Shown here in pieces: positions 1 to 64,000 of a DNA stretch of 64,000 nucleotides; positions within the stretch are counted from its first letter, which is position 1, and every line of letters starts with the position of its first letter. The stretch covers positions 15,346,036 through 15,410,035 of the forward strand of contig NC_091237.1 in NCBI RefSeq assembly GCF_040958095.1, read 5' to 3'. The notes under the pieces are model-generated. The model did no database searches, had not been told where the DNA came from, and saw only the letters and a program-made list of their open reading frames with translations. The position numbers and the translations under genes are program-made. The stretch is from Procambarus clarkii. Its lineage: Eukaryota > Arthropoda > Malacostraca > Decapoda > Cambaridae.

Positions 1-530
1 CTCCCCGCTCAGCTCGTTGTCGCCGTGTGGGGGCTTAGTGGGCAGCTGCCGGAGTGTGATGCTCCTTGGGACAGTCCTCTGTCCTTTTCTAGCCTTGTGC
101 TCCTGCTGCCGTCCTCTCTAATTCTGCTGGGCATCTTTTCCTTTTCCTTCTGTTTCGTTTTTCTCCCCCCTCTTCTCCTATCTGCTTGCCGTTTCCTGCC
201 GACCTTTTGCTCGTTCTGGTTCTTCCCTTGGACTTCTTCTATTTTGACGCCCGGGTGCCTGAGGTGGCATACTCTTGCACCCGTAGAACTGTAGTACCCG
301 ACGTCGAGAGCGAGGGGAACCTTTTATTGTCAATCCCCCTTTCGTCACTGAACCCGATCTCGACGGACTGTCGGTTTCTTAAGGTGGCGTTTGTGGGGCG
401 TATACTCACGACGCACCCCTAGGAGGCCCCGGCAAGATCGGCGATAGCTTCTTGTTGGGTGTCCTGCCTCTAATTGTGGCTCCATGGTGGGTGTGGGGGG
501 CACATTCGTGAATGAATTCTTCTTTTCGTC

Positions 531-2467
531 ATGATGATAACCCCTGTTTCGGCTGCTTCTGGTTTACCTTCTCAGGCTCGTGGGGTGGGCGACCAAGCCC
601 CCGAGTCGGTCCATATTGGAAGACCGGGCTCTGTAGCCTCTGCTGCATTGGGCCCCGACCTTGCTCCTCCTTTGGCCTCTCTGACTCCTTCCCCTGGCTC
701 CCCTCCCTCCTCTGTGGTTGGGTCGAGCCCCAGGCCCCCAGTGGTGACTACCTCGTCCCCTGGCGCGGCTCCTTCTCTAGTTGTTACTACTGCGCCTTTT
801 AACCCCTCTCTCTCTGGGGGTTCTCACCGCCGTCCTCGTCACGGCCGCCCTCGCTCGATTCCTTCCAGCTCTGCTACCTATCAAGCCTTGTTTGGTCCCG
901 CTTCGTGGGCCAAATATTTTGATATCCTCCCTCTTGATTCTGCGCCTCCTGACGATTTCTCCCTCCATCGACATCTCGTTGATTCCGTGGATGCCTCCAT
1001 TACTTTCAACCCCACTCGTCTCGGTACACGTGTCGTTGCTGCTCCTTCTCAGGATGCTGCTTCCCGCTTGGCTGCCTTATCCTGCCTTGGCGAGACCCCT
1101 GTTCGGGTCTCGAAGAACGCTCAGTTGAATGCCAGTGTTGGCACTATTTTGCTCCCGCCCCATGTTGCGACCGGTGTTCGGGACCTGCGCGACTGCCACG
1201 ACGATATTCGACATATCCTCGCTGCCCAGGGCCATTCTATTCTCCAGGTGGACACGTTTACTCGTCCCCCTCGTGGTAGTCGCCGTCAACCCCTCCGGGT
1301 TGTGAAGATTACCTTTGATGGTAGGACCCTTCCACCCTCTGTCATTCTTGCTGGTGCCAGGTGCTCTGTCCAGGAGTACATTCCTTCTCCTCGGCTCTGC
1401 AACAAGTGCTGGCGGTTTGGGCATGGTGCCCTCCGCTGCTCCGGGACTGTCTCTCTCTGTCCTTTGTGTGGTGGCGAAGGTCACTCTAAGTCGGAGTGCA
1501 CTTCTCCCTAGGCTCGTTGCCTCAACTGCGGTGAGGCCCATCCTACCTTCTCCCGTGCGTGTGTCCATTACAAGCTTGAGGCAGCCGTCCTCAACTTGAA
1601 GCACTGGGAGCATTTATCTTTTCCTGAGGCAAGACGCCAGGTTCGCCGGCTCCCGCCTTATGCTAATACTCTTATGCTCGCGTGTTGCGCTCTTCCTCTC
1701 CTCATCCTTCCCGCCTTCCTCAGACTCACAACCGTTTCTGGGCCTTGGACCCTGATGCGCCCACTGCCCCCTCCTCTGTTCCTTTGGGTTCTCTCCCGAA
1801 GGGTCCTCCTCCTGGTCCTCTGTCTGGGGTTCCCCTTCCTTCTACCCGGTCTGTCGTGTCTCCTGTGTCTTCTTCCTCGTCCCCCTCCGATCCTCCTTCC
1901 CATCCTCTTCCTCCATCTATCGGCTCTCCCCACCGCCTGTCGCTGCGGGCGGATGTCCATCGCTCTCCTAGCGGCCGTCGTGTGTGCTCTCGTTCGGCTT
2001 CTCCTGTTGAGACACTGGAATCCGTTGCCCGGTACGTAGTTGCTGGGACACCGGTCTCTTTAAGTCAGAAGCGTAAGCCTGGCTCCTCTCCTTCCTCTTC
2101 CCCGGCGGGTAAGAAGGCTTCGCTTTTTTCCTCAGCTCCTACTTCTGGTTCTGTTGCTCCTTCCCCTCCCGTTTCAGTGATTGCGCCCCCTGTTCCTGCT
2201 ATGGAGGTTTCTTTGGCCCCTGCTTCCCTTTCGGTTGCTGCTCTTGCTGGGGTGCGCTCCCCTCTTTCTACTCCCCCTCTTCCTGCTGCTGTCCTTGACT
2301 GCTCCTCTCCGTTGTCTCCTCCTCTTCCTCCTCCTCCTCCTCCTCCGGACCCCGCCCGCCCACCTCTGATCTGTTCTCCCGTTTCCTTCCCTCCGTCTTT
2401 GCTCAGTTTACCCATGCCCCCTAACCCTGACTTTGCTGACCCTGATCCCGACCCTGATATTCTTTAA
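531..2467 (+). pseudogene. LINE ORF1 (Gag-like nucleic-acid binding protein), broken
   Basis: ORF1 of LINE copy 1. The first segment (531-1511, 326 aa) has a Pro/Ser-rich start, a central RNA-binding-like region and two CCHC knuckles near its end (CNKCWRFGHGALRC and CPLCGGEGHSKSEC). An in-frame TAG at 1509-1511 interrupts it. The same frame resumes with a third knuckle (CLNCGEAHPTFSRAC) and a Leu/Lys-rich stretch. Near 1680 the frame shifts by one, after which a Pro/Ser-rich tail runs from about 1682 to the stop at 2467. ORF1 proteins of this group coat the element RNA and chaperone target-primed reverse transcription. With one stop and one frameshift this copy should not make full-length protein. 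Confidence 0.85.
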
Positions 2468-2514
2468 CGTGCTCTGTTGCTCTTTCGCCTTGGTTTCTTC
2501 CTTGTTCTCTGTTT

Positions 2515-5500
2515 TTGTCCTTTCTCTTCTCGTCGTTGTCCATTCTTCAATGGAACGTTCGAGGTTATTACGCCAATTTCCTCGAACTCCAACTTCTGAT
2601 TTCGCGGTTTTCGCCCCTTTGTGTCTGTCTCCAGGAGCCAATGCTTGGTGCTCGTCCTGGTCGTTTTCGTGGCTATTCCTTTCTCTCCCCACCCCCCAGC
2701 CATTGCTGGGGCTTCTAATTCTTCTGCTCTCTTGATTCGTGCTGATGTTCCCTTTGTTCCTTTACTTTTTCCTTCGCCTCTCCATTGTTCTGCTGCTCGT
2801 ATCTTTGTGGGGAAATGGTACACAGTTTGTTCCATTTATCTCCCCCCGAGTGTCCTGCTCTCTCTTCCTGATTTGAAACACCTCCTAGACTCCTTGCCGG
2901 AGCCTGTGCTCCTGCTGGGTGACTTCAATTGTCGTCATTCTCTTTGGGGTGACGTTCTGACGAATACCCGGGGTCGCCTCCTTGAGCCGTTTCTCCTCTC
3001 TTCTTCCCTGTCTCTTCTGAATTCTGGTGAGCCCACTCATTTGGACTCTCGGACTCGCACCCTTTCTTGTCTTGATCTTTCTCTCTGCTCTTCTTCTCTT
3101 TACTTAGATTTCACGTGGCAGGTTCTTGATGACCTCCATGGTAGTGATCATTTCCCCATCCTTGTTTCCTTTTTCTCTTTTCGCCCTTCCCTCTCTTTCC
3201 CTCGGTGGCAGTTTGCTAAGGCAGACTGGACCCTATTTACCCTCAGTGCTGCTCTCTCTGACCTCTCCCTTCTGCCTCTCTCTCGCGCTCTCCTCCTTTT
3301 TCATGACACTGTCTTCAACGCTGCCCTCCGCTCTATTCCTCGCTCTTCCTCTCGGGGTCCGCGGAAGTGCGTTCCCTGGTGGAATGCAGACTGTGCTCGG
3401 GCTGTCCGCTGTAAGCGTGCAGCCTGGAAGAGGCACCGCCGTAGGCAGACGACCGATTCTTTTCTTTTCTTTCGGAAAGCGAGTGCGGTGGCCCGTAGGG
3501 CCATCCGTACGGCTAAACGTGAATGTTGGGCATCTTATGTCTCAACAATTACGTCCGAAACCCCTCTGGCCCAGATCTGGAAGCGTATCCGCAAGATAGC
3601 GGGTAAGTTCGTTCCCGATGTTTCACCGGTCCTTCACCTCCATGATACTCTTGTGGCGGACCCGTTGCAGGTCGCTTCCGAACTGGGTTCCCACTTTTCT
3701 TCTGTTAGCTCTGGTCTTCATCTTCCCCAATCTTTCCTTCTTCGTAAACCTGTCCTTGAGTCTCGTCCTTTAGATTTCTGCACTCATCTTCAGCTTCCCT
3801 ATAATGATCCCTTCTCTCTCTCTGAACTTCGTTCTGCCCTGGCCCTCTGCGGTTCTACGGCGGCGGGCTCTGATGGTATTCATTATGAGATGCTTCGCCA
3901 TCTCCCTTCGAGCACGTCTCAGTATTTACTGAGTCTGTATAATCGGATCTGGGAGTCGTCGTCAGTCCCTGAGGACTGGCTCGATGCCGTTGCCCTCCCT
4001 GTTCGCAAACCGGGGTCTCTGGGTACTTCCCCTAAGGACTTTCGCCCTATTGCTCTCACCAGTTGTGTCTGCAAACTCTTTGAACGTATGGTTAACGTTC
4101 GTCTGATGTGGTTCCTGGAACACCATCACCTCCTCTCCCCTTCTCAATTTGGTTTCCGCAAGTGCCGCAGCACGACAGATGTCCTGGTGAACTTGGAGGT
4201 ATATATTCGTACTGCTTTTGCTGCGAAGACCTCCGTTGTTGCCGTCCTTTTTGACCTGGAAAAGGCTTACGACACCGCTTGGCGTTATCATATCCTATCT
4301 CAACTTCATTCTTTTGGCCTTCGTGGTCATCTCCCTCTCTTTCTCCGCAGCTTCCTCTCTCGTCGTTCCTTTCGGGTGCGCCTTGGTACCGCTCTCTCTC
4401 CCTCTTTTCAGCAATACGAAGGTGTGCCCCAGGGTAGTGTTCTGAGCACTACTCTTTTTCTGGTTGCCCTCAATGGTCTTCTTTCCTCTCTTCCTTCTGG
4501 TGTCTTCTCCGCTCTCTATGTCGATGATCTTACCCTTTGTTGTCAGGGTGATGATTCGCCTCTCCTTCAACGCCGGCTTCAACTTGCAATTGATGCCGTG
4601 TCGTCTTGGGCCACAGATCATGGCTTCAAGTTCTCTACTTCTAAGACTTGTGCCATGACTTTTAAGCGGAAACGGGTTGTTCTTCGTCCCTCTTTGTCAC
4701 TTTATGGTCATCCCCATGAATACAGAGATTCCGCGAAGCTTTTGGGGTTATTCCTTGACACTCGTTTGTCTTGGTCTCCCCTTATCTCTTACCTCCGTGT
4801 TGAGTGCTCTAAGGCCCTTACCCTCCTTCGGGTCTTGTCCCATACTTCTTGGGGGGCAGATAGGCGCACTCTCCTTACTTTACATTCCTCTCTCGTCCTG
4901 TCTAAGCTCGATTATGGTTGCCCTGCTTACTCGTCTGCTTCTCCGTCTACTCTTCGCCGTCTTGATGCTTTGCACCATACTGGGTTGCGCCTCAGTTCTG
5001 GTGCCTTTCGTTCGACTCCCATCCTTAGCTTGTATGTTGACACTGGCTTCCTGTCTCTCCAGGACCGCCGTGATCGCTACTGTCTTCGCTATCTTGCGCG
5101 GTCCTTGCAACATCCTTCCTCTCGCCTCTGTCGTGCTTTAATTTTTACCCCTCCTGCAGTTCCTGTTCCTCTTCACCACCTCCCTCTTTCTGTCCGGTTC
5201 TCTCGCCTACAGGATTCTCTTTCCGTTCGTATTTCTGATGTTTCTCCTCGTGTTGTTCCTTCTTTGCCCCCGTGGAGGGTCCCTCTTCCGCGGTTTTGTA
5301 CATCCTTGACCCGTATCACTAAAGCTTTTACCCCTCCTACGGTTCTAAAACGCCTTTTCCTCGAGCACTTTTCTTCTCACTCCCGCTCCGTTTCTGTCTT
5401 CACCGATGGGTCTGAGTCAGCGGGCGGTGTTGGCTACTCTGTTGTTTTTCCTGATCGCACTTATATGTGTCGCTTGCCTCCGGAGACTAGCATCTTTACA

Positions 5501-6217
5501 GCGGAACTTTATGCTATTCTCTATGCTCTTCGTCTCCTGCTTTCTCATTGTCAGTCTTCCTTTGTAGTTGTTGTTGACTCTCGTAGTGCCCTCATGGCTC
5601 TCGGGTCCTTTAATCCGGTTCATCCAGTAGTTGTCGAGATCCAGCATTGGCTGTTTCTCGTTCACAGTAAATTTAAGTCGGTTGAGTTTTGTTGGGTTCC
5701 CAGCCATATTGGTGTGTCTTTAAATGAGCGTGCGGATGCTGCCGCCAAGGAAGCTGTCCGCTCTTGTCCCATCTCTCATAAAGGCATTCCGTATTCCGAC
5801 TTTTACCCGGTTATCCATTCCTCAGTCCTTACCCGTTGGCAGACTTCTTGGTTGTCTGTTACTGGTAACAAGCTACGTACTCTTAAATGTTGTGTTTCCT
5901 CGTGGCCGTCCTCCTTCCACCGTAACCGGAGGTGGGAAACAGCTCTGGCGAGGTTGCGTATTGGCCATACTCGCTTAACCCATGGTCACTTGATGGAGCG
6001 CCGCCCTGCTCCTTATTGTCCTAGTTGCATTGTCCCTCTTACGGTCGTGCATGTCCTTCTTGAATGTCCTGACTTCCAGGACGAGCGTGTGTTTTGCTTT
6101 CCGACCGCCCCTCGCGGTCACCTGTCCCTCGATAGACTTCTTGGTGACTCGGATACTTTTGATATCGTTCGCCTTATGCGTTTTTGTTCTCGTATTGGCA
6201 TCCTTGGTGATATTTAG
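2515..6217 (+). CDS. LINE ORF2: endonuclease, reverse transcriptase, RNase H
   Basis: The main open frame (2621-6217, 1198 aa) reads, in order, AP-endonuclease-like domain (GDFN near residue 100; SDHFP near 175), reverse transcriptase (FDLEKAYDTAW, PQGSVLS, YVDD at residues 633-636), RNase H (TDGSE near 928, ELYAIL, DSRSALMAL, WVPSHIG) and a C-terminal Cys-His module (CPSC then H and ECP). The endonuclease start (ILQWNVRGYY, CVCLQEPMLG) lies in another frame from 2515, so one frameshift separates it from the rest. The switch falls near 2690-2715, where a C-run (CACCCCCCAG) is a likely slip site. The enzyme nicks target DNA and copies its RNA there. RT and RNase H show no stop, so this is a fairly young copy. 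Confidence 0.92.
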
Positions 6218-6300
6218 CGCCCTCTGATTATTTTGCGTATTTGATGGTGCTACATAGCCTTCCCGGTTTGGTTCCTTCTTTTGATAATTACTTACTTACT

Positions 6301-7379
6301 TCCGTCTCCTCTTTCATTTTTTGTCTATATTCCCTTCTGTGTTTATTTGTATAATCCTTTTGCATTATCGTAATCTTATTGCTTTCTCTTCTGGCTCTAG
6401 TTTATTCTTTCTCTCATTTTTCCTTTGGCGTTACCATGGTCGTGTTCAGTCCGATAGTCAGCTGTTTCCATCTTGGCGACTCATTGTTGCCAACACTCCC
6501 GACACCTCCCCGGTCCAGGCTGAACCACCAGTAGTTCGTGAATTGTAAACTCCCTCGTTACGTGTTCGCGTTGGAAAATAAATCCTCGGCTACTGCTTCT
6601 ATCACGTCTGTGTGTATGTGTGTGTGTGTGTGTGCTCACGTAATTGTGCTTGCGGGGGTTGAGCTCTGGCTCTTTGGTCCCGCCTCTCAACCGTCAATCA
6701 ACAGGTGTGTGTGTGTCGCCCACACAATTTTATCAGGGTCAGTACTGGGCCATTAAAGTTCTGAATGCCAACACGACTTCGGAGAACAGTATACATAAAA
6801 AGTTTGTGTGTCAGATATAAAAGCAAATATTTGGTACGCGGACCGTTGAACTCCGCCTTCATCACGCGGAGAAAATCATTCATAGAACACGGTACCTCTA
6901 GACGGCATAATGGGATATTATTTTATAATACACGAATCTTTCGAGCTTGATGTGGTCTTGGAGTAAACAGATTTCATAGAATTTAATGTCCTACTACCGA
7001 TTTAACCCAAAATACATTTCATACAATGATAGAGCATCTATTGTCACGCCATGTGACCTTTTGAATAATTTATTACAATATCCCTGAAATATAGCCACAC
7101 GAAGTAAAGGTTCACCGAAGTGATTTGTCTTGGATAAGGTATGCCTTGTTAATTATGGCTTTTCCGATGTAGGTAAAGATGTTAAATTATTTAGGAATCG
7201 TTACTGAATTTGCTTTTCAAGTATTTATCATTATCATGCATTTAAGATTGTGTTTCTACAGTGATCGGCAAACTCTGATAGATTAAACATATGTATATGC
7301 GATTAAATAAGTAATATATAATTATGAGAATATTTACACGGAGACCGCCCTGAGAGACTATAACTATCTGACTCCTTAA
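6301..7379. other. Intergenic, repeat debris
   Basis: No gene seen. It holds a TG microsatellite (about 6606-6635) and, at about 6645-6705, a minus-strand scrap of a LINE 3' tail (sequence around TTGAGCTCTGGCTCTTTGGTCC) that recurs, inverted, near 13880-13990 and 45600. The rest is AT-rich with no recognisable content. Confidence 0.5.
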
Positions 7380-7530
7380 AACTAGGACTGACAGAAGAAC
7401 AATCTCTGGACAATAGGACTAACATAAGAACAATCTCGACAACAGGGCTGACAGAAGAACAATCTCTGGACAGAAGAACAATCTCTGGACAACAGGGCTG
7501 ACAGAAGAACAATCTCTGGACAACAGCAGC
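7380..7530. repeat. Short imperfect tandem repeat (GAAGAACAATCTCTGGACA unit)
   Basis: About five imperfect copies of a roughly 30-bp unit containing AGAAGAACAATCTCTGGACA. A related fragment sits at 7863-7885 within the neighbouring palindrome. It explains the spurious minus-strand frames here; no protein is implied. Confidence 0.75.
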
Positions 7531-7784
7531 AACAACACAAATCTTGAACAATGTCTTAATGAACGACTTGTTATCAATGAGTTTGTCCAGGCGGTGATCA
7601 TCAGTTTTCAGAGTGGTTTCGTGTTCAGTGACGTTCACACAGGTGATGTTTAATATTAACATCAAGTTAATAGCATGATGTCCCTCACGTTCACCATACT
7701 AATCACGTTCATCAATTTGTCTTGTCCCATCATGTTGACGAGGTGAGTTGATGGCCCTGGTGAGGGTGGGGACGCTAGTGAGTG

Positions 7785-7985
7785 CACTAAGCTGTTGACC
7801 AGACCACACACTAGAAAGTGATGAGACGACGACGTTTGGGTCCGTCCTGGACCATTCTCCGCGAGAAGAACAATCCCTGGACTGAGAGATTATATTTAAG
7901 AGATATAATCGACTTGAGAATGGTCCAGGACGGACCGAAACGTCGTCGTATCTTCACTTTCTAGTGTGTGGTCTGGTCAACATAC
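7785..7985. repeat. Palindromic inverted repeat, Penelope-like terminal sequence
   Basis: Two arms of about 68 bp face each other: the left arm (about 7793-7861, GTTGACCAGACCACACAC to CCTGGACCATTCTC) and the right arm (about 7914-7981, its reverse complement, GAATGGTCCAGGACGG to GGTCTGGTCAAC). The spacer contains GAGATTATATTTAAGAGATATAATC. The right arm carries GGTCC-AGGAC-GGACC followed by GAAACG. This resembles stem II plus the GAAA core strand of hammerhead motifs found at the ends of Penelope-like elements, but the CUGANGA strand is not well preserved. Another copy is at 25447-25509. The family assignment is inference. Confidence 0.6.
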
Positions 7986-7994
7986 TTCAGTCAG

Positions 7995-8236
7995 GTTAAC
8001 ATAAGAACAAAGGTAGCTGCAGAAGGCCTATTGGCCCATACGAGGAAGCTCCTATCTATAACCATCCAATCCCACTCATATGCTTGTCCAACCCGCGCTT
8101 GAAACAATCGAGGGACCCCACCTCCACCACGTTACGCGGCAATTTGTTCCACAAATCAACAACCCTGTTACTGAACCAGTATTTTCCCAAGTCTTTCCTA
8201 AATCTAAATCTAAATGACTCCTCGTCTGCACATGTT
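7995..8236 (-). mobile_element. LINE 3' fragment, RT C-terminus
   Basis: The minus strand encodes the last residues of a non-LTR reverse transcriptase (FRKDLGKYWFSNRVVDLWNKLP, then LDCFKRGLDKHM), followed by a 3' tail containing TATGGGCCAATAGGCCTTC. The pattern of aromatic residues, RVVDLWN, LP and FK..LD is typical of the C-terminal end of CR1/Rex-like LINE polymerases. A smaller scrap of the same tail lies at about 60210-60275. The fragment stops about 25 bp from the splice acceptor of the next exon. Confidence 0.8.
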
Positions 8237-8261
8237 ATTGTACTCCGTGTGTGTGTTGCAG

Positions 8262-8912
8262 AGAGCAAGGTGTGAACGTGGACAACTCCCGGAAGTCATC
8301 CAAGCTGTACGTGTCATCAGTATCCAGGAGAGACGAGGGTAACTACACCTGTTTACCTTCCAACGCTGCCCCGGCCTCTGTCGTAGTCACCGTCATCCAA
8401 AGTGAGTTTACATCGCCATATCTGTCATCCAAGAGTCTGTATATCTGTCTCTTGCTAGTGGTGTGTGTGTGTGTGTGGTTGGCATATTTAGCAGTAATAA
8501 TAAAGCTATGCCTTATATGTGTGCATATTGTTTATATAGACTGCCTTGTACCGCTGTAAGGGAAATGAAACCAGTCGTGGCAGGATTATTAGAATACACA
8601 AATTCAGAACCATCCGACTGGGGCACTAACCGACTATGCAACATTACACTTCCAGAGGAAAATCCCGCCGGACTACAGCAGGAGACGAACACGGAAAAGG
8701 AGGCATCTTCGGCGTCATCGTCGTCGTCGTCGTCCTCATCCTCGTCAGCCGCGTCATCCTCGTCAGTGTCGGCGTCAAACAGCAGCAGCAGCGGGGCGGG
8801 AGGAAGCCCTGCACCTCTGCCGCCGCCATGTTTCCTTCTGCTGCTGCCTTTGTCGCTCCCTTCCCTACTGCCCCTTATCCTTAACACCACCACCCGCCAC
8901 CTCTTTAGATGA
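8262..8912 (+). CDS. Last two coding exons of a dpr/zig-8-like Ig cell-surface protein (partial gene)
   Basis: Exon A (8262-8401) follows an acceptor ending GTGTTGCAG and ends at AAA|GTGAGT. Exon B (8656-8912) follows ACTTCCAG. Joined, they stay in frame. Exon A encodes the end of an Ig domain with the characteristic D.GNYTC Cys strand followed by PSNAAPASVVVTVIQ. Exon B continues ENPAGLQQ, then a long Ser/Ala-rich linker and a hydrophobic Leu-rich C-terminus (PCFLLLLPLSLPSLLPLIL) that looks like a GPI-anchor signal. Dpr proteins are two-Ig-domain neuronal surface proteins that pair with DIP partners in synaptic matching. In that family Ig2 is likewise followed by a G/E-H/N-P-A motif and a hydrophobic tail. 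The upstream exons lie outside the window or were not recognised. The Ser linker comes from an expanded TCG/TCA codon run. Confidence is good for the Ig domain, moderate for the dpr family. Confidence 0.72.
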
Positions 8913-9740
8913 TGAGACAATAACCCGGCAGGAACAGGCTGATAGATCACCAGTTGGATAGCTCAGTGCTGCTCTCTTACATATCTTCTGGGTAAGAGAG
9001 GGAGGAAGAGCCCGTTGTCAGGTCGCTGCAAGACTAACAATAACGGCTGGACGCCTCTCGCTCAACTAACGAACGCTCGTAATATCTCGTTCCCTTTAAG
9101 AGGTATAAAAGTGAAAAATCACTGAAAAAGACACTACTGTGTTTATCAATGCACTGATATATTGTACATTCTAATAGAGCCAAAAAAAACAAAAAACGAG
9201 AGTTCTATACTTTATATCCATAGTTAATGTATAAACAAATGTATTTTCTTGTGTACAGATGTGATGGTGCGTTACAATATCTAGTTTTTTCACGTTACTG
9301 GTGACAATCCCTGACTATGTAAGCCTGGCAAGTTCTCAGATGCACGTCACATTTCCTACTGAAACTGGAGATGCCGTCTTGTCTGAACAAGAAATAACGT
9401 CAAAGTTCCCCCTCACTTCTCTCTTGGAGTGTCATAACCAGATACGTTTTCTATTGCAGTTCAGAGAGAACGACTTGGCGTTCCTGATCCCGGGTTCTGT
9501 TATATTACTGTGTGTTCCTATCAGTGTACATATATATACATAAATATATATATATATACATACATGTATATCATAATTATCCATCAGCTGTGTCATAGAC
9601 GGTTCTATGTATACCTCTTCCTGTCAAAATGATTGTTTTGTATATAAGCGAGTGCCCCTTCCCAGTTATTTGTGGTGTCTAGGCAATGTTTTCATGTTGA
9701 GGTGAAAGAGGATGAGTGTTTAGTATATATTGACGATCAC
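8913..9740. other. Intergenic or 3' UTR, no gene seen
   Basis: This follows the stop of the dpr-like gene and may include its 3' UTR. There is a short dinucleotide-rich run near 9530-9570 (ATATATAC). No convincing coding region, RNA gene or transposon was found. Confidence 0.4.
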
Positions 9741-9749
9741 GCAAGTGCT

Positions 9750-9820
9750 CACTGGGTTACGGGCTCACCATAGCCCGTGCTACATGGACACCACTTCGTT
9801 CTGAGTAGCTAAATCTGAAA
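9750..9820 (+). repeat. Short interspersed repeat (GGGCTCACCATAGCCCGTGC family)
   Basis: Contains ACGGGCTCACCATAGCCCGTGCTAC then GTTCTGAGTAGCTAAATCT. Two other copies are at 34945-35015 (plus) and 46828-46890 (minus). The core forms a small hairpin (GGGCT..AGCCC). A SINE-like origin is likely, but no clear tRNA head is visible. Confidence 0.7.
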
Positions 9821-10445
9821 CGACAAGTGCCCATTCCATATCTCATTCCACCACCAATAGGCTGCTGGTGCGCCAAATACCACCAATCCAAAAATACAAA
9901 AAATTGAATTACCTAAATCAAATACAAATTTTCTGGCTTGCCATCAATTTCCAAACTTGTGAATAATTTGTGGAATAGAATATATCTATTCCAGAAATGT
10001 CATCCACATTTAACCTCATAATGATTTGATTTTGGAGTTTCTTGAATGTCCTGATTTATATAATTATCTGGTTCATAATTTAACTTTCAATTGAGTGACT
10101 TAATTGATGCATTGTAAATTATCAGACTTGAAGTCAAATCACCATATTGATGCATAAACAAGCAGATTCACCCGGCAATTACCTGATTGACCCCTATTGA
10201 CCTCTTCAGTACGTAATGAATGATACTGTTCCGTTAATTACTAGCTGTACAACATTTTATTCGTTATTCAGAGTAAATTATCACTCTCAAAAAATCTTGA
10301 TATGACAGAATTAGTTAACTTCATTATTATTAAACATGTGACCAATTAATTGGTAAATTTTATTGAAAGAGCTAATACACACACTTGTAATTATTCCTTA
10401 ATTGCTCACGTGTAAATATTTGTCCCAACTCTCACATATTTACCT
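9821..10445. other. AT-rich intergenic sequence
   Basis: No gene, RNA or repeat family recognised. Confidence 0.4.
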
Positions 10446-10447
10446 CT

Positions 10448-10815
10448 ATGTACATGTTGCAGCTGCATGTGGCTGTGTGTACATGCTGCAGCTGTATGTG
10501 GCTGTGTGTACATGTTGCAGCTGTATGTGGCTGTGTGTACATGTTGCAGCTGTATGTGGCTGTGTGTACATGTTGCAGCTGTATGTGGCTGTGTGTACAT
10601 GTTGCAGCTGTATGTGGCTGTGTGTACATGTTGCAGCTGCATGTGGCTGTGTGTACATGTTGCAGCTGCATGTGCATCTGTGTGTACATGTTGCAGCTGC
10701 ATGTGGCTGTGTGTACATGTTGCAGCTGCATGTGGCTGTGTGTACAGGTTGCAGCTGCATGTACATCTGTGTACAGGTTGCAGCTGCATGTGCATCTGTG
10801 TACCTGCTGCAGCTG
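10448..10815. repeat. 29-bp minisatellite, about 12-13 copies
   Basis: Tandem array with unit TACATGTTGCAGCTGTATGTGGCTGTGTG. The period is 29 bp, read directly from successive TACATG starts. Variants carry GCATG for GTATG and a CATCTG spacer toward the right end. The unit contains the palindrome GCAGCTGC. Because 29 is not a multiple of 3, all frames stay open on both strands and give spurious Cys/Leu/Val- and His/Ala/Thr-rich peptides. Confidence 0.95.
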
Positions 10816-13300
10816 CATATGTTGAGTGCTCGTTTTCCATATATCAACATTACAAGACCTGCTCTTTTCACATCACTGCAGGTGTTTTAAATAAGGTAAC
10901 TGACGGGAGGGTGTTTTAATCCACTTGTATTACCAAGGTGACCAACTATTACCAACATACAACTATTTGGATGAATAACAAGACCTGAAGCTGTTCAGAG
11001 AACCTGTTAGTACGGGACTAATGACTGCCTTTCATGTTAACAAAAATAAAATCAATAATTGTACATATGAGGCAAGTACTTTTGAGTATAATTACGCTGG
11101 TGTATGAAGACTTGAGTATGCCTGTGTGTGTGTATAGAGTATAATTGTAAGTGAGCACATTCGTCAAGTTCTTGCAAGTGTGTATGATTGACCTGGATTT
11201 TATGCATAGAATATATTCCCAATATGAGGTGGAAGAGGTATACAGATATTGTATGCGGCTTAATAGTATACCTGTATGTGTGTGTATAGTATACGTGAGT
11301 GCGAGTTAGTATGAGTAAACTTGTGAACAGGAAAGCATTGACGCTATATAATTTATACTTTGATGTGATGTTCTGTGAAATTAAACCAAACAGAGAGAGA
11401 GAGAGAGAAACCTTTTACACTGTAAAGCTGCAACAAGTATTTTGTCTTGGGGGGAGAATTAAGACAGTTTCTGCAATAAAGAGGACAGACTGACCACACA
11501 CAAGTCCTTTTATTTACCTCCTCCTGCACACGCAACTCGTGAACACGCCTCAGCTGGCTGTTGTGTTCTGATTACGCTGTAATACTGTAAAAAAAAGATT
11601 TGACACTTTTTTTAAGTCCTTCAGTGAATATTATACACCAGAACATATGCTAGCATCATAATTCTGTTACTTCGTTAAACTGAGGTGTCATAAGATATTG
11701 GGGGATTCTCCACGAATCCCTTGTACATTGTACGGAAGATCAGCTGTTAAGATGGTCATAATTACATAAAAATAACATTTGGAAAACGAGTGTTAACAGA
11801 TATCGGTGAAACTATCACGGCCGCAAAATGTGAATTTGAAAACGGGTAAATCACAGGAAATATAAGACCATTAAGAGCTTAGTATCAACGTTCATATTTC
11901 ACTCTTGCTACAAACACATAGTTGATCATAATATTAGAGAAGGTTCTGTTGTAATGTGTCGATACTTAGTGGTTCTGGCAACATAATAAACAATGGAGCT
12001 CGATCCTCATTGCTGTCTTCTGTCAAGCTTACTGGTTGAGCTGCACCTGTCAATCATACGCCCTCAGCTGCACCTGACAATCATTCGCCTTCAGGTACAC
12101 CTGTCAGCTTGTGTCCGAGGAGTGCGGTCAGTATTGACTACCAAACAACTGTCTAAAGTTAGGAGTAATGAAATGTTTGGTCGATAAAGGGTTGACGAAG
12201 GTGGTGATCATACATTACACTTACTGAGAGCAACTCTCTCAGAACAATGCTTATTTCACGTAAATTCATTAATAAACACATATGTTTTATATGTCTCAAG
12301 AAAGATAGAAATATAAGCTTCATTTTAAATACTTTAACATAGACATATATAAAACTCAAGTGAAGATACATACGTTTTTATAGTGGCATTCAGTAGCTTG
12401 TCGGTCATGGAATGCAGAAGCCTACGCACTTGCCAATATAGTGTGTAATTAACAAAGATACGCTTATAAAGCCTAAAATATTATATGCCTTCAGAAAGAC
12501 AGAGATATGCTCGTTATTGTGAGTGCACCAAAGGAAATATATCTTGTTGGAGGACAAAGATATATCAATTCTAAAATAAGTTTCGACTCTCGCTCGGGCG
12601 AGAGATAGCGCGACTCTCGCCCCATCTATTGGAGATTCTGTTCACCTAATGACCCAAAGCTACTCAAAGCCTCCTAGCATTACTTAAATAATGAAGAAAT
12701 ATGATATATTTATTCACTATAATGTTGGTGCTTAATGCAGAACACGAGAAAACATATATTTACTATAAAATAATATACTTCCATTATGAAATAAGTAAAT
12801 ATGTGGCCTCATAGGAAGTCAACGGTCCAGGTGTCAATGTTGTGGAGCGACTTATCCAAGATATATTGTTGTCTGGAAAGTGTTTGTTGGCATATCAACC
12901 TTCTGTACACAGTGATCCAGTCGTCGCACTTCTCTCCTTAAATGATCGCAAATTTAGTTTATTATATTAACAAGTAGAATACGTATTTCTAATAATGTCT
13001 AACATAACTAGCCAGAAAATATTTAAGACTTATTGAAAAATACATGTCTGGAAGTTAAATCGACTTCATAGAACAATTGTGTTGGTCTATACTAATCGTT
13101 ATTCGTTAGTATGCGTTCGCTACTTAAAACATTTACTGTACTGATGTAAAATCTCCCATGTCTCTTCGCACATGGAACACCGAACCTTACACACTCTCTG
13201 ATATATTGTTTAATTAATAGAGATTCACTAATAAAGCTTATAATTGTATGTTATCAAAAAGGCATAGATAAAGTCGTTCTTACGTTTTAGTCACAGAGAT
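10816..13300. other. Gene-poor AT-rich stretch with degraded repeats
   Basis: No coding region recognised. It holds a GA microsatellite (about 11393-11410). At about 12255-12375 there is a diverged member of a dispersed repeat that also occurs at 13555-13660 and, inverted, at 28925-29050 (shared pattern: ACGAAAGTTTTTAATGTC, AGCAGAAATATAGGC, ACTGAAGTGAAAGC). A small inverted repeat, TCTCGCTCGGGCGAGAGA, lies at about 12590-12607. Confidence 0.5.
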
Positions 13301-13309
13301 TAGATATTA

Positions 13310-13440
13310 GTAAAGTAAAGTTCATTTTATTCAGGAAAGTACATAAATAGTCGATTTACAAACATAATATTGGATTTATAGATAGAGCTAGTACATACAA
13401 TACCTAAAGCCACTAGTACGCATAGCGTTTCGGGCATATT
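13310..13440 (-). mobile_element. CR1-like LINE 3' tail fragment
   Basis: The sequence AGCTAGTACATACAATACC then AAAGCCACTAGTACGC and GCGTTTCGGGCA is the reverse complement of the tail found after the RT fragment at 52735-53007 (TGCCCGAAACGC, TGGCTTTG). A second minus-strand copy is at 31360-31500. It starts with TTCATTTTATTCAGG, the reverse complement of an A-rich LINE end. Confidence 0.7.
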
Positions 13441-13554
13441 ATTGAGAGAGGAAAGATACAGTATTTATATTTATTTTTTTTTTTTTACCGACGCTCTCCC
13501 TATTGATGAGAACTACAACCTAATGAAGATAAATGTTAATTTTATGTAGATACT

Positions 13555-13660
13555 GTAATAAACGAAAGTTTTTAATGTCATCAGAGAAGCAGAAATATAG
13601 GCAAATTTTAAATCCCTTGTCATAAATATAACTGAAGTGAAAGCAAAGATATATGCATTT
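13555..13660 (+). repeat. Dispersed repeat of unknown class
   Basis: This block (AACGAAAGTTTTTAATGTC to AAGATATATGCATTTTGATAG) is clearly related, in inverse orientation, to 28925-29050 and more distantly to 12255-12375. No termini, coding capacity or tRNA-like head were seen, so the class is unknown. Confidence 0.6.
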
Positions 13661-13990
13661 TGATAGTTACAAAGACAGCTCTTTAACACGGGTGGAACAC
13701 GAACAAGGGGAACTTAGTACCCAAATGAGCCACAGAGATATTAGAAAGAATTTTTTCAGTGTCAGAGTAGTTAACAAATGGAATGTATTAAGCAGTGATG
13801 TGGTGGAGGCTGACTCCATACACAATTTCAAATGTAGATGTGATAGAGCCCAATAGGCTCAGGAACCTGTACACCTGTTGATTGACGGTTGAGAGTCGGG
13901 ACCAAAGAAGCAAAGCTCAACCCCTGCAAGCACAAATTAGGTGAGTACAACTAGGTGAATACAGCTGAGGGGCGGGACCAAACAGCTGAA
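13640..13990 (+). mobile_element. LINE 3' end (RT C-terminus plus tail)
   Basis: An open frame encodes MSHRDIRKNFFSVRVVNKWN, then VVEADSIHNFKCRCD, the C-terminal end of a CR1/Rex-like non-LTR reverse transcriptase. It is followed by the family tail (CCCAATAGGCTCAGGAACC, GGACCAAAGAAGCAAAGC, AATTAGGTGAGTACAACTAGG). A longer relic of the same family is at 44200-45680. Confidence 0.82.
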
Positions 13991-14239
13991 GCTCAATTCC
14001 CTACGCATAACTAGGCGAGTCCATAGGAATTACCGTTTGTCTTGGCGCCATCTATGTTTTGACAGCAGTACTACTAATGTTCCCACGTTATGTGATGATC
14101 GCTATACAGGTGTTATGGTCAGTTGCTCTTCTATATATGTTTATGGACAACGTAGGTGATTTGAGGCAATTTGCGGCCAGAGTGAAATAGTATCCACGCG
14201 GTGAGTGATGGAGGAGGATATATACTGCTGTGTACTCGA

Positions 14240-17200
14240 CCAGCGGGTGAGAGGTAAGTTATGTCGAACAATTATGGGGAATAGATGGGTTATTTTAAGC
14301 GTAGAATGTCAGGTAACCAGTAACTACACGGATGGGGTAGTGTTTTTTTAAGTCTTTATTTACTAAAGTGGAACATTACATTATGCCTTTAGCTGAACAA
14401 GTCTACTGGTGGGGGAAGTAGACGGGTTTTATGAAAGTATTTTACCTAAATATTTGTATTTGGTTAAGTAGTTCAGCCGTTACCAGGGAGGGTGTTCCTT
14501 TAATCTAATCTAAAAATTCTAGCCGGACAAAGTGATTAAATAAAGAAATTGAATAGAACGAAGTGGTTTGCCAGGGTGCTTAACATTTAGTTTAGTTCAC
14601 TTACTATGCAGCCCATGCTTAAAGAATGCAAGTTTATCATATTGTATTTACTGCATTTAATATACCGTTTGTACCCTATTTAATTGTCGGGTAAAGGCCG
14701 GTCGTGGAAAGTTCCTAATATAGCAAGTTTTAAAGGAAAAGTTTGACTTAACTTTAACGATTAAGTTAGTGACCAATTAGCTTAGTCCATTGTGAGGAAA
14801 GTTACTAGAATCTAACATTGCAAGTGCCATTTCTCTACTCTTTTTGAGAAACATGAAAAGATACATGAATCGCATAGTTTTATTACTAAATGTTCATGGA
14901 TTAGGTTGCATAGTTGAGGAAATGGTGATAAGGTTTGTGATTTTGTATTCCTTGACTTCAGCAGAGATTTTGAGTGGCGCAAAATTGATAGGGGCTCGGA
15001 TCATTGGGAATGCTGATTGAAGTTGATTAGGTCATGGCTATACCAAAGGAAATTAGTATAAATGGGGTTAAGTTGGAAGAAGTGTTGTAAGTAGTGCCTA
15101 AAAGCTCTCCTTGGACCTCGGTTATTCGCAAGATTATGGTTTAGACTGCAATAGTTGCAGAATTGGCAAATAAAAAAAATACCGATGCCCTATATAGTTT
15201 TGAAATGGTTAAGACTACCAGATGCAGTTTAATGCTGACAAATGTAAGGTTTGGGGGCTAGGTAAAGATGAGCTAGATGTTGTAGATTGTTAAGAGTATT
15301 AAATTTTTTTGCAGGTGGTAAATTCTCCCCGAGCTGGCACTGCTCTCCAGCCTGGGATGTTGATTGGTTAGTCTTCAACTGCCTCCCAACATGGTAGTGA
15401 GGTCCTGAGCTGACATGCAGTGAGGAACGTGGAAAGCTTCCTGAATTGGCACATGGTATGCCTCCCTTTCAAACCAGCAGCTGGCACAAATGTTCCAGCT
15501 AACATCAGAATAGTGGATGAAGCCCAAACTAAAATGTAAGTGGTACAGTAAATGAACACTCCCCCCCCCCCTCCCTTTTGACACTGAACAGTTGGGAGGA
15601 AAGGGGGGGGGAGAAAGTGTGGCTGTTAAACTGGTGGTACAGGTATGAACAAAATAACTTCGCTATGCAAATAACTTTTTAGTAATATTTACTGTTCACA
15701 TGACAGGTTGTGGAAGGTCCTGGCAACAAAGAGCTGCAGGAAAATACTTTCAGATCTACAGTAAGTAGTGTTGTGTACATTGGAATTAGACGGTAGAAGT
15801 CAATTGCTAAAAACCTATTAAATATTAGGGTATGGAAGTCTAGGCTTAGGCTAGTGGGTACCATATCTGCAAGTTTAGTCCTTTCAGGAATGTATTGAAT
15901 AGAATGGTATGTTGAAATAGTGAAAATTGTAATGTGGGGCATTAGATCTTAAACAGCATAGTTGAGGGTGTTCTAATAATTTTAATGAAATATAAATCTT
16001 GTTTAGTTAACATTAAATGTTTGTTAAATAAGCTTTAATCTATATATGTATAACTGTTAAGGGTAATCATGAGTCAAAGTTAATGGCAGGAAAAGTTTTG
16101 CTTAAGTGATGGTATTTTTCCCTTGAAAGTAAAAAAAAAATATTCAATGTTTACTTTAGCTTGGTTTTAAATTTATATAGTTTTCCAGAATGTGATTTGG
16201 AAAGTCCAGAAGTCCCTCTGTCAGTTGGATAAACAGAATCAGGTGAGTTGTAATAAGGGTTAACCTGAATAGATTTGCATAAAAGTAAAAAAAATAGTAA
16301 TAACTTAAACAATATAGCATTGGCTAAAGATAAATGTAAATTGCCATTGAAGTGCAGTTGTGGATCATTTCTCAAATGACATTTACTGAAACTTGGCAAA
16401 TTGATGCCATATATATTTATATTGCTAAAGTAGATCTACAACTTTACTACTTCTACTAGAATATGTAGGTAAGGTAAATTCCTTAAAGAAATTTTTCCAT
16501 CTGAATTTGTAAAGTACTGAATGCTAATTTGAAAAGTAAAGCAAGATTGGCTTTAAATCTGAAATTAATTTGTTGAAATATTTTTCAGGTGAAAGTGATT
16601 GATGCATGGACTGGCTTGGAGTGAGGCTCCTTTACTCTGCAAAAGGAAATCTATGAAAGTGGGTGAGTTTGAATTTGATGTTTTAGCTATATCAATGACC
16701 TAATCTTAATTCTCTTATCTAGTCCATTTATAGGTGTGTAACAATGTCCTACTGTTACAACCCACAGGGATGATGCAGGTTACTGATCCTACCCCATTTC
16801 ATAAAAGGGGACCAGGCAGTCTTGCAGATTTCCCTGGCTTGGCTTTTTCAGAGCTTTGCTCTACTACCCATCTAATAGATGGACTAGATTTGCATAGGTT
16901 TAGGGACCCTTAACAATGGTTACATTGTTAATTCTTACAGGGCTTGTTTGCTGAATGTGTGGATGCATCTAAAACTTTAGTGCCTGGCATGCATTGTACA
17001 GTGCTTTCAGTAGAGCATATGTACAATGTGTTGATGGCACTAAAGTGGTGGATGTAATGCACCCATTCAGGGAACAAGCTCTGCAATAAAACCAGAGGAA
17101 GGGATAGGCCTTGCTGAGCCTATCTTAAAAGATAGGATGTTAGGATTTTTGGGGCTTGTTATTAGGCCTTGGTGATAATAAAAGTAGTGTCCCTGTTTAA

Positions 17201-17292
17201 TGTTTATTTTTCTTTTACAGGTGATTGTCTCTGGAGTTGTCTTGGCCTTTTGTTCATCTAGGAGCATCTTGCACAACCTGAAACGGTAATAA
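14240..17292 (+). ncRNA. Putative spliced non-coding transcript (exon-like chain)
   Basis: Several short segments are bounded by good splice signals in the same orientation. A first donor GTGAGAG|GTAAGT lies near 14252. Later segments are about 15315-15534 (TTTTTTTGCAG| to AAAAT|GTAAGTGG), about 15706-15761 (CATGACAG| to CTACA|GTAAGT), about 16184-16241 (TTTTCCAG| to AATCAG|GTGAGTTG), about 16589-16661 (TTTTTCAG| to GTGG|GTGAGTTT) and about 17221-17287 (TTTTACAG|, with AATAAA at 17289). None keeps an open frame longer than a few tens of codons. Single sites like these occur by chance; five in order is suggestive but not proof. It could also be degraded gene remains. Confidence 0.35.
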
Positions 17293-18364
17293 ATATTAGA
17301 TTTATTATAAATACTATATGTAAAACTTATTAAATAAAACAATTTTAATGAAACTACTTTATATACCTTATCCTGAAATTATGCTGGAAATTATTGTTTA
17401 CTACTATTTATGCAATGTTTAAACATCTGAAATTTTTTTACTTTGAAAATAAATACTTGGTAAAATTTACACCTATTTGTAACTTGTTACATAGCTGCAT
17501 GCAAAATGCATTGAAAAGATGTAAAAGTGGACTACCTATCCAATTTACATAAACTAACAAATATTGCAAATTAGTCTGAAATATTAAAGTTGAAGAAACT
17601 TTAGTCAATATTTTAGCTTTCATATTTGAAAGTAAATTTAAAGCTATGAAACACCTAAGCTTTGTACAAATGATTAACTAAAGATCATTGTTAAATTTAC
17701 AAAACATTACAAAAGTGACACTGAAGCATCTATACAACATGGTTTTCACAAAGTCTTTGGTAACTTAAAATTAATCAAAGCTCTTAAATGATTTGTCTGC
17801 CAAACTTGTCAGATATTCTGAAATATTTTGCCTAGATTAAAACCATCATTGTTTTAAAGGGCAAAACAGATTACTGTCAATTAGGTCCGGAAGGAATGGA
17901 ATTTTTGTAAAACTTTGTTTGCTAAAAACAAACCCTGCCTAATGAACCTGGTCATTTCTTTTAGAAATGGTAATTGCAACATTACCAAAGGCCATTGTTT
18001 TAATAGCCAAAGTACCAAATGAAAGACCAAGAAGCAACAAACAAGTACATGGTAGAAAGGACAAAAGAATAACAAATGAAAGGGTCCTCATAACCAAAGA
18101 AATACTGGGAAAAATGCTGTCGTACCACAAGGGGTCTTAACCCTTGTCATATACATCACTGACATTAATCTAAATATTACCAACCACAACAATTGCTAAC
18201 ATTATAAAGAATATAATATTGAGGCCTTAATGCAGATCTCTAACTCTACAAATAGTAACAAGACTGGCAATTTCTTACTATAAAACAGAAAAAAATCCAA
18301 CACCTTGCACGTGAGCCAGAACAATCCATATCACAACTACCACATTAAAATGAAACAACAATGA
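17293..18364. other. AT-rich intergenic sequence
   Basis: No gene, RNA or known repeat recognised. Minus-strand open frames here are short and of low-complexity composition. Confidence 0.4.
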
Positions 18365-19905
18365 AGGTAAGGTAATTACCAAAAGAAGGCACCAAAGTGC
18401 AAAATAATCAGGGCGCTAAATATCACCAAGAATGCCAATACGAGAACAAAAACGCATAAGGCGAACGATATCAAAAGTATCCGATTCACCTAGAATTCTA
18501 TCGAGGGACAAGTGACTGCGAGGGACGGTCGGAAAGCAAGACACACGCTCGTCCTGGAAGTCAGGACATTCAACAAGGATATGCACAACTGTAAGAGGGA
18601 CAACGCAATTCGGACAATAAGGAGCAGGGCGGCGCTCCATTAAGTGACCGTGGGTTAAGCGGGTATGACCAACCCACAGCAGTGTCCCACCGCCGGTTAC
18701 GGTGGTAGGAGGAAGGCCACGGGGACACACTAAGTTTGAGAGTACGCAGCTTGTTACCAACCACAGAGGACCAACAACCCTGCCAACGGGGAAGAATGAA
18801 TAACAGGATAAAAGTCGGAATAAGGAATACCTTTACGGGAGATGGGACAAGAACGGATAGCTTCCTTAGCGGCAGCATCCGCACGCTCATTGAAACACCA
18901 ATATGGCTGGGAACCCAGCAAAACTCTACCGATTTAAATTTACTAGAAATAAGAAACAGCCAGTGTTGAATCTCAATGACCACCGAATGGACAGGATTAA
19001 AGGACCCTAGAGCCATGAGGGCACTACGACAATCAACTACAACCACAAAGGAGGAATGAGAATGAGAAAGCAAGAGACGAAGAGCTTAGAGAACAGCATA
19101 AAGTTCTGCCGTAAAGACGCTAGCCTCCGAAGGGAGGCGACACATGTAAGTACGGTCAGGAAAAACAACAGAGTAGCCCACACCATCCGCAGACTTAGAC
19201 CCATCAGGGAAGATGGAAATAGAGTGGGAGTGCAAAGAAAAGTGCTCAAGGAAGAGGCTTTTCAGAATTGTAGGAGGGGTAAAGGCTTTAGTAATACAAG
19301 TCAAGGACGTACAAAACTTGGGAAGGGGGACTCTCCACGGAGGTAATGAAGGAACAATACGAGGAGAAACATTAGAAATATGAACAGAAAGAGAATCCTG
19401 TAAGCGAGAGAACTGGACAGAAAGTGGGAGACAATGAAGAGGAACAGGAACCACAGGAGAAGGAAAAGTCAATGCACGACAGAGGCGAGAGGAAGGATGT
19501 TGGAAGGACCGCGCAAGATAGCGAAGACACTAGCGATCACGGCAGTCCTGAAGAGAGAGAAAGCCAGTGTCAACATACAAACTAAGGGCGGGAGTCGAAC
19601 GAAAGCCACCAGAGCCGAGACGCAACCCAGTATGGTGCAAAGCATCAAGATGGCGAAGAGTAGAAGCAGAAGAGTATGCAGGGCAACCATAATTGAGTTT
19701 AGACAGGACGAGAGAGGAGTGCAAATAGAGGAGCGTGCGCCTATCCGCTCCCCAAGAAGTATGGGACAAAACCTTAAGGAGGTTAAGGGCCTTAGAGCAT
19801 TCAACTCGGAGGCAAGAGATATGGGCTGACCAAGACAAGCGAGTGTCAAAGACTAACCCCAAAAGCTTCGCGGAATCCCTGTACACAATGAGATGACCAT
19901 AAAGC
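18365..19905 (-). mobile_element. I-clade LINE, copy 3, 5'-truncated
   Basis: A minus-strand copy of the LINE at 1-6300, covering the end of the RT, RNase H and the C-terminal Cys-His module. On the minus strand it starts at TTTATGGTCATC (about 19905), equivalent to about 4703 of copy 1. It ends in a TTAC-rich tail near 18365. Recognisable peptides are YRDSAKLLGLVFDTRLSW, WVPSHIGV, HTRLTHGHLMERRPAPYC and LVECPDFQDER. The frame changes several times, so it is a dead 5'-truncated insertion, the usual product of incomplete target-primed reverse transcription. Confidence 0.92.
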
Positions 19906-22440
19906 AACAACAATGAAGTAAAGGTCCTTTCAGTAAGAATCTATCATTCACTGAAAGTTGCTGCAGTTAAAAATAAAAGAAAATACAAGTCCCTAGAAAT
20001 AAACAAGCAACCTTTTTGACTAAGGAAAAGAAGGTAGTTATTCTACTGTATAAATCTAAGTATTCACTTAGATAACTGTATCCAAGCATAGAGGTTCCCC
20101 CCCCCCCCTTCCCTTTCAGAAAAACATCTACTTTCGAAAAAGTTTAACATTGGCCAACAAAAATGATTCCAGAACTAAATTGCCTAATACCAGGAACAAC
20201 TGAGAGCCATGACAAACACTGCAACCCTCTCCTACCCCCAAGTCTTATGCTATTTATGATCCAAGGTAATTTGAGATACTATACTGTACTTCCTACAGAC
20301 GACTCTAGTGAGAGGGTGATCTCCTGGCGATTAAATTGAAGCACGATACAGGTGTCAACGAACATCAGTCAGCCCACTTGTCAGCACAGTGGATAACTAA
20401 TGACATCATAATCTGCAGTGTTGTATGCCTCCCTGTGGCCATTTAAATCAATAAAACACAGGGTTGTGACAATGTTTACAGCATAAAGCAAGGTATAGAG
20501 GAATCCTGGAATGCCATGTAATGTGTAGTCCTTGAATGTGCTTTAGGCAACCAAATTGAATAACAACATTTCTGGTGTTCGGCTATATAATCCGAGTTTC
20601 TCATTCGGTATAATGTTTTAAACCTAAATAGGAATTCACTTTAAAGGTCAATTTATTTGGAAAGTGCTAACCAGATTCCAAATTACTGAGCTCTGAAAGT
20701 ACTACAAGGCAAGTTTAACCGAATGAGTGTTTGCCTATCCATACCCCCATGAGGTATGTGACAACACTGAATAAAGAAAGGGTCTTTGAGCATTCACCGT
20801 GCAGGTATTTGACATGACCAATATAGCCAAGTGTTAAAGATCATTCTAAGCAGTTCTGCACAATGCATATACTATCAATTAATATAATTGTACAATGGTG
20901 CTTGGTGGATGATATTTCCTATTAAAACACATTGGACAACTGTTTGTATTAGACATTTTAAACCTACAAATGGTAGCCCTAGATATCGCACTACAGTATT
21001 AATTACAAGATGAACAATGTAAAATCAATACCACAACAGCAAAGGATGACGCCTTTTCAACAACCGACAAACACACAGGTCTAACACCAGCCATCCCCAG
21101 AGAGGACGTCCCAAGCATGTACACCCAACAACTTTACATCACCTTTGCTACCTCACGCGAGCACGCAACAGCATGAGGATGCCATACTCCCAAACCAACT
21201 CCGTGCACTTTGAGGCTTTAACAACTCAACATTTAAAAAGTTGATTTAAAAAATCAAACACCTGAATTTTTCCCTAATTAAATTTACTAGGGAAATGCAC
21301 ACCAAGCCATGAAACTTACAATGAAGATGAACAAACTACACACAACTGTCACCAAACTTCCACATACCACCCCCTCTCACTCCTGCCCTCCCTCCTTAGG
21401 TGCTCTGATTGGCTGAGCACCTGAGCCACCACCACTCACCTCTTGTTGTGAGAGCCTAAAGCATGTTTGGTTGCACTTTAAAACTTCCCGAGTGTACTCG
21501 CCTAATTGTGAGTACCGCCTACCCGGTTCACCATTTTGTTTTTCAATCTACCTCAATTTACCCCTTTACAGTCAAATATTATGCAAAATTCTGTTTAAGA
21601 CTTGTCCCTTCTTAACTTAAATAACTGCTTTGGCCATCTGCAATCTTTCTAGGTGGGTAAAAATGACTCTTGAGGCCAGAAAGGACTTATCAGACGGCGA
21701 TCATAACAATACGGTACACACACAAAATCACAACCTGATATACACCAAGCAGAAAATCCACTGGAGCTGTGAGGCGACATAAACCCTTGCCCAAGGCACT
21801 GGCAGCTGCATACTCTACCACAGTATATTAATGACTTTGTAAAAGTATTACAACCGGATTTCCCCATAAATCACAGCAAGTTTTGAGGCCACTCCTTGAG
21901 TCAACGTCTTACGTAAGACCTACAAGCACTCAGGTGAAGGCTGAAGCAGTTCAACACCATACGCCCCAACTTCAAATACACAGTTGAGAGGCGGGACCAA
22001 AACGTGATTTTCTGTGTGTGCCTGAAGTTGAGGCATACGGTCTTGCTTCACCCTTCACTTTACCCTTCACCGGCGTACTTCAGGGGTTTTATTTAATACT
22101 TGGACTGGCTTCAGTAGGGCCTCCAGACTTTCTGTGGCTTCACAAGTGTCACGTGAATCCCCTGCATAGCAGTGGAACTGCCTTTTCCCTTCACCTTCAA
22201 TGCCTCTGCACTGGAAGTATACATCTACACCAGCCCAGAAGAGTCATCAGTCCTGCCACCTCTCCATACCCCCCAGGGCCTGGCACGGCCTGGTACGACT
22301 CAGAGGCAAGCCGGGCGCCACTGCTAACTGGCAGTTTGTCCCCACAAACAAGCAGTTAGCCGCCTTCAACTGACAGTGGTACAGCTCAACACAAAGGCAC
22401 CGCCAGCCACAACGAGCAGTTTGCTAGTTGACCAGATGTC
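19906..22440. other. Intergenic, no gene seen
   Basis: Contains a C-run at about 20098-20109, a CCAAT-like GATTGGC at about 21406-21412, a short LINE-tail scrap near 21980-22005 (TTGAGAGGCGGGACCAAA), and open frames (for example 22018-22359) with no recognisable domain. Nothing here is supported as a gene. Confidence 0.4.
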
Positions 22441-22460
22441 CACCTCGTGTTGACACTGGA

Positions 22461-22487
22461 TGAGTCATCACCGCCGGACTATATAAA
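22461..22487 (+). promoter_or_regulatory. Candidate core promoter: AP-1 site and TATA box
   Basis: TGAGTCA (22461-22467, consensus AP-1/CNC-Maf-like site) lies 12 bp upstream of TATATAAAG (22480-22488). A start site would be expected near 22510-22520. A short possible leader follows, with an ATG at 22587 opening only about 32 codons. No exon of a recognisable gene was found downstream, so the target is unknown. Confidence 0.45.
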
Positions 22488-22599
22488 GAGCGCTGCCTCC
22501 CTGGAGAGGCAATCTCTCCCTTAGTGCTCTAGGATCACCTTGGTGTCTCTAACCCGTCGTCCACTTCCAGCCAACGTCGTGTGACTGATGCCATGGTGG

Positions 22600-23074
22600 T
22601 ATGGTAGCTGTCTTCAGAACACCAGTATATCTTCATACTTTTATTCATTGCTTATAGTTTATTTTTTGCATTTAAGGTCATACTAACTTGTTCACCTTTG
22701 CATTACATGATAGTCAAGTATTGTCATGTGTTATTTTTGTTCATTACTATTTCAGTAAATTGTTTAATTATTTATTTGATAATTTTCATTTGTTTCCACC
22801 TGCAACTTACACACTGCAAGGCCAATAGCAGCATTTCTTTCATTTATGTGAGGGAGAGCCATACCATCTTGGTTCAGTATAGCTGTGATACCATAACCTG
22901 TCACACAAGATATCCAGTTGTAAGACTTTTACCATCAGTGGTAGAGTATGCAACTGGCAATGCCTTTGTTACAGGTTCGCTTCATCTCACAGCCCCAGTG
23001 GATTTTCTCACACATTTGAATACATGAAACAACTTTATTTGATACATTCCAAACCAAAGTACTGTACAGTACAG
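22600..23074. other. No recognisable gene
   Basis: AT-rich sequence downstream of the candidate promoter. A 109-codon open frame (22698-23027) has no domain I recognise and a composition typical of chance frames. It could hold an untranslated first exon. Confidence 0.35.
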
Positions 23075-23079
23075 TAATT

Positions 23080-24592
23080 ATCAAACCATCAAATGTGTGG
23101 GATAATCATAGTGCGCTAAATATCACTAACGTCGCCAATACAAGAACAAAAACACATACGGCGAACAATATCAAAGGTATTGAATTTACCAAGAATTTTA
23201 TCGAGGGACAATTGACAGTGAGGGATGGTCGGGAAGCAAGACACGTAAGTCCTGGAAGTCAGGACATGTAGAGACAACGGTTTGGACAATAAGAAGCAGG
23301 GCAGCGCTCCATTAAGTGCCCGTGAGTTAAACGTGTATGACCAATATACAACCTCGCCAGAGCCGTTTCCCACCACCGGTTACGGTGGTAGGAGGAAGGC
23401 CACGGGAACACACTACTCTTAAGAGCACGCAATTTGTTACCAGTAACAGAAGACCAACAACCCTGACAACGGGCAAGAATGGGGAAATGAATAACTGGGT
23501 AAAAGTCATAATAAGGAATACCTTTACGGGAGATGGGACAGGTGCGAATAGCTTCCTTAGCGGCAGTGTCCGCACGCTCATTTAAGAACACACCAATATG
23601 GGTGGGAATCCAGCGAAATTCCACTGTCTTAAATCTACTGGAGATAAGAAACAGCCAATGTTGAATTTCAACTACCAAAGGATGGACTGGATTAAAGGAT
23701 TCTAGAGCCATGAGGGCACTGCAAGTGTCAACTACAAACACAGAGGAGGATTGACACCGAGAAAAAAGTTGATGAAGAGCATAGAGAATAGCATAAAGTT
23801 CTGCCATGAAGATGCTAGTCTTCGGAGGCAGGAGACACAAAGGTGCAGTCAGGAAAAACAACAGAGTAGCCTACACCGTCTGCAGACTTAAGACCCATTG
23901 GTGAAGACGGAAATAGAGTGAAAGTGTGAAGAAAAGTGTTCAAGGAAAAGGTGATTTAGAACTGTAGGAGGGGTAAAAGTTTTAGTCATGTGGGTCAAGG
24001 CTTACAGAATTTAGGAACGGGGACCCCTCCATAGGGGCAAAGACGAAATGACACGAGGGGAAATATTGGTAACACAAACTGAAAGAGCATTTTGTAAGAG
24101 AGACAACCGTACAGAAAGAGATAGGTGGTGAAGGGGAACAGGAACCACAGGATGGGTAAAGGTCAAGGCATGACATAAGCAAGAGTGAGGGTGCTGTAAG
24201 GACCGTGCAAGGTGGAGAAGACAGTAGCGATCATGGCAATCCTGTAGAAACAGGACGCCAGTTTCAACATACAGGCTTAGGGTAGGTGTCGAAGGAAAGG
24301 TACCAGAGCTGAGCCGTAACCCAGTATGATGCAGTGTGTCCAGATGGTGAAGGGTAGAAGGAGAAGCAGACGAGTAAACAGGGCCATAATCGAGTTTAGA
24401 CAGAACGAGAGAGGAATGTAAAGAGAGGAGCAGTGTCGATTAGCTCCCCAAGAAGTATGGGACATGACCTAAAGTTAGTTAAGGGCCTTAGAGCATTCAA
24501 CTCGGACGTAAAAAATATGGGGCGACAAAGACAAACGAGTGTTAAAGATTAGCCCTAAAAGCTTTAGCAGATTCTTTGTACAAAAGGGGATG
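23080..24592 (-). mobile_element. I-clade LINE, copy 4, 5'-truncated
   Basis: Minus-strand copy equivalent to about 4710-6290 of copy 1. It starts (minus strand) at GGTCATCCCC near 24592 and ends near 23080 after GATATTTAGCGCAC. It encodes RNase H (FMAELYAILYALHQL, FRWIPTHIGVFLNERAD) and part of the Cys-His module in separate frames, with several frameshifts. More diverged from copy 1 than copy 3 is. A SINE fragment abuts its 5' end. Confidence 0.9.
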
Positions 24593-24668
24593 ACCCCTGT
24601 TACCTAACAGTAAATAGGTATCTGGGAGTTAGCTGTTACAGGCTGCTTCCTAGGGGGGTGCGTGTGTG
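24593..24668 (-). mobile_element. SINE fragment
   Basis: The minus strand matches the repeat at 33528-33662: GAAGCAGCCTGTAACAGCTAACTCCC and ATACCTATTTACTGTTAGGTAAC. It sits directly against the truncated LINE copy. Confidence 0.7.
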
Positions 24669-25446
24669 GGAGAAAAAAAAATTTAGTAGTTAACCACTGA
24701 ACTGCTCTGTCTCCAAATAACACCCTGGTGCACAAGAAATAAATTCTTTCCAAAAATTTGTTTTCTCTTCTTATATTGTTAAAATGCAGAGTCTGATCAC
24801 GGGGAAACTAAACAAAAAATATTGTATGTGACTTACTTTAGCTGCGATGGAGCTGGGAAGTTGAGCAAATTATGGGCGCTGAGCGTTGGAGCGATGAGGG
24901 TCTGTCGGCCCCGCCACCCCGTGCGACGGCAGTTGCTGCGAATAAAATGTTGCGCAATTATTTTGAAGTTTCTCATTCATTTCTTCTTTTTTTTTTGCTG
25001 TAATATTATTTAAAAGTGTGTAATTTGTGGAATTTATATAATTCAAAGTATAGAACATCGCTATGCTCAAAATTATGGGCCTCATATATGCGACATATTC
25101 TACAATCAAACAGTGTTTTTGCTGTTATTACACTATATACACACATTGTATATACCCATCTACGTATGTATTCACCATAACGATCCACTATGTTGGTATG
25201 GTGAGCCCAAAAAACATGAGTGAGCTGCCACACCCTGCCAGTCCTCCCTCCCTCCAACACATTACTCGCCAACATTCCTCCTCCCAAAATACTGTTATTG
25301 TGTTTATTACACTATTTACACACGTTATGTATAAGTATGTACATGTTTTATTCATGTACATACGTACATACTTGCCATCTCCTCACCTCTCTCTCTTGCC
25401 TACTTAATGCTCTTGCTTCCCTCATCTCATCACAATCGACTTTATA
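24669..25446. other. Intergenic, AT-rich with degenerate duplications
   Basis: No gene. Two segments near 25110-25150 and 25290-25330 are similar (TGTTATT..TACACTAT.TACACAC), suggesting an old tandem duplication of about 180 bp. Confidence 0.45.
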
Positions 25447-26095
25447 ATGGTCCAGGACGGATCGAAATGTCGTCGTCTATTCAATTTCCAGTGTGTGGTT
25501 TGGTCAACAATGAAATCTTCATGCAAGATCTTATAAAGAAAACCCCTAGAACGAGATTTGCAGATACGAAAGAGTTTAAGGCGAGTAGGGGATGGTTTGA
25601 GAAATTTTGAAAAAAGACGTGGTATTCATAGTGTTGTGAGGCATGGTGAGGGTGCCAGCTCAGACAAAGTAGGGGCTGAAAGATTTGTTTGTGATTTTAA
25701 AGATTTTGTAGATACTGTATTGATGGATATATTCCACAACAAGTGTTTAATTGTGAGGAGACATGGCTATTCTGGAAAAAATTGCTGAAGAGGACATACA
25801 TTGCCCAAGAGGAGACGTCACTGCCCGGACACAAGCTAACTTGGGCTAACTTGTGTCAGGATAGGCTAACTCTTGTGCTGTGTGGCGATTTGAAAATTAA
25901 ACCCTTGCTCGTGTATCATTCCAAAAATCCAAGAGTTTTAAAAAATATATAACGTGCAGAAAAACTGTGATGTGGAGTGGTTTGCCCTGCCATCAAAAAA
26001 TATCTGCAAGAGAAAAGTTTGACACTCAAGGTCCTGCTTCTCGACAATGCTCCTGCTCATCCTCCAGACTTGGAGGATGCATTGTTGGGGCCACT
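25447..26095 (+). mobile_element. Tigger/pogo DNA transposon fragment (transposase middle and DDE part), broken
   Basis: Starts with Penelope-like terminal sequence (25447-25509), then from about 25510 encodes a Tigger transposase: CENP-B-type helix-turn-helix (LIKKTPRTRFADTKEFKAS, GWFEKF), KRTYIAQEE, LTLVLCGDLKIKPLLVYHS, and (in another frame) LLLDNAPAHPPDLED with the second catalytic Asp region. The expected first catalytic motif N-C-D-E-T reads N-C-E-E-T, so a key Asp is changed to Glu. There are frameshifts. It lacks the N-terminus and terminal repeats. Confidence 0.85.
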
Positions 26096-26639
26096 TTTTT
26101 TTTTTTTAGGGATATTCCTACATGAGCCCTGAGTGTAATGTACCAATGACATGAAGGAGGAGTTTTCAACCTACCTTGTGTTAGGTGTGCAGAGGTCAAT
26201 GGTTGAACATAATGTCAGGAGCAAAGGGGGGCGTTTGCCTCTTCGAACACAATTGCGACCATCTTCATCTCTTCGAACTATCCTAAATGCTCTCTTCACC
26301 TGTCTGACCAAATTGGGTGTCCAGACCCCCTTTGAATCTGAAATTGTAAAATTAATAACAATTTCAGAATATTCAGTCCATTTATACTAACAAAATTATA
26401 CATACAGTACTGTAATTGAAATTTTACAGAATGATAAAGGCAATTTAGCAACTTTGTTAAAATGCACATGGGGAAAATACATGAAAATAGGTTAATATTG
26501 TTTGTAAGGTTGATGGGAAATGTTTATTACTTTTATGATTTAAAAGATGTATAGCCCTAATACTCCATCCTGGGTGCATTCCACCAGGTAATGACCACAG
26601 CAAAAGTTTTCCACGAGGCTCTATTGTCACACAAACTTT
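26096..26639. other. Unassigned sequence between two Tigger pieces
   Basis: T-run at about 26096-26106, then AT-rich sequence. No domain recognised; it may include deleted or diverged transposon non-coding sequence. Confidence 0.35.
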
Positions 26640-27330
26640 TCACATTTTCAAACTTGATTCATCTTTTTCCCCCTCGTTCCAGGGGTTTTCTTTAAAAGGT
26701 CTTCATGCAAATGCCTTGGTTTCTCACAAATGATGGCCTCTGAAATGCTATCACCTGCTAACTCCTTGTTGTGTATCCAAATTAATAAAAACTTTTTAAC
26801 ATCCTCAAGTGTTTGTGTTCTTTGTTTCGGGATTGTTGATATGCCTTTTGCCACTTTAATGCTCATAATGTCCTTTTTCTTAGCAAGTACAGTGCATATT
26901 GTTGACATAAATTTGTTGTACTGCCTAGCTAGTTCAACAACCTGTGCACCATTTTGATGTTTATGAATGCTCTCTTGTTTTTCCTCTATGGTCATTCTCA
27001 CATGTGTTTTCTTGGCTTGAACCTTACCACTGGCTTTCTTGGGACTCATGGCAAGATATATCATAACAAATTTTATGTTCAAATAGCCAAAAATCCCAAA
27101 ACAAATGTAATGCTTTACAAAGAATTCAGGCGCGATACTTACTAGGCAGGAGACACTGGTAAACTGAGGCGCGATCACCATGCCACCACGCGCTAGGTCA
27201 GCCCATACGTATATCAACAAACTCCTTTCCCGAGGCAAAGTTTGTAACCCGATTCAAATTTTTCGAAGAAATTAGGCTCGTAACCCGAAAATTTCATAAA
27301 TATTCATTCGTAAGCCGAGGTGTCACTATA
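26640..27330 (-). mobile_element. Tigger/pogo DNA transposon 5' half, broken
   Basis: On the minus strand the end near 27330 reads AGTGACACCTCGGCTTACGA, the typical Tigger terminal inverted repeat next to a TA target. After a 5' leader the frame encodes MSPKKASGKVQAKKTHVRMT, EEKQESIHKHQNGAQVVELA and further CENP-B-like DNA-binding sequence to LHEDLLKKTPGT (about 27050-26650). Both this piece and the plus-strand piece contain the LIKKTP/LLKKTP region, so they come from two different copies lying head to head, not from one copy cut in two. Confidence 0.85.
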
Positions 27331-27339
27331 TATAACTAA

Positions 27340-28379
27340 AAAATTAAACTCAGGATTACTTTCAACCCCCACCCCTTTTGCTCTACTCCATTGCCACCTA
27401 CCTTCACCCCCCTCTATGATGTACTCTTCCATAGACACCTACCTTTGCCCCCCTCCTCCCCTCTACTCCTCCATCATCACCTACCTTCACACCCCCTCCC
27501 TTCTCCTCCTCTATCGTCACCTTTATTTCACCCTCCTCTATGATGTACTCTTCCATAGACACCTACGTTCACTGCATATAATGCTCCCCACTACTCCTCC
27601 ATCGTCACCTACTTTCACCCCCCCCCCTCTGCTCTACTCCTCCAGGGTCGCAGACAATTTCACGAGCGTGAGAACTACGAGTTCTCTAACCACTCTCACA
27701 CTCCTACTCTCTCACCAGTGAGGGGGAGGGAAGGAGGGAGGAAATGAAGGAAGAAAGGTGGGGGAGAGAAAATAGGCAGGGGGGAGGAGGGCCTAGATAC
27801 ATTTCTTCCATATAGATAGGTAGACTGAGGGAGAGCTGCTTGCCAAGAGCCCTATCAGACAGGCTTCCTATTCCTCAACCCTCCCTAATATGCCACATCC
27901 TGGTCAGGACAACTTGCTCGATTGTTATTCTTGGTGTGACTCGAGAACTGACCTCGAGGCGGGGCATGGGCATGGATTATCTCCCTGGGCTGGGCTGGTT
28001 TGGGCTGTCACGTGTGGTGATTAGTGTTGGGTAAGGCTAGGCCAGGTCAGGTCAGACTAGGCCAGGTCAGACTAGGCTAGGTAAGGCTAGGCCAGGTCAG
28101 GTCAGGCTAGGCCAGGCTAGGCAGGGTGAGAGAAGTAAAGCGGCAGGTACTTACGTTTCCGAGAAAGTAGCGGCGGTAGTATATTGTTGATTTTGATTCG
28201 ACGACATCCTGAAGCTAGTAGGTGGCGTCCTCATCGCTCTCGAACTTCTTGTTGTTGTAGGGGATACGAGGCACACCCAATATCCCCCTTACATTGATCA
28301 CATTGCACACTAATATTTTTACTATTTCGGACACCAGATTTGTCTGTTTCGTATATGTATAATTGTTCAATATTAAAAC
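27340..28379. other. Low-complexity intergenic sequence
   Basis: 27360-27650 is a C/T-rich imperfect repeat (CACCTACCTTCACC and CTACTCCTCCAT units). 27720-27790 is G/A-rich. 28030-28130 is a degenerate array of AGGCTAGGCCAGGTCAGG units. No gene recognised. Confidence 0.6.
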
Positions 28380-28480
28380 CACAATAGAATGCTCTAAGTA
28401 CTTTCCTATATTAATACATCTTCAGAAGGAATGGTTCGCTCTGAAGATGTATTAATATAAGAAAGTACTAAAGGAAATTC
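28380..28480. repeat. Inverted repeat with hammerhead-like strand
   Basis: AGTACTTTCCTATATTAATAC ATCTTCAG (28398-28426 region) and its reverse complement CTCTGAAGATGTATTAATAT AAGAAAGTACT (28438-28470) form a palindrome around GAAGGAATGGTTCG. Each arm contains CTGAAGA (fits CUGANGA), a short self-pairing TGTATTAATATA and a GAAAG-like strand. This is reminiscent of Penelope-element hammerheads, although both arms have a change next to the GAAA core. Confidence 0.5.
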
Positions 28481-28924
28481 CTGTTTCAATTCTTCCTCCG
28501 TGGTCTGACACTCTTATTATATATTGTATATACTGAATTATATATACTATGCTTATATAATATATACTGAAATATTGTTACATTTAACGTATGAAACAAA
28601 GTATATATCAGTTTTTTTTAATAAAATATAAAACATTAATATTTATCAACGTATCTCTGTGAATTACATAATTTATCAGTATTGTACAGCCTGTGATCTC
28701 CACCTGCCTGGCCACTGATACCTAAGTAGCTTTCATGTGTCCTGACACCGGCGATAGGATTGTATTATTTAACTTTAAAGAGAGATATTTCTTGAAATGT
28801 TATCACATTAACGTCTACATCTTCCTTCCTTCTGACATATAGATTTTAAGGTTAATTAGCATATATGGAAATAAATTACACAATTTATAGGCTGGTGTGA
28901 AGGGCTTCACACTCTTAAAGCAAG

Positions 28925-29050
28925 CCATCAAGAAACTGTACAGTATCAAATGCATATATCTTCGCTTTCACTTCAGTTATATTTATGACAAGTATTTAAA
29001 GTGTAGCTTATATTTCTGCCTTTCTGTTGACATAGAAAACTTTCGTTTAT
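28925..29050 (-). repeat. Dispersed repeat of unknown class, inverted copy
   Basis: Reverse-complement relative of 13555-13660 (TATATTTATGACAAG, ATTTCTGCCTTTCTG, AACTTTCGTTTATTACA). It runs directly into the LINE fragment that follows. Confidence 0.6.
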
Positions 29051-29089
29051 TACATTATCTAGATAAAATTAGCATTGATCTTCAAAAGG

Positions 29090-29735
29090 TTGTAGTTGTA
29101 ACATCTATTATAAACAACATTATTATTGCAAACAGTAGGAGTTTCAAAGTCTCATTTGTATGGATACCTTCTCATATAGGTGTTGTCCAGCATGATGACA
29201 CAAACAAGGCAGCTAAAACTGAATGTGATAAGCCTGAAGTTGAGTGGGATATGGGCATTCCAATCTCTTCTGTCAAAGCCGCAATATTTTAGGAAATTAG
29301 GGAAGACAGAAGAGCAGTCACTGACACACAAAAGCCAGAAAGCAAGAGTATAAAGAGCTATGACATGTTTATGTGCCTCTGTAACCTTTTCCACTACCGC
29401 CCACAAGATGATATATGGGGTGCATAATTAATGAACTAAACTAAGTAAACATGTTTAGAATCGAGAATTATATGAACGGACAGCATAAAACTTCCACTAG
29501 TGTCACAATGACAGTGTGACTTGTAATTGCCAGAATTAGGCTAGGATATCGATATGTATCGCAGGTGGCTGCAGGTAATGAATAGCCCCCAATGGTGAAT
29601 ATTCCAATTGTAAACTATGTGAACAAGAGCTGGGACATACTCACCAACACTATATCTGTGATTGCCCTGTTATAAGTGACTTCAGACCAAATGGTATAAG
29701 GTACTTTGAACTCTGTAATTACTTCATACACTTAG
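29090..29735 (+). mobile_element. RNase H-bearing LINE 3' fragment (different family)
   Basis: Encodes the end of an RNase H domain (KVSFVWIPSHIGVVQHDDTN, KAAKTECDKPEVEW) up to a TAG at 29290, then more of the same frame (SYDMFMCLCNLFHYRPQDD). After a gap comes a C-terminal Cys-His module (CKLCEQELGHTHQHYICDCP). The sequence is distinct from the Nimb-like LINE. It is a broken 5'-truncated remnant. Confidence 0.8.
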
Positions 29736-30705
29736 GAATGTGTATGAAGTGGAAGTGGACGCCATACACATCCAGTGGATGGTATTGGACCCCATACCCT
29801 TCCTGTGGGTGGAAGTGATCCCCAAGTTTGCAGTAGTTTACCCCATAAACATTCCAACAACATCGTTTTCTGTTAGCATTCCTACAAAACATTCTTTAAA
29901 GATTTTTAAAGCGCAAACTATGGTATATAATATTGATTGGTGAAGCACTATTATTCTATGTAATAATTTATAGTGCTTATTATAATTTACTAAGAACAAC
30001 TAATATTTCTCAAAACAAAACTACGAACCTTCAATAGGATGTAGCTGATCTGTAATATTATAAGAGCATGGACAATAGTAGTGTAGCGAGTAGATTATCC
30101 CAATAATATACTCGCTCCAAATGCATTGTTAATATTCCTGTCAACCTTTGGAGATGAATGAGGTGAGGCGTTGCCCAGGCAACACGGTGAGGTGTTGCCC
30201 GAGCATATAAGCAGCAGAATAGCAAACATTAACCAGAGTCTACTTTCAAGTGTGGTCTAGAGCAGACACTTGCGAGATACTGTACCGACGCTCAGTGCGC
30301 TCAACTCACACCAAAGTATCACCTGTGTACTTCTGTATATTCGACCAAATATATATATAGTATCTTAGTGTCTGTGTTTATTTGTCACCATACTTTACGT
30401 AACAATAGAACCGTTACATTGGTGACCCCAGAGAGTTTCGACGATACCCAGCCACGATGGACTCTCACTGGACCTCCACTGCTGCTGCTTGCTGTGGACC
30501 GCAGCCACCTGTCATGGAACGTTGCCAACACCCTTGCCACAGCTATGATTTTCATCGCGATCATCTCTGCATTTTCATCTACTACGGTTTGCTGCTCCAC
30601 GATCACTACTCACTCCTGGAAGATGCTACACCTGGAAGATACTGGAGGGCCAAGTACCAAATCTACACAGTAAAATAACAACGTACTGGAGTGAACGACA
30701 TGGAA

Positions 30706-30996
30706 GAAAATGTAGAATAAAACCAGTGAAGAGCAGAGGTGCCATAGGCACAATCAGAGAACACTGTATAAACATCAGAGGTCCGCGGTTGTTCAACGTC
30801 CTCCCAGCAAGCATAAGAAATATTGCCGGAACAACCGTGGACATTTTCAAGAGGAAACTAGATTTATTCCTCCAAGGAGTGCCGGACCAACCGGGCTGTG
30901 GGCCTGCGGGCCGCTCCAAGCAACAGCCTGGTGGACCAAACTCTCGGGCCGGGCTTGGGGAGTAGAAGAACTCCCAGAACCCCATCAACCAGGTAC
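30706..30996 (+). mobile_element. LINE 3' fragment nested in the LTR element
   Basis: Encodes GPRLFNVLPASIRNIAG, then FKRKLDLFLQGVPDQPGCGP, the C-terminal end of a non-LTR reverse transcriptase followed by its Gly/Pro-rich tail. It lies inside the interior of the LTR element, so it either inserted there or was carried in. Confidence 0.8.
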
Positions 30997-31354
30997 TCAT
31001 CTGGCAGCTTCATCAGTAACTACATAATGTGGGATCTACAGCCTGTCCTGCCGACTCTCCGTAGCTGCCAGGGCACTGCTTGTTCTACAGGGGCGCCCAC
31101 GAAAGCTGCTCTTTCGTCAGATTCATCTACACGTTCACTGCATTCTGATACTCTGCCGACTCAAGCACTTTGCGCAGTACAGGACTTACAGCTTGCGTTT
31201 CCGACTCTTCGTCGCCTCCAGGACAATTCAGCTCTAGCAGTGATTCCCTCGTTGTCCTAACTACGTGCCTACATTACCTCCTGGTGCCCGAGCCCATCCG
31301 CCCCGGATCTAAATGCTCCACCAATAACCCAAGACGCTACTGCTTCGACAATAC

Positions 31355-31505
31355 AACAATACAATACAATACAATTTTATTTAGGTAAGGTACATACATA
31401 CAATAAATATTTACAAGGATTGTTTAACTTATAGGTATAGCTAGTACATACAATGCCTAAAGCCACTATTACGCAAAGCGTTTCGGGCATGATAAACTTA
31501 AATGA
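31355..31505 (-). mobile_element. CR1-like LINE 3' tail nested in the LTR element
   Basis: Starts with ACAATACAATTTTATTTAGG (reverse of an A-rich end) and continues AGCTAGTACATACAATGCC and GCAAAGCGTTTCGGGCAT, matching the tail at 13310-13440 and 52890-52920. It is inserted in the LTR-element interior. Confidence 0.75.
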
Positions 31506-32428
31506 CAAGCTTAATACTAATTGAGCATAATGAGTAGAATGAAAACATAGATGAAAAAGCAGCACAAATACAATTATGTCGACACAGAGCAGACAGCTGA
31601 CTACGACCGCATCGAGCCGCCACGCTCTCGCTCCCTGAGTTCAGACACTCACAATTCTCAATCGAGCCGCCACGCTCTCCCACATAGAGCTCCACGACTC
31701 CGGCCTCACTCAGCTCTCTGCTCTGCTCCAGGCTTCGTCTCAACGTCTGCGACACTGCTAAATCCAGAGACACATCCGCCGACTACGCAGTTCACTTTTC
31801 GACCACAGTTACCAGCAGCACCGCCACCTACGACAACGGACGATCCTGTACGACCTCCCACTCTACAACCCCAGTTACCAGCCGCACCACAACCTGATCC
31901 TACGACGACGGACGATCCTGTGCGACCTCCCACCCTACGACCCCAGTTTGATGACATCAGCGAAGAGGAGGAAGTTAACTTTGATAACGTTACTTATGTA
32001 ACGCGAGCAGGGCGTACAATTCACCGACCAGCTAAGTTCCTTGATCAAGTATTTTTCCTTTCATCCCCTGGGAGGGGGAGTTCTGTAGCGAGTAGATTAT
32101 CCCAATAATATACTCGCTCCAAATGCATTGTTAATATTCCTGTCAACCTTTGGAGATGAATGAGGTGAGGCGTTGCCCGGGCAACACGGTGAGGTGTTGC
32201 CCGAGCATATAAGCAGCAGAATAGCAAACATTAACCAGTCTACTTTCAAGTGAGCAGACACTCTCTCTAGAGCAGACACTTGCGAGATACTGTACCGACG
32301 CTCAGTGCGCTCAACTCACACCAAAGTATCACCTGTGTACTTCTGTATATTCGACCAAATATATATATAGTATCTTAGTGTCTGTGTTTATTTGTCACCA
32401 TACTTTACGTAACAATAGAACCGTTACA

Positions 32429-32985
32429 GTAGGTAAATTTCACAACCCATGTGGGACCTGAAAACTACAATTTTCATTATAATTGAACCAATCACGACTA
32501 TTCTGCTATCTACGTTGATGGACGGGTACTGTGAGACGTAAATTGGTACGTGAGGAAGAGTTTGGGCCTTGGTAAAAAAGGTAACTGGTAATATATCACA
32601 TATGTACTAAATCACATTCAACATATTGACTTTAAGCATTAAGTCATATATGTGCTGTCTTGTGTGAGAACGGGTTGCTAAATATACAACAAAATTTATT
32701 AATAATTAACATTTGAAAATATTAGTTTACAATAATCAATTTTAAAATTGGTGAATGCGTCTTTGGGTTCGGCCAGTGGATGGCAACCCGTCCTCACACT
32801 AGGCTGTTTAAAGCAACGGACGGGACACATTCATCAATATTAACATACTGTGTATTAAAAATGTGTGTTATATATAAATTAATATTTTTATACATAAAAA
32901 TTATATGTAGAGTTAGGCGTAGGTTAGTAGGTGTTTAGGTTCTGTTGGCGATTATTTGTATTTGTAGAACGTGGGTGAGAGGTTT
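32429..32985. other. AT-rich intergenic sequence
   Basis: No gene or recognised repeat between the LTR element and the minisatellite. Confidence 0.4.
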
Positions 32986-32989
32986 GTCA

Positions 32990-33470
32990 ACCCTCCCCCC
33001 ATACCCTCTGGAGGGTTGTCAAGGCCCCCCCATACCCTCTGGAGGGTTGTCAAGGCCCCCCATACCCTCTGGAGGGTTGTCAAGGCCCCCCATACCCTCT
33101 GGAGGGTTGTCAAGGCCCCCCATACCCTCTGGAGGGTTGTCAAGGCCCCCCATACCCTCTGGAGGGTTGTCAAGGCCCCCCATACCCTCTGGAGGGTTGT
33201 CAAGGCCCCCCCATACCCTCTGGAGGGTTGTCAAGGCTCCCCATACCCTCTGGAGGGTTGTCAAGGCCCCCCATACCCTCTGGAGGGTTGTCAAGCCCCT
33301 CACCCCATATCAACCTCTGGGGGTTGTCAAGGCCCCCCATACCCTCTGGAGGGTTGTCAAGGCCCCCCATACCCTCTGGAGGGTTGTCAAGGCCCCCCCA
33401 TACCCTCTGGAGGGTTGTCAAGCCCCTCACCCCATATCAACCTCTGGGGGTTGTCAAGCAACCTGCCCTC
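32990..33470. repeat. 30-bp minisatellite, about 15 units
   Basis: Unit CCATACCCTCTGGAGGGTTGTCAAGGCCCC (30 bp, read from successive CCATACC starts). Two units of a variant (TCAAGCCCCTCACCCCATAT, AACCTCTGGGGGTTG) at about 33290-33325 and 33418-33460 show a higher-order organisation: a block of standard units followed by one variant, repeated. Each unit holds the short hairpin CCCTCTGGAGGG. Since 30 is a multiple of 3, long spurious frames appear in several registers. Confidence 0.95.
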
Positions 33471-33527
33471 AGGATACCATGGTACTTGTGTCATATAATG
33501 CTCATAGTTCCTATGCTGCAACCTATC

Positions 33528-33662
33528 TTGAGGTTATCTTGAGGTGATTTCGGGGCTTTAGTGTCCCCGCGGCCCAGTCCTCGACCAGGCCTCCACCCCC
33601 AGGAAGCAGCCCGTGACAGCTGACTAACACCCAGGTACCTATTTTACTGCTAGGTAACACCT
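33528..33662 (+). mobile_element. SINE-like element
   Basis: GAGGTTATCTTGAGGTGATT to CAGGTACCTATTTTACTGC TAGGTAACAC. I recognise the block (GGGGCTTTAGTGTCCCCGCG, GACCAGGCCTCCACCCCCAG) as a high-copy interspersed repeat in decapod genomes. A minus-strand fragment is at 24593-24668. It follows the minisatellite directly. Confidence 0.75.
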
Positions 33663-34840
33663 ATGTTCCAACCAGTTCCTATGATGTTGAGAGTTTCCCT
33701 GTGGCACATTTACAGTTATTAGCTTTCACCAGGCACCAACCCTTTCTCACGTCCCATAGTACCCGTCCCATAGCCGTGGACACCAGAATACTGTAGTCTG
33801 TTTGGTCAAATTTGAAGGCAGCAGTGTTCAGTGTACAGGTTCCCAAGTAGGAAGACTTGAGAGGCAAGACCGACGAGAGGCAAGACCGACGAGAGGCATC
33901 AACATCAGAGGCTCTAGTGTCACGTGACAGACTTGACGTGGTGAGAGGCAATGTTGTGTTGTGTTATCCCGTCGTTGTAGATGTTCTTTAGTGCCCCGAG
34001 ACGGTCATCGTTGCCTTCCTTACTGTCTGGCTGTGGTCGTCTCAGGCGGAGGTTACGATAAGACAGTTATAAGCTTATAAATCTCAAGGTAAACATACAG
34101 ATCCAACAGGCAGAACTGAAGAGGCTGGAGCGTGGAGGGAGGAGCTGGGAACCGCCTGACGTCCTATAAGACTCGTCTTGAGACTTATACTCCAGGTGCT
34201 CGAGGAGTACCTTGGGGGAGACGGAGACAGGAAGAGCGAGGAAGGTGACGGGAAGTCTTGTTCTGAAGACGAGAGGAGCGCCGAGGACCTGTCCGGCGTC
34301 ACGTGGTGATCGTCGAGGACGACACTTGTGCAGAATAATATTCTGAACAATGTCATCCTGGACGTTAATAGTTATTATAAAGCATAAATGTTTACACTTC
34401 AATAAGTTAAACTCGCTTAATTTGTCATTAACGAGCAATATCTTAAGTCCATTGAAAGCAAATATTTAACGTCATCCAGTGTTGTGTCAGGAACTTTGGT
34501 TGTTGTTGTGTTTGTTAGTCTGTTATTGTATATATTGTATATTGTAGTTGTGGAGCGGCCATTAACAGTTCTTGACTGACGGACGAGTATTACTTCACTG
34601 CCGATTATATTGCAAATGTTGCTCTGTTGTACCTGTTGTTCTGTTGCAACATTTACAACAGAATGTTGTATTTGGCTTGTGAATTACATTTTGAAATTAA
34701 CAACTTCAAGCATTTAAGGTTGGGATCATTACTGGTTTATTAGAGACTCGTTCGTGTCTGGGGAAGTGAAGGAGTGGCTGTTGGCCATTGTTAATTGACA
34801 CTTGCAAAATGTTAACCAATGGGGTGAGTGTTAGGGAGAT
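33663..34840. other. Intergenic, no gene seen
   Basis: A minus-strand frame (34067-34438, 123 codons) has no domain and overlaps an Arg/Gly-rich plus frame; neither is convincing. There is a short exact duplication, GAGAGGCAAGACCGAC, at 33860-33895. Confidence 0.4.
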
Positions 34841-34941
34841 GTCAACCAATCAGCGGCCGAGTTTGGTTGGCTGCTGGGTATACAAGGGACCACGAGACGA
34901 CAAGCGCTTCACTATACACACAGCACTGCTCCTGTGCCAGG
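34840..34941 (+). promoter_or_regulatory. Candidate promoter and first exon upstream of the pseudogene
   Basis: AACCAATCAG (CCAAT box, about 34841-34850) is followed by GGTATACAAGG (TATA-like, about 34876-34886), then a short leader ending TGTGCCAG|GTAAGC at 34940, a good donor. The interspersed repeat at 34945 begins right at this donor. The leader could splice to the ATG exon at 37285, but that is conjecture. Confidence 0.35.
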
Positions 34942-34944
34942 TAA

Positions 34945-35015
34945 GCTACGGGCTCGCCATAGCCCGTACTACTTGCAACTTGTTCCGAGTAGCTGAATCT
35001 ATAACAACAGCAAGC
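34945..35015 (+). repeat. Short interspersed repeat (GGGCTCGCCATAGCCCGTAC)
   Basis: Second copy of the family at 9750-9820: CTACGGGCTCGCCATAGCCC, TTGTTCCGAGTAGCTGAATC. It abuts the donor-like site of the upstream leader. Confidence 0.7.
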
Positions 35016-35753
35016 GCTTCAGAGTATTTTACCTCACTTTTGGTATACAGTTCCAGGCTCGTCTCTTGAAGGTGAGCTGTATGTGGGGGATCTCCCCCTC
35101 TCCTCCTCCTCCCCCCCCCCCCCTCTTTTTCTTTTCTCTTTATTTCTCATCACAACTCGTGGACACCTAACGGAACGCCCTGCTCCTTAATGGCCGAATT
35201 GCATTTTCCTTCAGAGAGTCGTCCACGTCCTTGTTGTCCTGAGTCTTTGATGGTCTTGCATCTTACTTTAATAATATTCTTCCGGGATGCTTTTTTTTTC
35301 TCCTATGTAGGAGAAATAAACTTTTTTTTTTCTCCATTAGTATATCCTAGGTATATCCATTACCTTTGATGGCTCTCGCTTTATACCGTGTTGCTCTCGT
35401 ATTGTCATCCTAAGTGATAATGTGTGCCTTTTGACTATCAAGAGGTATAGTCTTCAAAGGTTGACGCCTCGTGATTATTACTTGGTATAGATGTGGCATT
35501 GGAAAAAATAGGTTTGAATGTTGCCTTTTTTCCTAGTCCCGCTATAAAAGTGACAATGTAACTTTTTTTCGGTGTAACAGTGTTTATTTTGTAGTTTATC
35601 TATAGTAACTATAGGTTGTATCTCTGACACGTCGTACATATCCAATTTTATTTCGCTTAAAGGGACTAGCTTCGCAGAGTTGCCCCAAGCGGCTCCGGCC
35701 AGATAAACGTAAGATTATTTACTGAAAGAATAAGAACTCGAGGCTGAGGGCAA

Positions 35754-38190
35754 CTCTAGACGACCCAAGGACCACCTGTCCCACTGGGTGTTGGGGCGTG
35801 TGTGGGAAGACTGTGCTAAGCCACTGAGTGTCACTTACGGGTCCATAATGGTCACTTTGCCTCGTTCTCACCGGCAGTTAGGGTCTGTTGTGCCACAATA
35901 AATATACTAACTACTAATACAATGTTAACTTTAGGGAAACAGTGTTAGAGGATTACGAGTGAGTGTGTAAATACTGGGGTAAAGAAGGGGTGTATTATGA
36001 GAGGCAGCGACCATGAGGAGGGTGTGAGGGAGGTGTTGAGGCGGGCAGGTGGGGCCCAGCTCCTCACTCTCCTCCTCACCTTCACTCCAGTAACATCGTC
36101 TGGCTGCTTCTCTTTATATATTACGGTAATGTGTGTTTTAATGTTGGCTTAAAGTGCTAGTCGTAGTTTTAGATCTGGGTAGGTGTCTTGAGAGCCGTTG
36201 TGATTTAAATTGTTAACCGTTATGATTTAAAAGTTTGCAGCGAGACCCACTGGATATTAACTTAGTGTTAACCTTAACTTCTTAATAGGTAATATTTTGA
36301 AGAGTACCTTGCTAGCGAATTGGTAGTTTAACTAAATCTAATAGTTTGTGGGGGGGGGGGAATATTTTTCAAATGTAGAAACTTGATTTTGTCAAATTGG
36401 GGTGGGGATCATGCCGACATAACTGTGAAACATTTCTTTCACAATCAGATTAAACCTTGTATGGTGCCAACATGGGTTATAAGATTGACAGTTTCAAACT
36501 TTACTTTAACTTTTTTCAAATTTGTGTGGAAAATATAATTGTGTAGAACAATGACCCCATGACTATTTCAGTGGGCGGTTACTTAAAACGGAAGGGCAAT
36601 AATGACGTGAACGCAAAATGACTTTAGTAAAAAATGCCAGTACTCTTGCTTAGTTTGAGTAGCTAGTCTGTCTTGAGGCATTTTAAAAAAAATAATAAAT
36701 TGTGTGGGGGGGTAAAAAAAGCTAGTTTTAAATAATTGTTGACATCCTCCTGTGAAAGGAATACTTTTAATTCTTTAAGACTAACATCACGACTAATATT
36801 TAATCAATTGGAAATAACATTTCCTATAACAATGTACCAATTACTAAAGGTTACAAGCCTGATAAACTTCAACGTGTCTGAAACCAGGTAGTTTGCCAAT
36901 TATCACACGTAACATTTAAAGACGCCGTCGTGTAACTAAAGCGACTAGACTCTCCCTGGGACTTGGTATTATATTGAAATATCGATCCTAAACTTTTATA
37001 ATAATCATAATTTGGTAACTGCTTTGTACCCAAAACTGTACTAGCCTCGTTACTATTTTAATGGCCGTATCTTTCCAACTTCACGAGCTTCTAAATTTAC
37101 ATAAACCAAATTTATAAATTTTTTCATCTGTAATGCTCTATGGTAATTTCATATAAATAGAATCTTGTCACTAATAGTTATTTGTCTTTTTAAATGTCAT
37201 TTCGTTAGGTCATATTTCTATTTGTGCATACTTGTTAGTATGACGGGCTATACAAAGGTTTTAATCTTTACCTACTTATTGCAGATGCAGTGTCTACGGT
37301 CTTTATTAATGACCTTGGTGTCCCACCTAGCTGGAATGACTAGCCAGTTTCTGCAGGTATGGGGTTTGACATCCAGTCCTTAGATATTTTAGTTCAAATC
37401 TGACAATATTGCTGCTTCTTATATTTTGAAGTACATATTGGCTAAAATGTATTAATGATTTTAATGTTTAAAAGTTCAACTAAATCTGTCTTTGCAGGCT
37501 CCTGGTTTTCAGAACTTGGATGTGTCGGTTGCTCTTGGCAACAGTTTTCAGATGCGGGTCGCCCACTACCTGAATTAAACACTACTACGCTGTAGTAGCG
37601 ACGCCTTCACCCTGAAAGGTCCTGACAGGGCCCCGACTCTTGAGCTCTGAGCAGCGCCGATGAAACATTGTTCCTGGAAGTTTCTTGCCCCAAGACTTGC
37701 GTGGTGAGCTTGCACCTGAAGCATTCGTTGGCCAGGGTGTTCCTGGTGGTCCAGGTCCTAACAAAATATTCGGTGGTCCAGATACTATAATAGACTGTGG
37801 CAAGTTGGGCCATGGGACCATCCCGTGGGCAGCACTGACCTGCTGGAAGCTTTGTCTGACCTGTTGGCCTCCCTTATGTCTGGAGGGTGGACGATATCTT
37901 CAACCTCCCCCAATGTCACCAAAGTTGTCAGACAGTTGAATCGGTCACCGTCCAGACCATCAACAGCGTGGCAGTCGTCCTCGGCCACACGTAATTATCC
38001 AGTACATCACCACGGTCACCCAGGTGTAAGTACCAAATACTTGTGCTTGGGTGATGTAATTTACTATTACTTCGCTGTTAATGTCTTATTGAAGTGTACA
38101 GCGACGGTGGTACTCACAAATATTAACACCCATAGAACTACCGTCACAAACTACCGCAGTGATGTTAACAGCAGTTACCGGCCTAAATAA
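35754..38190 (+). pseudogene. Decayed inverted paralog of the GPNVGQ-repeat secreted protein gene
   Basis: A broken copy of the gene at 47027-50066. Parts: a 5' block (about 35754-36105) almost identical to the other copy; a signal-peptide exon (37285-37356, 24 codons, MQCLRSLLMTLVSHLAGMTS, good acceptor TTGCAG| and donor CAG|GTATGG); a main exon (37498-38025) that soon meets a stop (APGFQNLD to AHYLN then TAA) but continues recognisably as FLPQDLRGELAPEAFVGQGV, VWRVDDIF and TINSVAVVL; and a last exon (about 38095-38190, ATVVLTNINTHRTTVTNYR, RPK then TAA). Only about two degenerate Gly-Pro repeats remain. A deletion has joined the end of exon 3 directly to the end of exon 4, with the intervening intron lost. 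Several stops and at least one frameshift mean no normal product. Confidence 0.82.
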
Positions 38191-38391
38191 GTACCGACTG
38201 GCATTAGTCTTGTAATTTTAATTTGAGCATTTTGATAATTCCTAAATGTGTAGCTGGAAAAATAAAATGCATTAAATACTTTTATTTTTATTTACCTGAA
38301 AGCAAGTTTTCTAACATGCTAAACGGTCTAATATATCTTGGTTTCTCTCCTGGCCTCGACAAGGACAGGAAGCCGGCGGCTCGATACTTCT

Positions 38392-38552
38392 TACTGGACG
38401 GTAGAGCTACGGTCTCCCTTGATGCAGGTCGACGTTAAATTCCCGACCGTTAAAGTGGTTGGGCACCATTCCTTCCCCCAGTCCTTATCCCGACACTTTC
38501 CATGTGCTATAGTCGTGACTTGGTGCTTTCCCCTGATTTGTTCCTTCACCCC
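38392..38552 (+). mobile_element. tRNA-derived SINE
   Basis: CTGGACGGTAGAGCTACGGT (box-A-like GGTAGAGC) and GCAGGTCGACGTTAAATTCC (degenerate box B, elsewhere GGCGTTCAATCC), followed by the body GTGGTTGGGCACCATTCC and GTCGTGACTTGGTGC. Other copies are at 56660-56840 (minus), 53150-53205 (fragment) and possibly 62595-62620. Confidence 0.75.
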
Positions 38553-38789
38553 CCCCCCCTCTTTCACTAAAAGAGTAAAGAATCTTTATAGATGTGTTTA
38601 AATTGTAGCACTGCTTCAGCATTTACTACTCTAGAGGGCAGGCAGGTCAATAGGTTATTATTTATATGAAAGTTCTTGCGTGCTTGTAAAACAAGCACGC
38701 ATAGAATTTCGGACAGGTCCTTAATCCTAATTTTCCCTGGAATACGACCAGTCGAATAATTTAACCTGATAACCATTCACTACTGAGTG

Positions 38790-38890
38790 AACAGAGGCTT
38801 CAGTTAAGGCTTGGCACCCAGTCAATCCTCCCTGGCCAGGATACAAACCCAACCCTATGTGCTTGCAAAGCGGGTTAAGATTAAAATCTC
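38790..38890 (-). mobile_element. tRNA-like SINE head, degenerate
   Basis: The minus strand reads CTTAACCCGCTTTGCAAGC then GGGTTTGTATCCTGGCCAGG. The second part resembles a tRNA box B (GGTTCGAATCC) followed by a SINE body. It is too degenerate to be a tRNA gene. Confidence 0.5.
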
Positions 38891-38984
38891 TCGGGTTTAA
38901 CCCCCTAAGAATGTTCAGACCTGCATTGTGGCTAGTTTAGACTTTACTCTATGGTCCCTTTCCAGCCCATTGTTGTGGTGAGGG

Positions 38985-38992
38985 GGGGGGGG

Positions 38993-39024
<32 letters not shown>
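38985..39024. repeat. G-run plus poly(T) tract
   Basis: About ten G followed by about thirty T, directly before the 5' end of LINE copy 2. It may be the poly(A) of a minus-strand insertion or a slippage product. Confidence 0.8.
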
Positions 39025-39028
<4 letters not shown>

Positions 39029-42000
39029 CACAGACGGGGCTTGGTCGGCGGCTGCCGAAGTGTGACGCTCCATGGGACAGTCTTCTGTTCTTTTGAAGTC
39101 TTCCTCCTGCTGTCATCTTCACTAATTTTGTTAGAAGCCATTTCCTCTTCCTTATCTTTAATTTTTCTCCCCTTCCTATCGTGTTTCTAATTCTCATTTC
39201 CTGCTGACCTTTTTGCCATTCTTGATTATTCTTTCGGACATCTTCGGTTTGACACCCCGGTGTTTGAGGAGGCACTCTCTCACCTGTAGAGCTGTGGTAC
39301 CCGACGTTGCGAGCAAGGAGATGCTTTTATTGTCAAACTTTGCCTTTGTTGCTGAACACGATCTTGACGATTCATAAGGTGGCGATTGCGGGGCGTTGAA
39401 TGCCTGTAATTGGCAAAATTCTTCTGCACCATGGCAGATTGGTGGCAGGCAACTTGGATTACGACGAGGATGTTAATTATATCCTTGAGGCCCAAGGCCA
39501 TCGTGTCCTCCACGTGGATACCTTCACTCGACTCCCTCGTGGTCGTTGCCATCAGCCTCTTCGCGTTGTGATAAGTCACGTTTTTGATGGCAAGTCCCTT
39601 CCCGCTGGTGCCAGATGCTCCGTTCAGGAATACATCCCCTCTCCTTGTCTCTGCAGCAGGTGCTGGAGATCGGGGAATGGTCCCTTAAGGTGCACAAGTG
39701 AAATCTGTCTCTTGTGTGGAACCTCGGGTCATGCCAAGATGGAGTGCACTTCTTCCCAAACTCTGCATCATTGTGGTGACGCCCACCCTGCCTTCTACCG
39801 TGCATTACAAATTTGAGGCAGCCAACCTCAATTTGAAGCATAGTAATTATTTGCATTTTCCTGAGGCTAGGCGCAAGGTCTGCAGTCTAACCTCTTTCTG
39901 GCACGTCTAATGTTAGTGTTGCGTTCCCCTTCTCTCCCGCTTTCTCAGTTTTGCAACAGTCTTGAGGCCTTGGATCCCAGACACCACGTTATCTGGTCCT
40001 TTGCGTTCTGGGCCAGAGGGTCCTCCCGGGTCTGTTTGGTGTTTCCTTCCTTCCTTGGTCTTCGTCTCCTGTGCCCTCTCCTCTCTTGGTCCTCACTGCC
40101 TGTCTGTTCAGGCCATTGTCCATCCTCCTCCCCAGTGTTCATGTCTCCCGTTGAAACTGTAGAAGTGGTCACAAAGTATATGCTGATGGTATGCCCCTCT
40201 CTCCATCAAAAGCATAAGCCTGGCTCCTCTCCCTTCCTCTCCATCAGGTAAGAAGGCTTCGATGTATTCCACACCTTCTGACTCGGACACTATCCCTACT
40301 TCTGCTCCTTTCCAGTGGCGGGGTCTTATGTTGCTCATATGAAGGTTTCCTTGAGCCTTGATCCGCTATTGGCTGATGCCCTTATTCCAGTGCCCTCGCC
40401 TGTTTGTCCTAACTGCCTCCAAATCCCTTGACCGCCCATCTCCGTGGCCGCCTCCTGCTCTGGTCCATCCTCCCGCTCCCTTGTCTGACATCTTTGCTAG
40501 CTTTACCTCTGCCCCATGTCACCCATGTTTGCAGCTCTTGCTGGGGCCCGTGTTTCTTTTGCTCTCTTGATCCATCTTTATTTCCTTCGTCCTTACTTTT
40601 TCAGCCGCCCTTTCGGTGTTCTGCGGCCCATATATTTGAGAGTAAATGGTATAGTCTGTTCCATTTCTCTCCCCCGAATGTCCCACTTTCTCTTTCTGAT
40701 CTTAAACACCTGTTGGACTCCTTGCCAGAGACTGCTACTTTTGGGTGAATTTAACTGTTGGCATTACCCTCTGGGGAGATGTTCTGACATACACCAGGGG
40801 CTGCTGCCTTGTCTTATCCTTGTCTCTTCTGAATTCTGGTGAGATAACTTACGTTGACTCCCGCACTCACACACTTAACTGTCTTGATCTTTCTTTCTGC
40901 TTATCTTTTTATTTAGACTTTGCCTGGTGGGTTCTTGATGACCTACATAAGTGAACTTTTCCCCCATCCTTCTCATCTTTTTGCTCTCCCCTCTTTCCCT
41001 AGGTGGCAATTTGCCAGGGCTGACTAGAACCTCTTCACTTTGTATGCTACTCTTTCCATGCTACTCTTTCCGACCTCTCTGATCTGCCCTTCTGAGCCGT
41101 CCTCTTTCATGAGTTTAAGCTGCCCTCTGCTCTGTTCCTCGCTCTACCCTCGGGTATGCGAAAGTGCATTTCCTGGTGGAATGCAGACTGCTGTAAGCGT
41201 GCAGCCTAAAAGAAACTGTCGCAGTAGGACGCCCGTTTTTGTTTCGGAGAGAAAGTGGTGCCTTTCGTTCGACCATATCCAGAGTTTGTATGTTGAGACC
41301 GGCATCCATTCTCTACAGAATCGCAGTGATCGCTATTGTCCTCGCTACTTTGCATGGCCCCTTTAAAACTCTTGCTTATGTCGTACTTTGACCATTACCC
41401 CTCTTGTGGGCCCTGTTCCCTTTCTGTATGGTTGTCTCGCTTGCACGTTTCTCTCTCGGTTCGTATTGAGAATGTTTGTGTCATTCAATACTTGCCCTCA
41501 TGGAGGGTCCCGTCTTCCTAGGTTTTGTAGAACCTTAGCCTTGCAGGTCATTACTCCGTCCTACAGTTCTGAAACGCCTTTTCCTTTCTCACTTTTCTTC
41601 ACACTCTCGCTCCATCTCCGTCGTCACAGATGGGTCTAGGTCTGCTGAGTGTAGGCTACTCGGGTGCAGTCAGGAAACACAACAATGTGTCGCCTTCCTC
41701 AAGAGACTAGCATCTTCACGGCTGAACTTTATGCAATTTTGTTTGCTTTTTGTCAACGGCTTTCTTACTGTAGTTCTTCCTGTTGTAGTTGACTCAAGCA
41801 GTGCTCTCATAGCTCTAGTCATAATCCTAGTGGTCATCGAACTTCAATATTGACTGTTTATCTCCAGCAGATTTAAGACAGAGTTTTGCTGGGTTCCCAG
41901 CCATATTGCTGGGTTCCCAGCCATATTGCTGGGTTCCCAGCCATATTGCTGGGTTCCCAGCCATATTGCTGGGTTCCCAGCCATATTGCTGGGTTCCCAG

Positions 42001-42665
42001 CCATATTGCTGGGTTCCCAGCCATATTGCTGGGTTCCCAGCCATATTGGTGGTTTCCTTAAATGAGTGTGCGGACACTGCCACTAAGGAAGCTGTCCGCA
42101 CCTGTCCCATCTTCTGTAAAGGTATTTCTTATTCAGACTTCTATCCAGTTATTCATTCCTCAATCCTTGCCCATTGGCATGGTCGTTGGTCTTGTTACTC
42201 TTAACAAGCTGCGCACTCTTAAGTGTTCTACCCCCCTCCCCCCCCCCATGGCCTTCCTCCTACCACCGTAACCGGCGGTGGGAAACGGCTCTAGTGAGGT
42301 TATGTATCGGCCAGACCCACTTAACTCACAGGCACTTAATGGAGTGCTGCCCTCATCCTTGTTGTCTAAATTGTATTGTCCTTCTTACGGTCGTGCATAT
42401 CCTTGTTGAATGTCCTGACTTCCAGAATGTTCGTGGGTCTTGCTTCCCGACTGTCCCTCGCGGTCACCTATCCCTTTATAGTATCCTTGGTGAATCGGAT
42501 GCCTTTGATGTTATACAAAAGTGTATAAGGCGAATAAGTGTCTCACAAGTATGAACTTGCACTCGTATTGGCATCCTTAGTAATATTTAGCGTCTTTTGA
42601 ATATCCCGCACGTTTAATGGTGCTATATAGCCTCCCCGGCTTGGTGCCTTGATTTGATAACTTGG
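39025..42665 (+). mobile_element. I-clade LINE, copy 2, internally deleted and rearranged
   Basis: Begins with the same 5' UTR as copy 1 (GGGGCTTGGTCGGCGGCTGC) and ends with the same 3' UTR (GGTGCTATATAGCCTCCCCG). Compared with copy 1 it lacks about 400-1123 (first half of ORF1), about 2430-2700 (ORF1/ORF2 junction) and about 3485-5000 (nearly all the reverse transcriptase; junction near 41253 at a short GGTG microhomology). Still readable are the zinc knuckles (CSRCWRSGNGPLRC, CLLCGTSGHAKMEC), endonuclease pieces, RNase H pieces and the Cys-His tail. The RNase H region holds a 20-bp tandem expansion. Many frame breaks; dead. Confidence 0.92.
41887..42048. repeat. 20-bp tandem repeat inside LINE copy 2
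   Basis: Eight head-to-tail copies of GCTGGGTTCCCAGCCATATT. Copy 1 has this sequence once (about 5692-5711), where it encodes the WVPSHIG motif of RNase H. The unit contains a perfect hairpin, GCTGGG-TT-CCCAGC. The copies look identical, which points to recent slippage or rolling amplification. Confidence 0.95.
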
Positions 42666-43015
42666 TATGGAGTGCCTGGAAAAAGTGCTACTAGAGCACC
42701 CATAATCATCGTGTGGTAACGTGTGAAAGTATTCAGCCGTGACCACACTTGGTGGACCGACAGGAAAGACGGCAACCACTACATGGAAACCTGCAGTACC
42801 TGGGCAAGATTTCTACCAACCTCATCATAACGCCAGCATTCTATTACTAGACTAGTTTGTGCTGAGTGTGAAGATTGACTGATGGGTAGCTCTTTCTAGG
42901 TCCTCTGGTGTATGGAGAGTTAGCATAACTTTAAAAACTACATTAAAAAAATTCACAGCTCATTCCAGATAGGCAGTTTGGTAACACTGAAGGGCCGGCT
43001 AGTGACCATCCGTAC
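42666..43015. other. Intergenic, no gene seen
   Basis: No recognisable coding or repeat content between the LINE and the minisatellite. Confidence 0.4.
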
Positions 43016-43019
43016 TCTC

Positions 43020-43850
43020 TCTCAACTCAAGTGCACCTGCACCGAACTTGCACCTAAGTGCACTGGCACTTAGGTGCACCTGCACCGAACTTGCATTCAA
43101 GTGTACCTGCATCAAATTTGCACTAAAGTACACCAAACTTGCATTCAAGTGCACCTGCACCGAACTTGCACCCAAGTGCACCTGCACCGAACTTGCACGC
43201 AAGTGCACTTGTCCTCAAGTGCACCTGCACCGAACTTGCACCCAAGTGCACTTGCACTTAGGTGCACCTGCACCGAACTTGCACCCAAGTGCACTGGCAC
43301 TTAGGTGCACCTGCACCGAACTTGCACCCAAGTGCACTGGCACTTAGGTGCACCTGCACCGAACTTGCACCCAAGTGCACTGGCACTTAGGTGCACCTGC
43401 ACCAAACTTGCATTCAAGTGCACCTGCACCGAACTTGCACCCAAGTGCGCTTGTCCTCAAGTGCACTTGCACCCAAGTGCACTTGTCCTCAAGTGCACCT
43501 GCACCGAACTTGCACCCAAGTGCACTTGTCCTCAAGTGCACCTGCACCAAACTTGCATTCAAGTGCACCTGCACCGAACTTGCACCCAAGTGCACTTGTC
43601 CTCAAGTGCACCTGCACCGAACTTGCACCCAAGTGCACTTGTCCTCAAGTGCACCTGCACCGAACTTGCACCCAAGTGCACTTGTCCTCAAGTGCACCTG
43701 CACCGAACTTGCACCCAAGTGCACTTGTCCTCAAGTGCACCTGCACCGAACTTGCACGCAAGTCTACCTGCATCAAATTTGCACTAAAATACACCAAACT
43801 TGCACCCAAGTGCACTTGCACTTAGGTGCACCTGCACGGAACTTGCCCGC
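43020..43850. repeat. GTGCAC-rich minisatellite, 43-bp higher-order unit
   Basis: A variable array built from AAGTGCACCTGCACCGAACT TGCACCC plus AAGTGCACTTGTCCTC (27 + 16 = 43 bp), best preserved at about 43480-43740. The left part uses alternative 16-bp connectors (AAGTGCACTGGCACTTAGG). The palindrome GTGCAC occurs about twice per unit. It produces spurious Cys/Thr/His-rich frames on the plus strand and Ala/Val/His-rich ones on the minus strand. Confidence 0.93.
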
Positions 43851-44165
43851 ACACCACAATCTCCACAGCTCTTCTCCACTTGTCCCCCAACTCCTCATTT
43901 ATACATCTTCCTCCCTTTGTCCTCCCCCCCCCCCACTCAATTTCTCTCTCTTCCCTCTTCCACCAACTCTTCTCTAGCTGTCCCCGACTCCTCCCTCCCC
44001 TCCTGCATCAACTTATCTTCCTTCCCCCATCTCTTCTCGTCTCCCTTCATCTCTACATTATATCCTCTCCCTCTCCCTGACCCCTTGAAGTCCACCACTA
44101 ACCCTACATATCAGAAAAAGGATCATGATGGTAGGATAATAAAACACAAGTGGAGGAGAGGGACA
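43851..44165. other. C/T-rich low-complexity sequence
   Basis: Pyrimidine-rich on the plus strand (CTCCCTTCATCTCT-like). No gene. Confidence 0.5.
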
Positions 44166-44179
44166 TGACTTTTTCCACT

Positions 44180-45690
44180 GGAGATCGCTCGTGTATGGAG
44201 GGAAATCAGTGGGGAATCAACAGTCATGAGGGAAAACCTTAAACTACAGATGGAACAGATCAGGAGGAAATACAACAACTTCTGGCCATCAACCCCGCAG
44301 GTAGCAGGTAATATAGCAATGGTGGGGACCTCTACAATGGTGGGGTAACCTTTGGTGAAATGCTGAGGAACAGTCCAGAAGCCATGTCCACGGTCAAGGA
44401 AGTTGCAATGAAAGTAACTTCACAGGAAGCTAATGGAAAGGAAAAAAAGAGAGCTGTAGTCGTGGTAGGCATTAGGGAACAAGGTTCCAGTTCCAGGAAG
44501 GCACCATAGAGCATACCCAAATACCCCTGCCCATGGAACAGCTTAGTACACCAGTGGGGAGGGAGATAATGGATATAGGAAAGCGAGCTTCAAGGTAATG
44601 TACTCTAACATCAATGGTATTACTAATAAAGTGAACTGGCCGATAGGGTGCAGGAAGTAAACCAAGATGTAAAGGGCTTGGAAACTAAATTTAGGCATTT
44701 AGGCATGCAGTGTTTGTGCAGGACTACTATATAGTAAACAAAGTGGTAAGGGGAGTACTTAACTATGCTACTATTGTTTTAGGTCCACCCATTGTCACAA
44801 CCCTCCATTAAAAGACAGAAGACCCAGAGTCCGATAGAAACATGGCAACTATTTACACAAGAGCAGCTTCAGTTGCCTGCAGGAATGGATCCAGACTTAA
44901 TTATGGGCGACTACAACTACGGAATTAAACTGCGAATGGAGAACAATGAGGTGCAGATACATGGCGAGCTAAACTGACGTGGCAGCAAGAAACTGACCCA
45001 ACATGTCAAGGGACCTACAATAACGAGGCGAACCAGCTAGACTACCCGATATTCACCTGTAAGAAGTCAGTCAAAGGAAGTCAAATGTTACCCCCTGTAT
45101 CACACTAAACCTATCCCCAGGAGCCCACATCAGAAATACATCAGCGGGTTATGCTAGATTGGCCAACGTAAGTGGTTTGAGAATGAGACATTCAGAACCT
45201 CTCGTACCACTCAAGGATTGGTCTGAGTATGCAGCTCCAGCCTGGAGTCCATACATGGTTAAACACAAGACAAACATAAGATTGAGGTATGCCAAGAGAC
45301 TAGTCCCAGAACCGAGAGGTACAAGGAAAGGCTACAGGAGCTAAAGTCCCTGGAAAACTATTTTAAAGCGAGATATCACCTACAAAATTCTTAGGAATTG
45401 ACAGTAGACAAAAACCTAGCATGGTTTTAACATTAACCAGGCGACACTAGTTGAAACCTTGTACCCAAATGAGCTACATTAGAAATTTTTTCAGCGTCTC
45501 GTTAAAATGGAATGTATTCGACTGATGTAGAGACAGACTACACACTTTCAAGTGTAGAGTTGACAAGAGCCCAATAGGCTCTAGAATCTGTAAAATAGTC
45601 TGCCGACAGTCTTAGAGGCACGACCAAAGAGCCAAAGCTAAACCCCTGCAAACAACTAGCCGAGTACCCCAAGACCTTTGCAAAGCAAAG
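44180..45690 (+). mobile_element. CR1/Rex-like LINE relic (endonuclease and RT C-terminus)
   Basis: Plus-strand pieces of one LINE in several frames: QMEQIRRKYNNFWPS and VVVVGIREQGSS (ORF1-like or upstream); LADRVQEVNQDV, LIMGDYNYGIKLRMENN (endonuclease, G-D-Y/F-N motif, about 44895-44970); YAAPAWSPYMVKHKTNIRL and YAKRLVPEPRGTRKGYRS (RT C-terminal region, about 45210-45345). The 3' tail CCCAATAGGCTCTAGAATC and GGCACGACCAAAGAGCC is shared with 13640-13990. The RT core is missing. Dead and old. Confidence 0.75.
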
Positions 45691-46825
45691 GAATAGAGAA
45701 CCAATTTGATTTAAAGCAAACATCTCTTGCAGTTTGCACTTTGAGAGACTAAAGTGTTTCACCCTCTAGTCTTTTCACACTTAATTAAAAATGGAAAGTG
45801 TAACCAATAAATGTTTTCCCCATCATCACGCCTTCCCCGCAGTAGTTCTAAGACTCGTGACCACTTCGGTGCAACCCGTTAACACCAACTGCATCCAGCG
45901 GTCCACCCTAAACACCGCATTCTAAGTTTAACATGCCGTTCTTCTTAATTAAGAATTCTCAAGTTAAGAGATCCTCATGCACTGGTTAGGTTCCTTTTCA
46001 GATTATTTTCCAACTTTAGTACGTTGGTTTAGCATTTACATCATTTTGTTGTGCTTCTAACAAAAGGAGTCAGCAAAGTACTTGGTCTGGAAGCTTTAAG
46101 GACGTAATAAGAGTCCGTCCTCAAAGGCCAAAGTCCATGCACCCGCCAAACCGCGTTTATGAATAAAGTAATTATCAAAGAAGGCAACAAGCCAGGAAAG
46201 CCATGTAGCCGTTTATGAATGCAAAAACTGTACATGGCTTAACACTTCCGGAACAAGTACTTCGCTGACGACTTTTTCGAAATTACGCTGAAAATGCTTC
46301 GCCCATAGGACCTAAACCACCTAACCAATGCCTTTAATAATAAAATATGACACAGTATGCCGAGATATTAATTTATATTAGAGATTTTCCCATTTGGAAT
46401 GAACAGCATGTTAAAAAATTTATGAAGCATCTCTCTGGGTCGACAGCTGGGTGGTAATAGATTTTGTCCGAGGACAGCTTGCATAGTCAGTTGCGGGTCT
46501 TTGTAACTAATTTACCATTCATAAACCGAGACCCCATGAAATTTACTTTAGGCTTTGTTCAGGAGGACGGGCTGCACAGTGGGACAAATTAACTTAGTCT
46601 CACTTCCAATTTTTCTGTAACTGGCCGGAACATTTGTGACAGGCATGATCACAACTTTCAAGAGCACCATTTAAGATAGTTCTACGGTGCCTGGTTTTGC
46701 CTTACTAGCCTTATGTAGTGGCTACCAAAACAATCTTCGGTTTCTAGAAGACCAAGCTTATACAAGTGAGAAATGATGTTAAAACTTGCCAAGGCAAATT
46801 TTCCATTTTGTCGAACTCTTGTTCT
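45691..46825. other. Intergenic, no gene seen
   Basis: AT-rich sequence without recognisable domains. Minus-strand frames at 45538-45762 and 46041-46235 are not supported. Confidence 0.4.
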
Positions 46826-46827
46826 AG

Positions 46828-46890
46828 ATTCAGCTACTCTTAAAAGTTCCAAGTAGCACGGGCTATGGTGAGCCCGTAGTGGACCATCCT
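46828..46890 (-). repeat. Short interspersed repeat, minus copy
   Basis: Reverse complement reads CTACGGGCTCACCATAGCCC GTGCTACTTGG then AGTAGCTGAATC, third member of the 9750 and 34945 family. Confidence 0.75.
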
Positions 46891-47026
46891 CTAACTACTA
46901 TCAACTAGTTTAACTACATTAACTTTAGATTAACAAGTTTTGGTTTAAAGAAAATATTTATCTCTTAAGTTTACTAGATATTTTTTACAACACTGCAAGA
47001 GTTATTGTCTTAAGATTAAGGGTCAT

Positions 47027-48733
47027 TTATTGAGGACGGTAGCCGTAGCCGCTGTTAATGTACACAGTGTCCGTCACTGTCCGGTAGTTGGTGAAGGTAG
47101 TGCTCTTGGTGTTAATATTCGTGTGTACCACCGTCGCCGTGTACGTCAACCTGCAAGACAGAATATAAGTCATTAACACGAGGTAATGTTACCAACACCC
47201 CCCCCCCCACACCAAATGCCACACACACACACACACACAGTGTATTCTATACTTACACCTGGGTGGCCGGAGTGGTGTAGGTGTACTGGCTGATTATGTA
47301 GGACGTGTGAGCGAGGGTCACGTAACTTAGTGACGTTTCCGTCACGATCCTGAAGTCAGACTTCACTTCCGTTAACGTTACTGACGTTGGCCGGACAAAG
47401 ACAGAAGTCTGGAGAGCGACCCGGTCATCAACGGGAGTGTGTAGCACCTGTGGTGTAGAAGAGAAGGTTATAAGCAGGAAGATGATGCATGCGTTATTGT
47501 ATTAATATGGCACTGTTACTGTAAACTTACCGAGCGTGTTCCGACGGTGACAGTCTGCACGCTGAAGGACGTTAAGGTTACCGCCACGCTGTTGAAGGCT
47601 TGGTCGGTGACAGTGACGCAACGGTCGATGGTGACAACTTGGGTGACAGTGGGGTGGAAGACATCGTCCACCCTCCTGACCTGAGGGACGCCAACCGGTC
47701 TGACAATACTTCCAGAAGGTCCAGTGCTGCCCACTACAACCCGCGGGACGGTCACCTGGTCCAACCTGCCACCGCTGAATATGGTAGCGGGACCAGCGAA
47801 GACATCCTGGCCGACATTAGGACCGGGACCACCAAAGACACCCTGGCCGACATTAGGACCGGGACCACCAAAGACACCCTGGCCGACATTAGGACCGGGA
47901 CCACCAAAGACACCCTGGCCGACATTAGGACCGGGACCACCAAAGACACCCTGGCCGACATTAGGACCGGGACCACCAAAGACACCCTGGCCAACATTAG
48001 GACCGGGACCACCAAAGACACCCTGGCCGACATTAGGACCGGGACCAAAGACACCCTGGCCGACATTAGGACCGGGACCAAAGACACCCTGGCCGACATT
48101 AGGACCGGGAGCTACATCACTGCCAAAGTCTTGGGGAAAATAATGTCCCTCAGCAAAGCTTCCCCTGTGCTGGCCTGCGTCAGGCAAGAGGCCGCTGCCA
48201 GGGCCCTGGAGGATAAAGGCGTCTTTAGCTGCGATAGGTTGAGCGCTACTCGGCAGGCTCCCGATTGCTTCAATTAATCCAGGAAGTGGTCGACTAGTGT
48301 CCCTGGGAATGCCGTCAAAAGTAGGTGAAGTACTCGAGGACTTCGGGACACCCACGGTCTGCAAAGTTAAAATGAAAAAAAAAAAAACAATTACATTACC
48401 ATTTAAATTATAGTCAAGTTACTTTGAAAAGCACAACTTATAGCGGCACTATAAGTATTTAATTAACAATTTACAAAATAAAATGTTTAGTTTACAACAG
48501 CGAGAGGTTAACTATGCCTGTAATGGTTGGTACTGGCTCGTCACACCGGCCACATAGAAGATAGAGGCCACCAATATTGTAATAGAACACCGCATCTGCA
48601 ATATATAGATTTGTTAAACAACCGAATAGACCCGTTTCGAACAAAAGTTATAGAAGTCAGATTATGACAGCTGAAACTTAAGGCTTTAGGTGCGTTAAAT
48701 CTTAAGGATTACTTAAACTAGTGGGAAGAGAAG

Positions 48734-48766
<33 letters not shown>

Positions 48767-50066
48767 AAGGAAGAGAGTTTTTTTTAGTAAGTATTAAATT
48801 GTTTAGTAGATAGACTATGACATGGCAATCTTCAGAAATGAAGTGACAAGATTACAACTATAGCCCTTTCATGGCCGGAGTACAGACTGTTTGGTATTAT
48901 ATCTAGGAAAGTAATAGTTCCCAGTCACCGATTATTAGATTTATCGCAATTACTTTTTACCAGTCAAATTCTTGGTCTACTAATATCTAGGGAACAGTAT
49001 TGTTCAGGCATTTATATATCCATCATCAGTATTAAGATTACAGCTCTAAGTAGTAAAAGTCACTAGTTTCAGGAGCAAACACTAGGAGGGTTAGGTCATG
49101 GTATTATACCTATGAGCTATCCAACAATACATTAATACAATGTAAAATTTTAAGGCAAGGAATCTTCCTTTGAAGGAAAGAGATACCGTTTCTGGTAGCA
49201 TTCTAGTAGTTACATTTAATTGACAAATGCTTCAAATATGGGAAGCCAGACTACAGTCAATTAAATTCCTCACTGAACCAAGTTGTTATTTTAAGACGGT
49301 GAGAAGGGGGGGGGGGGGGTCAAAATTTCCTAGACTACGGTTAAAAATAGCCCCCCCACCTCTCTTTTAGAACTATTAAGTCACCAACCACTTTAGCAAG
49401 CTTAAAATTCTTAGTATGGATTTAAGTAGTAAAGTGTCCCTAATTACTACAACAAGGAAACTGCTGCGAAAAAGACCAGTTTAAGTAATGATTAAAAACT
49501 ATAGAGTATGGCGTTTCAAGGCTGCACGTACCACTTTGAATATAAAGTTTAAGTGTTAGTTAATAAATATTACACGCTAAACAGAACCATCACAATTTCG
49601 AACAAATAAGGGGCAAGATAACACTTAACTCTGATAAATTACCTAAATAACTACAACATTATACTATAAACAAGAAGTCAAGACCATTAACTTAATACCT
49701 TGCAAGACGAGGAGAGACGATGCTACTGGAGTGAAGGCGAGGAGGAGAGTGAGGAGCTGGGCCCCACCTACCCGCCTCAACACCTCCCTCACACCCTCCT
49801 CATGGTCGCTGCCTCTCATAATACACCCCTTCTTTACCCCAGTATTTACACACTCACTCGTAATCCTCTAACACTCTTTGTTTCCCTAAAGTTAACATCG
49901 TATTAGTAGTTAGTATATTTATTGTGGCACAACAGACCCTAACTGCCGGTGAGAACGAGGCAAAGTGACCATTATGGACCCGTAAGTGACACTCAGTGGC
50001 TTAGCACAGTCTTCCCACACACGCCCCAACACCCAGTGGGACAGGTGGTCCTTGGGTCGTCTAGGA
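47027..50066 (-). CDS. Secreted GPNVGQ-repeat protein of unknown family (406 aa, 5 exons)
   Basis: Exons, minus strand: non-coding exon 1 (about 50066-49699, donor CAAG|GTATTA), exon 2 (48595-48518), exon 3 (48358-47531), exon 4 (47447-47257), exon 5 (47150-47027). The coding parts join in phase (78+828+191+124 nt). I chose the ATG at 48595 because it opens the signal peptide MRCSITILVASIFYVAGVTS and is conserved in the pseudogene. An ATG in exon 1 (49819) gives only an out-of-frame upstream frame. Then come a Ser/Pro region, nine repeats of about 12 residues (GPGPNVGQGVFG) and a Thr/Val-rich C-terminal half (VDDVFHPTVTQVVTIDRCVT, YIISQYTYTTPATQ, TVTDTVYINSGYGYRPQ). The Gly/Pro/Asn repeats and beta-prone Thr/Val strands suggest an extracellular matrix or cuticle-like protein; that is inference. 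The intron after exon 2 has a GC donor (CAG|GCATAG). Other acceptors and donors are canonical. Confidence 0.78.
47815..48110 (-). repeat. Coding tandem repeat, 36/33-nt units
   Basis: Nine units within exon 3 of the GPNVGQ gene. Six share the Gly-Gly linker (36 nt) and the others lack one Gly (33 nt); the first and last are diverged. Nucleotide identity between units is very high, pointing to recent expansion, whereas the inverted pseudogene has only about two degenerate units. Confidence 0.9.
48720..48764. repeat. Poly(A) tract
   Basis: About 33 consecutive A in intron 1 of the minus-strand gene. Possibly the tail of a retroposed sequence, but nothing recognisable precedes it. Confidence 0.7.
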
Positions 50067-50069
50067 CAG

Positions 50070-51356
<1,287 letters not shown>

Positions 51357-51620
51357 TGTTACACCAATGGCTACTGTCAATTTTGCTGGCTATATCTATT
51401 TTGTTGTAAGACTCCACATGTAAGAACGTTGCTGTCGGTGGGGTCTACAGGTGTGAACGTGGTTGCTTTATTTTTTATTGGTACAGAACAAAATTACATT
51501 AATAAACATAAAAGACAAGGCACCAAAATGCCACAACAAAACAAAATTATACACAACATATATTACAAGGAAACAATACACTAACCCATCTCATGGAAAC
51601 TACGAATAACATGAAACCTA

Positions 51621-51735
51621 CAACAGGTTAGGTTAGGTAGGGTTGGTTAGGTTCGGTCATATATCTACGTTAGTTTTAACTCAAATTTAAAAAAAATTAA
51701 CTCGTACATAATGAAATGGATAGCTTTCATCTGTG
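51621..51735 (+). mobile_element. Fragment of the fold-back family
   Basis: AGGTTAGGTTAGGTAGGGTT GGTTAGGTTCGGTC then TATCTACGTTAGTTTTAACTC and ACATAATGAAATGGATAGC match 51020-51125 of the intact element. Confidence 0.85.
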
Positions 51736-51739
51736 TCTC

Positions 51740-52600
51740 CCTGTCTGTGTTACAGCACTTTCCAGTTTGTTTTGGGTTGAATTTGTTTAACTGGATCTCT
51801 GTCGAGTCCAGGTGCTTTGGTATCCAGGAATGGTTCTTTCTTTGCATTAAAACAGAGCTCGGTGTGAATGAATGCGTGCGTGCGTGCGTGCGCACGCATG
51901 ACCAAATCTCCATTATTATTTAAAAAGAGAGAGAGTTACAAAGGTATAGATAAAATAAATGGAACCTATTCGAATCACCATTTTTTTTAACCATCAGTAT
52001 AAAATATTTTCTCCTTTTTCCCTCCCAAAAAACTGACACAATTCAGTTTTTTTCAGCAAAACAAAATATATATGACGGATTGGAGAAGAATATTTTTTTT
52101 ATTATTATTATTTTCTACCACAGACGTGGCCACACATTTACAATGCTAACCAGAATATATACATTTTCTTCTGAGGACAGGGTGAGAGATTTGTCAAACA
52201 TACAGTTCTGGGATTTATTGAACAATCAACCACAGAAAGTGATTGTAGTGCTTTTAAAATGCTAGGCTAAGCTACTATACGTAAATACATACATACACAG
52301 ATTTATGTATACTACATAAAGTGTTCGATGTGTCTTTTACATAGTGTCATTAATGTGCATTTAAGAAAAATCATTGCCAGAGGTGGACTCACACAGGTTA
52401 AAAAAGCCTATCTCTCACACAGGTTCAGAAAGCCTACCTCTCACACAGGTTAAGAAAGCCTATCCTTCACACATGGAAAACGGGAGTAATCTTTAGCAAC
52501 CGACAAAAACACTTTACTCCTGAACAGTCTATAACTAAAATCGACTATAACTTCAAGACATACCATACCTGGAGCTTTCCTGGAGAGGATTTCGGGAGTT
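51740..52600. other. Intergenic with small repeats
   Basis: 52380-52480 holds three imperfect copies of a roughly 29-bp unit (CACACAGGTTAAGAAAGCCTA). 52110-52200 (GACGTGGCCACACATTTACAATGC) looks like part of an interspersed repeat. A GTGC run is at about 51875-51898. No gene seen. Confidence 0.5.
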
Positions 52601-52611
52601 CTTCTAGTTCA

Positions 52612-52690
52612 AGTATGTTTATTGAGACAAGAAAAAAAATACATCTCAAAGGGATAGAGTAGCTTAGGCTATTTCTACCCCCTTATTGTT
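52612..52690 (-). repeat. LINE/SINE tail-like repeat
   Basis: GTATGTTTATTGAGACAAG to ATTTCTACCCCC resembles a reversed A-rich retroposon 3' end. It abuts the LINE fragment that follows. Confidence 0.45.
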
Positions 52691-52699
52691 CTGTTTTAT

Positions 52700-53010
52700 T
52701 GATTTAGGCCACATCCAGCGCCCTCACCCGACCAGTGAAAATCACAGTAGCACTAAGAAAAATAGATCGTATAGTTCCATTAATATGGGGTTTAACCACT
52801 GCAAATTACCTCAAGCCTATTGTTATTCAGCAAAAATCTGCTATCAGAACTATAACAAACTCTGTCTTCAGACAACACACAACAAACGACTGCCCGAAAC
52901 GCAATGCGTGTTATTGGCTTTGTAAGAATGTAAAAATACCAATATTATGTCATCTCGCAAACCCATTGTACTTTCTTGTAAATAGATTGCTAAATTCCGT
53001 AACTTAAATA
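52700..53010 (+). mobile_element. CR1/RTE-like LINE RT C-terminal fragment
   Basis: Encodes IVPLIWGLTTANYLKPIVIQ, QKSAIRTITNSVFRQHTT, the C-terminal thumb region of a non-LTR RT. After a frame break comes the tail CTGCCCGAAACGCAATGCG and TGTAAATAGATTGC. The tail matches the minus-strand repeats at 13310-13440 and 31355-31505, which identifies those as tips of this family. Confidence 0.8.
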
Positions 53011-53039
53011 CATATATATATATATATATATATATTACC

Positions 53040-53790
53040 GGCGATGTGAACGGTGAATAAAGTATACTCGCCCCCCCTTTGAAATTATGTGCGTATGAAA
53101 TTGATTAGTAAATCAGTTTTGTAGATTATAAAACCATGACTTTATTAGGGTTGGACGGCAGAGCGACGGTCTCCCTTCATACAGGTCGGCGTTCAATAAA
53201 GTAGTGTCCGGTTTAACTGTTTAACGTAATGTCCGGTTTAACGTAATGTCCGGTTTAACGTAGTGTCCGGTTTAACGTTGTGTCCACTGACTTGTGTGTT
53301 ATGTGATAATCTGTGTCTTATACTTTAACCCTTTTCGTGTCCAGTTATAGTTCAACGTGTTCAATCCAGTGAGTTCAACGGCAGTTCACTGAATCCAATG
53401 GGAATTCAATGTGACCAACGGAAACCAGCTTTGTCCATCTATAATCTGCTTGTTTCATGTATGATAATCAGATGAGTTTATAAATATTCCGCCATTTCCG
53501 TCAGTTATCCCACCATTACCGTCTATAGTCGTCATTATCATCGGTAATTCTCGCTCTTACCTTCGGTAATCCACTTTTTCTATCGATAATCTCTCCTAGT
53601 TAATCTGTTTTGTTGAAAATCCGCTGAATCGCATAGTAATCCAATATGAACAGGTAATTCAGCCAGTCCATGATAATCGATTGTGTTCTGAGCCATTCTT
53701 CTTCAGCCAAAAATTAATTGAATAATAACAACCCAATAAGGTAGCAAATTGAGTCCAGCAGCTGGGGAGGGGGTGTTAGAGGGGTGTGTA
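53040..53790. other. Intergenic; SINE scrap and short tandem repeat
   Basis: 53150-53205 carries TTGGACGGCAGAGCGACGGT and CAGGTCGGCGTTCAAT, a tRNA-derived SINE fragment. 53198-53285 holds four or five copies of an 18-19 bp unit (GTGTCCGGTTTAACGTA). No gene. Confidence 0.6.
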
Positions 53791-53799
53791 TAGCAGGGG

Positions 53800-54348
53800 G
53801 TGTCAGTGGGGTGCATATGCTCCACCTGCGGCCGGCCCGGCGTCCGACCCCGCACCAGGACCTCAACCAATCCGGTAACAGGAACGCCATCCACCCTGGC
53901 TACCCCTGCCAACGAAGACGCCACCTCCAAAGACGACAACGGATCACCCAAAACTCCCACAACCGACACCAGGAGGCTCTCCAGAGCCGCCACCGACGTC
54001 GACGAGAACGGCCTTGCGACCGACGACGAAGACGAGGACAACGTAAACAAAAGTACTTGCCATATGCTGTTCATCCGCCCAGCGGAATGGCAACGCACAC
54101 ACCAGACGAAAATTGGCCCACAGATGTAACAAAATAACCAGAACAAATACCCGCACCCCACGTATGTCCACGCCCACGCCATGAACTCTTACACTGATCT
54201 CACAATACTAAAAAAAGAATACCGCGACCCAGAATTCCACCGCAAATTCCCGGACGGACAAATGCAATTCCTCGAAAAGGAGGACGATCCTGATGGTACC
54301 AAACTACCAACGTTGTTTTGTTCAGATATAAAGCGTCGCTTTACACAT
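53800..54348 (+). pseudogene. Broken open frame of unknown identity
   Basis: One frame runs from 53800 to a stop at 54348, interrupted only by TAA at 54127-54129. Before the stop it is Thr/Asp-rich and polar (PANEDATSKDDNGSPKTPTT, AATDVDENGLATDDEDED). After it the frame reads AMNSYTDLTILKKEYRDPEF, HRKFPDGQMQFLEKEDDPDG, a charged sequence with balanced composition that looks like real former coding sequence. I do not recognise the family. A transposon ORF1 or a host-gene remnant are both possible. Confidence 0.35.
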
Positions 54349-56128
54349 TAAACTGCATCCTGGCGACTAGGCGTCCTGCGGGCCATAAACTGCGAGCGAC
54401 CATGAAGATCCCATCCATCCACAGATCTCCAGTAACAGCTATTGATACTGGCAATGGCTCCAAATGGCCTCCATTTACGGGCTATTCATGCCCGTGCCAC
54501 CTTTAGGGGGACTTAGTCAATCAGAATGCATATAACAGGGGTTGTTAGTGGAGTGCGTATAGCAGGGGGGTCAGTGGAGTGCGTATAACAGGGGGAAGCG
54601 GGTCGGGGAGTGCGTATATAAATTTAAATGTCTATCCAAAGTTGGAAGCCAGATGCTTAGGGCGAGTCTCACCCAATTTTTAACAATATTTGCTGTTGGG
54701 TGCGTGACCAGTACTCTCAAATAGTGCATCGCATTTGTTACCTATACATCCGAAATGGCAAAAATATGAACTATAAATCAGAGCATGTCGCAAAATGTAC
54801 CGCCATCATGCTGTCACGGTGGGAGCCGGACTCCGGTCATATGAATCACTAAAATCTTGATGCTATCTCTGAATTCTTTTTTTTCTGTGCACCACTTGCT
54901 ATCGCTTCTCAGTAATCCCATGAATTTCTGACCAGTGTGGCCAGCTCGACACGACTGCTCTGCTTCAATAACAGCGGCGGGATTCTTTCTTTCGTGTCGT
55001 TTTAGAGCGAAATCAATCATAGCAATACTGGGACATAAGCAATGACTCAACTTACGACAACACGAATTGATAATCGATATCAATGCTGTATATACAAGAT
55101 TATTAAAAGTAACTGATACATTAGGCTTTCCAAGCGTGGAGGCTCGGGGCTTCAGGTTCCACTCTTAGGCAGACTACTGGAAGGTAAGGGCGACCCCTGA
55201 GCACCTTCCTGAGAGGTGGTGGTAGGTGATACACACGCGTGCCTTGTGTATTGATGTCTTGTGTACTAATAGTAAGGAGAGAGGCGTAATAAGGAGAGAG
55301 ACGCGCTCGCCAGCAAAACAACTCGACTCAAACCAAGCACTCTAAGCCAGTGTATTTATGGGTGTGTGTGTGTGTGTGTGTTGAAGAATTATACAGTCTG
55401 GACGCTGTATAATTATACATATGTATATACTGGGCGCTGAAGATGTTAAAACCCCAAAACAAAGAGATGAGGCTTCGATGCCTCAAAAGGGAGGCGACAA
55501 GGACACACTCAAATGATAATTCACTCACTTTATGGTCGGATACAAATAAACGTCACCTCTGTAAGAATGCGTGTTACCACGTCCAGGTATGAGAACTGCT
55601 CAAGGTCAGACTCAATCAATCTGTTTACTTAGCTCTGGAAACGTTGTAGAACGATAAACTTCCAGCGGAACGTTGATTTCAGCGGAACTTCTTCGAGGAA
55701 ATCCGGACTGTGTGAAAGGCCATCTTTGCTTCGGGAGTCGGTGCTGGGCTGTTTATGAAAGTGTACGCTATGAAATGACCTCTGACCCAAAGGTTATCTT
55801 TTTGAGATATCTTTCTCGTAGTTCAACATAGCATCTAATGAAACCTTCAAGAGAAGCTATGCATCCTAGTAATTCACATTTTAATGCCAGAAGTCGATGT
55901 TTTCCAGCAGAACATTAGATAATATTTAATGAACTATTTGTTGTTTAAATTATCTGTTGTACGCTTTAATAACATTAATTCGTTAATTAACAATAAGCAA
56001 AAATCTCTTTTAAACACTAAATTAACAACAATTTGAGATAACACTTTGGCGAAAGGATTAGAAAATTACATTTGCCCTCAATGTGTTCCTGAGTAACTTG
56101 TGTATGCCTGAAGGTGTTTTAACACAGG
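54349..56128. other. Upstream region of the channel gene, no other gene seen
   Basis: Contains a GT microsatellite (about 55361-55381) and three copies of a short GTGGAGTGCGTATA-like repeat near 54545-54620. The sequence CTGAAGGTGTTTTAACACAG|GATGGGC at about 56109-56133 would serve as an acceptor, so an untranslated first exon may lie somewhere in this region. Confidence 0.4.
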
Positions 56129-59100
56129 ATGGGCCTGGAGGTCCTCGTCAAGACGGTGTCCTACACGGTAAACACCACCACACTCCTCAGGAGCAGGTGG
56201 TGGTCAACGTTACTCCTGCTGGGGACCTTCCTCCTGCTCCCAGGTAAGCTCAAAACACGTCACATTAGCCAGGTTGCTGATTTTAAGAACTATAATAGCT
56301 CCTTTCACGTTCCCCTATCCACTTCGCCCCCTTCCCTTCATCCGCCACCTCCCAATTCCAGGAGGGACAAGCATCCAGGTGCTGGAGTTCCAGAAGGATG
56401 GAGTGGCGAGTCTGTCAACGATGGCGGTGTACAGAGGCAAGTTGGACCGGGCCTGGAGGATGGCCTCCCTGAGCCTCTGCTGCCGCTTCAAGCTCTTCTT
56501 CCTACACACCAGAGCTACCTTCTTCCAGCTGTGGGACAAGGTCGACAACTGGGACTCCCAGATCAAAGGAGGTCAGTGTCTGGGGGGGAACAGTAGGTCG
56601 TGCAAGGCGGAGGAAACAAGGCGTCGTGAGGAGCCGAGGGTGATGTGAGAAGATAAAGAGGGGAAGGAATTATCAGGGGAAAGCGTCAAGCCATTACAAC
56701 TATATAGCACTGGAAAGGGGGTCAGGATAATGATTTGGGATGGGACGGGGGAAAGGAATGGTGCCCAACCACTTGTGGACGGTCGGTGACTGAACGCCGA
56801 TCTGGATGAAGCTCTACCGTCCAGCACAAGTAGTTGGGCACCATTCCTTTCTCTAAAGGTGGAGCTAAACGAAAAAGAAAATAATATAATTAACAAAATG
56901 GCGTTATGAAATAAAAAAAAAGGCAGAGATTGAGTGGAAACAAATAGGAAACATGACAACATGTTTTCATAACAAAAAAATTGGTGGAACAGTCAACACG
57001 CACAAGGGCTGTGTGGCCAGGCATTAAACCGACCCAGTATAACAGACCTTAGTTACTGAACTGGAAATGTCCATTTGAATCACAGTCCTCCAGAATCCTG
57101 GTATAATAGGGATTTAGACACAGTAATTACTGCTTAACAGAGTTGTGGCTGAACCGGTTCCGGCCTGTCGTCGCCCACCGCTGGCAGTTCCAGATTCTCA
57201 AGGACAAACTCAGGACCTTCAAGTGAGTACCCACCTTCCTAAGCGTACCCCATACTCACCATCTAGCGATTAGCCTCCACCAGAACATTATACCAGTGAG
57301 TAACCACCCACATACCCCATCTTTCCAGCGAGTACTCAATGGCGAGTTATCTAATTCCTCTCCCCCCATCTTCCGGAAGGTACTAACCTTCCCATTATAG
57401 GGTGTTCTACCCATACTCCCATATAGGTAGGTCAACCTACCCAGGCTTTGCGCCCTGGAGAGGCCATTCCAGACCGACAACCAGAGCGCAACTCCATAGT
57501 CTCCTGAGGCTGATGGATGCCTGCTGCTACCTATACTGGGGTGAGAACCTGTCCACTTATCTCTCTCCCCTTGGTTTAGTTTATTATTGTTCCTGCTAAA
57601 CAACCTCACGATAAGATCGATGATAATAACATAGATATTCTTGCCGGTTATTCAAGATAATTATGTTTCAGTATTAGTCCCGTCTCTTTTTATATTGTAC
57701 TCTTTGTTATCATTCCTACTTCTGGGCGTTATCACCTTCCCTTCTAAGCCCTCAGAGGATACTACCTCTGAGGGCAGGGAGGTGATATCCTCTGAGGTAT
57801 CCATCTTCCCTTCCCTGCCTTCAGATGGTACCACCTGTGCTTCACCTACGATCACCTGAAGTATCTCTACAACACCTTCATTGACGGTAAACTCGTCTAC
57901 GAGATGACCTATAACGTTAAGCGCCAGATCTACGGCGACTACGCTCGCCTCGGCCAAAGTGTTCTATCGAAGCATAGTTTCAGCGGCGCTCTGTCACAGG
58001 TGAGAGCTCCAGCGGCGCTCTCCTGCAGGTTAGCCTCTCCAACGACGCTCTATCATAGATAAAGAGCTCCAAATAAGGCACTATCACGGGTATAGTTTTT
58101 TAATCAACATATATTTTGCGCTTGTGTTAATAATGATGATCTGGTAACATCCTTCGACATTAACTCAGTCATAGTACTCCACTTCTTACATTTGGCTCTC
58201 AATTGTCTTTTGTTTACTCTCAGGTTAATGTGTGGGACTCTGTACTGAGCGCCGACGTCATAGCTGACATGGCTGCTTGCAAGACCGACCCTCTGGGTAA
58301 CTATGTATCCTGGGAGGCCGGCTGGGACCTATATAGTGTCACAGAGTACAACACATCTCTCGAATCCTTTTGCAAACAAACTATGGACACGTTTTACTTC
58401 GGGTTTCCAAGGCTCTCAAAAGCTCAAGCATTCTACCAATGCGAAGCTCTGGGCACACATCTGCCTCTTTCCACCAACATGGACGAGTTGCTCCTTTTGT
58501 TCAATGTCTCGGTTCAGTTGTGGTCTGGCTACAAAGATTTGTGTATAACCAACTTCTGGGCCTCAATCATCGACGTGGAGAGAGAAGGCACTTGGGTTAC
58601 CCACTACGATAACGTCCTCGCTCCACTCGCGCTCTGGAATGACGGTGAACCCAACGGAAACTTTTATGAGAACTGCGCAAAAATTGAGCACTGGGGCCTG
58701 TCTGATGTTGACTGTCTTACCGATTTGTTATGCGCTATTTGTGAATTTACCGACCTGCCAATCTTGTCCCTGTTGGGTACCTGTGAGCTGGAAGAACGAA
58801 ATCTCCACTTCATCGCCTACCAGGAAGGTCTGGGAGATCTTTATTTCAAGGGATATGGAGCGTACCACATCAAGAAGGTGGAGGGAGAATGGTTGTGGAT
58901 CAACGTGGTAGAGAACAAGACTCTGGCCAGACTAGACGTCGACGCGCCCTTCAACATGCCCATGGGCCGTCGGGTCTGGCACCTCGAGTCACCAGTGTGT
59001 AACCAACGAGAAGGTCCGCGGACCCTGGTCCTCACGCCTTGCGGACCGGACAGTTACTCTTGCGATGACGCCACCTGCATCCCTCACCAGAATCGATGCG

Positions 59101-61165
59101 ACTTAAAGTACGACTGTCTGGACCACAGTGACGAGGCCGAGTGCCAGCTCGTCTCTCAGCCTGAAGACTACAGGAAGGACCTGCCACCTCGGCAGGGCAA
59201 TGGCGTGAATGCCTCCAGCCTACCAATAACATTACACGTTAATGTCGAGTCTGCCGCAGTTGACACGACACTGATGACCATGCAGCTGTCATACAAAATC
59301 ATCAAGATTTGGATCGACGACCGTCTTAATTACCGCAACTTAAAGATCAACGACAGTCTAAATAAGGTGGACTACACGAGTATGATGAGCCTCTGGTCGC
59401 CCATCATCGCCTTCGTGAACACGGAGGGCCATCAACACACAGTGGTCGACATAGAGTCGTCACTCTACCTGAAGCGCCAGCAGCCCCCAGACCGCAGCGA
59501 CAACAGCGCCCCCGGCGAAGGTGACAACTCGTACACTGTGTTCTGTATCACAGTGAAATGTAGATTATCCTTGCAGTGTTAATATTATACTTAGTTATAC
59601 ATGATCTCACACCCCTATGAAGTACGACTTTAGTATATATAATGTGAAATACAATAAAGAGAAGTGTAGATGAAATATCAGTCTTTGGTTTTATATTATA
59701 TTACAGGTACGAATAATGAGCTCTGATTACCCACTGGATGTTGGTTATTGGCTTACATCAAACTTTATCTTTTTATTCCTAATTTCTGTATTATTTCTAG
59801 CTCAAAGTCACAGTATGTTATAAATCAAGATTAATACTTCCCGAATAACATTATAAATGCACTTGATTCGTGAAATCTTTTTTGGGATTGCCTATTCAAA
59901 ATATTGGCTGTGGAGAGAAAAATCTTGATATTGTGCTAACATAGTTGGCCTGTGTTGGGCAGTGGACCTGTTTCCGGGCAAAAGGAACCCTCTCCTCCTC
60001 TCCAGGAAGTACAGCACCACCTTCATCTGTGACTTCGACCTCATGCTGTACCCGTTTGATGTCCAATTCTGCGACATGCGCCTCCAAATGCTCTCCGGCT
60101 CCAAAGACTTCCTTAATTTCGAAGAGACGAACTCCTCCGCCGCTTACTACGGCAGTGCTGTGCTATTGGAGTACCAGGTCAGTGGCCGAACACTATCAGC
60201 GTAAGAGTTAAGGACACTACAGGAAGGCCTATTGGCCCATATGAGACAGCTCCTATTTATATCCACCCAAACTCATTCATTCTAGAATTATATGTAGGTC
60301 TAGTGTACGCAAATGCTGGGGAGACATCTGCTGGAGATACCCTTTTCTTTACATATCTTTCATGACTATAGAATTAGATATATGTACTGATTCTCCTGAA
60401 ACCACATAAGCTCCTCAGGTCGTCTGTCTCTTACTCTTTTTCACCTTTATCTCACTTCACTGAACGCAATCACTCATTATGTCACTAATGAATTTTTGAA
60501 AGTTTTTCGTCTCCCTGTGTGTGTAGGTCCAGCAGCCGAAGCTCGTCTATGAGCACAGCGGGGAGTTCAGTGTGATGAAGGTTCGGTTATGGCTCCAGCG
60601 ACGCTCGGGCTACGCTATCCTCAACATCTACATGCCCTCCATCATCATCCTGGCCATCTGCTACCTCACACTCTTCCTCCGTCCCCACGCTCTCGATGTT
60701 CGACTCATGACAACGCTGACCTCTCTCCTCGTCTTGGCCACACTCTTTACCCAGGTAAGAGGGAGAGGGGGCCCAGGCAAGAGTTTAGGGAAAGCCTTTT
60801 TCACGTTTGTACTATATCGAATCTCTGACCATCAGGTCTCGTCGTCCCTGCCCAAGACGTCGTACTTCAAGATGGTGGACGTGTGGCTCCTCTTCTGCAT
60901 CGTCATAAGCTTCATGATCATCATCTTCCACGTCGTCATCGACTACTCCCTAACCGAAGGCGGGGACGAGGTGTCCTCCCCCGCCATGAAGCCCGTGACC
61001 AAGGTCCAGCCCTGGACCACACACTCCCGGCAGTCTGGCAAGGTCTACGAGACCTCCGTCAGCCTCAGCAAGTACTCCAAGAACCTCATCACTTTCGCCC
61101 GATGGATGACCGTTGGCATCTTCACTCTCTTCAACTTAATCTATTGGTCGTACATCTTTGGCTAA
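56129..61165 (+). CDS. Chimeric Cys-loop ligand-gated ion channel with pentraxin, C-type lectin and LDLa modules (883 aa, 8 exons)
   Basis: Exons: 56129-56243, 56362-56571, 57141-57222, 57825-57999, 58224-59520, 59963-60177, 60527-60754, 60836-61165. All junctions are GT-AG and the total of 2652 nt stays in frame. Domains: signal peptide (WWSTLLLLGTFLLLPG, about residues 24-39); pentraxin/LamG-like (about 45-210, with FKWYHLCFTYD and SGALSQVNVWD); C-type lectin (244-370, EPN at 336-338, then WGLSDVDC and LCAICEF); a linker domain; LDLa (467-501, six Cys with DHSDEAEC); Cys-loop ligand-binding domain (from about 527; LW.P; Cys649 and Cys663 thirteen residues apart with YPFDVQF); M1 727-749, M2 756-774, M3 789-811, a short M3-M4 loop, and M4 865-882 at the C-terminus. 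It should form a pentameric plasma-membrane channel with a large extracellular recognition head. M2 lacks the anion-type PARV and has D-V-R instead. Ligand and ion are unknown. The start ATG is the first in frame with the signal peptide. Confidence 0.88.
56660..56860 (-). mobile_element. tRNA-derived SINE in intron 2 of the channel gene
   Basis: The minus strand reads CTGGACGGTAGAGCTTCATC then CAGATCGGCGTTCAGTCACC, GTGGTTGGGCACCATTCC and TATAGTTGTAATGGCTTGAC. The first two segments resemble tRNA boxes A and B. Best preserved member of the family in this window. A second, partial head (AGTAGTTGGGCACCATTCC) follows on the plus strand, giving a small palindrome. Confidence 0.8.
59653..59658 (+). 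terminator. AATAAA in intron 5 of the channel gene
   Basis: If the donor at 59521 is skipped, exon 5 continues for 20 more codons to a TAA at 59580-59582, and AATAAA follows 70 bp later. This would end a transcript encoding pentraxin, lectin, LDLa and only the start of the ligand-binding domain, without membrane helices. Confidence 0.4.
60200..60280 (-). mobile_element. LINE tail scrap in intron 6
   Basis: GAAGGCCTATTGGCCCATATGAG then CTCCTATTTATA matches the 3' tail of the fragment at 7995-8236. Confidence 0.65.
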
Positions 61166-61660
61166 CTCCACATATTACAAATGCCAATAACTGCCAACTG
61201 AATCTAAACATCTAACCTAATCTAATTTAACCCCAATTATACACCAAATTCTAATTTACAATAACATTAATGTGTACGAAAATGCCGTTTTAGGACACAG
61301 TATATTAAAAATTTATGACAGCCTCATAAAATTTATGACGTCTTTGGGACGGGCAGCCTCGTGCACGAGCCTAGCATGCGAGTACTTCGTATCCAGAAAA
61401 TTAATCTTTTTCTATAATATATACCAGCAGCATATCTGATTAATGTATTTTTCACCCATGTTAACGCAACTATTTTGTCGAAAGGATGCGAGCGTATAGA
61501 ACCTTTCTAGCTTTTACAATTGATCACGTTTTGAAAAACAATTATTTTTACAATTGTTACACTGCATTAGCCTGTAACATTGTTCTTGTTTGGGGTTATG
61601 ACTGTTATATGAATATGTTTTAATATGAATATGTTATATATGAATAAGTTATAACCTATT
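61166..61660. other. 3' UTR or downstream region of the channel gene
   Basis: AT-rich, contains TCTAACCTAATCTAATTTAA, no gene. A clear AATAAA was not picked out in this stretch. Confidence 0.4.
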
Positions 61661-61670
61661 CATTGAGTTG

Positions 61671-62213
61671 TCCTGAGCTGCACAAGGCGTTGAGTAAAGT
61701 GCCCTGAGTTGCACAAGGCGTTGAGTAAAGTGCCCTGAGCTACACAAGGTGTTGAATAAAGGGCCCTGAGTTGCACAAGGCGTTGAGTAAAGTGTCCCGA
61801 GCTGCACAAGGCGTTGAGTAAAGTGCCCTGAGCTGCACAAGGCGTTGAGTAAAGTGTCCTGAGCTGCACAAGGCGTTGAAAAAAGGGCCCTGAGCTGCAC
61901 AAGGCGTTGAGTAAAGTGCCCTGAGCTACACAAGGTGTTGAATAAAGTGCCCTGAGCTGCACAAGGCGTTGAGTAAAGTGCCCCGAGTTGCACAAGGCGT
62001 TGAGTAAAGTGTCCTGAGCTGCACAAGGCGTTGAGTAATGTGCCCTGAGCTGCACAAGGCGTTGAGTAAAGTGCCCCGAGCTGCACAAGGCGTTGAGTAA
62101 AGTGCCCTGAGCTGCACAAGGCGTTGAGTAAAGTGCCCTGAGCTGCACAAGGCGTTGAGTAATGTGCCCTAAGCTGCACAAGGCGTTGAGTAAAGTTCCC
62201 TGAACTGCACAAG
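61671..62213. repeat. 31-bp minisatellite, about 17-18 copies
   Basis: Unit CACAAGGCGTTGAGTAAAGTGCCCTGAGCTG (31 bp from successive CACAAGG starts). Variants: GAATAAAGGGCC, GTCC for GCCC, GTAATG. It lies about 500 bp after the channel stop codon. The period is not a multiple of 3, so overlapping minus-strand frames of about 195 codons are artefacts. Confidence 0.95.
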
Positions 62214-63229
62214 GCATATTTATTAAAAAATGTCCACACACGTCTCCGATTTCAACAATATCCTCCTGTCTTACCTTGCGCCCCTGAGAGCCGCGGTGAG
62301 AATAACTTCACAACAATACTTGTACCCAGAGTCATCAGGCTCTAACGTGCAGATCAGGAAAAATAACGTGTGTTAGTACATTTTATTGTCCTTTATACTG
62401 ACTAGGGGTGAAGAATAACTTAAGTGGATATAAATATTGGAATGCATAAATACTGGTGTATATGTAGATGATATCCTAGTAACGTTGAGGGTAGCGAAAG
62501 CCTATAGTTTGTTGAGGCGGCGGGAGGCGTTTTCAGAATGTTAATGATCTTAACACCTATTAACCACAATAGATGAACAGAGACATTGGGTAAAAGGGAA
62601 CGTGCCCAACCATTTCTGTCCCACATAGACCTGGGCGCAGCCTGGTACCCCTCAAAGTAGTATACATATTTATTACAAATTTCACCAGTCATTGTTGATA
62701 GTTTGATCAACTGTCTTTGACATGGATTATTTGCCAAGAGGAATTATCAAAACAGTGCCAAGCCGAGATTGCAAGAAGCATCATAGTGCTTATTTTTAAT
62801 AAAATGCAAATTTGCATGTATGTGTAGTAAGTGGTAACTGCTGTTTAGATAGCGGTTTTTTTTCAAGGATCACTACTATCACCCTCCTAAACCTTGCCAA
62901 AACGCTACTAGATGTTTACCTAACATCAATGAATAAGCGGTGCGCGTCGCATACGAAAATGTAAACAAAAAATAAAAAATATCCAGCTATCGCAGGCGAT
63001 TCTTTTCCAAACAGGATTCACTCACTCAAGCAGCACACAACACCCGTTGCAGTTTCTTCCAACAATTTTTCGCAGCGTGTGTTTATGGCTGAAGTGAAGT
63101 AAGCTCTGTAAGAACCAACTTGGAGATATATTTTAGCAAAGTCTTACAGCTTTTGTTGCCACGGTTAGAATGTCAGAAGATGGGTGGAACAGCGACTGTT
63201 TTTAAACCTCCTTAAGAAGCATGTGTGTT
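62214..63229. other. Intergenic, no gene seen
   Basis: Contains a fragment (about 62595-62620, GAACGTGCCCAACCATTTCTG) resembling the SINE body, and AT-rich sequence. It may include the 3' UTR of the minus-strand gene that follows. Confidence 0.4.
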
Positions 63230-64000
63230 TCAGCTGCAGGTACAGTGTGATGGTGGACAGAATGATGGTACGTGGAAACAGTTCTGGACGCACCACCCGT
63301 CCATGCCGGGGACCCTCTGCCACACACCCACTGCTCTACAGTCCTTAGACGGCTCCGACGGGGAAGAGACAGGCACGGGTGTGCTCGAACGAGGCCTCGA
63401 TGGACGGGACTTGCCTAGACGAGGCTTCGATGGGCGAGATTTGCCCGGACGAGGCTTCGATGGATGATATTTGCCCGGACGAGGCTTTGATGGACGAGAT
63501 TTGCCCGGACGAGGCTTCGATGGACGAGGTCTCCTAGTTAAGGACGGAGAGCTGGAGGGTATAGAAGTGTGTGTGGTCGGTCTCCGCGTGCTTCCGAGGG
63601 TGGGCCTGAAAGTTGTTGTAAATAAGGGCGCGAGGCTCGCCTTCGGGTACCAGCTGTAGGTATAGCCCTGACCTCCAGCGTCCGCGCCATTCTCCAAAAG
63701 GCTAGTCACCCCAACACTCGACCTGCCGTACAAAAAAATTGTTTTAAGCCTCAGCTAACCTTTGCAGCCACCCGTCTTAAGAATTATCCTACCGCTATAA
63801 AACCATACTGGCTTAACGGTTCCTCTCCATAACTACTTAATCATTTCAGTTCGTACATTGGAAAAAGATAAATACATGGAATATCTGGAGTTTACATCAC
63901 ATGTAGGCCGGAGCAGATGTAAATTATACACAACATTATTCGCGCGCACACAGCATTTCTGTGTACCTGGAGGCGAGCACACACGCTGTCAATACCTCAC
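63230..64000 (-). CDS. Secreted Pro/Arg/Lys-rich protein with Cys-rich C-terminus (partial, last two exons)
   Basis: The minus-strand penultimate exon (64000-63967, continuing beyond the window) ends TCCAG|GTACAC. The last exon (63722-63230) follows TACGGCAG|. They join in phase as VLTACVLAS-RSSVGVTS. The last exon holds GGQGYTYSWYPKASLAP, a Ser/Thr-rich stretch, about six repeats of KPRPGKSRPS and a Cys module of the form C.A.G.W....GMD.WC..NC......CP..HCTC just before the stop. I associate that Cys pattern with C-terminal modules of secreted, possibly chitin-associated arthropod proteins, but I cannot name the family. The hydrophobic VLTACVLAS may be the end of a signal peptide. The basic repeats could bind acidic polysaccharide; that is inference. 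Confidence 0.65.

Follow-up and report, generated by a model that had tools for sequence, protein, structure and literature searches.

A predicted Procambarus clarkii gene family joining pentraxin, C-type lectin and LDLa modules to a Cys-loop channel

A single gene of Procambarus clarkii, as read from its sequence, joins sugar-recognising modules of immune type to a channel of nerve type, and it is a member of a real gene family. It lies on the forward strand of a window of 64,000 nucleotides (the whole stretch of DNA that was analysed). The fusion is almost certainly real and translated. We read the product as a Cys-loop channel subunit whose extracellular recognition head acts via glycans, an interpretation that we regard as evenly balanced between right and wrong.

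Eight exons, separated by seven GT-AG introns, combine in phase into one frame of 883 amino acids and a stop codon (Table 1), as the preliminary description had proposed. The window copy is open throughout and its splice sites are intact. From the N-terminus, the encoded protein consists of a pentraxin domain, a C-type lectin domain (CTLD), an unnamed module of about 95 residues, an LDLa module and a Cys-loop channel. A Pfam check of the whole protein placed Laminin_G_3, Pentaxin, LDLa, Neur_chan_LBD and Neur_chan_memb above their cut-offs and the C-type lectin below. The fusion is independent of the join between exons 5 and 6, because exon 5 alone contains the CTLD, the LDLa module and the first half of the ligand-binding domain of the channel. 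The hydrophobic N-terminus is probably a signal peptide; the hydrophobic stretch (residues 28–46) extends from exon 1 into exon 2.

Table 1. Exons, domains and a conversion-like tract of the window gene (positions within the window).
Feature	Position	Strand	Basis
Exon 1: start codon and hydrophobic N-terminus	56129..56243	+	GT donor, in phase; hydropathy
Exon 2: pentraxin-like domain, first part	56362..56571	+	Joined frame; paralogue comparison
Exon 3: pentraxin-like domain, continued	57141..57222	+	Joined frame; paralogue comparison
Exon 4: pentraxin-like domain with WYHLC; LGQSVLS where the calcium-site motif is absent	57825..57999	+	Frame, Pfam, alignment
Exon 5: pentraxin end, CTLD, unnamed module, LDLa, first half of ligand-binding domain; one open frame	58224..59520	+	Frame, Pfam
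CTLD (aa 261-369), EPN at aa 336-338	58422..58748	+	Pfam below cut-off; DC-SIGNR match; motif tally
Unnamed module of about 95 aa (aa 371-466)	58752..59039	+	7 invariant columns in 15 rows
Gene-conversion-like tract, codons 389-487, common to the paralogue at C88:15655156	58806..59102	+	293/297 nt identical
LDLa module (aa 466-501), six cysteines	59037..59144	+	Pfam 34.1 bits, cut-off 24.1
Cys-loop ligand-binding domain, first half	59163..59520	+	Pfam Neur_chan_LBD 45.9 bits over aa 508-686
Exon 6: ligand-binding domain, second half; Cys-loop C649 (60028-60030) to C663 (60070-60072)	59963..60177	+	Frame, alignment
Exon 7: ligand-binding domain end, M1, M2 (R0' 60701-60703; D-2' 60695-60697)	60527..60754	+	Frame, alignment
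Exon 8: M3, intracellular loop, M4 (weakly supported), stop	60836..61165	+	Frame, glycine-receptor alignment

The nearest paralogue is located on the same contig, about 250 kb away. It contains exons 2–8 in the same phases, five of these seven having equal length, and its protein is 68.3% identical to that of the window gene over 836 codons. Six introns are common to both genes completely and a seventh from one side. As phases, lengths and sequence are repeated in the paralogue, the exon structure is not due to chance. Exon 1 is the least certain of the eight, because no matching exon was found at this paralogue.

The pentraxin part (residues 129–226) exceeds the cut-offs of both Laminin_G_3 and Pentaxin (29.5 bits versus 25 for the latter). 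Its best solved relative is neuronal pentraxin 2 (E 2.3e-7), whose EQD calcium-site stretch is unmatched in the window copy. The calcium site of pentraxins is a motif of the Q-E-Q-D type; a motif search detected none in the window copy or its nearest paralogue, and the form GQ[ED]QD is kept in four distant paralogues (L030, L031, L033, L039). By this comparison, the calcium motif is lost from the pentraxin of the window copy.

The CTLD of the window copy scores 19.5 bits, below the Lectin_C cut-off of 22.6; six of the eight paralogue frames examined score above it. Its best solved relatives are DC-SIGNR and DC-SIGN, which are not channels; EPN is common to them and the window copy, and DC-SIGNR matches over part of the domain (E 7e-5). 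Sugar and calcium site 2 of C-type lectins is formed by E, N, E, N and D, four of which are kept in the window copy, the N of WND being replaced by S. EPN, the motif of the mannose type, occurs in 18 of 27 family rows and QPD, that of the galactose type, in four, the rows including near-identical copies. Glycan binding by the head is probable for some family members.

The unnamed module of the window gene matched no Pfam family. When 15 members were compared with Pfam, there were three isolated weak hits only (best E 0.037), and a profile search of the PDB revealed no relative (best solved structure E 0.32). This conserved module between CTLD and LDLa goes beyond the preliminary description, as does the size of the family. 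Each of the six LDLa cysteines is present in all 27 family rows. A fold predicted for exon 5 from the single sequence was too uncertain to be used (mean pLDDT 33).

In the channel half, the ligand-binding domain and Neur_chan_memb (residues 732–813; 32.9 bits) both score above the Pfam cut-off. The Cys-x13-Cys loop and four membrane segments had been claimed; the loop (C649–C663) is present and M1–M3 were recognised from Pfam and the glycine-receptor alignment, while M4 is a 1.6-bit continuation of that alignment and stays below the hydropathy threshold. Glycine and GABA-A receptors are the best solved relatives of this half (glycine receptor beta, E 6.4e-27). They share with the window gene the two cysteines 13 residues apart and R0' in M2, and they differ from it in the loop D arginine, in loop B E-S-F and in the residues at -2' and -1'. 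Neither receptor type is known to carry a head of lectin, pentraxin or LDLa modules. The pH-gated chloride channel (PDB 9rgm, 9rgn, 9rgp) is also related (9rgm, E 5.8e-15; family profile, about 3e-24), and both searches scored the best glycine and GABA-A receptors higher.

The loop D arginine and loop B E-S-F/Y are residues of receptors gated by amino acids such as glycine and GABA. At the loop D position the window copy has I, and none of the 23 rows with a letter there has Arg. E-S-F of loop B aligns to Q-M-L and is absent from all six channel rows. With these residues missing, the alignments make glycine, GABA and glutamate improbable as gating ligands. Others, such as amines, protons or metal ions, are left as possible ligands. 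Anion pores usually have the motif P-A-R (P-2' A-1' R0') and cation pores G-E-K; the window copy matches neither, with D-2', V-1' and R0', the last found in all six channel rows. Chloride may be carried rather than cations by the pore of this subunit, with the chances divided equally. A truncated loop C was considered and dropped: the loop is shorter than that of the glycine receptor in the alignment, and by eye it seems about as long as that of GABA-A beta.

Across the genome, 57 places, the window gene included, have one match spanning LDLa and the channel domain. One match runs from the CTLD to the channel domain at 29 places including the window gene; three of the 28 others have in-frame stops in every search listing them. 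Twelve places, again with the window gene, have one match from the pentraxin onward, as counted in one of the genome searches alone. At 48 of the 57 places a match to the C-terminal part of the channel follows on the same strand, at most 20 kb downstream; as controls, six such matches lie upstream on the same strand and none downstream on the opposite strand. At the other nine head places this distance contains no downstream channel match, and one close channel relative, at C83:5888770, has no head match nearby in the genome searches. Pentaxin, Lectin_C, LDLa and LBD are all above cut-off in a single frame in three of eight paralogue frames (L030, L033, L039). The window gene groups with L011/L012 in trees of the CTLD (support 99/97), of the module with LDLa (100/98) and of the ligand-binding half (100/99). 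Some of the paralogues, L029 and L032 among them, are interrupted by stops. At C45:16535884, an open frame of 2174 aa was rejected as a giant fusion, the fetched part containing a run of N.

Two separate genes, for a secreted lectin and a channel, might have been joined by wrong gene prediction. This is refuted at genome level and we consider it extremely improbable: both parts share an uninterrupted exon in the window, one match spans them at the 28 other places, trees of the separate parts agree for the window gene, and channel halves follow most heads. Nothing was found in favour of separate genes. At genome level the head and channel belong to one gene, as first described, and the shared exon closes the route of refutation offered in that description. 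In favour of a pseudogene or assembly artefact are the paralogues with stops and the near-identical copies, which might represent haplotypes left unmerged; but with its open frame, intact splice sites and a dN/dS versus L011 below 0.3 in each exon 5 module, the window copy makes this explanation very doubtful too.

Other explanations accept the gene and differ in what the head does. Outside the cell, lectin and LDLa modules commonly serve adhesion, and the channel has retained its Cys-loop and receptor domains. The head might hence be an anchor that ties an otherwise ordinary channel to sugars of the matrix or the synapse, a soluble ligand opening it via the usual pocket. The consistent lack of the loop D and loop B residues, however, takes away the best-known amino-acid ligands, and we hold this to be rather unlikely. 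The subunit might also be a decoy or regulator that enters complexes of other Cys-loop subunits but forms no pore itself, as its unusual D-2' and V-1' and the missing loop residues would allow. Against this, M1–M3 are recognisable and many relatives share the architecture, so that some, at least, probably make channels; such a role seems improbable.

In the interpretation we prefer, the gene would produce a Cys-loop channel subunit with a large recognition head on the extracellular face. Five subunits would form a pentamer, as is expected for this family, so that five CTLDs would be displayed together and could bind glycans multivalently with calcium. A glycan of a microbial surface or of the animal's own matrix might then alter gating directly or fix the channel at sugars, and the classical agonist pocket would perhaps not be used for glycine, GABA or glutamate. 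A change of channel activity upon binding to the head is conceivable, if somewhat less than an even prospect. A lectin-gated or microbe-sensing channel would be in keeping with the EPN motif and with the lack of amino-acid agonist residues; the sub-threshold CTLD, the S in WND and the lost pentraxin calcium motif count against our reading, as do the atypical pore motif, the nine heads with no channel match downstream and the channel relative with no head match nearby. A bolder proposal, which we think improbable at present, is a directly glycan-gated family: multivalent sugar binding by the five CTLD heads would open or close the pentamer without a classical transmitter, sugar specificity would diversify (EPN, QPD) while gene conversion homogenises other modules, and a nervous or epithelial cell would read microbial or tissue glycans electrically.

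Should the head act on the pore, immune-type recognition would be linked directly to electrical signalling within one polypeptide, and the channels of a real gene family might come under the influence of microbes or tissue sugars. With a family of this size, EPN and QPD motifs side by side and the residues for amino-acid agonists gone, the question is concrete and could be put to the test with few clones.

The preliminary description held that a lectin-gated or microbe-sensing channel, or one tethered to matrix sugars, would be an unusual system. This is right only in part, as the gene has a large family of paralogues in this genome and a new, chimeric class of receptors, in which pattern recognition is coupled to the binding of neurotransmitters, was reportedly announced with the American lobster genome. 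The architecture of the window gene, compared by description only, fits that class, to which the gene would then belong. In the accessible text of papers citing the lobster genome report (Polinski et al., 2021, Sci Adv, doi 10.1126/sciadv.abe8290), a search for the term ‘chimeric’ gave no result, and among the records retrieved by literature searches no paper was recognised as describing such chimeras. Jaiteh et al. (2016; PMC4795631) note that combinations of this receptor architecture with further domains had until then been observed only in genomes. Annotators should be warned that a single gene of this kind can enter the tallies of ligand-gated channels, C-type lectins and pentraxins simultaneously. 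The 2026 European lobster genome paper (PMC13286009) describes all three groups as expanded.

In the tract over the unnamed module and LDLa, the borders of which were picked after inspection, four-fold sites are identical at 44 of 45 positions, compared with 100 of 183 outside this tract and a second near-identical one (codons 40–90, exon 2). The tract of about 300 nt looks like recent gene conversion. The CTLD and the ligand-binding half have the same dN/dS between the window gene and L011, 0.16, at a dS of about 2, which is near saturation. At genome level, the head is under purifying selection, and so is the exon 5 half of the ligand-binding domain, the part of the channel covered by the test. 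A generally faster divergence of the CTLD agrees with the C78 and C73 copies (L018/L020: dS 0.96 in the CTLD versus 0.10 in the ligand-binding half) and is ruled out as a rule by L032/L035, where dS is 0.12 in the CTLD and 0.67 in the ligand-binding half.

The eight exons joined in the preliminary description (56129..61165, forward strand) held together as a gene model. Joined in silico, they form one frame of 883 amino acids; each of the seven introns has GT-AG ends, and the encoded protein, used to scan the window, matched no further exons. The Pfam assignments are listed in the table. The closest solved structures are neuronal pentraxin 2 for the first domain (E 2.3e-7), DC-SIGNR for the lectin half (E 7e-5) and glycine receptors for the channel half (beta subunit, E 6.4e-27). 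The fusion of lectin and channel had been said to fall if exon 5 (58224-59520) were never joined to exon 6 (59963-60177). Exon 5 itself, however, carries in one frame the end of the pentraxin domain, the C-type lectin domain (CTLD), the LDLa domain and the first half of the ligand-binding domain. As lectin and receptor parts thereby share one coding exon regardless of the exon 5-6 intron, the predicted fusion stands on the co-occurrence of the modules within this exon.

Features of the channel gene product (aa) and of other frames in the window (nucleotides)
Feature	Position	Strand	Evidence
Laminin_G_3/Pentaxin	aa 129-226		Pfam
Lectin_C	aa 261-369		Pfam, weak: 19.5 bits, cut-off 22.6
LDLa	aa 466-501		Pfam
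Cys-loop ligand-binding domain	aa 508-686		Pfam
Membrane domain	aa 732-813		Pfam
Non-LTR-type retroelement frame, 1205 aa	2600-6214	+	Endonuclease, reverse transcriptase and RNase H domains
Frame with end of immunoglobulin domain	8218-8556	+	Three Pfam Ig matches, all below cut-off
Frame with CENP-B N-terminal DNA-binding domain	26651-27253	-	22.0 bits, cut-off 21.2
Open frame, 300 aa, 36-bp unit repeated about nine times (12 aa per repeat)	47519-48418	-	No Pfam match
Open frame, 174 aa, 30-bp unit repeated about five times (10-aa basic, proline-rich repeat)	63233-63754	-	No Pfam match

The genome (4.03 Gb, 2308 contigs) was searched for paralogues with two protein queries; all family counts are lower bounds, as only the best candidates were scored in both searches. 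The window protein gave at least 56 matches, and the frame of L031, a distant paralogue, at least 89. A place was counted if a single match crossed the LDLa domain well into the ligand-binding domain. By this rule the genome has at least 57 distinct places, the window gene among them, spread over 34 contigs. They are not proven genes: C88:15655156 and C28:23828739, for example, are nearly identical (dS 0.022) and could represent either a recent duplication or haplotypes left unmerged. Matches start at the CTLD in at least 29 of the 57 places and at the pentraxin domain in at least 12 (L031-frame search alone). Three of the 29 CTLD places (C51:3731188, C51:3778073 and C29:9926227) have in-frame stops in every search listing them; two more (C73:25179038 and C10:34524647) show stops in the window-protein search and none in the L031-frame search.

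The C-terminal half of the channel, used as query, gave 133 matches in the genome. On the same strand, 48 of the 57 head places have such a match no more than 20 kb downstream and 53 have one within 130 kb, compared with controls of 6 (upstream, same strand) and 0 (downstream, opposite strand) within 20 kb, and 10 and 1 within 130 kb. In three of eight paralogue frames (L030, L033, L039), the pentraxin, lectin, LDLa and ligand-binding domains all exceed the Pfam cut-offs in one uninterrupted frame; in L031 the LDLa domain is 0.1 bit short. Lectin_C is above cut-off in six of the eight and below it in L011 and L025, and in the L025 frame the ligand-binding domain was not found by Pfam.

The window gene and 26 loci, near-identical copies included, were aligned in 27 rows. 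All rows retain the six LDLa cysteines. The sugar motif of the CTLD reads EPN in 18 rows, QPD in four and EPD, QPN, DPN, APN and DSV in one each; EPN is associated with mannose-type and QPD with galactose-type sugars. Seven positions past the start of this motif, E is found in 22 rows, and 26 rows keep the D of WND. The window CTLD has EPN and both of these residues, with S replacing the N of WND. Neither the window gene, which reads LGQSVLS there, nor its nearest paralogue has kept the pentraxin calcium motif; GQ[ED]QD is retained in four distant paralogues (L030, L031, L033, L039), and L032 and L035 have GMEQD and GLEQD. Between CTLD and LDLa lies an unnamed module (58752-59039) of roughly 95 residues; seven of its alignment columns are invariant across 15 diverse rows. 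A Pfam scan of these 15 members gave isolated weak matches alone, each of three families matching a single member (best E 0.037), and the module profile found no relative among solved structures (best E 0.32).

In an alignment of the window protein with glycine receptor beta, the loop D arginine and phenylalanine are replaced by I and K, and E-S-F of loop B by Q-M-L; these are residues of the amino-acid agonist site. R is absent from the loop D position in all 23 rows of the 27-row alignment bearing a letter there, and E-S-F from all six channel rows. Five subunits would place a ring of five lectin heads above the pore, a display whose natural function would be multivalent, calcium-dependent sugar binding. 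Because the amino-acid agonist residues are missing, glycine, GABA and glutamate would be less likely triggers than the head or some other small ligand. Anchoring of the channel by its head to surfaces rich in sugars would be an equally simple explanation.

The family profile still finds glycine and GABA-A receptors as its best solved relatives, with a pH-gated chloride channel close behind. R0' of M2 is retained in all six channel rows, with D, E or N at -2' and V, A, D or E at -1'. One of these rows, C83:5888770, has no nearby head match among the matches listed in either protein search. The rows from C9 and C6 (L048, L049) carry D or E at -1' beside R0', and the L031-frame search places head matches near both (C9:12807006-12809302 and C6:24410535-24411164). 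Cation channels have E at -1'. Given these residues in head-bearing places, ion selectivity may differ within the family, and the C9 and C6 channels are possible cation-type pores inside it.

The nearest paralogue (C88:15655156) is a second gene of this contig, situated some 250 kb further downstream. In its exons 2-8 (read in L040 and L041) the six intervening introns are GT-AG with phases as in the window gene, the seventh intron is seen by its acceptor, and five of seven exon lengths are equal, with differences of 6 and 24 bases in the other two. Over 836 aligned codons the two proteins are 68.3% identical. No counterpart of exon 1 was found in the stretch examined, and the paralogue therefore lends no support to that exon of the window gene.

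Codons 389-487 (58806-59102), covering most of the unnamed module and the LDLa domain, are identical to the nearest paralogue at 293 of 297 nucleotides. Comparable four-fold sites are identical at 44 of 45 positions here versus 100 of 183 outside this and a second near-identical tract over exon 2 (148 of 153 nucleotides); Fisher's p of 2e-9 is too small, as the borders were picked post hoc. The longest identical run is 158 nucleotides, against a maximum of 53 in 2000 codon shuffles. Recent gene conversion is the plain reading. In the C78 cluster, L020 pairs with L022 in the CTLD tree (98/89) and with L021 in the ligand-binding tree (92/87, under the starred level), and for L018/L020 dS is about tenfold higher in the CTLD; both point in the same direction. 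The contrast is reversed for L032/L035, so conversion is not confined to one module.

Comparison of the window gene with L011 by NG86 gives dN/dS values of 0.16 for the CTLD, 0.24 for the unnamed module, 0.20 for LDLa and 0.16 for the ligand-binding domain's first half; dS is about 2, close to saturation, in the CTLD and in the latter. For other pairs the ratio ranges from 0.00 to 0.55, apart from some domains in which it is undefined (dS zero or saturated). Purifying selection therefore acts on the head and on this half of the ligand-binding domain alike.

The American lobster genome paper by Polinski and colleagues, from 2021, reportedly announces in its abstract a novel chimeric receptor class combining pattern recognition with neurotransmitter binding. 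Our literature search recognised no description of such receptors in the portions of text it returned. If that description holds, the window gene is a further case of these receptors; otherwise it would be a novel form of Cys-loop receptor.

Among the other frames of the window, that with the immunoglobulin domain end is possibly an exon of an Ig-superfamily gene. The CENP-B N-terminal DNA-binding domain is found in pogo-type transposases. Frames at 18419-19940 (-), 23262-24439 (-) and 39400-42551 (+) resemble the non-LTR-type retroelement by eye; the one such stretch tested, 18573-19085, had no Pfam match. A long frame beside one C73 copy (L045, 486-2129, minus strand) likewise looks like a retroelement reverse transcriptase by eye. 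A 31-bp unit is repeated 17.5 times in tandem directly downstream of the channel gene (61672-62215).
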